Assembly (NCBI GenBank): GCA_009841635.1
Contig: VXLJ01000024.1
Span: 1 to 47,648 of the forward strand
Direction of reading: 5' to 3'
DNA length: 47,648 bases
DNA from: Gammaproteobacteria bacterium
GTDB lineage: Bacteria; Pseudomonadota; Gammaproteobacteria; Pseudomonadales; Azotimanducaceae
The notes under the pieces are model-generated. The model was not told the origin of the DNA, did no database searches, and saw nothing but the letters and a program-made list of their open reading frames with translations. Both the position numbers and the translations under genes were made by a program. Below, in pieces: positions 1 through 47,648 of the stretch (position 1 is its first letter; every line of letters begins with the position of its first letter).

Positions 1-1
1 C

Positions 2-79
2 ATTGAGAAAGGGGTGGCTTCGGCCATAGAGCAACTTATACATAATCCAGAAAGGGCACCGACCGTTGGTCTGAACTAA
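2..79 (+). CDS. C-terminal end of an unidentified protein (cut by window edge)
   Basis: An open frame runs from the window edge to a TAA at 77-79. It encodes 25 residues ending in NPERAPTVGLN, with a helix-like stretch (GVASAIEQLIHN) before it. I do not recognise the family from so short a tail. The alternative is a chance open frame, since only 26 codons are visible. No terminator hairpin with a T-run was seen directly downstream. It lies about 180 bases before the next plausible gene. Confidence 0.4.
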   Translation: MEKGVASAIEQLIHNPERAPTVGLN

Positions 80-257
80 CGGGCGGCACTGCGCCACAAA
101 CTGCAATGCGAAGACCTGCTAGCGACCCCTGAACTGCCGCCTGCACTCGCGTAGTGCTTCATATGTCCAAAGTTAGGTTGATTAATATGATTTAACCTTT
201 GCTCTATGGATTTATATTTATTATTATTGCTCTTTACATAAATAACTGTGCTATGAA

Positions 258-494
258 ATGACTTACACACAAACTAAAACTTACGATCCCACATTGGACG
301 CTAGAAAACTTCGCAAGAAAAGGGGTGAAGATGGTCTACCGACAACTATTTTCATGACCAAAGACCTTAAAAGGTTGCTCATCATAGCCGCTGAAGCCGA
401 CGAGCGAACCATGAGCACCTTCATTCGCCGCGCCACGATAGATCGCATCGAGAAGATCTTTGGTGAACCCACTGATCTACAGGACACAGTTTGA
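258..494 (+). CDS. Small ribbon-helix-helix-like protein (possible DNA-binding regulator or antitoxin)
   Basis: 78 aa. The N-terminus is polar and basic (KLRKKRG). It is followed by a strand-helix-helix pattern, TTIFMTKDLKRLLIIAAEAD then ERTMSTFIRRATIDRIEKIF. That layout resembles the ribbon-helix-helix fold of CopG/Arc-type repressors and of many antitoxins: a short beta strand, one helix, a turn, and a second helix. The fold call is my inference from the pattern. The stop codon overlaps the ATG of the next gene (TGATG), so the two are probably translated together. No clear Shine-Dalgarno sequence precedes ATG 258. An ATG at 253 is out of frame and stops at once. Candidate roles are autorepressor or antitoxin of a two-gene unit; neither is shown. 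Confidence 0.6.
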   Translation: MTYTQTKTYDPTLDARKLRKKRGEDGLPTTIFMTKDLKRLLIIAAEADERTMSTFIRRATIDRIEKIFGEPTDLQDTV

Positions 495-778
495 TGAATT
501 TCAGCGACGAAGAGCTGCAAGTTATCGAAGACGCCATCAAAAGCCATCGCGAGGTCCGACCTGACGCTTATGCGTTCAAATCAGATCTACTGGCGCTGGA
601 CTCCTGCATAAACATTCAGGCGGAGTCTTTCGACATGGCGTGGGAGAAATTGACCTCTTCCGCCTTTAAGCAAGATTTCGATTGCCATGTGCCCGTCACT
701 TGGATTGGCTGGCATCTAGCTTCTGGAGAAAAGCAGCAGCAGGAGCATGTCTACAATCCAATGCATGTCATGCACTGA
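494..778 (+). CDS. Small acidic protein of unknown function, coupled to the RHH-like gene
   Basis: 94 aa from ATG 494; an in-frame TTG at 491 would add one residue. I do not recognise the family. The sequence is soluble-looking, with no signal peptide or membrane segment. The N-terminal half is helical and acidic (MNFSDEELQVIEDAIKSHRE). The centre carries two Cys (DSCINIQ and FDCHVP), and the C-terminus is His-rich (HVYNPMHVMH). The start overlaps the stop of the upstream RHH-like gene by one base, which suggests co-translation. The arrangement of a small DNA-binding-like protein followed by a small partner is that of toxin-antitoxin operons, but no known toxin motif is visible. Confidence 0.55.
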   Translation: MNFSDEELQVIEDAIKSHREVRPDAYAFKSDLLALDSCINIQAESFDMAWEKLTSSAFKQDFDCHVPVTWIGWHLASGEKQQQEHVYNPMHVMH

Positions 779-1095
779 TATTTGAAAAGGAATTATCATT
801 AGCTAGATTAATAGGATCTTTGTTTAAATCAGTATGGTGCATCTAGGGTAATGCTAATTTTTGTTTTCTTGTAAATTTGGTCGATATGTATGGTTTTTCA
901 ATTACGTCCCAACTCGGTTTTCAAATAAATTGATTTTTGTTATTTCAATACACACAGTGAAAGAGACAGCATAATAATCTTTGTTAAAGAGGTAAATTTC
1001 CAATCTAACATTTTCTGAATTAATTGTTAACTCTATTTTTTAATACTGGTAACAGTCGTTATAATTTAAATAACGACTTTGATGTTTTTTAGACA
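779..1095 (+). other. AT-rich intergenic region upstream of leuC
   Basis: 317 bases without a supported gene, clearly richer in A and T than the coding DNA that follows. It probably holds the leuC operon promoter and leader. The last 45 bases contain a perfect inverted repeat over a TATAAT box, listed separately. I saw no open frame resembling a leucine-rich leader peptide and no classical attenuator (GC-rich hairpin plus T-run). It also marks the change from the unknown small genes to conserved biosynthetic genes. Confidence 0.6.
1054..1078 (+). promoter_or_regulatory. Perfect 9-bp inverted repeat over a putative leuC -10 box
   Basis: AGTCGTTAT (1054-1062) and ATAACGACT (1070-1078) are exact reverse complements, separated by 7 A/T bases. 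A consensus TATAAT lies at 1060-1065, inside the repeat. No good -35 box sits 16-18 bases upstream, which fits a promoter needing an activator. The repeat ends 17 bases before the TTG of leuC. Being A/T-rich and lacking a T-run, it looks more like a protein-binding operator than a terminator. The binding protein is unknown. Confidence 0.5.
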
Positions 1096-2508
1096 TTGAC
1101 CTCTCTTTATGACCGTATATGGTCTGCGCACGTCGCTTGTGAACGTGACGATGGCCAGAACTTGCTGTATATAGATCGCCATTTAATTCATGAAGTGACT
1201 TCCCCACAAGCATTTGAGGGGTTGTCGCTCAACAGTAGAAACCCTTGGCGGTTAAGTTCGAATCTTGCCACGCCAGATCACAACATACCGACGCGCAATA
1301 GAGCGCAAGGTATGTCTGGCATTGATGATCCGATTGCGAAAGAGCAGGTTGTCACGCTCGACGACAACTGCAAAAAGTTCAACATACGTCAATTTGAGTT
1401 GTTAGATGTTCGTCAAGGTATCGTCCATGTCGTTGGCCCAGAGCAAGGTGCTGTGCTACCGGGTATGACGGTAGTTTGTGGTGATTCGCATACATCGACG
1501 CATGGTGCGTTAGCTGCGCTTGCTCATGGCATTGGCACGTCCGAGGTCGAGCATGTTTTAGCGACCCAATGTCTTGTTCAGCGCAAGAGTAAAAACATGA
1601 GTGTCGATGTCATAGGCGAACTTGCCTCAGGGGTGTACGCGAAAGACATCATTTTGGGCTTGATTCGTCAAATTGGCACAGCTGGCGCGACAGGTCATAC
1701 GATCGAATACATGGGCGAAGCCATTCGTTCTTTATCCATGGAAGGTCGCATGACCGTATGCAATATGTCCATTGAAGCAGGCGCTCGCGCTGGCTTGGTT
1801 GCAGTTGACGATACGACACTTGACTACGTGCAAGGTCGACCCTTTGCACCGAAAGGTTCTAGGTGGCATAAAGCCGAAGCGGCTTGGCGCACTCTTCGTT
1901 CAGATGCAGATGCGCAGTTCGACACAGAAGTCACGCTAGACGTAACTGGCTTGGCCCCTCAAGTCTCTTGGGGCACCAATCCTCAATTGGTCATTAGCGT
2001 CGACGAGGCGATCCCTGATCCGGCAACCTTCGACGACGCGGCAACAGCTGAGACAGCCGCACGTGCACTCGACTATATGGCGTTGCGCCCTGGCGAATTG
2101 CTATCCGAGAAACCGTTGGATAAAGTTTTTATCGGTTCTTGCACGAATGCCAGAATAGAAGACTTGAGAGCAGCTGCTATGGTTGCGAGAGGCCGTTCTG
2201 TGTCCTCAAATCTAAACGCGGCGCTTGTCGTCCCTGGCTCAGGCTTAGTTAAACAACAAGCCGAGAAAGAAGGGTTGGATGAGATATTTAAAAACGCCGG
2301 TTTCGAGTGGCGTGATCCAGGTTGTTCGATGTGTCTCGCGATGAACGATGACCGACTTATGCCTCGGGAACGATGTGCCTCAACCTCAAATCGGAATTTT
2401 GAAGGACGCCAAGGTCATCTAGGTCGCACACATCTAGTAAGCCCTGCGACTGCAGCTGCAAGCGCCATCGCAGGCAGAATCGTAGACGTTAGAGAATACT
2501 TGCAGTGA
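1096..2508 (+). CDS. leuC: 3-isopropylmalate dehydratase, large subunit
   Basis: LeuC pairs with LeuD to isomerise 2-isopropylmalate to 3-isopropylmalate in leucine synthesis, in the cytosol, using a [4Fe-4S] cluster. The 470-aa product matches the family from [10 protein letters not shown] through [18 protein letters not shown] to the end (E. coli about 466 aa). The three cluster cysteines are C349 in GSCTN and C410 and C413 in [10 protein letters not shown]. The start is TTG at 1096; no ATG or GTG in frame gives the expected N-terminus, and no strong Shine-Dalgarno sequence is visible. It heads the leuC-leuD-leuB block. No leuA is in the window. Expression is probably controlled from the inverted repeat just upstream. 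Confidence 0.97.
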
Positions 2509-2521
2509 GGAACTTTTGCAG

Positions 2522-3172
2522 ATGAATCAGAATCCTCTCCAATTCACCGCACACACCGGCCATGTCGCACCGCTTGATAAAGCCAATGTCGACACAGATC
2601 AGATCATTCCTAAGCAGTTCCTGAAATCTATCAAACGAACTGGCTTTGGCGATAACCTTTTTGACGCATGGCGCTTCGAGGATGAGGGCGTCATTGGCAA
2701 ACCTCTTGCCGAACGTAAGCCAGTTCATGACTTCGTGCTCAATGACGCTCGCTACCAAACTGCGTCAGTGCTGTTGGCAAGAGAGAATTTTGCGTGCGGC
2801 TCAAGTCGAGAACACGCTGTTTGGGCGCTATTGCAGTACGGTTTTCGTTGCGTCCTTGCACCGTCCTATGCCGATATCTTTTACAACAACAGTTTCAACA
2901 ACGGCCTTTTGCCAGTTCAGTTAACGCATGCGGAAATTGATGAATTGTTTACCCGTGCGACTGACGTAAAACCTATTGAAGTCACCGTAGAACTGCCAAA
3001 CCAAACAGTCGCCGTGACGGACGGTCCTAGCTTCTCGTTTGAGATCGACGCCACACGCAAAAAGCGCTTACTATCGGGTTTGGACGAAATTGGTTTGACG
3101 TTGGAATATGCTGAGCAGATTAGGGACTTTGAAGTACGACATCGGCAACGCAATCCGTGGCTATTTGAGTAA
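2522..3172 (+). CDS. leuD: 3-isopropylmalate dehydratase, small subunit
   Basis: LeuD supplies the swivel domain that completes the aconitase-like active site of LeuC. The product is 216 aa from ATG 2522. Family signatures are [32 protein letters not shown], the substrate-loop region [14 protein letters not shown], and [21 protein letters not shown] at 2507-2511 overlaps the end of leuC and could serve ATG 2522 or an in-frame TTG at 2516; I prefer the ATG because its N-terminus matches the family length. Only 13 bases separate it from leuC, so the two subunits are made from one message. Confidence 0.97.
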
Positions 3173-3245
3173 AACGCTTTCTGAGCCGTCATTCGCCTAC
3201 GTTGCGTAGCCAAAATTCCCCACTTCTTCATCCAAAGGAATAAGC

Positions 3246-4331
3246 GTGAAATCCGCACGCATTCTTGTTTTACCTGGCGATGGCATTGGTGCAGAGATCA
3301 TGCCGCACGCCATACGAGTTTTACGCGAGGTCGTAGGCGACCGTATTGATCTAAACCTTGACGAAGCCGATTTTGGCGGCATTAGCATTGATAAGCACGG
3401 CGAACCGCTCACTGCTGAAACGCTACGTGCTGCACAAGAAGCGGACGCGGTGCTGCTTGGTGCGGTAGGAGGACCGAAGTGGGATAACCTTCCCGTAGAT
3501 AAAAAACCCGAAAAAGGACTATTAGGTCTCCGGTCGGGTCTAGACGCTTATGCAAATCTGCGACCCGCCATACTGTTTGAGCCATTAGCGGCCGCGTCGT
3601 CATTACAGCCTCAGTTCGTTAGCAACCTTGACCTTCTCATCGTGCGTGAGCTTACCGGCGGTATTTACTTCGGTGAACCGCGCGGCGTCGAAACCATTGG
3701 CAATGTGCGTCGGGGCGTAAACACCTATGTTTACGATGAAACGGAAATCCAGCGCATTTCACGCACCGCCTTCGAGTTAGCTCGTAAACGCAACCACAAA
3801 CTATGCTCAGTTGACAAAGCGAACGTACTAGAAGTCACCCAGTTGTGGCGCGATGTGGTGAATGAAGTTCACGCCGACTATCAGGATGTTGAACTCACAC
3901 ATTTACTGGTAGACAACGCCGCGATGCAACTCGTCCGTGAGCCCAAGCAATTTGATGTGATAGTTACCGGGAACATGTTTGGCGACATCTTGTCAGATGT
4001 GGCCGCGATGCTGACTGGATCTCTCGGCATGCTCCCATCTGCGTCCCTTAACGCTGAAAATCGTGGCATTTACGAACCAGTACACGGCACAGCGCCGGAT
4101 ATTGCAGGCCGCAACCTCGCCAATCCATTGGCTACGATTCTTTCTGTTGCCATGATGTTGCGTTATGGATTGGATGCTGGTGAGCTTGCCGATCGTATTG
4201 AGCGTGCCGTCGACGCAGTTCTAGGACGAGGTTTGCGGACGGGGGACATCATGCCTTCAAGCCCTGACGAATCTATTCAGCAAGTTGGCACGGATGCAAT
4301 GACCGACGCAGTTTTACAAGAACTGAGATAG
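3246..4331 (+). CDS. leuB: 3-isopropylmalate dehydrogenase
   Basis: LeuB oxidises 3-isopropylmalate with NAD+ and decarboxylates it, the last pathway-specific step to the leucine keto acid. The 361-aa protein shows the beta-decarboxylating dehydrogenase fold: N-terminal [19 protein letters not shown], substrate segments [14 protein letters not shown] and [14 protein letters not shown], the catalytic [12 protein letters not shown], metal-binding [13 protein letters not shown], and the nucleotide segment [13 protein letters not shown]. Translation starts at GTG 3246, with AAAGGA at 3234-3239 well placed. It lies 73 bases after leuD and only 2 before asd. Confidence 0.97.
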
Positions 4332-4333
4332 CC

Positions 4334-5353
4334 ATGAAATCAGTGAATGTTGCTGTTGCCGGCGCAACCGGTGCGGTTGGTGAAGTGCTGCGAGAGATGT
4401 TGGCCGAGCGTCGTTTTCCGGTTGATCGTATTAGTCTGCTCGCAAGTTCTCGATCAAAAGGCAAGTCATTCGAATTTGATGACAAGCAGATCGATGTCGA
4501 AGTCTTAGATGAATTCGACTTTTCTGACACGCAGATAGCGTTCTTTTCTGCTGGGGGAGAGGTTTCTGCAGCTCACGCACCACGCGCAGCAGAGGCTGGA
4601 ACGATCGTGGTTGATAACACTTCTAAGTTTCGTCAAGAGTCGCATATCCCGTTGATCGTGCCTGAGGTGAACCGACGTCGCTTAGAAGATGGCCTCGATT
4701 CCCGCATCATCGCGAATCCTAATTGCTCGACGATTCAAATGGTCGTTGCCCTAAAGCCTATCTATGATGCGGTTGGCATTGACCGGATCAATGTGTCTAC
4801 CTACCAAGCGGTGTCTGGGGCCGGCGCGTCTGGCGTACACGAATTAGCGGATCAGACGTCCAGCATTCTGAATGGCAATGGTGCGGAGGTAGAGGTGCAC
4901 GCCGCACAGATAGCGTTCAACGTCGTTCCTCAGATTGGTGACTTTCATGAGAATGGCTTCACCACTGAAGAATGGAAGATGGTTCTTGAAACTCAGAAAA
5001 TCTTCGAAGATGAATCGATCAAGGTGAATCCAACATGTGTGCGCGTACCCGTGTTTTATGGACACTCAGAGGCGGTACACATAGAAACGCGAGAACCGAT
5101 CAGCGTCGATTTCGCGCGCGAATTGCTTAAGACAGCCGAGGGTGTAGAGCTTATCGATGAACAAAAGAAAGGTGGCTATCCGACGGCGATTGATCACAGT
5201 GCAGGTACAGATCCAGTGTTCGTAGGGCGCTTGCGCAAGGATCCATCGCATCCCCGCGGGTTAGACATGTGGGTCGTCTCAGATAACGTACGCAAAGGTG
5301 CGGCGTTGAACAGCATTCAAATAGCTGAAGAACTCCTACCGCTCTTAAACTAA
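4334..5353 (+). CDS. asd: Aspartate-semialdehyde dehydrogenase
   Basis: Asd reduces aspartyl phosphate to aspartate semialdehyde with NADPH, feeding lysine, methionine, threonine and diaminopimelate (cell-wall) synthesis. 339 aa. The NADP-binding loop is AGATGAVGEVL near the N-terminus. The catalytic cysteine is C131 in NPNCSTIQM, and the substrate-binding region contains QAVSGAGASG. The C-terminal GLDMWVVSDNVRKGAALNSI is typical. It starts at ATG 4334, 2 bases after leuB; the leuB-asd linkage is common in gammaproteobacteria. The fimV-like gene that often follows asd in pseudomonads is absent here. Confidence 0.97.
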   Translation: MKSVNVAVAGATGAVGEVLREMLAERRFPVDRISLLASSRSKGKSFEFDDKQIDVEVLDEFDFSDTQIAFFSAGGEVSAAHAPRAAEAGTIVVDNTSKFRQESHIPLIVPEVNRRRLEDGLDSRIIANPNCSTIQMVVALKPIYDAVGIDRINVSTYQAVSGAGASGVHELADQTSSILNGNGAEVEVHAAQIAFNVVPQIGDFHENGFTTEEWKMVLETQKIFEDESIKVNPTCVRVPVFYGHSEAVHIETREPISVDFARELLKTAEGVELIDEQKKGGYPTAIDHSAGTDPVFVGRLRKDPSHPRGLDMWVVSDNVRKGAALNSIQIAEELLPLLN

Positions 5354-5420
5354 ATTTCACTTCGAGTTCACTGCTTCATCACGTTGCTGTGTATGCAGTG
5401 CATCCTTGCCGACGCTAAAC

Positions 5421-6272
5421 ATGAACCACTACGCACTCGGGGTGCAATACGACGGAAGCGACTACAACGGGTTTCAACGACAACCCGCTGTGCCGACGAT
5501 TCAATCCGAGCTTGAAAAAACACTAAGCCAAATCGCAGCGGAAGACGTCTCCGTCACGGCGGCAGGACGTACTGATGCACGCGTTCATGCGACAGGCCAA
5601 GTGGTGAGTTTTGCAACGCAAGCTCAGAGACCACCAACCGCATGGCTAAAAGGCGGCAACTCGTTGCTGCCACCATCGATTCGCATCAATTGGGTTCAAG
5701 AAACAAATGCTGAATTCAACGCGCGCTTTGCAGCGCAATGGCGTAGGTATTTGTATGTTTTTGGCCTGCAAGATCGTGCGCAAGTCTTCGAGCGTGACAT
5801 GGTCACACATCTAAACGAAAATCTCGATAGCGACAAAATGAACGCGGCTGCTCAGTATTTCTTAGGTGAACAGGATTTCAGTTCAATTCGAGCGTCGAAT
5901 TGTTCGTCTAGCACGCCGTTTCGTTACATCTACCATTTGAAAATCACGCAAATTCGGCATTTCGTGGTCATTGAGGTGGCTGCGAACGCGTTTTTATTGC
6001 ACATGGTTCGCAATCTAGCAGCCGTGTTACGAGCGGTTGGCAACAACTCCTTGCCATTAACGGAAGTCAAAAAACTGTTAAATGCAAAGAATCGAGAACT
6101 TGCACCGCCCACAGCTGCACCGCAAGGCTTGTATTTAGTCGCGGTTGGTTATCCAGCGGAATACAAGATTCCAACCGGTCTGCGAGTGCCATCGTTTCTT
6201 GGGGTTGGCGAGGACTCATTTTCTGAGATTAGGTTACCGTGCGATCACTTTCAACGTGAATTGCCAGCATGA
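5421..6272 (+). CDS. truA: tRNA pseudouridine(38-40) synthase
   Basis: TruA converts uridines 38-40 in the anticodon arm of many tRNAs to pseudouridine. 283 aa from ATG 5421; the frame also opens at a TTG at 5406, but the ATG gives the usual start right before YALGVQYDGSDYNGFQRQ. The catalytic aspartate is D52 in AAGRTDARVHATGQV. Other family segments are NSLLPPSIRI, FNARFAAQWRRYLY, FLGEQDFSSIRA and AFLLHMVRNLAAVL. The stop overlaps the trpF start (ATGA), which implies translational coupling of a tRNA enzyme to tryptophan synthesis, as in many relatives. Confidence 0.95.
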   Translation: MNHYALGVQYDGSDYNGFQRQPAVPTIQSELEKTLSQIAAEDVSVTAAGRTDARVHATGQVVSFATQAQRPPTAWLKGGNSLLPPSIRINWVQETNAEFNARFAAQWRRYLYVFGLQDRAQVFERDMVTHLNENLDSDKMNAAAQYFLGEQDFSSIRASNCSSSTPFRYIYHLKITQIRHFVVIEVAANAFLLHMVRNLAAVLRAVGNNSLPLTEVKKLLNAKNRELAPPTAAPQGLYLVAVGYPAEYKIPTGLRVPSFLGVGEDSFSEIRLPCDHFQRELPA

Positions 6273-6883
6273 CGATGACAAAACTGTGTGGCTTTCGAAC
6301 GCAGGAAACCGTACGCCACGCCGTTGAGCTGCAGTGCGACTTCATAGGTCTGAACTTTGTGCCTACCAGTCCTCGGTTTGTAACACTTGAAAACGCAGCT
6401 GCAATCGTGAGACAAAACCGGAACGAAACTGCGTTTGTGGGCGTATTTATGGATCAAGCAGAAGAAGACATTCGTTCGACACTACAGCGTGTCAAGCTCG
6501 ATTACTTGCAATTTCACGGCAATGAAACTGCGTCTTTTTGCGATGGCTTTGACAAACCGTATATCCGAGCATTGAATGTATCTGAATCGTTCGACTTTCC
6601 GACTATTGCAGAGCAATATCCGAACGCGTACGCATTTTTGCTTGATGCTGCAGGGAAGGGTGGCGGTTCTGGCGAAACGTTCAATTGGCACCGTTTCCCC
6701 AAGGCGACATCGAAACGTGTCATTCTTGCAGGCGGTCTTCGTCCCGACAATGTAGGTGAAGCTATTCGCACAACCAATCCGTGGGGGGTCGACGTCGCTT
6801 CTGGCATCGAAAACACCAATCACACGAAAAATCTGGCTTTAATGACCCAATTCATGCAAGAGGTCCGACGTGTTTCAGCGTAA
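6269..6883 (+). CDS. trpF: Phosphoribosylanthranilate isomerase
   Basis: TrpF performs the Amadori rearrangement of phosphoribosylanthranilate in tryptophan synthesis. 204 aa, a single-domain TIM barrel as expected for a stand-alone TrpF. Visible motifs are the N-terminal TKLCGFR (catalytic Cys), [46 protein letters not shown] (second catalytic Asp) and the phosphate-binding end [12 protein letters not shown] then GVDVASGIE. It starts at ATG 6269, overlapping truA by 4 bases; an ATG two codons later is also possible. trpB follows after 16 bases. Confidence 0.96.
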
Positions 6884-6899
6884 AGAAGGCGACAATGCC

Positions 6900-8084
6900 A
6901 TGCCAGATGCGCTTGGTCACTTCGGCCCATATGGTGGCCGCTACGTCGCTGAGACTTTAATGAGCGCGTTGGATGAGCTTACGCGGGTTTATGAGGACGC
7001 GCTCGACGATCAGTCTTTTCAAGTCGATTTTCAGAACGAACTCACTCACTACGTTGGACGACCTTCACCGCTCTATGAAGCGAAACGCCTATCTCAAGAA
7101 GTCGGACCTGCACGAATATTTCTAAAGCGCGAAGATTTAAACCATACGGGCGCGCACAAAATCAATAACACGATTGGTCAAGCATTGCTTGCAGTGCGTA
7201 TGGGCAAGCGTCGGATCATCGCGGAAACAGGTGCTGGGCAACACGGCGTTGCGACCGCTACTGTGGCTGCGCGACTCGGTGCGGCGTGCACCGTGTACAT
7301 GGGTGCGACGGATATCGAGCGGCAAAAACCGAATGTCTATCGTATGAAGATGCTTGGTGCCCATGTCGAAGCCGTCAATTCAGGGTCCAAAACGCTTAAA
7401 GACGCCATGAACGAAGCCATGCGCGACTGGGTCACCAACATCGATACGACTCACTACATCATAGGCAGTGTCGCAGGGCCACATCCGTATCCCGCCATGG
7501 TCAGAGATTTTCAAGCGGTAATCGGTGAGGAGTGCCGCGCCCAGTGTTTGGCGCAGATAGATCGGCTGCCTGATCTACTGGTTGCGTGCGTTGGCGGCGG
7601 GTCAAACGCGATGGGTTTGTTCTACCCATTTCTTGAGGATGCGAATGTCAAAATGATTGGCGTGGAAGCGGCCGGTGAAGGTATGGACACGATGCGTCAT
7701 GCCGCGCCTCTGAATGGCGGCACGCCCGGCGTGCTACATGGCGCAAATACCTATCTCATGACGGACGAAGATGGCTTGATTTTGGACACGCATTCCATTT
7801 CGGCTGGGTTGGACTATCCAGGCGTCGGTCCGGAACATGCGTACCTCAAAGATCGAGGTCGAGTTGAGTACGTGGCTATCACAGACGATGAAGCACTAGC
7901 GGCGTTTCGAACGTTGTGCTCAACCGAAGGCATCGTACCAGCATTGGAATCAAGCCATGCGCTAGCGCAAGCCATCAAGGTGTCCAGTCAGCTAGATGTC
8001 GGCGACGTCATTGTCGTGAATTTATCGGGACGTGGCGACAAGGATTTAGAAACAGTCGCACAGCTAGATGGCGAGCTGCTTTGA
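6900..8084 (+). CDS. trpB: Tryptophan synthase, beta subunit
   Basis: TrpB joins indole and serine to make tryptophan using pyridoxal phosphate. 394 aa from ATG 6900. The PLP lysine is K87 in [13 protein letters not shown] and the catalytic glutamate is E109 in AETGAGQHG, both at the numbering of the E. coli enzyme. The phosphate-binding loop GGGSNAMG and the C-terminal SGRGDKD are present. A GTG at 6870 would overlap trpF and add ten residues that do not fit the family, so the ATG is preferred. The stop TGA overlaps the TTG start of trpA (TTGA), coupling synthesis of the two subunits. Confidence 0.97.
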
Positions 8085-8884
8085 GTCGAATTAGTACGAC
8101 ATTTCAGCAACTTCGTGCAGCGAACGAAAAAGCGTTCGTGGCGTTCATTACGGCCGGCGATCCAGAAGTAGATGCCAGTGTACCTGCTATGCACAGTTTG
8201 GCAGCCCACGGCGCGGACATTATTGAATTAGGCGTGCCATTCACCGATCCTGAAGCGGACGGCCCGTCCATCCAACGATCATCAGAGCGTGCCATTGCGA
8301 ACGGCGTGACCCTTCGCAAAACCTGCGAAATCGTGACTGAGTTTCGCGCCAGCAATACAACGACGCCTGTGGTTCTAATGGGTTACCTCAATCCCATTCT
8401 CGCTATCGGTGTCGAGGCCTTTGCGCATCTGGCTCATGCTGCAGGCATCGATGGTCTCATCATCGTCAATCTGCCGCCTGAAGAAGCTGATTCGCTCGCT
8501 GCCGCATTAGCAAAATTTGAGATTGACTTGATTTTCTTGGTCGCGCCAACTACGCCAGCAGCGCGTATGGCTAACTTAGCAAATAAGAGTACAGGGTTTA
8601 TTTATTACGTCTCATTCAAAGGAATCACGGGCGCCGACCATTTAGATGTTGAGGATGTGCAGCACCACGTGCTCGAGTTAAAAACGACCTCCAACACACC
8701 CGTTGCAGTAGGTTTTGGCATCAAAACAGCTGAACATGCAAAGGCTGTTGCCAAAATCGCGGACGCGGTGGTTGTCGGTAGCGCATTGGTGGACATTCTG
8801 GGCAATGGCGAATCCAGATTCGATCAGCTCAAGGCTATTCAAGCATTTACACAATCGATAAAACAAGCGATTACGAGTCACTGA
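8081..8884 (+). CDS. trpA: Tryptophan synthase, alpha subunit
   Basis: TrpA cleaves indole-glycerol phosphate and passes indole to TrpB. Start TTG at 8081 gives [20 protein letters not shown], 267 aa (E. coli 268). With this start the catalytic residues fall exactly at E49 (DIIELGVPF) and D60 (EADGPSIQ), which supports the choice. The open frame extends much further upstream, but only as a shadow inside trpB. Other motifs are [17 protein letters not shown], the [10 protein letters not shown] segment and the phosphate-binding [11 protein letters not shown]. The start overlaps the trpB stop as TTGA. Confidence 0.97.
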
Positions 8885-8887
8885 TCG

Positions 8888-10342
8888 ATGCCTGAGCAAG
8901 CTGGGTTGGGGCTGATTCGACCAACCAGAACGGCTTTAACCGATGTCGAAGATCCTTCCGTAGAAGCTGATGTAGACGCCGAACGATGCGTCCTACGAAT
9001 CGCAGCCAAACGTGCGCCCTTTCAAACTGCTCGTGAAAAAACGTTTGAAAAGATCCATCGCTTTGCGTGCGAACGCGGTCTAGCTAGGGTCGCTGCTAAG
9101 CAAGTTATTGTTGGTGGGACGAACGGCAAAGGCACCACCGTTTCGTATATGCAGCAGCTCCTCACTGCCATGGGCTATCGCGTCGGTGCAACGACTTCAC
9201 CGCACATACAGGACTATCTTGAGCGTATTAGCTTGGATGGGAAGCAAGTTGCGCAGGATGATATGGGCCGTGCGGTAAATGCGCTCGAAGCAGATGCACC
9301 TTCAGACATAGGATTGACTTACCACGATATCACCACTCTTTGTGCCCTGACGTTGTTCAAGCAATGGAAAGTGGATGTTGCATTGGTTGAAGTTGGGTTA
9401 GGTGGCCGTCTGGATTGTGCGAACGTCTTAGACGCAGACGTTGCAGTTTTGACGAATGTAACGCTCGATCATCAGACGCAATTAGGTTCCTCGATAGCGG
9501 AAATTAGCCGTGAGAAAGTTCCGATTGCCCGAGCACAACGCCCATTGATCTTCGCCGGTACCGAGGAGAATCAAGTCGTAGCGAACTATGCCGATGAGCA
9601 TGCTGTCAAGTTATTGCGCTTCAATCGAGAATTTGGGGTAAGCGACGACAACTTTGCGTTCTTCACAGCCATTCAAGAGCATGAACACGAGTACGAGAGA
9701 ATTAAGAGAGGGTTGCGAAGTTGCTCTTCTACACGAGAAGGCGTGCACGTACTAACAAACTTTCCCCTTGCGAATCGTTCTAGCTCTCATGGCATAGCAG
9801 TAACCACGGTGTTGCAAACTCTTGCCTGTTTAGGTATTTCTCGACTAACCAATCGCGAGTTTGGCAATTTCCAATTTACACGCCCGCTAGGCCGCATAGA
9901 TTCGTGTTCGCTAAATTCTGATCGCGTTATATTGGATATCGCGCACAATCCTGCAGCCATCAAACAGCTGCGTTATGAATTGAAGCTCCGCGGCATCGAC
10001 GAATTCATCGCTGTGTTTGGTTGCCAGCGCGACAAAGACGTTGAAGGCATGTGCCAAGCCCTGTTTGATTCCAGCGATGCGGCACGTGCAAAAATGGACA
10101 CATTGATATTGACCGATACACAAGGTGAACGCGGCTTAAAGGCGAATCAATTGCATAAGTTCGTATTACCCTATGAGGCAAACTGCGAGATTGCGGCCGA
10201 CTTAGAGATCGCTATGGGTCGAGCTTTTGCGCGCGCTGGTCACACGGCTATGCGTACCGTGATTTTTGGCTCAGCCGAGTTGGTGGGTAGAGCGTTCGAT
10301 GCATGGCGCTCTAAATCTAGACTCGAAAACCGTCAATCCTAA
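8888..10342 (+). CDS. folC: Bifunctional dihydrofolate/folylpolyglutamate synthase
   Basis: FolC adds glutamate to dihydropteroate and then to folates, so that folate coenzymes stay in the cell. 484 aa, slightly longer than usual, with an N-terminal extension of about 40 residues before PFQTAREKTFEKIHRF. The ATP loop is VGGTNGKGTTVSYMQ; the Mur-ligase-like segments LVEVGLGGRLDCANVLD, NVTLDHQTQLG and ILDIAHNPAAIKQL are all present. ATG 8888 lies 3 bases after trpA. In many relatives accD stands between trpA and folC; it is missing here. dedD follows after 13 bases. Confidence 0.95.
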   Translation: MPEQAGLGLIRPTRTALTDVEDPSVEADVDAERCVLRIAAKRAPFQTAREKTFEKIHRFACERGLARVAAKQVIVGGTNGKGTTVSYMQQLLTAMGYRVGATTSPHIQDYLERISLDGKQVAQDDMGRAVNALEADAPSDIGLTYHDITTLCALTLFKQWKVDVALVEVGLGGRLDCANVLDADVAVLTNVTLDHQTQLGSSIAEISREKVPIARAQRPLIFAGTEENQVVANYADEHAVKLLRFNREFGVSDDNFAFFTAIQEHEHEYERIKRGLRSCSSTREGVHVLTNFPLANRSSSHGIAVTTVLQTLACLGISRLTNREFGNFQFTRPLGRIDSCSLNSDRVILDIAHNPAAIKQLRYELKLRGIDEFIAVFGCQRDKDVEGMCQALFDSSDAARAKMDTLILTDTQGERGLKANQLHKFVLPYEANCEIAADLEIAMGRAFARAGHTAMRTVIFGSAELVGRAFDAWRSKSRLENRQS

Positions 10343-10355
10343 AGCCTATCGAACC

Positions 10356-10877
10356 ATGGAAATTCAAACGCGCGACCGAATAGTTGGCGGGGTTTTTGTG
10401 ATTGCGCTCGCTGTCATTTTCGTACCAATGTTGTTCGATGAACCACGTGGTCCCGCGCTTGAGATCGAACCAATGACCGACTTCGAACTAGAGTCGGTGC
10501 CACCTATTCCACTCCCGAATACCGATCGCGCCATTGCGAAACGCGACGAATTGCGCGACCTTGTGGACGAAGACGGTTACATGGTGGAATCCGGAACTCG
10601 CCTTGGCGACGTTACGCTTATTCAAAATCCGACCGAAAGCGATGCGTGGGCGGTGCAACTGGCAAGTTTTATTGAAGAACAACATGTTGTCGCACTAAGA
10701 GAAAGGCTTCAGAGAGACGGTCAACCAACCTGGATTTCAGAAACGAAGGTCGACGGGCAATTAATGACGAGGGTCGCGGTGGGTCCGTTCCTGGATGCGG
10801 ATGAAGCAGAAGCCTTCCGTGCCTCGATTTCGGAGCGTTATGAGATCGATGCCGTTGTCGTTGGCTATCAGCCATGA
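10356..10877 (+). CDS. dedD: SPOR-domain membrane protein (DedD-like)
   Basis: 173 aa from ATG 10356. The open frame continues upstream, but only within folC. Residues 1-9 are short and polar, followed by a single membrane segment (GGVFVIALAVIFVPMLF), a linker of about 70 residues, and a C-terminal SPOR domain from about residue 95 (AWAVQLASFIEEQHVVALRE to YEIDAVVVGYQP). SPOR domains bind denuded peptidoglycan at the division site; DedD is a periplasm-facing division protein with this layout. The neighbours folC, cvpA and purF are the standard dedD setting. The last codons overlap the cvpA start (ATGA). Confidence 0.88.
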   Translation: MEIQTRDRIVGGVFVIALAVIFVPMLFDEPRGPALEIEPMTDFELESVPPIPLPNTDRAIAKRDELRDLVDEDGYMVESGTRLGDVTLIQNPTESDAWAVQLASFIEEQHVVALRERLQRDGQPTWISETKVDGQLMTRVAVGPFLDADEAEAFRASISERYEIDAVVVGYQP

Positions 10878-11368
10878 TTGGCTTGTGGGACGTCGGTTTT
10901 GGTTTGATTGTGTTGCTTTCAGCGTGGCGTGGCTTTAGACTCGGCGCTGTTAGTGATTTGATCAGCACTGTTGTTGTTATCGGCGCAGCTATTGCAGGGC
11001 TGTTGTTTGCTGAACAAGCGGGTCAGCTGGTGTTCGGTTTTTTCACCCCGAACCCTAGTCCATGGGCGTTTCCAGTTGGCTTTATCGCGATATTTGTCGT
11101 GTTAGTGTTGATCGGGGGTATTGTGCGCAACATGGTGCAAGGGACGGTCTCTGACTCTGGCATGAAACCGACCGATCGCACGATTGGCTTGGTATTTGGC
11201 ATTGTCCGTGGCTTGTTGTTGGTGCTCGTAGTCATAGCTTGCGCCATGAAATGGCTTGAAGACACCCAGTCTTTGCAAAGTGCCTTCACCTATGCATTCT
11301 TGCAACCGTTCCATTCCGACGTGAGTGCTTTTGTAGACTTGTTAGTCGGATCACCTAGTTCAGTGTGA
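10874..11368 (+). CDS. cvpA: CvpA family membrane protein
   Basis: 164 aa with about four hydrophobic segments: residues 3-18, 27-45, about 58-80 (AFPVGFIAIFVVLVLIGGIV) and about 102-122 (IGLVFGIVRGLLLVLVVIAC). The pattern WDVGFGLIVLLSAWRGFRLG at the N-terminus is typical of CvpA, an inner-membrane protein named for its role in colicin V production in E. coli, whose exact biochemical role is unclear. It overlaps dedD (ATGA) and lies 28 bases before purF, the conserved dedD-cvpA-purF arrangement. Confidence 0.92.
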   Translation: MIGLWDVGFGLIVLLSAWRGFRLGAVSDLISTVVVIGAAIAGLLFAEQAGQLVFGFFTPNPSPWAFPVGFIAIFVVLVLIGGIVRNMVQGTVSDSGMKPTDRTIGLVFGIVRGLLLVLVVIACAMKWLEDTQSLQSAFTYAFLQPFHSDVSAFVDLLVGSPSSV

Positions 11369-11382
11369 GACGGCTTAACATA

Positions 11383-11389
11383 AAGGAGG
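11383..11389 (+). promoter_or_regulatory. Strong Shine-Dalgarno sequence for purF
   Basis: AAGGAGG lies 7 bases before the GTG at 11397. It settles the GTG as the purF start, which must encode a protein whose second residue is the catalytic Cys. It is one of the best-matching ribosome sites in the window. Confidence 0.8.
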
Positions 11390-11396
11390 CATAACC

Positions 11397-12938
11397 GTGT
11401 GCGGTGTGGTAGGCATCGTAGGCCAAACTCCGATAAATCAGCAGCTCTACGACGCATTGCTTATCTTGCAGCATCGTGGTCAAGACGCTGCTGGCATGGC
11501 AATTTCTGATGGTGAGCGATTGCTGTTGCGCAAAGCCAACGGTCTCGTGAGCGAAGTGTTTCAACAACGCCATATGCTTAATGCCCGCGGCAATTTCGGC
11601 GTTGGGCATTGTCGATATCCGACTGCCGGCAACACGACCTCGGCGCAAGCACAACCGATGTACGTGAATTCCCCCTGTGGGATATGCATGGCGCACAACG
11701 GCAACATCACGAACGCCAAAGTACTGCGCGAGGCGATCACGACGAAGTACAACCGCCATTTGAATACACAATCGGATTCTGAAATCTTGCTCAATGTATT
11801 TGCGCATGAATTACAGAATTCCGACCAAGCTGTCGCTGATCCGGCGAGCGTATTCAATGCTGTTGCAGCCGTGCATGAACAGTGTATTGGGGCGTACGCC
11901 GTCGTAGCGCTGATCATTGGGGGGGGTATCGTTGGTTTTCGCGATCCTCGCGGCATCCGGCCGCTTGTCGTCGGGAAGCGCGCCAATCCCGAGAACGGAA
12001 AAGACGAGTACATCATTGCAAGCGAAACAGCCGCGTTAGATATTCTCGGTTTCACGCTGCTTCGCGACATAGAACCTGGGGAAGCGTGCTTTATCACCGA
12101 GGACGGAGAATTGCATATGCAGCAATGTGCCGAGCAACACACTCATACGCCTTGCATATTTGAATACGTGTATCTTGCGAGGCCAGATTCGGTTCTGGAT
12201 CAAATATCGGTCTACAAAGCCCGTCTCAGCATGGGCGAAGCCTTAGCAGAAACCGTACTGGCACGATTTAAAGATGGCGAACATGACGTTGATGTGGTCA
12301 TCCCCATACCGGAGACGAGTCGTACAGCTGCGTTGCCGTTAGCACATCGACTCGGCGTAGATTACCGGGAGGGATTTGTTAAAAATCGCTATATCGGTCG
12401 CACCTTCATCATGCCAGGGCAATCGATCCGCAAAAAGTCGGTGCGCCAAAAGCTCAATGTCATAGAGCTGGAAGTGCGAGACAAGGTGGTGTTGCTGGTC
12501 GAAGATTCAATTGTCCGTGGTACCACGATTAGAGAAGTGATCGAGCAGTGTCGACAAGCTGGTGCGAAAAAGGTATATCTAGCAAGTGCGGCACCACCTG
12601 TGCGGTTTCCAAACGTGTTCGGGATTGACATGCCAAGCACCGATGAATTTATCGCCACTGGTCGGACAGAAAAGGAGATTGAAGAAATTCTCGGTGTGGA
12701 TTTGCTTGTTTATCAAAAGCTAGAGGACCTTAAAAGCGTGGTGCGTGGCTGGAACGAGGACATCCCAGCATTTGAATGTTCGATTTTTGATGGCGACTAC
12801 AACTGCGTTGGCGTCGACGAGTCATACCTAAGTCAGCTATCGTCGGAACGTAATGACTTCACGAAGGCGATTCAAGATGCTTTCGCGATCGAAACGGACG
12901 GCGAAGGCATAGAAATTGCAACGCACTCGAATGGCTGA
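11397..12938 (+). CDS. purF: Amidophosphoribosyltransferase
   Basis: PurF commits PRPP to purine synthesis by transferring ammonia from glutamine. 513 aa (E. coli 505). The N-terminal glutaminase domain begins MCGVVGIVGQ; after removal of Met the Cys is the nucleophile. The RHRGQDAAG-like segment appears as LQHRGQDAAGMA, and VGHCRYPTAG and MAHNGNITNA are present. The C-terminal phosphoribosyltransferase domain has the PRPP loop LLVEDSIVRGTTIREV. A run of eight G (11919-11926) encodes part of IIGGGIVG; the frame is intact as read. The gene overlaps the next by 8 bases. Confidence 0.97.
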   Translation: MCGVVGIVGQTPINQQLYDALLILQHRGQDAAGMAISDGERLLLRKANGLVSEVFQQRHMLNARGNFGVGHCRYPTAGNTTSAQAQPMYVNSPCGICMAHNGNITNAKVLREAITTKYNRHLNTQSDSEILLNVFAHELQNSDQAVADPASVFNAVAAVHEQCIGAYAVVALIIGGGIVGFRDPRGIRPLVVGKRANPENGKDEYIIASETAALDILGFTLLRDIEPGEACFITEDGELHMQQCAEQHTHTPCIFEYVYLARPDSVLDQISVYKARLSMGEALAETVLARFKDGEHDVDVVIPIPETSRTAALPLAHRLGVDYREGFVKNRYIGRTFIMPGQSIRKKSVRQKLNVIELEVRDKVVLLVEDSIVRGTTIREVIEQCRQAGAKKVYLASAAPPVRFPNVFGIDMPSTDEFIATGRTEKEIEEILGVDLLVYQKLEDLKSVVRGWNEDIPAFECSIFDGDYNCVGVDESYLSQLSSERNDFTKAIQDAFAIETDGEGIEIATHSNG

Positions 12939-13428
12939 CCAATCGGCAAGCAAGGGATCGACCGGTCGGCGAGCTGAGCACTTCCTTCGACCGAAACCGC
13001 GTTCGACGCCATGTGTAGGGATTTGTTCGACCTCTCATGGCGATTACGTTTGTCGAGGCTGCAAACGGTTCTTTAACGAAGTGCGCGACTGGCAGAGCTT
13101 TGAACCAGACCAGCGCGAACTCGTACTAAACCGCTTGGCTCAACTCAAACGCGATAGCATCCAGGCGGTAGTGAATGTAGGTGACGCGCAGGTGTTGTGT
13201 CGACAGACCGAAGCCTTCGTGCCAGCCGAGGCGGCAGGCGACATGGCACTTCGTATTTACGAAGCGTTGGGCCGATGCAATGGTGATTACGAAGGCTGGG
13301 GACTACAGCCGCCGGTCGACGTGCGCGGTTTTGAAGACCCCATTGAAGTCCTCAAGACCATCGAAACGTTCTTCTACGATGCATCGCGCAACAAATTTGA
13401 GCAAATTTACAAGATTCGCCCTCGCTAG
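12931..13428 (+). CDS. DUF1289-domain protein of unknown function
   Basis: 165 aa from ATG 12931, which overlaps the purF stop by 8 bases; an upstream TTG in frame lies inside purF. Residues about 28-65 match the DUF1289 pattern: CVGICSTSHGDYVCRGCKRF, followed by NEVRDWQSFEPDQRELVLNR. The four cysteines look like a small metal-binding site; its role is not known. The remaining 100 residues (through GDYEGWGLQPPVDVRGFEDP to KIRPR) extend past the usual short DUF1289 protein and have no motif I can name. The downstream miaE start overlaps its stop, so a link to tRNA modification is possible but only inferred. Confidence 0.75.
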   Translation: MADQSASKGSTGRRAEHFLRPKPRSTPCVGICSTSHGDYVCRGCKRFFNEVRDWQSFEPDQRELVLNRLAQLKRDSIQAVVNVGDAQVLCRQTEAFVPAEAAGDMALRIYEALGRCNGDYEGWGLQPPVDVRGFEDPIEVLKTIETFFYDASRNKFEQIYKIRPR

Positions 13429-14042
13429 TGGTGCTTAACTACACCATCCGAAGCCTGCTATTAGCGACTACAACAGAAGCATGGCTGAATGCGGCATTGA
13501 ATCACTTGGATTTGTTGTTGCTTGACCAAGCGAACTGTGAGAAAAAAGCCGCGGCTACAGCCGTTTCATTGTTGCATCGATTCGATGACGACAGGGAGTT
13601 TGGCTTGCGACTTGCACGCATAGCGCGTGAAGAACTCAAGCACTTTGAACTGGTCACGCACCAACTGCATCTGCGCCAGGTCGCAGACCGTTACTTGTCC
13701 GCAAGTCGTTATGCCGCACAACTGCATGCATGGATGAGCAAGCAACAACCGCAGCGCTTGATAGATCAGTTGCTCGTATGCGCCATGATCGAAGCACGTT
13801 CTTGTGAACGGATTGGTGCATTACTTGGTGTGCTTGACCATGAACTCGTGAAGCTCTACACTAAACTCCATGATGCGGAAGATCGACATTTTGAGTTTTA
13901 CCTAGCCAAGGCTTGGCAGCTTGACGCGGCACAATGCGAACGCAGACTGGGTGGGTTGCGCGCTCTTGATGCGAAGCTAATAACTGATCCTGACGCAGAG
14001 TTTCGATTCCATAGCGGGATGCCGAACGTTGCGAATGGCTAA
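13428..14042 (+). CDS. miaE: tRNA-(ms2io6A) hydroxylase
   Basis: MiaE hydroxylates the isopentenyl group of ms2i6A at position 37 of tRNAs reading U-initial codons, using a diiron centre. 204 aa, all-helical ferritin-like. The ligand motifs are REELKHFELV (ExxH), the MIEARSCERIGAL segment and AEDRHFEFYLAKAW. The start is GTG 13428, with a second GTG three bases later; the first shares its G with the TAG stop of the DUF1289 gene. The C-terminus meets lpxH head-on with a 4-base overlap of the stop codons. Confidence 0.9.
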   Translation: MVLNYTIRSLLLATTTEAWLNAALNHLDLLLLDQANCEKKAAATAVSLLHRFDDDREFGLRLARIAREELKHFELVTHQLHLRQVADRYLSASRYAAQLHAWMSKQQPQRLIDQLLVCAMIEARSCERIGALLGVLDHELVKLYTKLHDAEDRHFEFYLAKAWQLDAAQCERRLGGLRALDAKLITDPDAEFRFHSGMPNVANG

Positions 14043-14755
14043 ATAGCGAATCGCTCTAACGTGAATGATGCGTCTTGTTGGCGCAGCAACCAGCCACATT
14101 CGTTCCAGTCGCCAAGTACGAACCGTCTTGTGTTGTTAATCATGTGATGAATCGCCGGGCGATGTGTATGACCATGAATCATGGTCCTGCAACCTTGCCG
14201 CCTCATCGCGTCAACGACATCCACCTCGACCACGTCGGTAATGTTGGCTGGTTTCAGTTGATTGGCTTGTTGCGATTGCGCACGTAGCGCTTGTGCAAGT
14301 TCGCGTCGCTCAAGCAGGGTAGTTCCGAGGATTTGGTCCTGCCATGTTTCTGAACGAAAGAGCTCACGTACTTTCATATACGCTTCGTCGCTTGTGCAAT
14401 ATGCGTCACCGTGCGCGAGCAGAACGGGCTCTGTGTCAGGCTCGTTGTTTAATAGAAACGGATCGGGCAGCAGCGTAGCACCGGTTCGAGACTCGAAATC
14501 GTCTCGATACAGAAAATCACGATTGCCGTGCATCACGAAGACGTCCGTAGACGCTGCGCACTCACTTAGGTCATCCACCAGCGTCGTAGCGAACGAGGAA
14601 TCGTCGTCGTCGCCAACCCAAACTTCGACTAAATCGCCAAGAATATAGAGTTCTTGGTTGGTCGAAGCGACGTGCCAAAGAACACGTTGAAATGCACGGT
14701 ACTTTGCGTCATGCTCAGTCTCTAAATGGAGATCAGAAATGAAAACCCGATTCAA
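14039..14755 (-). CDS. lpxH: UDP-2,3-diacylglucosamine diphosphatase
   Basis: LpxH hydrolyses UDP-2,3-diacylglucosamine to lipid X, the fourth step of lipid A synthesis, at the cytoplasmic face of the inner membrane. 238 aa. Metal-binding motifs of the calcineurin-like fold are ISDLHLE, LGDLVEVWVGDD, MHGNRDFL, LLAHGDAYCTSDEAY and IHGHTHRP. The start is TTG at 14755; MNRVFISDLHL then matches the family with no room for another start. That TTG overlaps the folD stop (TTGA), so lpxH depends on folD translation. Its presence shows an LPS-making outer membrane. Confidence 0.95.
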   Translation of the reverse strand: MNRVFISDLHLETEHDAKYRAFQRVLWHVASTNQELYILGDLVEVWVGDDDDSSFATTLVDDLSECAASTDVFVMHGNRDFLYRDDFESRTGATLLPDPFLLNNEPDTEPVLLAHGDAYCTSDEAYMKVRELFRSETWQDQILGTTLLERRELAQALRAQSQQANQLKPANITDVVEVDVVDAMRRQGCRTMIHGHTHRPAIHHMINNTRRFVLGDWNECGWLLRQQDASFTLERFAI

Positions 14756-15606
14756 GCTGGGGCTCGATTAACGGAATCCATCAGATTTTGGAGCAACGAT
14801 ACACGGGTCATTGGACCTACGCCTCCAGGTACGGGGGTGATCCAGCTTGCAATATTCACAACGGCATCGAAATCTACGTCGCCTTTAAGCGAACCATCAG
14901 GTTGCTGCTCAATACCGACATCAATGACCACAGCGCCTGGTTTCACCCAGTCAGCTTGAATCAAACCTGCTTTGCCTGTTGCGGCCACCAGCACATCGGC
15001 TTCCCGCGAAATTTCTTGAGTATTGGTCGTAAATTTATGTGCGGTTGTGACGGTGCTTCCCACTAATAAAAGCTCTAAACCCATAGGCCGGCCAACATGA
15101 TTTGACGCGCCTATCACGACTGCGTGCGCGCCGAGTAATTGGACACCAGTATGCTCTAGAAGCGTCATAACCCCTTTGGGCGTACAACTGCGGTGGGCTG
15201 GGTGGCGCAATGACAGCATGCCCATGTTTTGCGGGGTAACACCATCGACGTCTTTGCGAGGTTCGATTTCATTTAGGACGTTCAAATCATTAATGTGCGG
15301 TGGTAGCGGTAGTTGAACCAAGATACCGTCGACTTTAGGATCCGCATTGATCCGTTCAACGAGCTTGCGAACTTCGACCTCACGTGCGCTAGCAGGCAAG
15401 TGATAGACGTGACAGTCGATGCCGACCAATCTACAGTCTCGTTGTTTTAAGCGCACATATAGAGCCGATGCTGGATCCTCACCGACAAGCACTACCGCTA
15501 GCGATGGCACACGCATGTCGCGACGCGCTCGTTGTTTGAGTTGTTGTTTAACGGTCTTGCGAATGCCGAGCGCGATTCGCTCACCATTGAGAATCTGCGC
15601 TGTCAC
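14752..15606 (-). CDS. folD: Methylenetetrahydrofolate dehydrogenase/cyclohydrolase
   Basis: FolD interconverts 5,10-methylene-, methenyl- and 10-formyl-tetrahydrofolate, supplying one-carbon units. 284 aa from GTG 15606. With this start the catalytic residues fall at Y50 and K54 (YVRLKQRDC), Q98 (ILVQLPLPPHI) and D121 (KDVDGV), the numbering of the E. coli enzyme. The NADP-binding loop reads GASNHVGRPMG, where most homologues have G-R-S; the Arg that often contacts the 2'-phosphate is Ala here, so cofactor preference could differ. ITPVPGGVGPMT closes the active site. lpxH follows with a TTGA overlap. Confidence 0.95.
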   Translation of the reverse strand: MTAQILNGERIALGIRKTVKQQLKQRARRDMRVPSLAVVLVGEDPASALYVRLKQRDCRLVGIDCHVYHLPASAREVEVRKLVERINADPKVDGILVQLPLPPHINDLNVLNEIEPRKDVDGVTPQNMGMLSLRHPAHRSCTPKGVMTLLEHTGVQLLGAHAVVIGASNHVGRPMGLELLLVGSTVTTAHKFTTNTQEISREADVLVAATGKAGLIQADWVKPGAVVIDVGIEQQPDGSLKGDVDFDAVVNIASWITPVPGGVGPMTRVSLLQNLMDSVNRAPA

Positions 15607-15908
15607 TCGTTGAGCACGCTTACGGGCGGAGCGTAGATTTTATGGTGGAACTGGCTTCTTCATTCTGAGCATCGATTGTCATACGAAGAAGGTAGCAAAT
15701 TGATTGCGAGGCGGACCACTGCCAAATTAGAAGTATTCTTAATAACTTATTATTATGTTTACATATTTCTTTAAATATCACACAAGTTTCCCGATGGATT
15801 CTGTTGCATCGGCGTGACTGCTAATGCCAACCTGAAGTGTTAAACGCCGCAATTTAGCTACTAGGATTACTGACTAGCTAGGTGTTTCTTTCCATTGGAG
15901 TTTTGAAC
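15607..15908 (+). other. AT-rich intergenic region between folD (-) and the small membrane protein (+)
   Basis: 302 bases, divergently flanked, so it should carry promoters for both genes. The middle (about 15730-15785) is a run of A/T-rich sequence. A TAGGAT at 15862-15867 with TTAAAC 16 bases upstream is a weak promoter candidate for the downstream gene. I see no open frame worth calling and no terminator-like hairpin. Confidence 0.5.
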
Positions 15909-16142
15909 ATGCTTAACGCTATACCAATCATTGGTTGGCTCATCAGTTTTATCATCGCGACGCTACTTGCTATTCCGTTTTGGTTTATCTGGACTTATCT
16001 CGATATTGGGATGCTCTTTTCATTTTTGCCAGAAGGATTGCAGAGTCCTGGGTTTTGGGCAACTGTCGGCGCGTTTATGTGCTTCAGCATACTACGAGCT
16101 GTCATGTTGCCGGTCAGATCGTCCTCTAAGGATGATGATTAA
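15909..16142 (+). CDS. Small two-segment membrane protein of unknown function
   Basis: 77 aa from ATG 15909, with GGAG at 15897-15900 placed 8 bases upstream. The frame opens further 5' at 15882, but the ATG with its ribosome site is preferred. Two hydrophobic segments are visible: about residues 5-34 (IIGWLISFIIATLLAIPFWF onward), long and interrupted by Pro, and about 52-68 (GFWATVGAFMCFSILRAVML). The tail is short and polar (SSSKDDD). I do not recognise the family. It stands alone between folD and the tRNA genes. Confidence 0.6.
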   Translation: MLNAIPIIGWLISFIIATLLAIPFWFIWTYLDIGMLFSFLPEGLQSPGFWATVGAFMCFSILRAVMLPVRSSSKDDD

Positions 16143-16446
16143 TTGCCGGCAATGAGTTTGTTTGCTTAAAAGCACTTAAAGTCTCTAGGAACGGCCAGTT
16201 GCAGAGGCTGTCGCGGCTCCGCAACTCACCTCGGACATAACTAGGCGGGCTGGCGCCGTTCATTCATTGTCGTGCAATTTGGTCTCGGTGGTTAGAAACT
16301 GGTAGCTGCTAGCTAAGTAAACGACACAAAATGTCGCATGTACGTAAGCAGGCGACAACGCATAGCCAGTGAAGTGCTTACAGCATATGGTATTGCGGTG
16401 TAGCAACACCCGCAATGAAACATCAGAATTTAGATAATTGGCGCTT
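16143..16446 (+). other. Intergenic region between the small membrane protein and the tRNA cluster
   Basis: 304 bases with no supported gene. An imperfect hairpin (GTTGC...GCAAC) near 16200-16227 could end the upstream transcript, although no T-run follows. A second hairpin at 16392-16416 is listed separately. The tRNA promoter must lie in the last 100 bases; GATAAT at 16433-16438 resembles a -10 box but is only 9 bases before the mature tRNA end, so it is doubtful. Confidence 0.45.
16392..16416 (+). other. Imperfect hairpin upstream of tRNA-Pro
   Basis: ATTGCGGTGT and ACACCCGCAAT pair around the loop AGCA, with one bulged base. It ends 30 bases before the mature 5' end of tRNA-Pro and has no T-run. 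It may be part of the tRNA precursor leader or a protein site. Its function is unknown. Confidence 0.35.
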
Positions 16447-16523
<77 letters not shown>

Positions 16524-16647
16524 CTAAAACGTGCCCGCGACTTTGCCTAGTGTTTTTTTTTGTGAAAAGCCTTGGCGAGTAATGATTTCGCGTGCAAGGA
16601 TGAACTGAGAGCCGGGATGCGCACGGGTACGGGTTCGTGTTTTTGAT

Positions 16648-16723
16648 GCGCCTGTAGCTCAATGGATAGAGCATTGGCCTTCTAAGCCAAGGGTTGAAGG
16701 TTCGAGTCCTTCCAGGCGTGCCA
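16648..16723 (+). tRNA. tRNA-Arg (anticodon TCT)
   Basis: Acceptor GCGCCTG (16648-16654) pairs with CAGGCGT (16713-16719), the terminal pair being G-T, followed by G and an encoded CCA. The anticodon stem TTGGC/GCCAA encloses CTTCTAA with anticodon TCT, reading AGA/AGG. The D-arm (AGCTCAATGGATAGAGC) and T-arm (GAAGGTTCGAGTCCTTC) are regular. It is the middle member of the three-tRNA cluster before tig. Confidence 0.97.
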
Positions 16724-16756
16724 CTTTGGAAAATGCTTCGTAAAATCGAATTCTGC

Positions 16757-16832
16757 GGTGGGTGTAGCTCAGTGGTAGAGCTCCGGATTGTGGTTCCGGT
16801 TGTCGAGGGTTCAAATCCCTTCATCCACCCCA
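16757..16832 (+). tRNA. tRNA-His (anticodon GTG)
   Basis: The acceptor GTGGGTG (16758-16764) pairs with CATCCAC (16822-16828) with one G-T pair. The extra 5' G typical of tRNA-His is encoded at 16757 and faces C at 16829, followed by CCA (16830-16832). The anticodon loop TTGTGGT gives GTG. The D-loop is one base shorter (AGTGGTA) than in E. coli tRNA-His. The gene ends 22 bases before the tig ATG, so tRNA processing and tig expression may share a transcript. Confidence 0.97.
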
Positions 16833-16854
16833 TCAAATTTATCTAGTTACATCT

Positions 16855-18615
16855 ATGACTCACGCATTCGAACAACTAAACGAATTTACGCGCGAATACG
16901 AAATTCCTATCGAACAAGACCAGTTTGACGAGCGTTTGCAAAACCTTACTAAAGACGTAGCGACTAAGGCTCATCTAAAGGGCTTTCGTAAAGGAAAAAC
17001 GCCACGTGGGCTCATAAAGCAACGATATGGCGCCGCGCTTCAGAACGACGTCATACAAGACATCGTCCAGGACAACTACAGCACACTGCTCAATGAAGCC
17101 GAATTAAAAGCGAGTTGGATCGGTAGACCGTATGTAGCGGATTTTGATGAGGACCGACCGAGCAGGGTAAAGCTGCGAGTTGAGACAGTACCGGAATTCG
17201 ACGCCGAAATTCTTGATGCTTTAACCGTCAAGCGCCCTATGGTTCAATTCACTGACGAGGCTATCGAAGCAGAGATTGATACGGCTCGAGAACGATGCAT
17301 CGATTGGTACGAACTAAAAGGTGACGGCATCGTTGCTCATGCGGGGGACCGGGTTTGGTTTACCTATGGAGCGGACGACGAGGAGACAACGGCAAGCCAC
17401 GACGAAACGACTGACGAGCAAGCGGTCGATGGCGAGCGTGAAATCGAGCCACCGCAATTGATGGTGGTGCTTCGCAATCCAAAAAACGAGATGGCGGCCG
17501 CACTTCACAACAAAATTCTCGGTAACGGCGTGCATGCGACATTCGACATCGAAGAAAGCGAAGTAGCCGCGGCAGGTGCGCAATTAGACTCGGATTCCAC
17601 TTCGCTGACCGCGCGGATTACCAAGATCGAACAGGGAGATCTCCCGCCTTTAAGCGAGCGGCTCTATGAAGACGCGAGCTTTCGTTATCTCTTGGCAAAG
17701 TATGAAGGAACGCCGCCACAATCCTTGGCGGAATTGAAAAAGGCCGTCATTCCCTCATTGGAGGCTTTGGTCACTGATTACACGCAAGCACACATAGAAC
17801 AACGAGTTTTAATGGAGCTTGCTAGTCGTTATGTACCAGCGATTCCGCGCGAGACAGTCCGCCAGGAATATGCAAATTTGCTTCGCCTTAGCGAACAGCA
17901 GACAGACCAGGCGTATGCCTATATGCGACTATTCGATGCGATCGTTGATGACGAACCGCTCACGACCGAGCTGTGGACTAAACGCCCAGCTTTCGAAGAA
18001 ATACCAGTAAAGATCAACCCGCCTGCAGGAGAGTCGTTTGAGCCTTTGCCGGAGATGCTTGTCAGTCAGGTTCGAGAACATGCGCGGAATGCCGTGCAAA
18101 ACGTCGCAGTTGGTTTGACCATGCGTGCGCTGGTCGATCATCTAGAACTCGAAGCGGATCAGGAAGCGATCGCCCAGGCGATTCAATCGCAAGTTAGGCT
18201 CTACGAGTCGTTTATGACACAAAGCGATCGCATGCAAGAAATGATGGACTATTTGTATAGCGAAGAGCACTACCAGCAGCAAGTGTCTAGCAACTTAGAA
18301 GAACAAGCACGTAAGCAATTGGTTGAGCGAGCGACCTACGAAGATGAGGAAGTTGCCTTAGCAGATGTCATTAATGGGACGAATGAGCTACCCATGAATT
18401 CGTTAACGACATTCACCGTGCTGCCTGGTTACCCTGTCCCGAAAGTACTTCAACCGAATGATGACAGTCCAACTGCAGCGAGCTCTGGCGATGCTGAAGA
18501 CGGTGCTTCTAAGGACAGTAATGAAGACCCGATCGTCGATGAGACGATTGCCGCGGAACCAGAGCAAAAATCCAGCTTTATAAGCAGACTTTTCCGTAAG
18601 AACAAAGATTCATAG
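16855..18615 (+). CDS. tig: Trigger factor with degenerate PPIase domain and long C-terminal tail
   Basis: Trigger factor binds the ribosome exit tunnel and shields nascent chains. 586 aa, far longer than the usual 430-450. The N-terminal ribosome-binding domain is clear: GFRKGKTPRGLI, with F44, R45 and K46 as in E. coli. Residues about 150-265 occupy the FKBP-type PPIase position (AGDRVWFTYGADD to ITKIEQGDLPPL), but the usual GSGxxIPGFE core is not recognisable and an acidic insert (about 172-198) interrupts it, so prolyl isomerase activity is doubtful. The helical C-terminal chaperone arms follow. The last 50 residues form an acidic linker ending in a basic SSFISRLFRKNKDS. clpP and clpX follow, as in most relatives. 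Confidence 0.9.
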   Translation: MTHAFEQLNEFTREYEIPIEQDQFDERLQNLTKDVATKAHLKGFRKGKTPRGLIKQRYGAALQNDVIQDIVQDNYSTLLNEAELKASWIGRPYVADFDEDRPSRVKLRVETVPEFDAEILDALTVKRPMVQFTDEAIEAEIDTARERCIDWYELKGDGIVAHAGDRVWFTYGADDEETTASHDETTDEQAVDGEREIEPPQLMVVLRNPKNEMAAALHNKILGNGVHATFDIEESEVAAAGAQLDSDSTSLTARITKIEQGDLPPLSERLYEDASFRYLLAKYEGTPPQSLAELKKAVIPSLEALVTDYTQAHIEQRVLMELASRYVPAIPRETVRQEYANLLRLSEQQTDQAYAYMRLFDAIVDDEPLTTELWTKRPAFEEIPVKINPPAGESFEPLPEMLVSQVREHARNAVQNVAVGLTMRALVDHLELEADQEAIAQAIQSQVRLYESFMTQSDRMQEMMDYLYSEEHYQQQVSSNLEEQARKQLVERATYEDEEVALADVINGTNELPMNSLTTFTVLPGYPVPKVLQPNDDSPTAASSGDAEDGASKDSNEDPIVDETIAAEPEQKSSFISRLFRKNKDS

Positions 18616-18627
18616 GAGTAATTGGAT

Positions 18628-19236
18628 ATGGCATTAGTGCCGATGGTATTGGAGCAAACCGCACGAGGCGAGCGCTCCTACGATTTATTTTCGCGTTTGC
18701 TAAAGGAACGCATCATTTTCATTAATGGGCCCATAGACGACGCCGTCGCAAGTGTTGTCGTGGCGCAGTTGCTGTGGTGTGAGTCAGAGAATCCTGATAA
18801 AGACACGCATCTTTACATCAATTCGCCCGGCGGCTCAGTGACTGCAGGCTTGTCCATTTACGACACGATGCAGTTTGTGCGTTGCGACGTGGAAACGACT
18901 TGCATAGGGCAAGCAGCCAGCATGGGCGCGTTCTTGCTAGCGTCCGGAACAGCGAACAAACGTTTTGCGTTGCCTAATTCGCGCATCATGTTGCACCAAC
19001 CGTCTGGCGGTTCGCGTGGCGTAGCTTCAGACATTGAAATCGCCGCGCGCGAGATCCTTGCGATTAGGCAAAAACTCAATGAGTTGCTAGCCATTCACAC
19101 AGGCAATCCCGTTGAACAAATAGCCGCGGATTCGGATCGCGATTACTGGATGACACCTACCGAAGCAGCTGAGTACGGCTTGATTGACAAAGTGCAAGAA
19201 CCGCGCGTCAAGCTCTTGAAAGCCGTCAATGAATGA
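18628..19236 (+). CDS. clpP: ATP-dependent Clp protease, proteolytic subunit
   Basis: ClpP forms the 14-subunit barrel that degrades proteins fed by ClpX or ClpA. 202 aa from ATG 18628, with AGGAG at 18614-18618; an in-frame TTG at 18622 is less likely. Catalytic triad: S98 ([11 protein letters not shown]), H123 ([10 protein letters not shown]) and D172 ([12 protein letters not shown]). The N-terminal [20 protein letters not shown] is typical. It lies 12 bases after tig and 155 before clpX. Both ATPase partners, ClpX and ClpA, are encoded in this window. Confidence 0.98.
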
Positions 19237-19330
19237 ACTTTGCAGCTTGGCCGTGATAATCAGATACGAACGGGGCGTGTGCTTAGTGGCCTGAATGCGG
19301 TTAGAAAAACGGGAGTGCGTTCTCATAACA

Positions 19331-19339
19331 TGCTATTCT
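19331..19339 (+). promoter_or_regulatory. Possible extended -10 promoter element for clpX
   Basis: TGCTATTCT fits the TGnTATAAT extended -10 pattern at 6 of the 8 defined bases. It lies 52 bases before the clpX ATG in the 155-base clpP-clpX spacer. No convincing -35 box is found 16-18 bases upstream. It would allow clpX transcription independent of clpP. Confidence 0.3.
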
Positions 19340-19391
19340 TTAAATACGGAGCAGTTTTCGACGCTCTGTTTGATCGCAGGAAATTACCGAA

Positions 19392-20678
19392 ATGAGTGAT
19401 CACGACGGCGGCATGGATGATGTCGCTGAATGTTCGTTTTGTTACAAAAAAGGCAACGAAGTTGACAAGCTGATTGCAGGTCAAGACGACGTCTATATCT
19501 GCGATGAGTGTGTGGCTATTTGCGCGGGCATTATTAAGCAGCCTAAGGCCACTGCAGAAAAAGAGAAGCCGGAAACGGACGAGCTGCCGGTTCCGATGAA
19601 AATCAATGATTTTCTGAACGGCTATGTGATCGGCCAGGATTACGCTAAGCGGATACTCTCAGTAGCCGTCTATAACCACTACAAGCGCTTGCGTAACGGT
19701 GGCTCCCAAACGGACATCGAGCTCGCTAAATCCAATATATTGCTGATTGGGCCTACAGGGTCGGGTAAAACTCTGTTGGCGGAAACGCTTGCGCGAATGC
19801 TTCAAGTTCCTTTCGTAATCGCAGACGCCACCACACTGACCGAAGCAGGTTATGTTGGTGAAGACGTTGAGAACATCATTCAAAAGCTTTTGCAAACCTG
19901 CGATTACGACGTTAAACGTGCGCAACGCGGTATCGTTTACATTGACGAAATTGACAAGATTTCGCGTAAAACTGACCACCCGTCAATCACGCGCGACGTG
20001 TCTGGCGAAGGTGTGCAGCAAGCGCTTCTAAAGTTGATCGAAGGCACCACTGCAGCAATTCCGCCACAAGGTGGACGCAAACACCCGCAGCAAGAATTCA
20101 TTCAAGTAAACACCGCAGATATCTTGTTCATCGTGGGTGGCGCTTTCTCAGGACTAGAGAAAGTTATCCAAAATCGCACGGCCAAGAGCGGCATCGGATT
20201 CAATGCGACGGTTCAAGGCGAGAGCGACAGCGAGCAGATTGGCGAGATTTTGAAAACCGTCGAACCGGAAGATCTCATCAAATACGGGCTCATTCCTGAG
20301 CTGGTCGGTAGATTGCCAGTGGTCACTACGTTGCAAGAGCTCGACACGGACGCGTTAGTGAAGATTCTTACAGAACCGAAGAACTCACTGATTAAGCAAT
20401 ATCAAGCAATCTTTGGCATGGAAGATGTTGAATTGGTGTTCAACGACGACGCCTTAGAAGCCATCGCAGAACGCGCCGTTGAACGTAAAACTGGTGCGCG
20501 TGGCTTGCGTTCGATTCTTGAAGAAGTTTTGCTTGACGTCATGTACGAGATCCCGTCGAAACCTGACGTAGAAGGCGTGGTGGTGGACGGCAAGATGGTG
20601 CATGATTGTGAAACTCACAAACCCATGCTCAAGTACAAAGCCATGGAGAAGAAAGTCAGCGGTGGCGACACGGTATAG
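19392..20678 (+). CDS. clpX: ATP-dependent Clp protease, ATP-binding subunit ClpX
   Basis: ClpX unfolds substrates and threads them into ClpP. 428 aa. The N-terminal zinc-binding domain has C14, C17, C37 and C40 (CSFC...CDEC). The AAA+ module shows Walker A GPTGSGKT, Walker [11 protein letters not shown], the pore loop GYVG, the ClpP-docking IGF in SGIGFNA, and sensor-2 [12 protein letters not shown]. It starts at ATG 19392 (AGGAA upstream). The gene normally followed by lon is here followed, after 203 non-coding bases, by hupB. Confidence 0.98.
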
Positions 20679-20713
20679 CGGTGTCGCGAAGCTTGCATTC
20701 ATCTAACTTAGTA

Positions 20714-20750
20714 GGGTCCTGGTTGACCCAGTGGATCCGAAAGATCCACT
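20714..20750 (+). other. Two adjacent hairpins in the clpX-hupB spacer
   Basis: GGGTC (20714-20718) and GACCC (20725-20729) form a 5-bp stem. The next base begins AGTGGATC (20730-20737), which pairs perfectly with GATCCACT (20743-20750) around CGAAA. Neither is followed by a T-run. They could be a weak terminator, an RNase processing site, or a 5' leader structure of hupB. They sit where lon is found in related genomes. Confidence 0.5.
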
Positions 20751-20881
20751 TACGAGCCACAAGGTTCGACCCCATTCAAGGTATCGTATTGCTGCGCGCA
20801 GAATCGGCATCGCTATGAGAAGCAGAAGCTGCATCGTTGCTCCAACGGTTCCGAATTTAAAACGTTCATGGAGAGGAAGAA

Positions 20882-21160
20882 GTGAACAAAGCTGATTTGA
20901 TTCGTGCGGCCGCAGCGAAGGATGATTCGCTAAACCAAACCACCGTTGGCAAGTCTTTGGAAGCCATTCTTGAGACCGTTGCTGAAACGCTAGCCAATGG
21001 CGATCCAGTCCAGCTGATTGGCTTCGGCACATTTGAAGTTCGCCATCGTGCTGCACGAACCGCGCGCAATCCTGCAACCGGCGAAACCGTGCAAGTTGCA
21101 GCTTCGTCCAATGCTGCGTTCAAAGCTGGCAGCAAGTTAAAGGCGCGCGTTAACGGTTAA
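20882..21160 (+). CDS. hupB: DNA-binding protein HU
   Basis: HU bends and compacts DNA as a dimer. 92 aa. It starts MNKADLIRAAAAK, with the dimerisation helices, GFGTFEVRHRAARTARNPAT (start of the DNA-binding arm) and a C-terminal helix AFKAGSKLKARVN. The start is GTG 20882 with an AGAGGAAGA purine stretch 3-11 bases upstream. It precedes ppiD, the common order lon-hupB-ppiD minus lon. A clear terminator follows. IHF is the alternative assignment, but the arm sequence and position favour HU. Confidence 0.95.
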   Translation: MNKADLIRAAAAKDDSLNQTTVGKSLEAILETVAETLANGDPVQLIGFGTFEVRHRAARTARNPATGETVQVAASSNAAFKAGSKLKARVNG

Positions 21161-21225
21161 TACAACCATTTGCCAAACAAGCACGATGTTGCATCGTGTG
21201 CTGGCAAGTAATAAACCTTTCAATG

Positions 21226-21261
21226 CGCGAGCGTCATTGCGCGACGCTCGCGTTTTATTTT
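21226..21261 (+). terminator. Intrinsic terminator after hupB
   Basis: CGCGAGCGTC (21226-21235) pairs perfectly with GACGCTCGCG (21243-21252) around a 7-base loop, and is followed by TTTTATTTT. This is the best rho-independent terminator in the window. It lies 66 bases past the hupB stop and 31 before the ppiD start, so ppiD probably has its own start of transcription or depends on read-through. Confidence 0.88.
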
Positions 21262-21291
21262 GACGCTTAACGACGAGGGACGTAAATCGCC

Positions 21292-23211
21292 ATGATGGTA
21301 AGAATGCGCAATGCTGCGCAGTCTTGGATCGCCAAATTCGTTGCCGGTGTGCTAATCGTGGTGCTGGTCTTGTTTGGTTTCGGAGCCTTCAATCTTTTCG
21401 GGGTCGACGAACCAGCGGTCGCATCGGTTAATGGCGAAGACATCACCGAGCGACGGCTAGCCGCAGAGATCGAACGCACTAAACAAGACATTCGAAATAC
21501 CTATGGCGATTCGGTGACCGACGCCCAACTTGACGAATACGTCGATGAAGCGTTTACATTGCGAAGACTCATCGATACCGAGTTGTTCATGCAGGCCGCA
21601 AGTGAGCTCGCACTCACATTGTCAGATACGCAATTTGAAAAAATCTTGCGCACCGACCCAACGTTCCAAACCGATGGCGAATTTGACGAAGAGTTGTTGC
21701 GCGGCGCGCTCGAACGCGGTGGCATGTCGGCCCAGACGTTAAGGCTCCTACAAGAGCAATCTACCGTTAGATCGAAATTGTTGCGAGCCATTGAAGACTC
21801 GTCATTCAGCACCAATGCGGAAACGCGTCTTATGGCGAAGTTTGACAAACAGGTGCGCGATATTTCTACGTTGGAATTTACTCGTGCAGCATACGATGAC
21901 CCTGACAACATCACCAGGGACGACGTTGAACTGCATTACGATCTGAATCACGATCTCTACATGACGTTAGGTTCGTTCGATTTCGAATATGTGCAGGTCG
22001 ACGCGTCTGAATTGGTACCGGAAGTCGATCTGTCTGATGAAGAATTGGCTGAATTGCATGCCGCGGACATCATCGCGCGGAATTCAAATGCAAAACGTCA
22101 TGGTCGTCATTTGCTTATCAAAATCGACGAAAATCGTAGCGAAGCGGATGCGCTAACAGAAATCGTCGCGATTAAACAGCGCATAAGCGATGGCGAATCG
22201 TTGGCGGATTTAGCAAAAGAGCTTTCGGAAGATGCAGGCTCCAAAGATAAAGGTGGCGATTTAGGTATGTCCGATCGCGCACAGTGGGTCAAAGAGTTTT
22301 CAGATAGTTTGTGGTCGCTTGAAGTCGGCGAAATTTCGAGTCCCGTGAAGACGACCTTCGGCTACCACCTGATCGAACTGCTTGAAGTCGAAGAAGTCGA
22401 ATTGCCCACCTTAGAGGAGAACATTGAGTCACTGAAGGAAGATCACCGCCAATCGCTGGTGAAAGAAGCGATGGCGGATGCGTACGAAGAAATGGATAAA
22501 CTGGCTTTTGAACAGTCAGATTCGTTAGGACCAGTGGCCGAAGCCTTCGCAAAGCCTATTGAAACTGTGGAGGATTATTCGGGCGTTCAGGCCGATGACC
22601 AATTAAGCATTCTGCAGTTTGACGAAGTAAAACAAGCATTTTTGGCAGAAGACGTCATTGACAATGGATTCAATAGCCGTGTGGTTCGAGTAGAGGACCT
22701 ATTTATCGCGGTTGGTCGCATGACGGATCGCGAGGCACCGTCACTGAAACCCATCGATGATGTGTACGATGACATTAGGGACATGCTGGCTGAAGAGGCC
22801 GCTGACGCGGCACGAGACGCCAAACATCAAGAGGTGCTTGAAACATTGCGCGATGATCAAGATTTTGATGCCGCAGCAGCTGCCGTGGCAAGCAGCTGGG
22901 TGGTCCGCGAGAAGCAGTTACGCGACGATTTTGAAGTCGATCCAGCAGTATTAGAAGCTGCTTTCGCCCAGGCTTTACCAACGACGGGGGAACGCGTCAT
23001 CACTGAGGCAACGTCTGAATTTACGCCATCGAAATATGTCGTTGTCGTGTCACGCCAAGAATTGGCAGACTATGCGTTGCTTGAGCAAGCCGAGCAAGAG
23101 ACCATCGACGAAAGCGCTGTGAACGACGCAAAAACTCGCGCCGTAGCAGCATTCGTCTCTAGTTTGCGTTCAGAAGCATCGATCGAGTCGGAGCTGTTTA
23201 GCTACGAGTAG
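21292..23211 (+). CDS. ppiD: Peptidyl-prolyl cis-trans isomerase PpiD (periplasmic folding chaperone)
   Basis: PpiD is anchored in the inner membrane near the Sec translocon and helps newly exported proteins fold. 639 aa. A short cytoplasmic N-terminus (MMVRMRNAAQSWIAK) is followed by one membrane segment at about 16-36 (FVAGVLIVVLVLFGFGAF), then a long periplasmic part. The parvulin domain is near residues 265-365, recognised by HGRHLLIKID, AKELSEDAGSKDKGGDLG and VKTTFGYHLIELL. The rest is helical and acidic, as in SurA/PpiD. ATG 21292 is used, with GAGGGA upstream; an ATG one codon later is equally possible. Confidence 0.94.
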   Translation: MMVRMRNAAQSWIAKFVAGVLIVVLVLFGFGAFNLFGVDEPAVASVNGEDITERRLAAEIERTKQDIRNTYGDSVTDAQLDEYVDEAFTLRRLIDTELFMQAASELALTLSDTQFEKILRTDPTFQTDGEFDEELLRGALERGGMSAQTLRLLQEQSTVRSKLLRAIEDSSFSTNAETRLMAKFDKQVRDISTLEFTRAAYDDPDNITRDDVELHYDLNHDLYMTLGSFDFEYVQVDASELVPEVDLSDEELAELHAADIIARNSNAKRHGRHLLIKIDENRSEADALTEIVAIKQRISDGESLADLAKELSEDAGSKDKGGDLGMSDRAQWVKEFSDSLWSLEVGEISSPVKTTFGYHLIELLEVEEVELPTLEENIESLKEDHRQSLVKEAMADAYEEMDKLAFEQSDSLGPVAEAFAKPIETVEDYSGVQADDQLSILQFDEVKQAFLAEDVIDNGFNSRVVRVEDLFIAVGRMTDREAPSLKPIDDVYDDIRDMLAEEAADAARDAKHQEVLETLRDDQDFDAAAAAVASSWVVREKQLRDDFEVDPAVLEAAFAQALPTTGERVITEATSEFTPSKYVVVVSRQELADYALLEQAEQETIDESAVNDAKTRAVAAFVSSLRSEASIESELFSYE

Positions 23212-23221
23212 TCGTCTCCCA

Positions 23222-24154
23222 GTGGATCGGCTGGTGCTGTATACCGACGGTTCATGCGCGCCGACCAATCCAGGTGCAGGTGGTTTTGCTTTTCTTCGAG
23301 TCTCGAAGGATGAATCGACTGTGTTGTCTGCTAGCAGTCATTCATGGTCGACCAATAACAGGATGGAGCTACAGGCTGCCATAGCAGCTTTAGAGACCTG
23401 CGCGGACGGTGAACGCGTCGAACTTCACACAGATTCCCAATATGTCAAGAACGGCATCACGAATTGGATCCATGCGTGGAAGGCAAATGGATGGCGCCGC
23501 GGCAAAGCAAAAAAAGAGGTTTTAAATGTCAACCTATGGCGGCGCTTGGACCAAGAGAATCAACGCCTTGATGTTGAATGGCGTTGGGTTAAAGCCCACG
23601 CCGGCAACCAATTCAATGAAATAGTTGATCAAGCAGCTAGGCAGGCAGCGTTTGAAGCGCATGATGCAATAAGGGAAATTTCGAACGACGCATGGCTAGG
23701 GCATACCGATGGTGCTCAACCTTTGAATCAGGTGACATTGTGTTTTTGTGTCACTCAAGCTACAGCTGGCCAGGCGGCCTGGGCCTTTGAAGCGGCGCTT
23801 GCTAACGGTGAGGTCGTATGTCAAGCTGGAGCGCAATGTAATGTGACGTACGAAATCAATACGCTCACGGGTGCGCTGACCATGCTTCGTAAGGTACCCA
23901 AAGGGTCAACCGTCGACGTGGTCACCGATTCCGGCTACCTTTACGATTTTGTCACGAACCATCGTCCATCTCTGCAGTTGAACAATTGGCAAACAACGGC
24001 TAACACACCGCCGCAGGTTCTTGAATACTGGCAGCAGCTTGATGAGGTTCTTGATGGCCTGACAGTCGAGTGGTTCTATACCGAACTTGACGACAACCAC
24101 GTCCCACTCGCGAGAGTAAAGGAGCGTGCTGAAGCAGCGTTGTTAGCCGTATGA
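23222..24154 (+). CDS. rnhA: Ribonuclease HI with a second, degenerate RNase H-like domain
   Basis: RNase HI removes the RNA strand of RNA-DNA hybrids. 310 aa, twice the usual 155. The first domain (1-145) has the full active site: D9 (YTDGSC), E49 (RMELQAA), D71 (HTDSQYV), H126 (HAGN) and D136 (IVDQAAR), plus the basic helix WKANGWRRGKAKK. Residues about 170-310 look like a second copy: VDVVTDSGYLYDFVTN mirrors VELHTDSQYVKNGITN. There the Glu position reads Thr (INTLTGALTML) and the His/Asp loop is lost, leaving only D236. The second half probably has a binding or structural role. Start GTG 23222; dnaQ follows, the usual pairing. Confidence 0.92.
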   Translation: MDRLVLYTDGSCAPTNPGAGGFAFLRVSKDESTVLSASSHSWSTNNRMELQAAIAALETCADGERVELHTDSQYVKNGITNWIHAWKANGWRRGKAKKEVLNVNLWRRLDQENQRLDVEWRWVKAHAGNQFNEIVDQAARQAAFEAHDAIREISNDAWLGHTDGAQPLNQVTLCFCVTQATAGQAAWAFEAALANGEVVCQAGAQCNVTYEINTLTGALTMLRKVPKGSTVDVVTDSGYLYDFVTNHRPSLQLNNWQTTANTPPQVLEYWQQLDEVLDGLTVEWFYTELDDNHVPLARVKERAEAALLAV

Positions 24155-24178
24155 AGCAACGTCGCCTCGAGTTAACCC

Positions 24179-24850
24179 ATGATTAAGGTTTTCCTGGATA
24201 CAGAAACAACCGGCATTGATCCGAATGACGGGCATCGCGTGATCGAACTGGGCGCCACCGTCGTTGAAGATGGGATGCACACGGCCGAGGAGTTCCACCA
24301 GCTGCTAAATCCTGAACGCGAAATCGATGAAGCAGCATCTGAGATTCATGGTTTTCGTTTAACGGATCTTGCGGACAAACCGAAGTTCGCCGAAATTGCG
24401 GATGCGTTCATCGAATTCATTCGTGGCCGCGAAGTGTTTATGCACAACGCAGCCTTTGATGTCCGATTTCTTGATGCAGAGTTCGAACGAGCAAATCGGA
24501 CCGAGCGCATGTCAACTTTGTGCAACGTTACCGACACGCTAGCGCTTGCTAAGCAGGTGAACAAAACCGGTCAAGTCAGTCTAAACGCACTATGTACGAA
24601 GTTCGGCGTGGACCGCAGCGATCGCGAAAAGCATGGCGCGTTGCTGGATTCGCAACTGCTTGCCGAGGTCTATCTGCGGATGATTGAGTCGAAAAACTCG
24701 TTAATGGATGAATTCGACGAAGAAGAGAACGTCTTCGAAGAGACGCGCTTGTTTGAATTTGACCGCTCGGCTAAATTAATCGTGCGCGCGACGCCTGCAG
24801 AGCTTGACGCGCACGAAAAGTACCTGTCGAAAATCGCTGCTAAAGAGTAA
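24179..24850 (+). CDS. dnaQ: DNA polymerase III epsilon subunit (proofreading exonuclease)
   Basis: DnaQ supplies 3'-5' proofreading to the replicative polymerase. 223 aa. The DEDDh exonuclease motifs are FLDTETTGID (Exo I), HNAAFDVRFLDAE (Exo II) and KHGALLDSQLLAEVY (Exo III, with the catalytic His). The C-terminal region RATPAELDAHEKYLSKI resembles the polymerase-alpha-binding tail. The clamp-binding QTSMAF motif seen in E. coli just after Exo III is not obvious; NSLMDEF stands in that place. It ends 9 bases from the convergent nhaB. Confidence 0.95.
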   Translation: MIKVFLDTETTGIDPNDGHRVIELGATVVEDGMHTAEEFHQLLNPEREIDEAASEIHGFRLTDLADKPKFAEIADAFIEFIRGREVFMHNAAFDVRFLDAEFERANRTERMSTLCNVTDTLALAKQVNKTGQVSLNALCTKFGVDRSDREKHGALLDSQLLAEVYLRMIESKNSLMDEFDEEENVFEETRLFEFDRSAKLIVRATPAELDAHEKYLSKIAAKE

Positions 24851-24859
24851 ACCAAACGC

Positions 24860-26392
24860 CTAAATCAGGAACCAGTTCACGCATATCCAGCCGGTGGTGC
24901 CCATCGTCACGAAGTACGGGATGGCCATTAACACCATGCGACCGTAGGAGAGGCGAATGAGCGGTGCAAGCGAGGATGTCAGCAAGAACAGAAACGCTGC
25001 TTGACCATTTGGCGTCAATATGCTCGGGATGTTCGTGCCGGTATTGATTGCAATACCTAGCAAATCGAACTGTTGGCGTGTGATTTCACCTGCTGCGTAA
25101 GCGTCTGCGACATCTTGAATGTAGACAGTCGCAACAAACACATTGTCGCTGATCGCTGATAGCAAACCGTTGGCAATGTAGTAAAACCCAGGTTGCGATT
25201 CGGTGGGCAGTCCGAGTACCCAATCAGAAATCGGCGCGAACAAGTGTGCGCCGTGAATGACCGCAACGATCGCGAAAAACACAACCAACAATGCGGTGAA
25301 TGGCAATGCTTCCTGAAATGCTTTGCCTATGTTGTGTTCTTCGGTTTCACCATTGAATGCCGTTTGCAGCACAATGATGAGAAGGCCAATTAAGCCAACT
25401 TCAGCAACATGCGATGCGAGGGCAACTATGAGAATGATGGCTGCAAGAGCTTGCACGATTAGGGCACTTCGATAACTGTGCGTCATCTCATCCATTTCGC
25501 GTTGGTGCGCTGTTTGGATGATTTCGAAGACCGCTTGCGGTAATTTCGCGCCGTAACCACAAATCTTCGTGATTTCAAGCAGCAAGCAGGTGGTGAGGCC
25601 GACGATCAGCACCGGTACGGTGACCGGTGCCATTTCCACCACGAACTGCAAGAATTCCCAATCTAGACGATTCGCGATAAGGAGGTTTTGCGGCTCGCCG
25701 ACCAGTGTCATGACACCGCCCAGCGCAGTCCCAACGGCACCGTGCATGACTAAATTGCGCAAAAAGGCACGCAATTCGTCCAATTCCGCTTGGTGTTCAT
25801 CAGCTAGTTCAGGTATGTCATAGACATCCTCGGGGATGTCTGCCAATCCAGCTTTGACTGTGTTGTAAATCGCATAGAACCCAAGAATCACGGCGATGAT
25901 GACAGCCATGACGGTGAGTGCGTCAAGAAATGCCGATAGAAATGCTGCGACTGCGGAAAAAAGAAACGACAGTAGTAGCTTTGAACGAATCAGTATGAGC
26001 AGTTTGCTGAAGATGAACAGCAGCAAGTCTTTCATAAAGTAGATCCCAGCCACCATGAACATCAGTAGCAAGATCACCTCTAGGTTTTGCTCGATTTCGC
26101 CATAAACGGCTTCTGGACTTGTGAGTCCGAGGATGATCGCTTCGACGGCAAGTAAGCCACCAGGCAAGAGGGGATAGCACGTAAGCGCCATAGCCAGCGT
26201 GAAGATGAACTGCAACACGAGCAACCATCCCACGACCATGACATTGACACCGCTGAATAGCAGGATTGGATTGATTAGCAAGAACGCGATGATGGTGTAC
26301 TTGTACCAATCTGGCGAGGTGCCGAGAAAACTCAGCCAGAACGATTGCGCTAATGACCGCGGTTCGATGGTTTGACTATGTGAAGAGCTCAC
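24860..26392 (-). CDS. nhaB: Na+/H+ antiporter NhaB
   Basis: NhaB exchanges sodium for protons across the inner membrane, giving salt and pH tolerance. 510 aa with about a dozen hydrophobic segments. Family features are the N-terminal [34 protein letters not shown] in the core, [32 protein letters not shown] and [20 protein letters not shown], with conserved Asp and Asn in membrane segments. The start is GTG 26392, with AAGGA upstream on the minus strand. It stands alone, convergent with dnaQ and divergent from nudC. A sodium-dependent, perhaps marine, lifestyle is suggested but not proved. Confidence 0.94.
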
Positions 26393-26671
26393 GAGATTCC
26401 TTACGAGGCAATGGCGACTGCCAGGAGCAAATCGATTAGGGTCATATTTTCTTTAAGCATGGTGTTTCAACTCTTACGACGGGTGCATTCTGGTTGCTAC
26501 GATGGGTTAGCGTTGTTTGGATCGCCAATGGCTTCGTCATAGGTGCTAGTTTGATCTGCGCATGAAATAGTGCTGCTGCGTTAAGCACGAGGATGTTGCC
26601 AGCTAGATGGAAAAAGCTCTGCGTGTTTTTCCGTTTCTAAAATCGCGGGGGTTCTACCCTCCGACGTGCCT

Positions 26672-27508
26672 ATGTGGCCATTTGATCCTGACGATTTTGT
26701 CTCCCATCCAGTGCAACATGAAAACCAACGGCAGGACGACGCGCTGTACTTTTGTTTTATGCGAGACCAGTTGTTGTCGATATCAGAAGGCGGTATCCCT
26801 AGGCCCATCGCCGCCGATGAATTCAGGTGGTTGGATGTTGAAACGTTTAGCAAGTCATATCTAGGCGCGTGGCGAGGTCAACCATGCTTTGCACTGGATA
26901 TCAAAGGTGAGGTGCCACCAGGCTACGCTACATCTGATTTGCGCGGCTGGTTGGGGCGCGTCGAACCAGGTTTGTTTTACCTTGCGGGGCGAGCTCGACA
27001 GATCGTGGACTTGGTTCGAACCAATCAATACTGCGGGCGTTGCGGTAAACCGATGGACGCCCATACGACGGACCGCGCTAGGCACTGTGGTGAATGTGGT
27101 TTAGTTGCTTATCCTCGACTTAGTCCGAGCATCATCGTGCTAGTGCGCAAGGATGATGAGATGCTGCTCGCACGCAATGTCAATTGGCCAGTCGGCATGT
27201 ACAGCACACTCGCAGGATTTGTTGAACCAGGTGAATCCATCGAACAAACAGTCCATCGCGAGGTGATGGAGGAGGTTGGCATAAGCGTTACCAACCTGCG
27301 TTACTTAGGGAGTCAATCCTGGCCCTTTCCTAATTCCTTGATGCTTGGATTTCACTGCGATTACAAAAGTGGCGAGTTTACGTTTTTGGACGACGAGATT
27401 GCCGAAGCGAAGTGGTTTCGTTACGACGCTCTACCAAACGTGCCGGGGGCTACGGCGATTTCGCGTTGGTTAATAAACGCGTTTATTGAAGAGAAGCAAG
27501 GAGCTTAG
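26672..27508 (+). CDS. nudC: NAD+ diphosphatase / NAD-cap decapping enzyme
   Basis: NudC hydrolyses NADH and removes NAD caps from RNA. 278 aa from ATG 26672; a GTG two codons upstream is possible, and neither has a clear ribosome site. A zinc ribbon (YCGRCG and HCGECG) links the N-terminal domain to the catalytic Nudix domain. The Nudix box runs from GFVEPGE to REVMEEVGI, with the metal-binding E-V-M-E-E cluster. The NudC-specific motif SQSWPFPNSLM follows it. The gene is not in an obvious operon. Confidence 0.94.
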   Translation: MWPFDPDDFVSHPVQHENQRQDDALYFCFMRDQLLSISEGGIPRPIAADEFRWLDVETFSKSYLGAWRGQPCFALDIKGEVPPGYATSDLRGWLGRVEPGLFYLAGRARQIVDLVRTNQYCGRCGKPMDAHTTDRARHCGECGLVAYPRLSPSIIVLVRKDDEMLLARNVNWPVGMYSTLAGFVEPGESIEQTVHREVMEEVGISVTNLRYLGSQSWPFPNSLMLGFHCDYKSGEFTFLDDEIAEAKWFRYDALPNVPGATAISRWLINAFIEEKQGA

Positions 27509-27656
27509 CGCGTTATTCGCAGGAAATTCGCAACGTTTACACGAGCTACTCGCACAAGACACGCTATTTCCCGGGTTTTTCCTTAGGTTTTCCCGCCATA
27601 CGGAGCGACGAGTGTTGGTTGTTTTGGCTGGCTCGAGGTGGTGTAGAACCGAGCTA

Positions 27657-27684
27657 GTCAAGCACAGGTGAACCTGCGCTTGAC
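27657..27684. terminator. Hairpin between convergent nudC and aceA
   Basis: GTCAAGCACAGGT (27657-27669) and ACCTGCGCTTGAC (27672-27684) pair at 12 of 13 positions around a tiny loop. It sits in the 203-base gap between convergent genes, just past the aceA stop on its strand. No T-run follows on either strand, so it is a possible bidirectional terminator or 3'-end stabiliser rather than a textbook one. Confidence 0.45.
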
Positions 27685-27711
27685 ATGTCGCCAGAATAAA
27701 AGAATGCTGCG

Positions 27712-29082
27712 CTAGTTTTGTGCTGCGCCGCGAATCAACTCTTCGATGTGCGATTCAGGTGTTTCAGCCGCAGACGTCTGATTGAATTGTGCTTCTTCGG
27801 TTGAACCTGTGAGAGCGGTAACTGACGATTCGCCGCCTTGAATGACATTCGCGACTTCATCGAAATAGCCAGTCCCAACCTCTTGCTGGTGACTCACGAA
27901 CGAATAGCCACGTTCCTCTGCTGCGAACTCTTGCTCTTGGAGTTCCACGTACGCGGCCATTTGCCTGTCGACGTAGTTCTGTGCAAGATCAAACATGTTG
28001 TACCACATGCTGTGAATGCCTGCGAGGGTGATGAACTGGAATTTGTAGCCCATCGCTGCTAGTTCAAGTTGAAATTTCGCGATGGTCGCGTCGTCGAGGT
28101 GTTTTTTCCAATTGAAGCTCGGTGAACAGTTGTAGGCCAACATCTGGTCCGGGTAGTCTTGATGAATGGCATCGGCGAATGCTTTAGCTTCATCTAAATC
28201 GGGCACGGCAGTCTCACACCAAATCAGATCGGCGTAAGGTGCATATGCCTTGCCACGAGCAATCGCTTGATCCAAGCCAGCTCGAGTTCGATAAAACCCT
28301 TCAGGCGTGCGCTCACCGGTAATGAATGGGCGGTCGTGCTCATCGATATCGCTGGTGAGCATTTCTGCTGCATTTGCGTCTGTTCTTGCCATGAGCAACG
28401 TTGGTACATCGCAAACATCGGCTGCCAGCCGCGCCGCGATGAGTTTTTGGACCGCTTCTACGGTTGGCACTAGCACTTTGCCGCCCATGTGCCCACACTT
28501 TTTGACACTCGCAAGCTGGTCTTCGAAATGCACGCCTGCTGCACCCGCATTGATCATCGCTTTCATTAACTCGAAAGCATTAAGGACGCCTCCGAAGCCA
28601 GCTTCAGCATCGGCGACGATTGGCGCGTAGTAGTCGACGCCATCGTCGATACCTTTCGACCATTGAATCTCGTCCGCGCGGCGAAACGCATTGTTGATTC
28701 GATTTACGACGGTTGGCACCGAATTTACCGCATAGAGCGATTGGTCTGGGTACATCGTTTCGGATGTGTTGTTATCCGCAGCGACCTGCCATCCTGACAA
28801 GTAGATCGCCTTGATGCCAGCTTTGACTTGCTGAACCGCTTGGCCGCCGGTTAGCGCACCGAGGCAGTTTACGAAATCTTCAGAGCCAAGCAAGTCCCAT
28901 AGCTTGTCGGCTCCATGCGCGGCAAGCATGCTTCGATGCGGAATAGTGCCACGCAGGCGTACCACGTCCTCTGCGGAGTAGCCTCGTTTGACTTGGGTCC
29001 ATCGTGGATTGGATGCCCATTCGAGCTCAAGCTCGGCAATTTGTTCGCTGCGCGATTTGCGTGGTTGGTAATGGAGTGCCAT
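27712..29082 (-). CDS. aceA: Isocitrate lyase
   Basis: AceA splits isocitrate to succinate and glyoxylate, allowing growth on acetate or fatty acids. 456 aa, slightly longer than the E. coli enzyme because of a C-terminal tail (from about GGESSVTAL to RGAAQN). The catalytic segment [11 protein letters not shown] holds the active Cys. Other signatures are [45 protein letters not shown] and [14 protein letters not shown] 29082. No aceB or aceK is in the window, but icd, the competing enzyme for isocitrate, is 4 kb away. Confidence 0.97.
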
Positions 29083-29188
29083 AACGATGCTGTCCGGCGG
29101 AGTAGAAAGGCGCGAATTCTAGGAAGCTAAAAATAGGAGAAAAGAGAATAGATAGCAAGAAATACTTTCTAAATTAGAATAAATGGAT

Positions 29189-29617
29189 TTATACGGTGTC
29201 AGCCTCATACACCATGGCACGATGTTCGATACCCGCGTCGAGAAAGATATCCCCGTGCGCGACAAATCCGTAGGCTTCATAAAAACTCAACGCATGAGTT
29301 TGGGCGTGCAAGAATGGCGCTTCGATGCCGTTGGCCATTGCGGTCTCGACAGCAGTTTGAAGCAGCAATGCGCCAAAGCCTTGCTTCCTGTGAGGTCTTA
29401 GTACGGCCATACGACCAATCTGACCAGACGGCATCAGGCGTGCTACACCAACGGGCTTATCGTGAAACCAAGCAATAAAGTGTTTGCTGACCTCATCCAT
29501 CCCGTCAAGTTCTTCTTCTATAGGTACGCCTTGTTCCCCGACGAACACCTCGAAGCGAATGGATTTGAGCGTAGACTCATGGTCTTGCCATCTGACTTCC
29601 TGAACTTTGGCGGTCAT
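29189..29617 (-). CDS. GNAT family N-acetyltransferase
   Basis: 142 aa. It has the acetyl-CoA-binding pattern IGRMAVLRPHRKQGFGALLL (motif A) and the C-terminal ALSFYEAYGFVAHGDIF (motif B). The N-terminal IRFEVFVGEQGVPIEEELDG places it in the ElaA/YjcF-like branch, whose substrates are mostly unknown. Its ATG overlaps the purB stop (ATGA), so it is co-translated with purB and likely sits at the end of the mnmA-purB operon. Any link to purine metabolism is not evident from the sequence. Confidence 0.88.
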   Translation of the reverse strand: MTAKVQEVRWQDHESTLKSIRFEVFVGEQGVPIEEELDGMDEVSKHFIAWFHDKPVGVARLMPSGQIGRMAVLRPHRKQGFGALLLQTAVETAMANGIEAPFLHAQTHALSFYEAYGFVAHGDIFLDAGIEHRAMVYEADTV

Positions 29618-31017
29618 GGTTTGACGGCCGCTAACCGGTCGTGAATGTCGGCAATACCCGCCCTTGCAAGCTTGGGCGCGAGACCAATATACGTGTCTGG
29701 CGTAATTTGCTTTAGCGTTTCACGTGATTCGTCAGCCAACGTCAGGGAATCAAGCATTTCGTGATAAACGGATCTGTCCAATCGTCGGCCGCGTGTAGCT
29801 TCCTTAACTTGCTCGTATGCGTCTGCTACTCCAGCTCGACGCATGACGGTCTGAACCGCCTCTGCCAGTACTTCCCAGGCCTGATTCAAGTCTGTCGAGA
29901 GACGTTCGCCATCGACTTCTAGTTTTTGGATGCCACGCATCGTGCTGCGAATTGCGATGACGGTATGCGCGAAGACCGTGCCGACATTCCGAAGTGCTGT
30001 AGAGTCCGTTAGGTCTCGCTGCCAGCGCGATACGAGTAATTTCTCGGCGAGATGCTTTGCAATGACATTGCCAACGCCAATGTTGCCTTCTGCGTTCTCA
30101 AAATCAATTGGGTTGACTTTGTGCGGCATGGTAGAGCTACCAACCTCACCAGCAACTTGCTTTTGCTTGAAATAGCCAATGGAAATGTAGGCCCAGATAT
30201 CACGATCAAAATCAAGTAGAACTTGATTGAAACCGACGATGGCATGCAAGTACTCCGCGATCCAATCGTGAGGTTCGATTTGGGTGGTGTACGGATTGAC
30301 CTTGAAATCGAGCGAATACACGAAACGCCGCGCGGCGTCGAGCCAATCGATACCGGGTACGGCGACGCTGTGCGCATTGAAGTTGCCTACCGCACCATTC
30401 ATCTTTGCGGTAATTTCTACTGCACTAAATCGTTCTAACCAATGGGTCAGCCTGGCCGCAACATTCACCAATTCCTTGCCTAGCGTTGTTGGCGATGCCG
30501 TTTGACCATGCGTTCTAGATAGCATCGGTGTATCGACGTTGGAGTCCGCTAACGACAGAATGCACTCGATGATTTCGCACATGGCCGGCACTAGCTCATG
30601 CTTTCGAACGTTGGCAAGCATGGATGCGTAGGCGAGGTTATTGATGTCCTCGGATGTACAGCCGAAATGAACATAGGGTCGAAGAGAACTTAGTCCATTG
30701 GCGTCGAGCTGTTGGCAAACGAAATACTCCACCGCTTTAACGTCATGATTCGTTTGTTGTTCGATCAACTGAACTTCGTTAGCTCCCTGCTCCCGAAGTG
30801 ATTTCAAGGTTTCCGCAGCGATTTTTTCTATGTTTGTTGCAACGTCCGTTGATTGACCTAGCTCTAGTTCACCGATCAAGAAAACGAGCCATTTAAATTC
30901 GACGTCGACGCGACTTTCGATGAGTCCTGCCTCGCTGCACCAGCGCGCGATAGAGACGACATGTTTTCGATAGCGGCCGTCTATAGGCGATATAGCTTCA
31001 AGGCTAGCGAGCTTCAT
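29614..31017 (-). CDS. purB: Adenylosuccinate lyase
   Basis: PurB removes fumarate from SAICAR and from adenylosuccinate in purine synthesis. 467 aa. The family signature is GEVGSSTMPHKVNPIDFENA, carrying the catalytic Ser loop; the His segment is LSRTHGQTASPTTLGKE, and FGCTSEDINNLAYA is present. The N-terminal ISPIDGRYR is typical of the E. coli-type enzyme. It lies 45 bases after mnmA. In E. coli, hflD separates these two genes; it is absent here. ATG 31017. Confidence 0.97.
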   Translation of the reverse strand: MKLASLEAISPIDGRYRKHVVSIARWCSEAGLIESRVDVEFKWLVFLIGELELGQSTDVATNIEKIAAETLKSLREQGANEVQLIEQQTNHDVKAVEYFVCQQLDANGLSSLRPYVHFGCTSEDINNLAYASMLANVRKHELVPAMCEIIECILSLADSNVDTPMLSRTHGQTASPTTLGKELVNVAARLTHWLERFSAVEITAKMNGAVGNFNAHSVAVPGIDWLDAARRFVYSLDFKVNPYTTQIEPHDWIAEYLHAIVGFNQVLLDFDRDIWAYISIGYFKQKQVAGEVGSSTMPHKVNPIDFENAEGNIGVGNVIAKHLAEKLLVSRWQRDLTDSTALRNVGTVFAHTVIAIRSTMRGIQKLEVDGERLSTDLNQAWEVLAEAVQTVMRRAGVADAYEQVKEATRGRRLDRSVYHEMLDSLTLADESRETLKQITPDTYIGLAPKLARAGIADIHDRLAAVKP

Positions 31018-31062
31018 ATTAGGAGTTTTTCGCGTGTCATAGATTGCTTGTGTTCAGTATTC

Positions 31063-32190
31063 TCATGGTGTCATGACGTCCCGGATTTTTGCACCGCCGA
31101 GGCAATGTGATCCGTCGTAAAACGCAACGTACTGCCCAGGTGCGATGGCACGTTGTGGTTCGTCAAAGGTCACGTACACATCTGTTTTATCTATCTCAAT
31201 CGTGCACGGCATCGGTTCGGCTCGATACCGAATAGTGCCTTCACACCGCGAGATAGAGGCGTGGTTTTCAACCAAGAAGTTCGGCTGGTCGGCAACTAGC
31301 GCCTGAGCTAATAGATCGCGCTCATCCTGAGTGACTTCAAGTACATTGGTATCCATATGCTTGCTTTTGACGTACCAAGGCGACTCAAGCGCTTCGCGCC
31401 GACCGCCAATGCCTAAACCTTGGCGTTGTCCCAGCGTGTAGTAAGCGAGTCCGATATGCTCGCCAATCTCACAACCGTCGGTATCGCGTATTGGCCCGGG
31501 TCTTTTTGCTATGTACCGGTTCAAGAAGTCCGCGAATCGCCGCTCACCAATAAAGCAAATGCCGGTACTATCCTTTTTATCGCACACGTGTAGTTTCGCA
31601 TGTTTTGCTTTTTCTCGTACTTGCTGCTTGTTCATGTCAGCTAGTGGAAATAAACAGCGCTCAAAGCGTTGCAGAGGTACGGCCTGCAGAAAATAGGTCT
31701 GATCCTTGTTTAAATCGGCGGCGCGGTGCAGTTCTTTCGGCATCGCGTCGTGTTTCAAACGTGCATAGTGCCCAGTTGCGATCCAGTCGGCACCTTGTGC
31801 TTGCGCGTAGTCTTGAAAGACAGCGAACTTAATATGGCGATTGCAGAGTACATCCGGGTTAGGCGTGCGACCAGCAGTGTACTCGGCGAGAAATTCCTCG
31901 AACACATCGTCCCAATACTCCGCGGCAAAATTGATTGTTCGTAAAGGGATGCCTATGCGATCAGCGACGCGCTGTGCATCTTCAAAATCTTGAATGGCCG
32001 TACAGTACTCCGTACCGTCATCTTCATCCCAGTTCTTCATGAAGATGCCTTCGACGTCATAGCCTTGCTGCTTTAAGAGAAGGGCGGCAACGGCGGAATC
32101 GACACCGCCAGATAGTCCGACGACGACGTGATTTGCACTCACATTCTTAAAATGGCTAAATTGCGGCTCGTGCGCCACATAACGAATCAT
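31063..32190 (-). CDS. mnmA: tRNA-specific 2-thiouridylase MnmA
   Basis: MnmA puts sulfur on the wobble uridine (s2U34) of tRNAs for Lys, Glu and Gln. The P-loop is VVVGLSGGVDSAVAALLL. The catalytic cysteines are in NPDVLCNRHIKF and in DSTGICFIGERRF. The start is uncertain. ATG 32190 gives 375 aa, but the frame also opens with ATG 32244, which would overlap moaC on the other strand, while a GTG closer to VVVGLSGG would give the length nearest E. coli (368). No start has a clear ribosome site. purB follows on the same strand. Confidence 0.95.
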   Translation of the reverse strand: MIRYVAHEPQFSHFKNVSANHVVVGLSGGVDSAVAALLLKQQGYDVEGIFMKNWDEDDGTEYCTAIQDFEDAQRVADRIGIPLRTINFAAEYWDDVFEEFLAEYTAGRTPNPDVLCNRHIKFAVFQDYAQAQGADWIATGHYARLKHDAMPKELHRAADLNKDQTYFLQAVPLQRFERCLFPLADMNKQQVREKAKHAKLHVCDKKDSTGICFIGERRFADFLNRYIAKRPGPIRDTDGCEIGEHIGLAYYTLGQRQGLGIGGRREALESPWYVKSKHMDTNVLEVTQDERDLLAQALVADQPNFLVENHASISRCEGTIRYRAEPMPCTIEIDKTDVYVTFDEPQRAIAPGQYVAFYDGSHCLGGAKIRDVMTP

Positions 32191-32229
32191 CTGCGACGCT
32201 GAATGGGTGGATTTTAGTAAGGTTTCATC

Positions 32230-32700
32230 GTGAAATTGAGTCATATCAATGAGGCTGGTGAGGCGCAAATGGTTGATATTTCTGCCAAATCAGACACAAA
32301 ACGGGAAGCTCGAGCGGTCGCGATCGTCCATATGGCGTCTGCCACACTCAAATTGTTGGTGGACGGCGAAATGCCGAAAGGCGATGTATTCGCGGTCGCG
32401 CGCATCGCGGGTATTCAGGCGGCAAAGCGTACAAGCGATCTGATTCCACTTTGCCATCATCTTGCTTTAACGAACGTATCGGTCGACTTCCAAACAGTCA
32501 GTGAAACCGATCTCCAGATCGTTGGTACGGCTAGCGTTAACGGTAAAACTGGGGTGGAAATGGAAGCATTAACCAGTGTCACGGTTGCTGCTTTAACCGT
32601 TTACGACATGTGTAAAGCTGTGCAGAAAGACATACGAATTAGTGAGGTACGGCTTTTATCAAAGAGAGGCGGCAAATCTGGCGATTGGCATTCGCCATGA
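32230..32700 (+). CDS. moaC: Cyclic pyranopterin monophosphate synthase
   Basis: MoaC makes cyclic pyranopterin monophosphate, the first stable intermediate of molybdenum cofactor synthesis, from the MoaA product. 156 aa. Conserved blocks are [69 protein letters not shown] and [11 protein letters not shown] with the catalytic Lys. GTG 32230 is preceded by TAAGG at 32218-32222. It is divergent from mnmA with little or no space. moaD overlaps its end (ATGA). No moaA is visible in the window. Confidence 0.97.
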
Positions 32701-32954
32701 CGATCAATGTGTTGTTTTTTGCATCGCTGAAGGAAGAACTAGGCCTCGAATCCATGACGCTAGACGTACATGATTCTTTCTGCAATCGAGCGGAGCTGCT
32801 TGAATTGCTACAAAATAAGTTGGGGCGTGAACGTATCGCACCGCTACTCATGGAGAACGTCGCCATCGCTGTCAATCAGACCATCGAGAAAGCAGACTTT
32901 ACTGTACAAACGGGTGACGAAGTGGCATTTCTACCGCCGATTACAGGCGGTTAG
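32697..32954 (+). CDS. moaD: Molybdopterin synthase, small (sulfur-carrier) subunit
   Basis: MoaD carries sulfur as a C-terminal thiocarboxylate to MoaE. 85 aa from ATG 32697, which overlaps the moaC stop; an in-frame TTG at 32685 inside moaC is less likely. It has the ubiquitin-like beta-grasp pattern ([15 protein letters not shown] at the start) and ends [12 protein letters not shown]. The terminal Gly-Gly is the thiocarboxylation site. The stop TAG shares its G with the moaE GTG. Confidence 0.95.
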
Positions 32955-33424
32955 TGGTGGACGAAATTCGCATTCAACCGGAAGACTTTTCTTATGCGGA
33001 TGAGTACGCTCGATGCCTGCAAGCCGCTGGGCCAGAATGTGGCGCTGTGGCGTCCTTTGTCGGCTTGGTGCGCAGCTCCGTCGGGGATTCTGACGTGGTA
33101 GGACTGCAGCTTGAGCACTATCCTGGCATGACCGAACAATCTATAGCTAAGATTCTGGCAGCTGCTCGTAAGCGATGGGATCTGCAGCACGTGATTGTGG
33201 TTCATCGCGTTGGCGAACTCAAACCTAATGCTCAAATCGTGCTTGTCGTAGTTGCTAGTTCCCATCGTCCTGATGCGTTTGCCGCTTGTGAGTATGTCAT
33301 GGACTATCTAAAGACCGAAGCCGTGTTCTGGAAGAAAGAACTGCGCAACGATGGCGATGCTTGGATTAAGTCCACAGGTGATGATTTCGCTCGCCGTGAT
33401 AGTTGGGTAGACGAGCCCAGCTAG
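32954..33424 (+). CDS. moaE: Molybdopterin synthase, catalytic subunit
   Basis: MoaE uses two MoaD thiocarboxylates to convert cyclic pyranopterin to molybdopterin. 156 aa. Family blocks are GAVASFVGLVRS, LQLEHYPGMTEQSIAKI, VIVVHRVGELKPNAQIVLV and the catalytic-lysine region YVMDYLKTEAVFWKKEL. The start is GTG 32954 or the GTG three bases later. It completes a moaCDE operon with no gaps. The next gene, icd, has its own likely promoter. Confidence 0.96.
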   Translation: MVDEIRIQPEDFSYADEYARCLQAAGPECGAVASFVGLVRSSVGDSDVVGLQLEHYPGMTEQSIAKILAAARKRWDLQHVIVVHRVGELKPNAQIVLVVVASSHRPDAFAACEYVMDYLKTEAVFWKKELRNDGDAWIKSTGDDFARRDSWVDEPS

Positions 33425-33472
33425 CGTCTATTTCCGCCAAAATCACGCACGTCATCTTGCAATAACGCTTTC

Positions 33473-33478
33473 TATAAT
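33473..33478 (+). promoter_or_regulatory. Likely -10 box of the icd promoter
   Basis: A consensus TATAAT lies 30 bases before the GTG of icd, in the 84-base gap after moaE. No good -35 match is present at 16-18 bases; TTGCAA is only 10 bases upstream. The position fits a transcription start near 33485. Confidence 0.45.
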
Positions 33479-33508
33479 CCGCGACTTTTACGCTGTGGGT
33501 GACCCTTA

Positions 33509-34765
33509 GTGAGCTACCAACATATCGACGTTCCGACCGATGGCACAAAGATCTCGGTGGCGGAAGATGGTAGCTTAAATGTTCCTGACAATCCTCTCAT
33601 TCCATTCATAGAAGGCGATGGCATCGGCGTGGATATCACGCCTGTCATGAAGAAGGTCGTCGACTCGGCAGTCAGTGCAGCCTATAACGATTCACGTCGT
33701 ATTGTTTGGACTGAAATCTTTGCTGGCGAAAAGTCCGTCGAACTCTATGGTCCTGATGAGTGGTTGCCCGCGGAAACGCTCGACGCCATGCGAGAGTTTA
33801 CGGTGGGCATCAAAGGTCCAATGACGACGCCAGTAGGCGGCGGCATTCGATCTCTAAACGTCGCTTTGCGACAAGAATTAGACCTTTACGTATGCCAACG
33901 ACCGGTTCGATGGTTTACCGGTGTGCCAAGTCCTGTTGTCGCGCCTCACAAAACAGATATGGTCATTTTCCGTGAGAACACCGAGGATATTTATGCAGGT
34001 GTTGAGTGGGAAGCGGATAGTGCGGAATCTGATCGAGTCATCAAATTTCTGCAGCAGGAAATGGGTGTTTCGAAGATTCGATTTCCGCAACATTGTGGGA
34101 TAGGGATCAAGCCGGTTTCAGTCGAAGGCTCGCAGCGACTCATTCGCAAAGCCGTTCAGTACGCAATTCAAGAAGACCGTTCGTCGATCACTTTCGTGCA
34201 TAAAGGGAACATCATGAAGTTCACCGAAGGTGCATTTAAGGATTGGGGATATGAACTGGTAGCTAGTGAATTTGGGGCAACGCCGTTGGACGGTGGGCCC
34301 TGGCACGAACTCGAAAATCCAAACACTGGCAACCAAATCATCGTTAAGGATGTGATCGCGGACGCCATGCTGCAACAGATTCTCACGCGTCCCGACGAGT
34401 ACGATGTCATCGCAACGTTGAATTTGAACGGCGACTATCTTTCTGATGCACTCGCTGCACAAGTTGGTGGTATCGGTATCGCGCCAGGCGCTAATATCGG
34501 CGATCGCATTGCGATGTTTGAGGCCACACATGGCACCGCGCCGAAATACGCTGGTCAAGACAAGGTTAATCCGGGTTCTTTGATACTGTCTGCGGAAATG
34601 ATGTTGCGCCATTTGGGTTGGCGTGAAGCTGCAGATCTGATCATCCAAGGCATGGAGGGTGCTATAGGCGAAAAAACCGTGACCTATGACTTTGAGCGCT
34701 TAATGACTAGCGCAACGCTACTCAAATGCTCTGAATTCGGCGACGCACTCATCGCAAAAATGTGA
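33509..34765 (+). CDS. icd: NADP-dependent isocitrate dehydrogenase
   Basis: Icd converts isocitrate to 2-oxoglutarate with NADP+ in the TCA cycle. 418 aa, the E. coli-like homodimeric type (416 aa). The N-terminal [15 protein letters not shown], the regulatory loop [16 protein letters not shown] with S115 (equivalent to E. coli S113, the AceK phosphorylation target), [11 protein letters not shown] and the NADP-specific HGTAPKYAG (Lys-Tyr) are all visible. Start GTG 33509. Since aceA is also present, control of the isocitrate branch point by AceK is plausible; aceK itself is not in the window. Confidence 0.97.
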
Positions 34766-34795
34766 TTTGCTGCGTAGGTCGCCGAAGTAGCAAAT
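34765..34795 (+). other. Inverted repeat directly after icd
   Basis: ATTTGCT (34765-34771), beginning within the icd stop codon, pairs with AGCAAAT (34789-34795) across 17 bases. It may form a weak stem at the 3' end of the icd message. No T-run follows, so it is not a convincing intrinsic terminator. The rest of the gap up to clpS (184 bases) shows no gene. Confidence 0.3.
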
Positions 34796-34949
34796 ACCTG
34801 CGCTACTCGTAGTATAAAAATCTCGGCGCCACTGCCTTATGCGACACAACCCGTCGCACCTTACTTTATAAATATGCCATTCCACAACGCAATTAGGTAA
34901 ACTACTTGTTGTTAGATAGTGTTATTCAGCGACCCCAAATAGAGCAGTA

Positions 34950-35273
34950 GTGCCAACAGACGACGAACTAGTAATACAAGGCGACGTCAAGGTTCAACCA
35001 GCCAAGCCGAAGCTTGAGAAGCCGCCGATGTACAAGGTCATTCTTCTGAATGATGATTACACACCGATGGAGTTCGTGGTACACGTTTTAGAATCAATCT
35101 TTAGCATTGAAACTGAACGCGCTGTGCAACTTATGCTAGCGGTTCATACATTAGGAAGTGCGACCGTTGCGATCTACCCACAGGAGATCGCTGAAACAAA
35201 AAGCGAACGCGTCAATTTGTACGCCCAAGAAAACAATCATCCGTTACTGTCCAAAGTGGAGAAATCTGATTAG
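34950..35273 (+). CDS. clpS: ATP-dependent Clp protease adaptor ClpS
   Basis: ClpS hands proteins with Leu, Phe, Trp or Tyr at the N-terminus to ClpA-ClpP. 107 aa. After a flexible N-terminus comes the core [20 protein letters not shown], with the NDDYTPMEF signature of the N-degron pocket; the [19 protein letters not shown] segment corresponds to the usual H-x-x-G-x-A region. The start is GTG 34950. clpA follows after 163 bases. In many relatives cspD stands before clpS; here icd does. Confidence 0.95.
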
Positions 35274-35324
35274 AGGATGGCTTGTCTCAGCCTTGAAAAT
35301 AGACGATTTGCTCGCATATATAGA

Positions 35325-35343
35325 GTATGTAAATTGCACATAC
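35325..35343 (+). other. Small inverted repeat in the clpS-clpA spacer
   Basis: GTATGT (35325-35330) and ACATAC (35338-35343) are exact complements across seven bases, within an AT-rich stretch containing TATATA. It could be an operator or part of a clpA promoter. Evidence is weak because repeats this short arise by chance. Confidence 0.25.
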
Positions 35344-35436
35344 GAAATTTAAATCTTGTCCTTGTGTGGGGCTCACGCAACGAGAAGCTAAGTCGATTTG
35401 AGCCACCGCAAACAATAACCGAGATTCACTGATACG

Positions 35437-37749
35437 ATGATCGATAAAGAACTAACCGAAGCCATCAATGACGTGTCGATGCTCGCCATGAAGAAACGAC
35501 ATGACATATTGACGACTGAGCACTTATTACTGGCGTTGCTCCAGCTTCCTGATGTCATTGACATCTTGAAAAACGTCAATGTCGACGTAGATGCACTGAA
35601 AGTAGAACTTGAGGAGTATTTAGAAAACAACAGTTCGGTGCGTTCGCAGTCCGACCCAGAAAAACGTCCCGACCACTCGCTCGCGTTCATGCGCGTTATG
35701 CAACGGGCATTGTTCTCTGTAAATCAGCAGAAAAAAAATGCCGTTGTGCAAGGACGCCACGTCCTTATCGCCATGTTTACCGAACGCGACACGCAAGCCT
35801 ACAAGATTTTGCGTGCTCAGGATGTCGATCGCATTGATGTCATTCGGTACACAACACACGGCGTCGGACGTCGCGACAGCGCATTGGCAGAAAGCGGTGC
35901 TAGTTCTAAACGAGACGGCGAAGATGAGAATGAGGAACGCGAAAAGAAATCTGCGCTAGACGCCTTTACGCTTAACTTAAATGAACATGCAAGCGCGGGC
36001 AAAATCGATCCGTTGATTGGTCGCGACACTGAGCTCGAACGCGTGCTTCAAATTCTTTGTCGCCGCCGCAAGAACAACCCGATACTTGTTGGCGAATCCG
36101 GCGTTGGCAAAACTGCCATCGCAGAAGGTTTGGCTAAACGCATCACGGACGGGCAAGTACCGGATATCGTTAAAGATGCAGTGATTTACTCGCTTGATCT
36201 AGGTTCGTTGCTAGCGGGAACGCGCTATCGTGGCGACTTTGAAGAACGTTTTAAAGCTGTGCTAAGCGAGCTGAATCAAAAGCCAGGTGCCATTCTCTTT
36301 ATCGACGAAATCCACACCGTCATCGGTGCTGGCTCAGCTTCAGGTTCTGTATCTGATGCTTCCAACATGTTAAAGCCCGCGTTAGCCAATGGCGACATTC
36401 GCTGCATGGGTTCGACGACATTTAAAGAGTTCAGAGGGATATTCGATAAAGATCGAGCGCTGTCCCGGCGCTTTCAAAAGGTTGATATCGGCGAGCCGAG
36501 CGTTGAAGACACATACAAGATTCTTCGTGGCTTGAAGAGCCGCTATGAAGACCATTACGAAATTCGTTTCACTGACCGCGCCATTCGTGCTGCAGCGGAG
36601 TTGGCAGCCAAGTACATCAATGAACGCTTCTTGCCTGATAAGGCGATCGATGTAGTGGACGAAGCCGGCGCATTCCAGAAGCTGCAATCCGCGAGCAAAC
36701 GGAAAAAGTCGATTGGCGTGCCAGATATTGAGCAAATTGTCGCGAAAATCGCGCGAATTCCTTCCGCGCAAGTGTCCGCTGCCGACAAGGAAAACCTTGA
36801 GGACTTAGAAGAACAGTTGCGCATGGTCGTGTTTGGCCAGAACGAGGCCATCGAGTTGCTTGCATCTTCCATACGCCTAGCACGTGCAGGATTGCAAGTA
36901 GACGAAAAGCCAATTGGTTCGTTTCTATTTGCCGGGCCTACTGGTGTAGGTAAGACTGAAGTATGTCGTCAACTCGCTCGCATCATGGGGGTCGAGTTGT
37001 TGCGCTATGACATGTCTGAGTACATGGAGCGGCACACCGTTTCGCGATTGATCGGCGCACCTCCGGGTTACGTAGGTTACGACCAAGGAGGGTTATTGAC
37101 CGAGGCGGTTACCAAGAACCCTCACTGCGTTATCTTGCTCGATGAAATTGAAAAAGCGCATCCTGACGTATTCAATCTATTGCTTCAGGTCATGGACCAC
37201 GGAACGCTTACAGACAACAACGGTCGACATGCTGATTTCCGCAACGTCGTTCTGATCATGACGACCAATGCCGGTGCTCAAGAAGCGAGTCGATCCTCGA
37301 TTGGCTTTACTGAGCAGAACCATACGACCGATGCGAGCGAAGTCATCAAGAAGATGTTTACGCCGGAGTTTCGCAATCGCCTTGATGCGATCGTGTCCTT
37401 CAATGCTTTGCCGATGGAGGTTATTCGTACGGTCGTCGATAAATTCCTAGACGAACTGCAAGCTCAGCTCGACAGTAAGAAGGTCGAACTGGAAGTTAGC
37501 GACGAAGCGAAGGTGTGGTTGGCAGAAAACGGCTTCGATGAAAAAATGGGCGCGCGGCCAATGCAGCGTTTGATTCAAGAGAAAATCAAACGCAATTTGG
37601 CGGATTTCATCCTATTTGGGGAACTTGCGGACAACGGCGGGATTGCTGAAATCAACGTCGCCGACAACGAAATCAAGATTACGACACGTCCACATCGCGA
37701 CCGTGAAAAACCTGTAGAGAAAAAGCCTGAAGAAGAACCAGCTGAGTGA
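35437..37749 (+). CDS. clpA: ATP-dependent Clp protease, ATP-binding subunit ClpA
   Basis: ClpA is the two-AAA+-domain unfoldase that works with ClpS and ClpP. 770 aa. The N-domain (1-145) contains the repeated [11 protein letters not shown]-type helices. D1 has Walker A GESGVGKT and Walker [15 protein letters not shown]2 has Walker A GPTGVGKT, Walker [21 protein letters not shown], the pore loop GYVGYDQGG and the ClpP-docking IGF loop (RSSIGFTEQ). The C-terminus is acidic and Lys/Glu-rich. ATG 35437. It is convergent with infA. Confidence 0.98.
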
Positions 37750-37753
37750 CTGA

Positions 37754-37769
37754 GCGTCACTAGTGACGC
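37754..37769. terminator. Perfect 16-bp palindrome between convergent clpA and infA
   Basis: GCGTCACTAGTGACGC reads the same on both strands and lies in the 38-base space between the two stop codons. As RNA it would fold to a 6-bp stem on either strand. No T-run follows in either direction, so a bidirectional terminator role is likely from position but not certain. Confidence 0.45.
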
Positions 37770-37787
37770 AAACTAGCAGGTAATTGA

Positions 37788-38003
37788 CTATTTTCTAAAC
37801 GTAATACGACCTTTCGTTAGATCGTAAGGTGTCAGTTCAACCTTGACTCGATCACCTTTCAAGATGCGGATGTAATTGCGGCGCATCTTACCCGAGATAT
37901 GCGCTGTGACGACATGATCGTTATCCAGCCGGACACGGAACATGGTGTTGGGCAGGACGTCTTCGACTTGCCCTTCCATTTCCATTGGTTCTTGTTTTGG
38001 CAT
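37788..38003 (-). CDS. infA: Translation initiation factor IF-1
   Basis: IF-1 binds the ribosomal A site during initiation. 71 aa, the usual length: an OB fold with [36 protein letters not shown] and [18 protein letters not shown] 38003. The order clpS-clpA-infA(-)-bpt-aat(-) is the pseudomonad-type neighbourhood. The N-terminus MPKQEP differs slightly from the usual MAKE. Confidence 0.97.
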
Positions 38004-38081
38004 TAATACCCTGAGCCTAAAAGCGGCGCAATTTTATGAAGTCGGCCGTCTGAGCCTTGCCTGGCTTCGTGAGAGAGTTGT

Positions 38082-38839
38082 TTAGACCTCGTCGGTCCGC
38101 ACCCAGCGTTGGTTAATGAAGCGTTCCTGCGGTTGAAAATCGTGTTTGTAACGCATGTTTTTTACTGAGTTCAACGCATAGCCAAGATATAGAAAGTCGA
38201 GGTCAAACCCCCGCACGATTTCGATTTGGCACAGAATCGCCAGCGTGCCAAGGCTTCGCGTTGCTAGATCGGTGTCAAAAATCGTGTAGTTCGCCGAGAG
38301 TCCATCAGCTAAACGATCAGTTTGCGCGATAAACACAACTTGATCGTCAAGAAAACCATACACGTGAAGATCCCCACGATCCGGTTCTAATCGCAGCATG
38401 CTGCGCATAGTCTCGATATCGGGTGGGTACATGACCCCGTTCATATGTCTCGACTCGATGTATTTCGAATACAACTTGAACGATTCGCTTTCGGGAATTA
38501 GAGCTCCGGTGCTTATTGCAATTTCGATGTCGCCATTCTTGCGCAGCACCCTTTGAAACCGACGTTTGTATTCAAACTCGTTCACGATGACCCGCGTTGC
38601 GACACATTCGCGGCAGTCCTCACAAGCGGGTCGATACATCAAACGACCCTGCCTCCTAAAACCGAGCTGGCCGAACCCATCCCAGAGTGAAGCCGCCCCG
38701 TTATGTATCCATTCATCATGGTGGCGTTCTGTTGCGCGAAGCATCGCACCATCGTGAACGATGAAATCAAGCGTTTCGGTCTTGCCAGGCAGATACGGGC
38801 AAGCTTGTCGCGCTTTCTGCACACGCAATTCAGAGCTAC

Positions 38840-38843
<4 letters not shown>
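38082..38843 (-). CDS. bpt: Aspartate/glutamate leucyltransferase Bpt (arginyltransferase-like)
   Basis: Bpt moves leucine from tRNA to proteins starting with Asp or Glu, making them ClpS substrates. 253 aa. Signatures are the N-terminal CPYLPGKTETLDF, YRPACEDCRECVATRVIVNE with the Cys cluster, the SRHMNGVMYPPD segment and NYTIFDTDLATRSLGTLAIL, then YLGYALNSVKNMRYK. It is often annotated ate because it shares the fold of eukaryotic arginyltransferase, but the linkage with aat and clpSA favours Bpt. Its ATG overlaps the aat stop (ATGA). Confidence 0.93.
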
Positions 38844-40820
<1,977 letters not shown>

Positions 40821-41042
40821 ACCTTGAAATTCGCGACTGTAATTGAATGTTACTAGACGAAAATCGCAGTTGCACACTTAATACTCAGCTAGGACCATTC
40901 GTTTTCTTCAATACGCTCGCCATTTTTACAATGACGCGTGCTAATTCGCTCGGCGGCATTACGCTTGTTACTTTGCGCGGTTCATCGTGTCTAACAATGG
41001 GCACGGTCACGCAAAAATCTAATAATCCAAGGAGTCTCGCAC

Positions 41043-41744
41043 GTGGCGAGCGATTCAAGCAAGTTGATTGTGCAAGGGCATGAATTGTGTCGAACTTATG
41101 AGGTAGGCGACACAAGTGTTCGTGCTCTAGATCATGTGAACATTGAGATGCACGTTGGTGACTTCGTGGCCGTTATGGGCCCGTCTGGTAGTGGCAAGTC
41201 GACGCTTATGAACATCTTGGGATGCTTGGATCGCCCAGACAGTGGTGATTACCGCTTGCTTAATCGTCAAGTTGCGGCGTTGGACGACGAAAGTTTGTCG
41301 AGCATTCGCAATAGCCATTTGGGGTTTGTGTTTCAGAGCTTCCATTTGCTGCCGCGCATGACGGCCTTGGAAAATGTGCTCTTACCTATGCGTTTCGCAA
41401 AAACCGGACACGCTGGTAGTCGCGAATATGGCTGCGAACTGCTTTCTCGCCTTGGGCTAGGCGATCGCATGGATCATCGGCCAAACCAACTCTCGGGTGG
41501 GCAGCGGCAACGCGTAGGCATCGCACGAGCCTTGCTGTCTAAACCGACATTGCTATTGGCGGATGAACCGACAGGCAATTTGGATTCTAAAACGGCTTCG
41601 GAAATTCTCGATCTTCTGCTGGCTTTTAACCGGGAAGGGCAAACGATTCTGCTCGTGACTCACGAACACGAAATTGCGTCGCTCGCACATCGCATCATTC
41701 ATATGCGCGATGGGAAGATCGAACAAGAAGAAATGAACGCATGA
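41043..41744 (+). CDS. ABC transporter ATP-binding protein (MacB/LolD type)
   Basis: 233 aa. Walker A GPSGSGKST, the Q-loop in VFQSFHLLPRM, the ABC signature LSGGQRQRVGIARAL, Walker B LLLADEPTGNLDS and the switch His in VTHEHEIA are all present. The sequence belongs to the MacB/LolD/FtsE class, which drives mechanotransmission by four-segment permeases. Start GTG 41043 with AAGGAG at 41029-41034. It is the first gene of a six-gene operon; its stop overlaps the first adaptor (ATGA). The permease partner is five genes down, at 45204. Confidence 0.94.
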   Translation: MASDSSKLIVQGHELCRTYEVGDTSVRALDHVNIEMHVGDFVAVMGPSGSGKSTLMNILGCLDRPDSGDYRLLNRQVAALDDESLSSIRNSHLGFVFQSFHLLPRMTALENVLLPMRFAKTGHAGSREYGCELLSRLGLGDRMDHRPNQLSGGQRQRVGIARALLSKPTLLLADEPTGNLDSKTASEILDLLLAFNREGQTILLVTHEHEIASLAHRIIHMRDGKIEQEEMNA

Positions 41745-42685
41745 CGCGAATCTTGGTTAGCACATACGGCGTTTTTTTCGCACTGACAATGCAAGCAGCG
41801 CCGCCATATCTAACTGGCGTTGTCGCAGACGGCGAGTCACAACAAATCGAAATGCCGAGTTTAGCTACAGCGTGGATGCGCCAGGTTGAATGGCTCGCAC
41901 CAGAAGGTAGCTCGGTTCAAAAAGGCGAAGTGGTAGTACGCGTCGCGCCGGGAACATTAATCGAGCAGGCCGAAATCCGCGCGACCGCGCTTGAGGAGCA
42001 ACGCGTAACGACTGAACTCAATCGCGCTCAAGGCGAATTGGCGATTCTGGATGCTGAAATCGCAGTAAGCCAAGCGCAATCCATGCGTGATCTCGCTTGG
42101 TTGGATGCTCAGATTCCGGCCTCGGCAAACAATGAACTAAGTTTTGAAAAAGCGCAGTTGGCACTTGCCGACGCAGAAAATGCCCTTAGATTAGCTAACG
42201 CGACGCTCGCGAATGCCAAAGCGAAGCAAGAAGAGTTAGAACCTGTGCTGGCTATGCGCATCGCGCACAGTGAAGAGGAATTGCGCTTGGTGCAGGAGTC
42301 ATTAGCTCGCGTGGAAATTAGGGCGCAACAAGAAGGCATCATGGTCTATGGCGAAAACGAACGAACCGGCAACAAGATATTTCCAGGTGAAACCATGATG
42401 CCTGGTGATTTGATCGCAACCATTGCAACGCACGCTCAACTGTTGTTTGTCTTTTGGGCACATGACGCCGACATCATGCATATTCGACCAGGCAAACGAT
42501 TAGCGGTGGTCGCAGACGCATTGCCAGAAATAACTGTTGAAGCAGAAATCACCCTAGTCTCAGATTACGCTAGCTCGCGCTCAAATTGGAGCCAAGGTGG
42601 CTATTTCAAGGTACAAGCAAAACCAGTTCAGCAACTTCCGCGCGAGTTTTTACCTGGTATGGCCGTTTTTGCTCAGGCGTATTGA
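41741..42685 (+). CDS. Periplasmic adaptor (HlyD-type) 1 of the ABC exporter
   Basis: 314 aa. A signal peptide is likely (ILVSTYGVFFALTMQAAPPY). The first half of a lipoyl-like domain (VEWLAPEGSSVQKGEVVVRV) leads into a long helical hairpin, about residues 75-195, rich in A, E and Q. The second lipoyl half (IRAQQEGIMVYGENERTGNK) and a beta-barrel domain (LLFVFWAHDADI to REFLPGMAVFAQ) follow. It is shorter than usual adaptors and seems to lack a C-terminal membrane-proximal domain. It overlaps the ATPase gene (ATGA), and the next adaptor starts 4 bases after its stop. Confidence 0.85.
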   Translation: MTRILVSTYGVFFALTMQAAPPYLTGVVADGESQQIEMPSLATAWMRQVEWLAPEGSSVQKGEVVVRVAPGTLIEQAEIRATALEEQRVTTELNRAQGELAILDAEIAVSQAQSMRDLAWLDAQIPASANNELSFEKAQLALADAENALRLANATLANAKAKQEELEPVLAMRIAHSEEELRLVQESLARVEIRAQQEGIMVYGENERTGNKIFPGETMMPGDLIATIATHAQLLFVFWAHDADIMHIRPGKRLAVVADALPEITVEAEITLVSDYASSRSNWSQGGYFKVQAKPVQQLPREFLPGMAVFAQAY

Positions 42686-42689
42686 CTTG

Positions 42690-43832
42690 ATGAGCCATCG
42701 TGTTCGATTACTGCTGATCCTGGGTGCCTTGGCAGGTTCACTCCAAGCTGAATGGCTTGAAGTGAATTCCGCGAACCAACCTGTGACGATTGAGACGACT
42801 GGGATCGTTACGTCGAAAAACACGACGAGATTCAGTCCGCCACCAAGTTTTTACTGGAATTTAACGATTGCTGAAATTGTCCAAGAAGGACAGCGTGTCG
42901 GTGTTGGCGATGTCATTGCGCGGTTTGAGAGCACCCAAGAGAGCACTCGACTGACTCAAATTCAGGAGCAGTTGAATGTCGCCCAAGGAGAGTTGACCTC
43001 CCTGACGGAACAACACAATCAGGAAATTGAAACCGAAAAACTGATATTGGCGGAAGCTGAGAGCAACGCTGAAAAAGCGCGGCGCAAAGCAAACCAGCCG
43101 ATCGACCTCGTACCGAGCATTGAATACAAGAAACTCGTTAAACAACGTGAACTTGCAGAGCAAATGGTTGAGCATCATGCACGCCGGGCGGAAATCAGTG
43201 CCAAGATACGAGAAACGAATTCACGACGATTGCGTCTTCATGTGCAACGTAAACAGAACGAACTTCACAGCATCCAGCAAGCGTTGGCTCGATTTACGAT
43301 TCGGTCGCCACGTGAAGGTATCGCAGTAGTTGGCACGAACTACAACGGCGAGAAGTACGATGTTGGTTCGACCACGCAGCCGCATAACGTGATCGCAGAG
43401 CTAGTTGACCAAACTGCGCTTGAGATCAGTAGCACCGTTCGTGAACAGTATTCGGCGCAACTACAGCTGAATCAGCCTGTGCGCATGGTTGCCGAGTCCT
43501 TGGGCGGATTGAAACTTACCGGTCGCGTATCTGAGTTAGGCAAATCTGTGCGTCGCAAATCCCGCTTTTCGTCCGATATGGTGCGAGAGTTCAAAGTGGA
43601 ACTCGATTCGCAACCTGAGATATTGAAACTCGGCACTTCCACCAAGACGACGGTCGAGGTACGACGCCGACCTAGTTCAATCGCTGTGCCTAGAAGTGCG
43701 ATCCAGTATCGTGAAGGATTTCCTGGCGTCGTCACGCAGGACGGCTGGGCCAAAGTCAGCCTCGGGGAGCGAAGCGACGACAAAATCATCGTTGTAGAAG
43801 GTCTTAGCGACGGCGATTCGATCAGCATATGA
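42690..43832 (+). CDS. Periplasmic adaptor (HlyD-type) 2 of the ABC exporter
   Basis: 380 aa from ATG 42690; the open frame extends back into the first adaptor gene, but only as a shadow. Signal peptide: SHRVRLLLILGALAGSLQAE. The lipoyl-like half (LTIAEIVQEGQRVGVGDVIA) is followed by a very long coiled coil, about residues 80-195, with an interrupting KANQPIDLVPSIEYK, then RFTIRSPREGIAVVGTNYNG, a beta-barrel, and a membrane-proximal domain ending SDGDSISI. It is distinct in sequence from the first adaptor. The stop overlaps the third adaptor (ATGA). Confidence 0.85.
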   Translation: MSHRVRLLLILGALAGSLQAEWLEVNSANQPVTIETTGIVTSKNTTRFSPPPSFYWNLTIAEIVQEGQRVGVGDVIARFESTQESTRLTQIQEQLNVAQGELTSLTEQHNQEIETEKLILAEAESNAEKARRKANQPIDLVPSIEYKKLVKQRELAEQMVEHHARRAEISAKIRETNSRRLRLHVQRKQNELHSIQQALARFTIRSPREGIAVVGTNYNGEKYDVGSTTQPHNVIAELVDQTALEISSTVREQYSAQLQLNQPVRMVAESLGGLKLTGRVSELGKSVRRKSRFSSDMVREFKVELDSQPEILKLGTSTKTTVEVRRRPSSIAVPRSAIQYREGFPGVVTQDGWAKVSLGERSDDKIIVVEGLSDGDSISI

Positions 43833-45028
43833 GACGACTAATTCAACCTTTGGCATTGCTGGTGTTGCTCACGGGCTGTACACAGGGAATCGATAAGAGT
43901 ATCGCGGTAGAAGCCGTAGTCGATGATCACGTATTTGAGTTGCAGGCACGAGGCGACATCGTGTCGTCCGAATCCATTTCAATCAATGTGCCGCGCAATG
44001 TGAATATGCGCATGAACATCGCCTGGATTTTGCCTGAATTTTCGAATGTTTCAAAGGGCGACGTGGTGGCACGCTTTGAAATTCGCGAAATCATGTCCCA
44101 ACGCAGCAATGCCATGGTCCAAATTGCGAATCAATCATTGGCGATTCACAACCATGAAATGGACAGTGTGACTGAACAAACAGGTATCACCCATCAAAGT
44201 GAGCGTGTTGCAGGCGAGACAGTAGTCGCGCAAACGTTCGCGGATTTCGATCCGCGTTATTTCAGCCGAATCGAGATCATCGATGCGATTGGCGATTTGA
44301 ACTATTTGGGTGTAGAAGCTACGTATTACGATTGGCGAGCAAACACTCATGAACAACGTACGGTAGCAGAAACAGCGCACATTCAAGCACAACGAGCAGG
44401 GGCACAGCAGTCGCTCTCACGCCAAGATCAGGCGTTAGAAGCAGCGGAAGTACGAAGTCCGGCCGATGGGACATTCGTTTATGGTCAGTCGCCATGGGGT
44501 GAAAAAGTTCGCCGGGGTATGACGGTGTTTCCAGGTAGCACGGTTGGCAAATTACCAGTTAGCGACCGTTATGAAGCTCGCATTTTCGTGCCGGAGACTG
44601 ATGCGGTTGGTTTAGCTGCTTCGCAATTGATAAAAATGCGAATGGACGCGAATGCTTCAGAGGAGCTAGACGCAACCATTACTAGTGTCGCACCGATAGC
44701 GTCTGCCCGCAGTAGGACTGACCTGCGTCGCTTTGTGACTGTCACGGCCGCACTTGCTGATTCAAGCCATGAATCGATTCGGGTTGGCAGTGCCTTATCC
44801 GCGACGATCGTTACGGCCGAACTTGCAGATGCGATCGTGCTGCCGCAACAAGCCATATTCACTGAGAACCAAAAATCGCTCGTCTATGTGCTTGACGGGA
44901 GCGATGTTGAATCGCGCGTCGTTGAATTAGGCGAACGCAGCTCAACATTGGTTGAAATCGTGAACGGCTTGGCACCAGGCGAGTGGGTTAGTTTGATTGA
45001 ACCAGAACTTGCGGCTTCCGATGCCTAA
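43829..45028 (+). CDS. Periplasmic adaptor (HlyD/RND MFP-type) 3, predicted lipoprotein
   Basis: 399 aa. The N-terminus MRRLIQPLALLVLLTGC is a lipoprotein signal with lipobox LLTGC, so Cys17 should be acylated. The lipoyl half (NIAWILPEFSNVSKGDVVAR) leads to a helical region (about 85-195) and a second half (VRSPADGTFVYGQSPWGEKV). Beta-barrel (YEARIFVPETDAVG) and membrane-proximal (VLPQQAIFTENQKSLVYVLD) domains follow, the latter typical of RND/MacA adaptors. The stop TAA overlaps the ATG of a 59-codon gene by one base (TAATG). It is the third adaptor in a row, with little identity to the first two. Confidence 0.86.
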   Translation: MRRLIQPLALLVLLTGCTQGIDKSIAVEAVVDDHVFELQARGDIVSSESISINVPRNVNMRMNIAWILPEFSNVSKGDVVARFEIREIMSQRSNAMVQIANQSLAIHNHEMDSVTEQTGITHQSERVAGETVVAQTFADFDPRYFSRIEIIDAIGDLNYLGVEATYYDWRANTHEQRTVAETAHIQAQRAGAQQSLSRQDQALEAAEVRSPADGTFVYGQSPWGEKVRRGMTVFPGSTVGKLPVSDRYEARIFVPETDAVGLAASQLIKMRMDANASEELDATITSVAPIASARSRTDLRRFVTVTAALADSSHESIRVGSALSATIVTAELADAIVLPQQAIFTENQKSLVYVLDGSDVESRVVELGERSSTLVEIVNGLAPGEWVSLIEPELAASDA

Positions 45029-45207
45029 TGAGCTTTTTAGGATCCCTGCAGCAAAGCGATTTAGCTCCTTTAAATAAACTGATTCGCGTAAGCGAGGCTC
45101 TATTGCAGATGGGTACTAACGTCGAGTGCGCGATCGCTATGTCCTATAACGTTCTCCGCAAGTTTGCAGTTGAAGGTTACCCAAGCTGGTTTCGAAAGCT
45201 TAGGTGA
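45028..45207 (+). CDS. 59-aa protein of unknown function inside the exporter operon
   Basis: A complete frame from ATG 45028 to TGA 45205-45207. Its ATG shares the last base of the third adaptor stop (TAATG), and its stop overlaps the GTG of the permease (GTGA), so it is tiled into the operon on both sides. The peptide is helical in pattern, with a short start (MSFLGSLQQSD), an amphipathic middle (APLNKLIRVSEALLQMGTNV) and a basic aromatic end (EGYPSWFRKLR). It has one Cys, no signal peptide and no double-Gly leader. I do not recognise it. It may be a small subunit or regulator, a peptide cargo, or only a translational bridge to the permease gene. Confidence 0.6.
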   Translation: MSFLGSLQQSDLAPLNKLIRVSEALLQMGTNVECAIAMSYNVLRKFAVEGYPSWFRKLR

Positions 45208-46460
45208 ACTTACCAAGCTTGCTTCAATCCCTCGTTCCTGACTTTCGCCAAGCGCTAAGTCAGCTTTCACACCACAAGCTACGTTCGGCCTTGACTCTTC
45301 TGGGTATGGTTTTTGGGGTAGCAGCCGTGATTGCGATGCTCGCTGTAAGCGAAGGCGGTCGTCGAGAAGCCTTACAGCTCGTAGAAGGCATGGGTGTTCG
45401 AAATCTCATAGTTGAAGCAGATGAGGGAAGTGGTGATCAGTTGCGTGAATTGCGCCAACACTCGCCTGGCTTATCTCTCAATGATGCAACGGCAGTCGCG
45501 GCGACCTTGCCATTTGTCGCTGAATGGGCGGGAGTGCGTGGTGTTCACGCATGGAGTTTGATTTCACATGAAGGTAACAGTGAGGCCGATGTTGTAGGCG
45601 TGAGTCCAAGTTACTTCAAGCTGTCGGGTTTGGAAGTCGCAAGAGGTGAACTTTATGACGCGGAAGATGACCGGCAGTTTGCACAACAAGCCGTTTTGGG
45701 TAGCACGGTGGCGCGGCAATTATTTCCAAATGGCGATGCGATTGGAAAACCTATAAAAATCAATCATTTATGGTTAGAAGTTATAGGTATTTTGCGGGAT
45801 AGCCAAATAGCGGAAGAAGAATTTCAAGGCGAGCAGATCGGAGGTGACAGTGAAAGGGTGTACATGCCACTTCAAACCACACTGAAGCGAATGAATGTAC
45901 CTCAAGACCAGGCTGAATTGTCCGCACTAAAAATTCAAATGACCCCCGACGTACTTCCAGGCGATGCCGCCAAGGCGATCGAGCACCTGCTTATACGGCG
46001 TCATGGTGGGCAACATGACATTCGGATGATTGTGCCAGCGAGGTTACTAGCGCAGCAACGTCAAACGGAGCGCATTTTTACGATCGTCATGTCTGCAGTG
46101 GCAGGCATTTCGTTATTAGTTGGCGGCATCGGCATCATGAACATCATGCTGGCGAGCGTACTAGAGCGTAAATCGGAGATCGGCTTGCTACGCGCCATTG
46201 GCGCGACTCAGATGGATGTTGTTCGCCAGTTTATCATCGAGACCACCGTGATCGCATTGACGGGTGCACTTGCTGGGGTATTCCTCGGTGTTGCAATCGC
46301 TTATGTGATCGCAGCTTCTGCAGGATGGGCGGTAGCATGGTCATTTTTGACCATCTTTTTGGCGGTCGTTGTTTGCGTCGCCATCGCGGTGGGGTTTGGT
46401 GTATATCCATCTCTATCGGCCGCGAAATTGGATCCAGTTGAAGCACTACAGTCCGAATAG
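45204..46460 (+). CDS. ABC transporter permease (MacB/FtsX type)
   Basis: 418 aa with the four-segment MacB layout: membrane segment 1 at about 27-48 (LRSALTLLGMVFGVAAVIAM), a large periplasmic domain (about 50-285), segment 2 (about 292-318), segment 3 (about 345-372) and segment 4 (about 376-402). The MacB-type signatures VGGIGIMNIMLASVLERKSE then IGLLRAIGATQMDV and the C-terminal YPSLSAAKLDPVEALQSE are clear. GTG 45204 overlaps the stop of the 59-aa gene. With the ATPase at 41043 it forms an inner-membrane exporter. No TolC-like gene is in the window. Confidence 0.93.
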   Translation: MNLPSLLQSLVPDFRQALSQLSHHKLRSALTLLGMVFGVAAVIAMLAVSEGGRREALQLVEGMGVRNLIVEADEGSGDQLRELRQHSPGLSLNDATAVAATLPFVAEWAGVRGVHAWSLISHEGNSEADVVGVSPSYFKLSGLEVARGELYDAEDDRQFAQQAVLGSTVARQLFPNGDAIGKPIKINHLWLEVIGILRDSQIAEEEFQGEQIGGDSERVYMPLQTTLKRMNVPQDQAELSALKIQMTPDVLPGDAAKAIEHLLIRRHGGQHDIRMIVPARLLAQQRQTERIFTIVMSAVAGISLLVGGIGIMNIMLASVLERKSEIGLLRAIGATQMDVVRQFIIETTVIALTGALAGVFLGVAIAYVIAASAGWAVAWSFLTIFLAVVVCVAIAVGFGVYPSLSAAKLDPVEALQSE

Positions 46461-46494
46461 GTCTTGCTTGCGATCTTGGCGTTAAATTAGGGAC

Positions 46495-47648
46495 TTATAA
46501 AGAAGGCTTGACATCGCCACTGAATTCGCAAATTTCTCGCTTAATTTCGGACAATTCACCGCTCACCCATTCGTGCTTGTTATCAAATTCCTCGTGAATG
46601 TGCTTTTCGGTTTCTCGGAACAGGTGCGTCTCGTGGCTGAATTCCAGCTTATAGGCGCGGTCGGGATCAGATGTTTGATAGGCGTTTAACCTCGCCTTCA
46701 CGTTCTTGGCAATGCCAACCTTGTATTCACCCGGATAGTTCGGGTGGGAGATGATGTAGACGTGCTTGGTCTCACCCAGTGATTCACCTAACCGAACTGG
46801 CAGTTTGGTCGTCAGGTGGACTTCCTCACCAAACAGTTCGTCGGGTCGAGCGACTTCCTTGTCCAATCGCTCTCGCACGAGATCGTATGCTTTGTGGCTG
46901 ACATCGATCCCGATCCATTGTCGCTCCAACCGCTCGGCTGCAATGCAGGTTGTGGCACATCCACAAAACGGATCCAGCACGATGTCCCCCTCGTTGCTAC
47001 TCGCTTTGATAATGCGTTCGAGTAGAGCTAGAGGCTTTTGTGTAGGGTAGCCTGTGGCTTCCGTGTTCTTTCGCGCTGGATTGATGTCGCCCCAGACATT
47101 GCCGTATCGCGTGCCGTGATAAGTATCGGCGAACGTTTTCCGTAAGGGTCTATCTGAACCCCGCCAAATGATCTCTCCGCGATTGTCCATCTCCTCTAAC
47201 CGCGCGCGCGATATACGCCACCCACTCGGGTGAGGGTTGCGCCACCCGTTATATTCGTAACACAGATTAGGTCGTGCCCCCATGCTTTTGGAACGCCACA
47301 ACGGTGTTAGTGTGTTGTACCGACGACCGTTCTTGTCGATTTTTGGAAACTTCCGTTCGAGTTCTTCGGTCGTTAAAGCTCGATTAGCGTCCAACTTACT
47401 TGCAGACGACACAGAGTAAAACAAGATTGAGTCACTGTTAGAACCGAAGGTGCGTGAGGCATGCTGACTTCCCTTTCCGACACTCTTGGTGCGTTCCCAA
47501 ACAATCTCATTCCGAAACTGGTCTTCGCCGAATATGCAATCCATCGTTGTTTTGAGATAGTGGCTCATCGTTGGATCGCAGTGCAGGTAAATTGAGCCAG
47601 TCGGTTTGAGGACTCGCTGGCACTCGATTAGTCGTATCGCCATGTAAG
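46495..47648 (-). CDS. DNA methyltransferase fused to a GIY-YIG-like domain (5' end beyond window)
   Basis: At least 383 codons; the frame remains open across the window edge, so the Met near 47643 is not the true start. The visible part begins inside a beta-class N4/N6 amino-methyltransferase: RLIECQRVLKPTGSIYLHCD, then YPTQKPLALLERIIKAS and the SAM motif LDPFCGCATTCIAAERLERQ with WIGIDVS. The catalytic motif IV ([DNS]PPY-type) should lie upstream. Residues about 294-382 form a T5orf172/GIY-YIG-like domain: VYIISHPNYPGEYKVGIAKN, Arg318 and FRETEKHIHEEF with a possible metal Glu, then EWVSG. It is convergent with the exporter operon. Confidence 0.85.
   Translation of the reverse strand, partial: YMAIRLIECQRVLKPTGSIYLHCDPTMSHYLKTTMDCIFGEDQFRNEIVWERTKSVGKGSQHASRTFGSNSDSILFYSVSSASKLDANRALTTEELERKFPKIDKNGRRYNTLTPLWRSKSMGARPNLCYEYNGWRNPHPSGWRISRARLEEMDNRGEIIWRGSDRPLRKTFADTYHGTRYGNVWGDINPARKNTEATGYPTQKPLALLERIIKASSNEGDIVLDPFCGCATTCIAAERLERQWIGIDVSHKAYDLVRERLDKEVARPDELFGEEVHLTTKLPVRLGESLGETKHVYIISHPNYPGEYKVGIAKNVKARLNAYQTSDPDRAYKLEFSHETHLFRETEKHIHEEFDNKHEWVSGELSEIKREICEFSGDVKPSL

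Follow-up and report, generated by a model that had tools for sequence, protein, structure and literature searches.

A conserved gammaproteobacterial operon for a MacB-type exporter with three different adaptors

The MacA-MacB-TolC system combines a permease of the MacB fold with MacA/HlyD-type adaptors encoded by one adaptor gene, and in E. coli its ATPase is fused to the permease. The DNA analysed here (the window, 47,648 nucleotides, one entire contig of a 2.9-Mb draft genome that comprises 53 contigs) carries instead a separate ATPase, a MacB-type permease and three different adaptor genes, A1, A2 and A3. What would a single exporter do with three adaptors?

The locus and its protein families

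The five genes lie on the forward strand in the order ATPase-A1-A2-A3-permease (Table 1). An earlier note, made from the sequence alone, had described three adaptors in a row, tightly tiled, and both the gene coordinates and the Pfam and NCBIfam matches agree with it: ATPase and A1 overlap by 4 bases, A1 and A2 are 4 bases apart, A2 and A3 again overlap by 4 bases, and 175 bases separate A3 from the permease gene. The note had also counted a 59-aa small ORF (45028-45207) as an operon member, a claim that fails for want of conservation in relatives. No similar frame exists in the 121-124 bases that separate A3 and permease in its four closest relatives, blastp gave zero matches among the ORFs of 20 regions, and in the remaining loci A3 and the permease gene overlap or are separated by at most 55 bases. 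We therefore reject the ORF as a precursor or accessory gene; most likely it is no gene at all.

Table 1. Features of the three-adaptor operon in the window
Feature	Position	Strand	Description
ATPase subunit, MacB/LolD-type ABC exporter	41043..41744	+	233 aa; PF00005 1.1e-30; first gene in every complete operon
Adaptor A1	41741..42685	+	314 aa; signal peptide, lipoyl domain, hairpin, barrel, without membrane-proximal domain
Adaptor A2	42690..43832	+	380 aa; signal peptide, hairpin, membrane-proximal domain
Adaptor A3	43829..45028	+	399 aa; lipoprotein (LTGC), hairpin, membrane-proximal domain
Spacer, 175 bases	45029..45203	+	its 59-aa frame most likely no gene
MacB-type permease, not joined to ATPase	45204..46460	+	418 aa; MacB_PCD and FtsX

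The ATPase translation shows GPSGSGKS, LSGGQ and DEPTGNLD and, together with the Pfam match, identifies an ABC ATPase with Walker A, signature and Walker B motifs. The permease has a MacB_PCD domain (125.7 bits against a cut-off of 27, 3.9e-36) followed by a C-terminal FtsX domain (70.5 bits, cut-off 25.5, 1.6e-19), and in a search of the PDB it matches MacB (5gko) at 2e-80. Both components are thus of the MacB type, and the transporter is not the RND protein of a TriAB-like pump. The highest NCBIfam matches of the ATPase are MacB, LolD and DarD, every one of them under its cut-off. The MacB equivalog, a model of the fused protein with a cut-off of 966 bits, gives 248.7 bits for the ATPase and 198.3 for the permease, and the MacA equivalog (cut-off 342 bits) gives 18.5 bits for A3. 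The NCBIfam models of related systems are also missed: LolCDE (LolD 231.8 against 307.75 bits, lolCE 46.6 against 362.45), FtsEX (FtsE 201.2 against 264.85, FtsX 15.4 against 255) and the darobactin exporter (DarD 227.2 against 375, DarC 23.3 against 450).

All three adaptors belong to the HlyD/MFP family, with lipoyl halves flanking a helical hairpin and a barrel, as judged from the A1 model and from Pfam and NCBIfam matches for A1 to A3. A1 exceeds the cut-offs of HlyD_3 and HlyD_D23; A2 exceeds that of HlyD_3 and reaches 77 bits with RND_mfp (cut-off 94.9); A3 exceeds the latter with 97.0 bits and falls slightly short with HlyD_3 (20.9 against 22.2). In the AlphaFold2 model of A1 (mean pLDDT 88.9, pTM 0.62) the hairpin helices span residues 73-123 and 132-189, and its closest solved folds are EmrA and MacA; A2 also matches MacA in the PDB. 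Pairwise, the three proteins are 26-28% identical and all are intact.

Two further claims of the note, that the adaptors differ in their anchors and in their membrane-proximal domains, are upheld. The N-termini of A1 and A2 resemble signal peptides and that of A3 has a lipobox (LTGC); the C-terminal membrane-proximal part is absent from A1 and present in A2 and A3. Among relatives, A1 lacks this tail in 48 of 48 complete single ORFs, while A3 keeps both the tail and the cysteine at the lipobox position in 50 of 50 operons. A2 is without its tail in 12 of 50 relatives, so that the roles of the adaptors may differ among lineages.

Conservation and distribution of the operon

The earlier note had made its reading depend on the adaptors being conserved together and on no two of them being degenerate copies that lack predicted contacts to the permease or to a TolC-type channel. 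The order ATPase-A1-A2-A3-permease is kept in 52 operons from 52 gammaproteobacterial genomes, some of them cut by contig ends and two of them lying in complete Pseudoalteromonas replicons, and the adaptors show no decay. It represents a conserved variant of the MacB type that has three adaptors.

Close relatives were searched with A1, and 19 of 58 genomes (the genome of the window and 57 relatives) gave a match at E 1e-20 or better. These 19 are the source genome, 16 of the 17 other members of its genus, one genome from another genus of the family (G023) and one from another family (G045); the single member of the genus in which A1 was not found (G001) is 78% complete. ATPase, A1, A2 and A3 are present in all 18 regions examined and the permease follows wherever the contig extends far enough: it would lie past the contig end in G004, is cut in G009 and is split into two ORFs in G016 and G002. 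A wider database scan with A1 gave 36 loci, all in metagenome-assembled genomes and 33 of them labelled Gammaproteobacteria. Three adaptors in the same order occur at 33 loci, 17 of which are contigs already counted among the close relatives; another (L120) is cut inside A1, and two loci from Wallbacteria have a different arrangement. At higher ranks, A1 had matches at E 1e-15 in 16 of the 293 genomes sampled from the order, twelve of them true operons and four weak matches to other adaptors. It also had matches in one of 369 genomes of the class (the source genome itself) and in 10 of 398 of the phylum (E 1e-20, the source genome included). In all fifteen regions taken from the wider samples the order is kept, with A1 and A2 joined in one ORF in two of them. 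Ten families are represented, and the taxa also include Pseudomonadales, Woeseiales, Lysobacterales and Alteromonadales; the distribution is broad yet patchy.

In a maximum-likelihood tree obtained by a quick search (87 adaptors from 29 of 50 operons, with seven further adaptors of which two are long-branched), A1, A2 and A3 form three clades with SH-aLRT values of 99, 94 and 98, and matching subgroups recur within each. This indicates that the triplication is older than the spread of the operon and that the set has been inherited jointly. Mirror-tree correlations were considered as proof of contact and set aside as unspecific, as they lie at 0.91-0.98 for all gene pairs (46 loci, with three excluded for a cut or split permease and one for a cut A1).

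Among 26 other MacB-type loci from the source genome and its relatives, none has more than one adaptor ORF, as far as adaptors could be recognised with profiles built for this analysis, which may let divergent ones escape. Where all three genes were found, these loci read adaptor-ATPase-permease (L167 excepted), whereas the three-adaptor operon has its adaptors between ATPase and permease. Some of the single adaptor ORFs in this survey, that of L162 for example, are long enough for two modules.

Hairpin length

The note had also stated that the hairpins differ in length. Measured as the residues between the two lipoyl glycines they are equal, with a spacing of 137 in A1 (G62-G199), A2 (G73-G210) and A3 (G77-G214). 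The same value is found in 144 of 151 adaptors overall: 50 of 51 A1 (one at 136), 50 of 50 A2 and 44 of 50 A3 (six at 138). It also holds for 6 of 6 Pseudoalteromonas adaptors. Control adaptors range from 73 to 388, a range whose extremes are uncertain because the alignment of two controls (L061 and L064) changed with the reference, of which two were used, and in which several entries are one protein counted twice. The value is 106 in MacA of E. coli and in six MacA-like adaptors, 92 in AcrA and 138 in EmrA, and two further MacB-linked adaptors of the source genome have 143 and 120. Since the MacA type is also constant, shared descent accounts for part of the equal length. One length in such distant paralogs nevertheless fits hairpins that would need flush ends in one tube. 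The hairpin tips themselves differ, and the full RLS motif, which we take to be the TolC docking motif at the adaptor hairpin tip, was not found at those of the adaptors.

The two Wallbacteria contigs encode, in a row, a fused double adaptor (939 aa), an ATPase, a permease, a TolC-type protein and a third adaptor (471 aa), and all three of their adaptor modules have a spacing of 208. A single-adaptor locus of the order (L087) has 208 as well, so this length, too, is not confined to one system.

Possible arrangements of the three adaptors

We propose that the operon encodes one MacB-type exporter in which all three adaptors probably share a single mixed ring, three different proteins taking the place of six copies of one. 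The note had suggested a heteromeric ring with divided roles; the fixed order with one adaptor of each kind, the three clades, the equal hairpins, the fusions and the constant domain differences argue for it indirectly, and the ring is what we infer from them. According to the accessible parts of the sources, MacB is a dimer (PMC8277102) and MacA a hexamer (PMC8277102; PMC4338810). Where a two-fold permease dimer faces a six-membered ring, there are three non-equivalent positions, and each is present twice. The simplest ring would contain A1, A2 and A3 twice each, in a fixed order, and, more tentatively, the triplication may have resolved the symmetry mismatch of MacB, one adaptor having specialised for each non-equivalent position of an ordered 2:2:2 hetero-hexamer. 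If that reading is true, the Wallbacteria system, with three modules of its own common length, would be a parallel case. In symmetry alone the situation resembles MlaFEDB, for which the available text of PMC7790496 describes six subunits that form a periplasmic ring and make three non-equivalent contacts with a two-fold ABC core; there the ring consists of identical MCE proteins, not homologous to the adaptors, and phospholipid is transported.

In the mixed ring the equally long hairpins would form a flush tube, which may dock on a TolC-type channel whose gene lies elsewhere in the genome and through which the substrate would presumably be exported. Against such docking count the absence of a TolC gene from the mapped gammaproteobacterial operons and that of the full RLS motif from the hairpin tips. 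A3, which is lipidated, always has the membrane-proximal domain and is encoded next to the permease, is the likely anchor to membrane or permease; A1, which never has this domain, would complete the ring, with A2 adjoining it. Two operons encode A1 and A2 as one protein of two modules (682 aa in G942 and 629 aa in G865) ahead of a separate A3, and these fusions suggest neighbouring places for A1 and A2. A parallel is PDB entry 6vej, a chain of 695 residues under two adaptor names, which we take to be a TriA-TriB fusion. Another likeness is DSY0927 of Desulfitobacterium hafniense, an ABC-linked double adaptor of two unlike units; its host is Gram-positive, one half reportedly has no coiled coil, and the part of PMC4338810 at hand mentions no third adaptor.

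The two adaptors of TriABC-OpmH from Pseudomonas aeruginosa, both of them required (PMC4338810 and PMC13328181, in the parts available), are the precedent for a different arrangement, in which two of the adaptors would alternate in the ring to give a trimer of dimers, the form that has been proposed for TriA-TriB, and the remaining one would have a different task, substrate capture or regulation for example. That A1 and A2 are the pair found fused, and that A1 is always without the membrane-proximal domain, speaks for it. All three adaptors have the full hairpin of equal length, however, which a protein outside the ring would not need, and TriABC has a three-fold RND transporter, whereas a two-fold permease calls for no three-fold arrangement; we consider this reading unlikely. 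Distinctly unlikely is that the adaptors are alternatives, each forming its own homo-hexamer on the common permease and so broadening the range of substrates or channels. RND pump adaptors can serve several pumps, according to the available part of PMC6975555, and the differing tips would suit such a use; one adaptor of each kind per complete operon, the fixed order, the A1-A2 fusions and an A1 devoid of the membrane-proximal domain all speak against it.

We think it very unlikely that the complex is no trans-envelope exporter and that the permease passes force to periplasmic partners, as in FtsEX or LolCDE, with adaptors that stop short of a TolC-type channel. Force transmission is known in the wider MacB/FtsX family (PMC8277102, in part), and the mapped gammaproteobacterial operons contain no TolC gene. 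Against this stand three adaptors with long hairpins, three TolC-family proteins encoded in the source genome away from the operon, and the TolC-type protein of the Wallbacteria arrangement. As the window belongs to a 53-contig draft, one could suspect a misassembly, or a tandem duplication so recent that its surplus copies are still decaying. Either has next to no probability: two complete Pseudoalteromonas replicons carry the operon as well, and the adaptor tree has three deep clades whose members in the window are intact at their low mutual identity.

Ordinary pumps, as we understand them, carry six adaptors of one sequence, and the task of a single ring position therefore cannot be changed alone. 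If the mixed ring has one gene per position, each position could be separately deleted, tagged or altered, and the common hairpin length at 26-28% identity would be a length rule, testable by altering the adaptors singly. Among the open-access papers surveyed we found no three-adaptor MacB system; three membrane fusion proteins appear there, in the accessible part of PMC8963506, for RND metal pumps. The MacB-type VarABCDEF of Vibrio cholerae has a separate ATPase and one adaptor plus a 40-aa adaptor remnant, varB; it differs in having one complete adaptor only, two permeases and its own outer-membrane channel (PMC5595328, as far as available).

As to the substrate, the peptide or lipid-like compound suggested by the note is unsupported, since the five genes have no constant companion: when the ORFs of 48 loci were clustered, the widest other cluster reached 8 loci. 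A peptide or small amphiphile taken up from the periplasm is a guess that we regard as doubtful; it rests on statements, in the available parts of the sources, that MacB-family pumps draw their substrates from the periplasm (PMC8277102) and that named MacB-type substrates are macrolides, lipopolysaccharide, porphyrins and peptides (PMC5595328). The ten neighbouring genes scanned encode FtsK, MgsA, BipA, two TonB receptors, an acyl-CoA dehydrogenase, a TldD/PmbA-type protein, a sigma-54 activator, a TPR/cytochrome c7 protein and PhyH. The cluster of the TldD/PmbA-type protein comprises six genomes, all of one genus.

Sequences flanking the exporter operon

A second contig, C51 of genome G000 (L163), begins with the end of the window's permease, with 34 of 34 residues identical and slight differences in the DNA. 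Beyond this point, C51 carries genes that we assigned by eye as ftsK, lolA, mgsA, crcB, serS and a cysG-like gene, and the same continuation past the permease is found at two loci from relatives (L069 and L070). In the window, a DNA methyltransferase gene occupies the place of this ftsK-type continuation, and the window and C51 look like two strain variants, one of them carrying an insertion. On the upstream side, three consecutive TldD/PmbA-type proteins, one of which was domain-scanned, precede the operon in six same-genus relatives (L075, L078, L079, L080, L081 and L083).

Features in the window and in the compared loci
Feature	Location	Remarks
Trigger-factor-like ORF, 586 aa	16855-18615	Window; Pfam trigger factor N-terminal domain, residues 1-143
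DNA methyltransferase	46495-47643	Window; T5orf172 domain
Permease in two ORFs	L085:1798-3068 and L083:10244-11481	Genomes G016 and G002
Adaptor ORF, 695 aa	L162:6886-8973	G080; adjoins MacB-type ATPase and permease
Fused double adaptor, ATPase, permease, TolC-type protein, third adaptor	L123:752-8355	Wallbacteria contig
Same arrangement	L124:9770-17376	Wallbacteria contig

A trigger-factor-like ORF in the window

Usual trigger factors are shorter than the trigger-factor-like ORF found elsewhere in the window, in which a Pfam search detected no domain besides the N-terminal one.

Variant permeases and adaptors in other genomes

The permease split in two relatives that carry the operon may reflect either a sequence error or a real loss. 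Profile matches to the long adaptor ORF of L162 fall in two separate parts, and this protein is possibly a two-module adaptor. In another genus of the family, one locus (L216, G023:C64) holds several consecutive ORFs of ~670 aa with MacB-type ATPase scores, plus one adaptor. At the two Wallbacteria loci, the lipoyl spacing (residues between the two lipoyl glycines) is 208 in each of the three adaptor modules.
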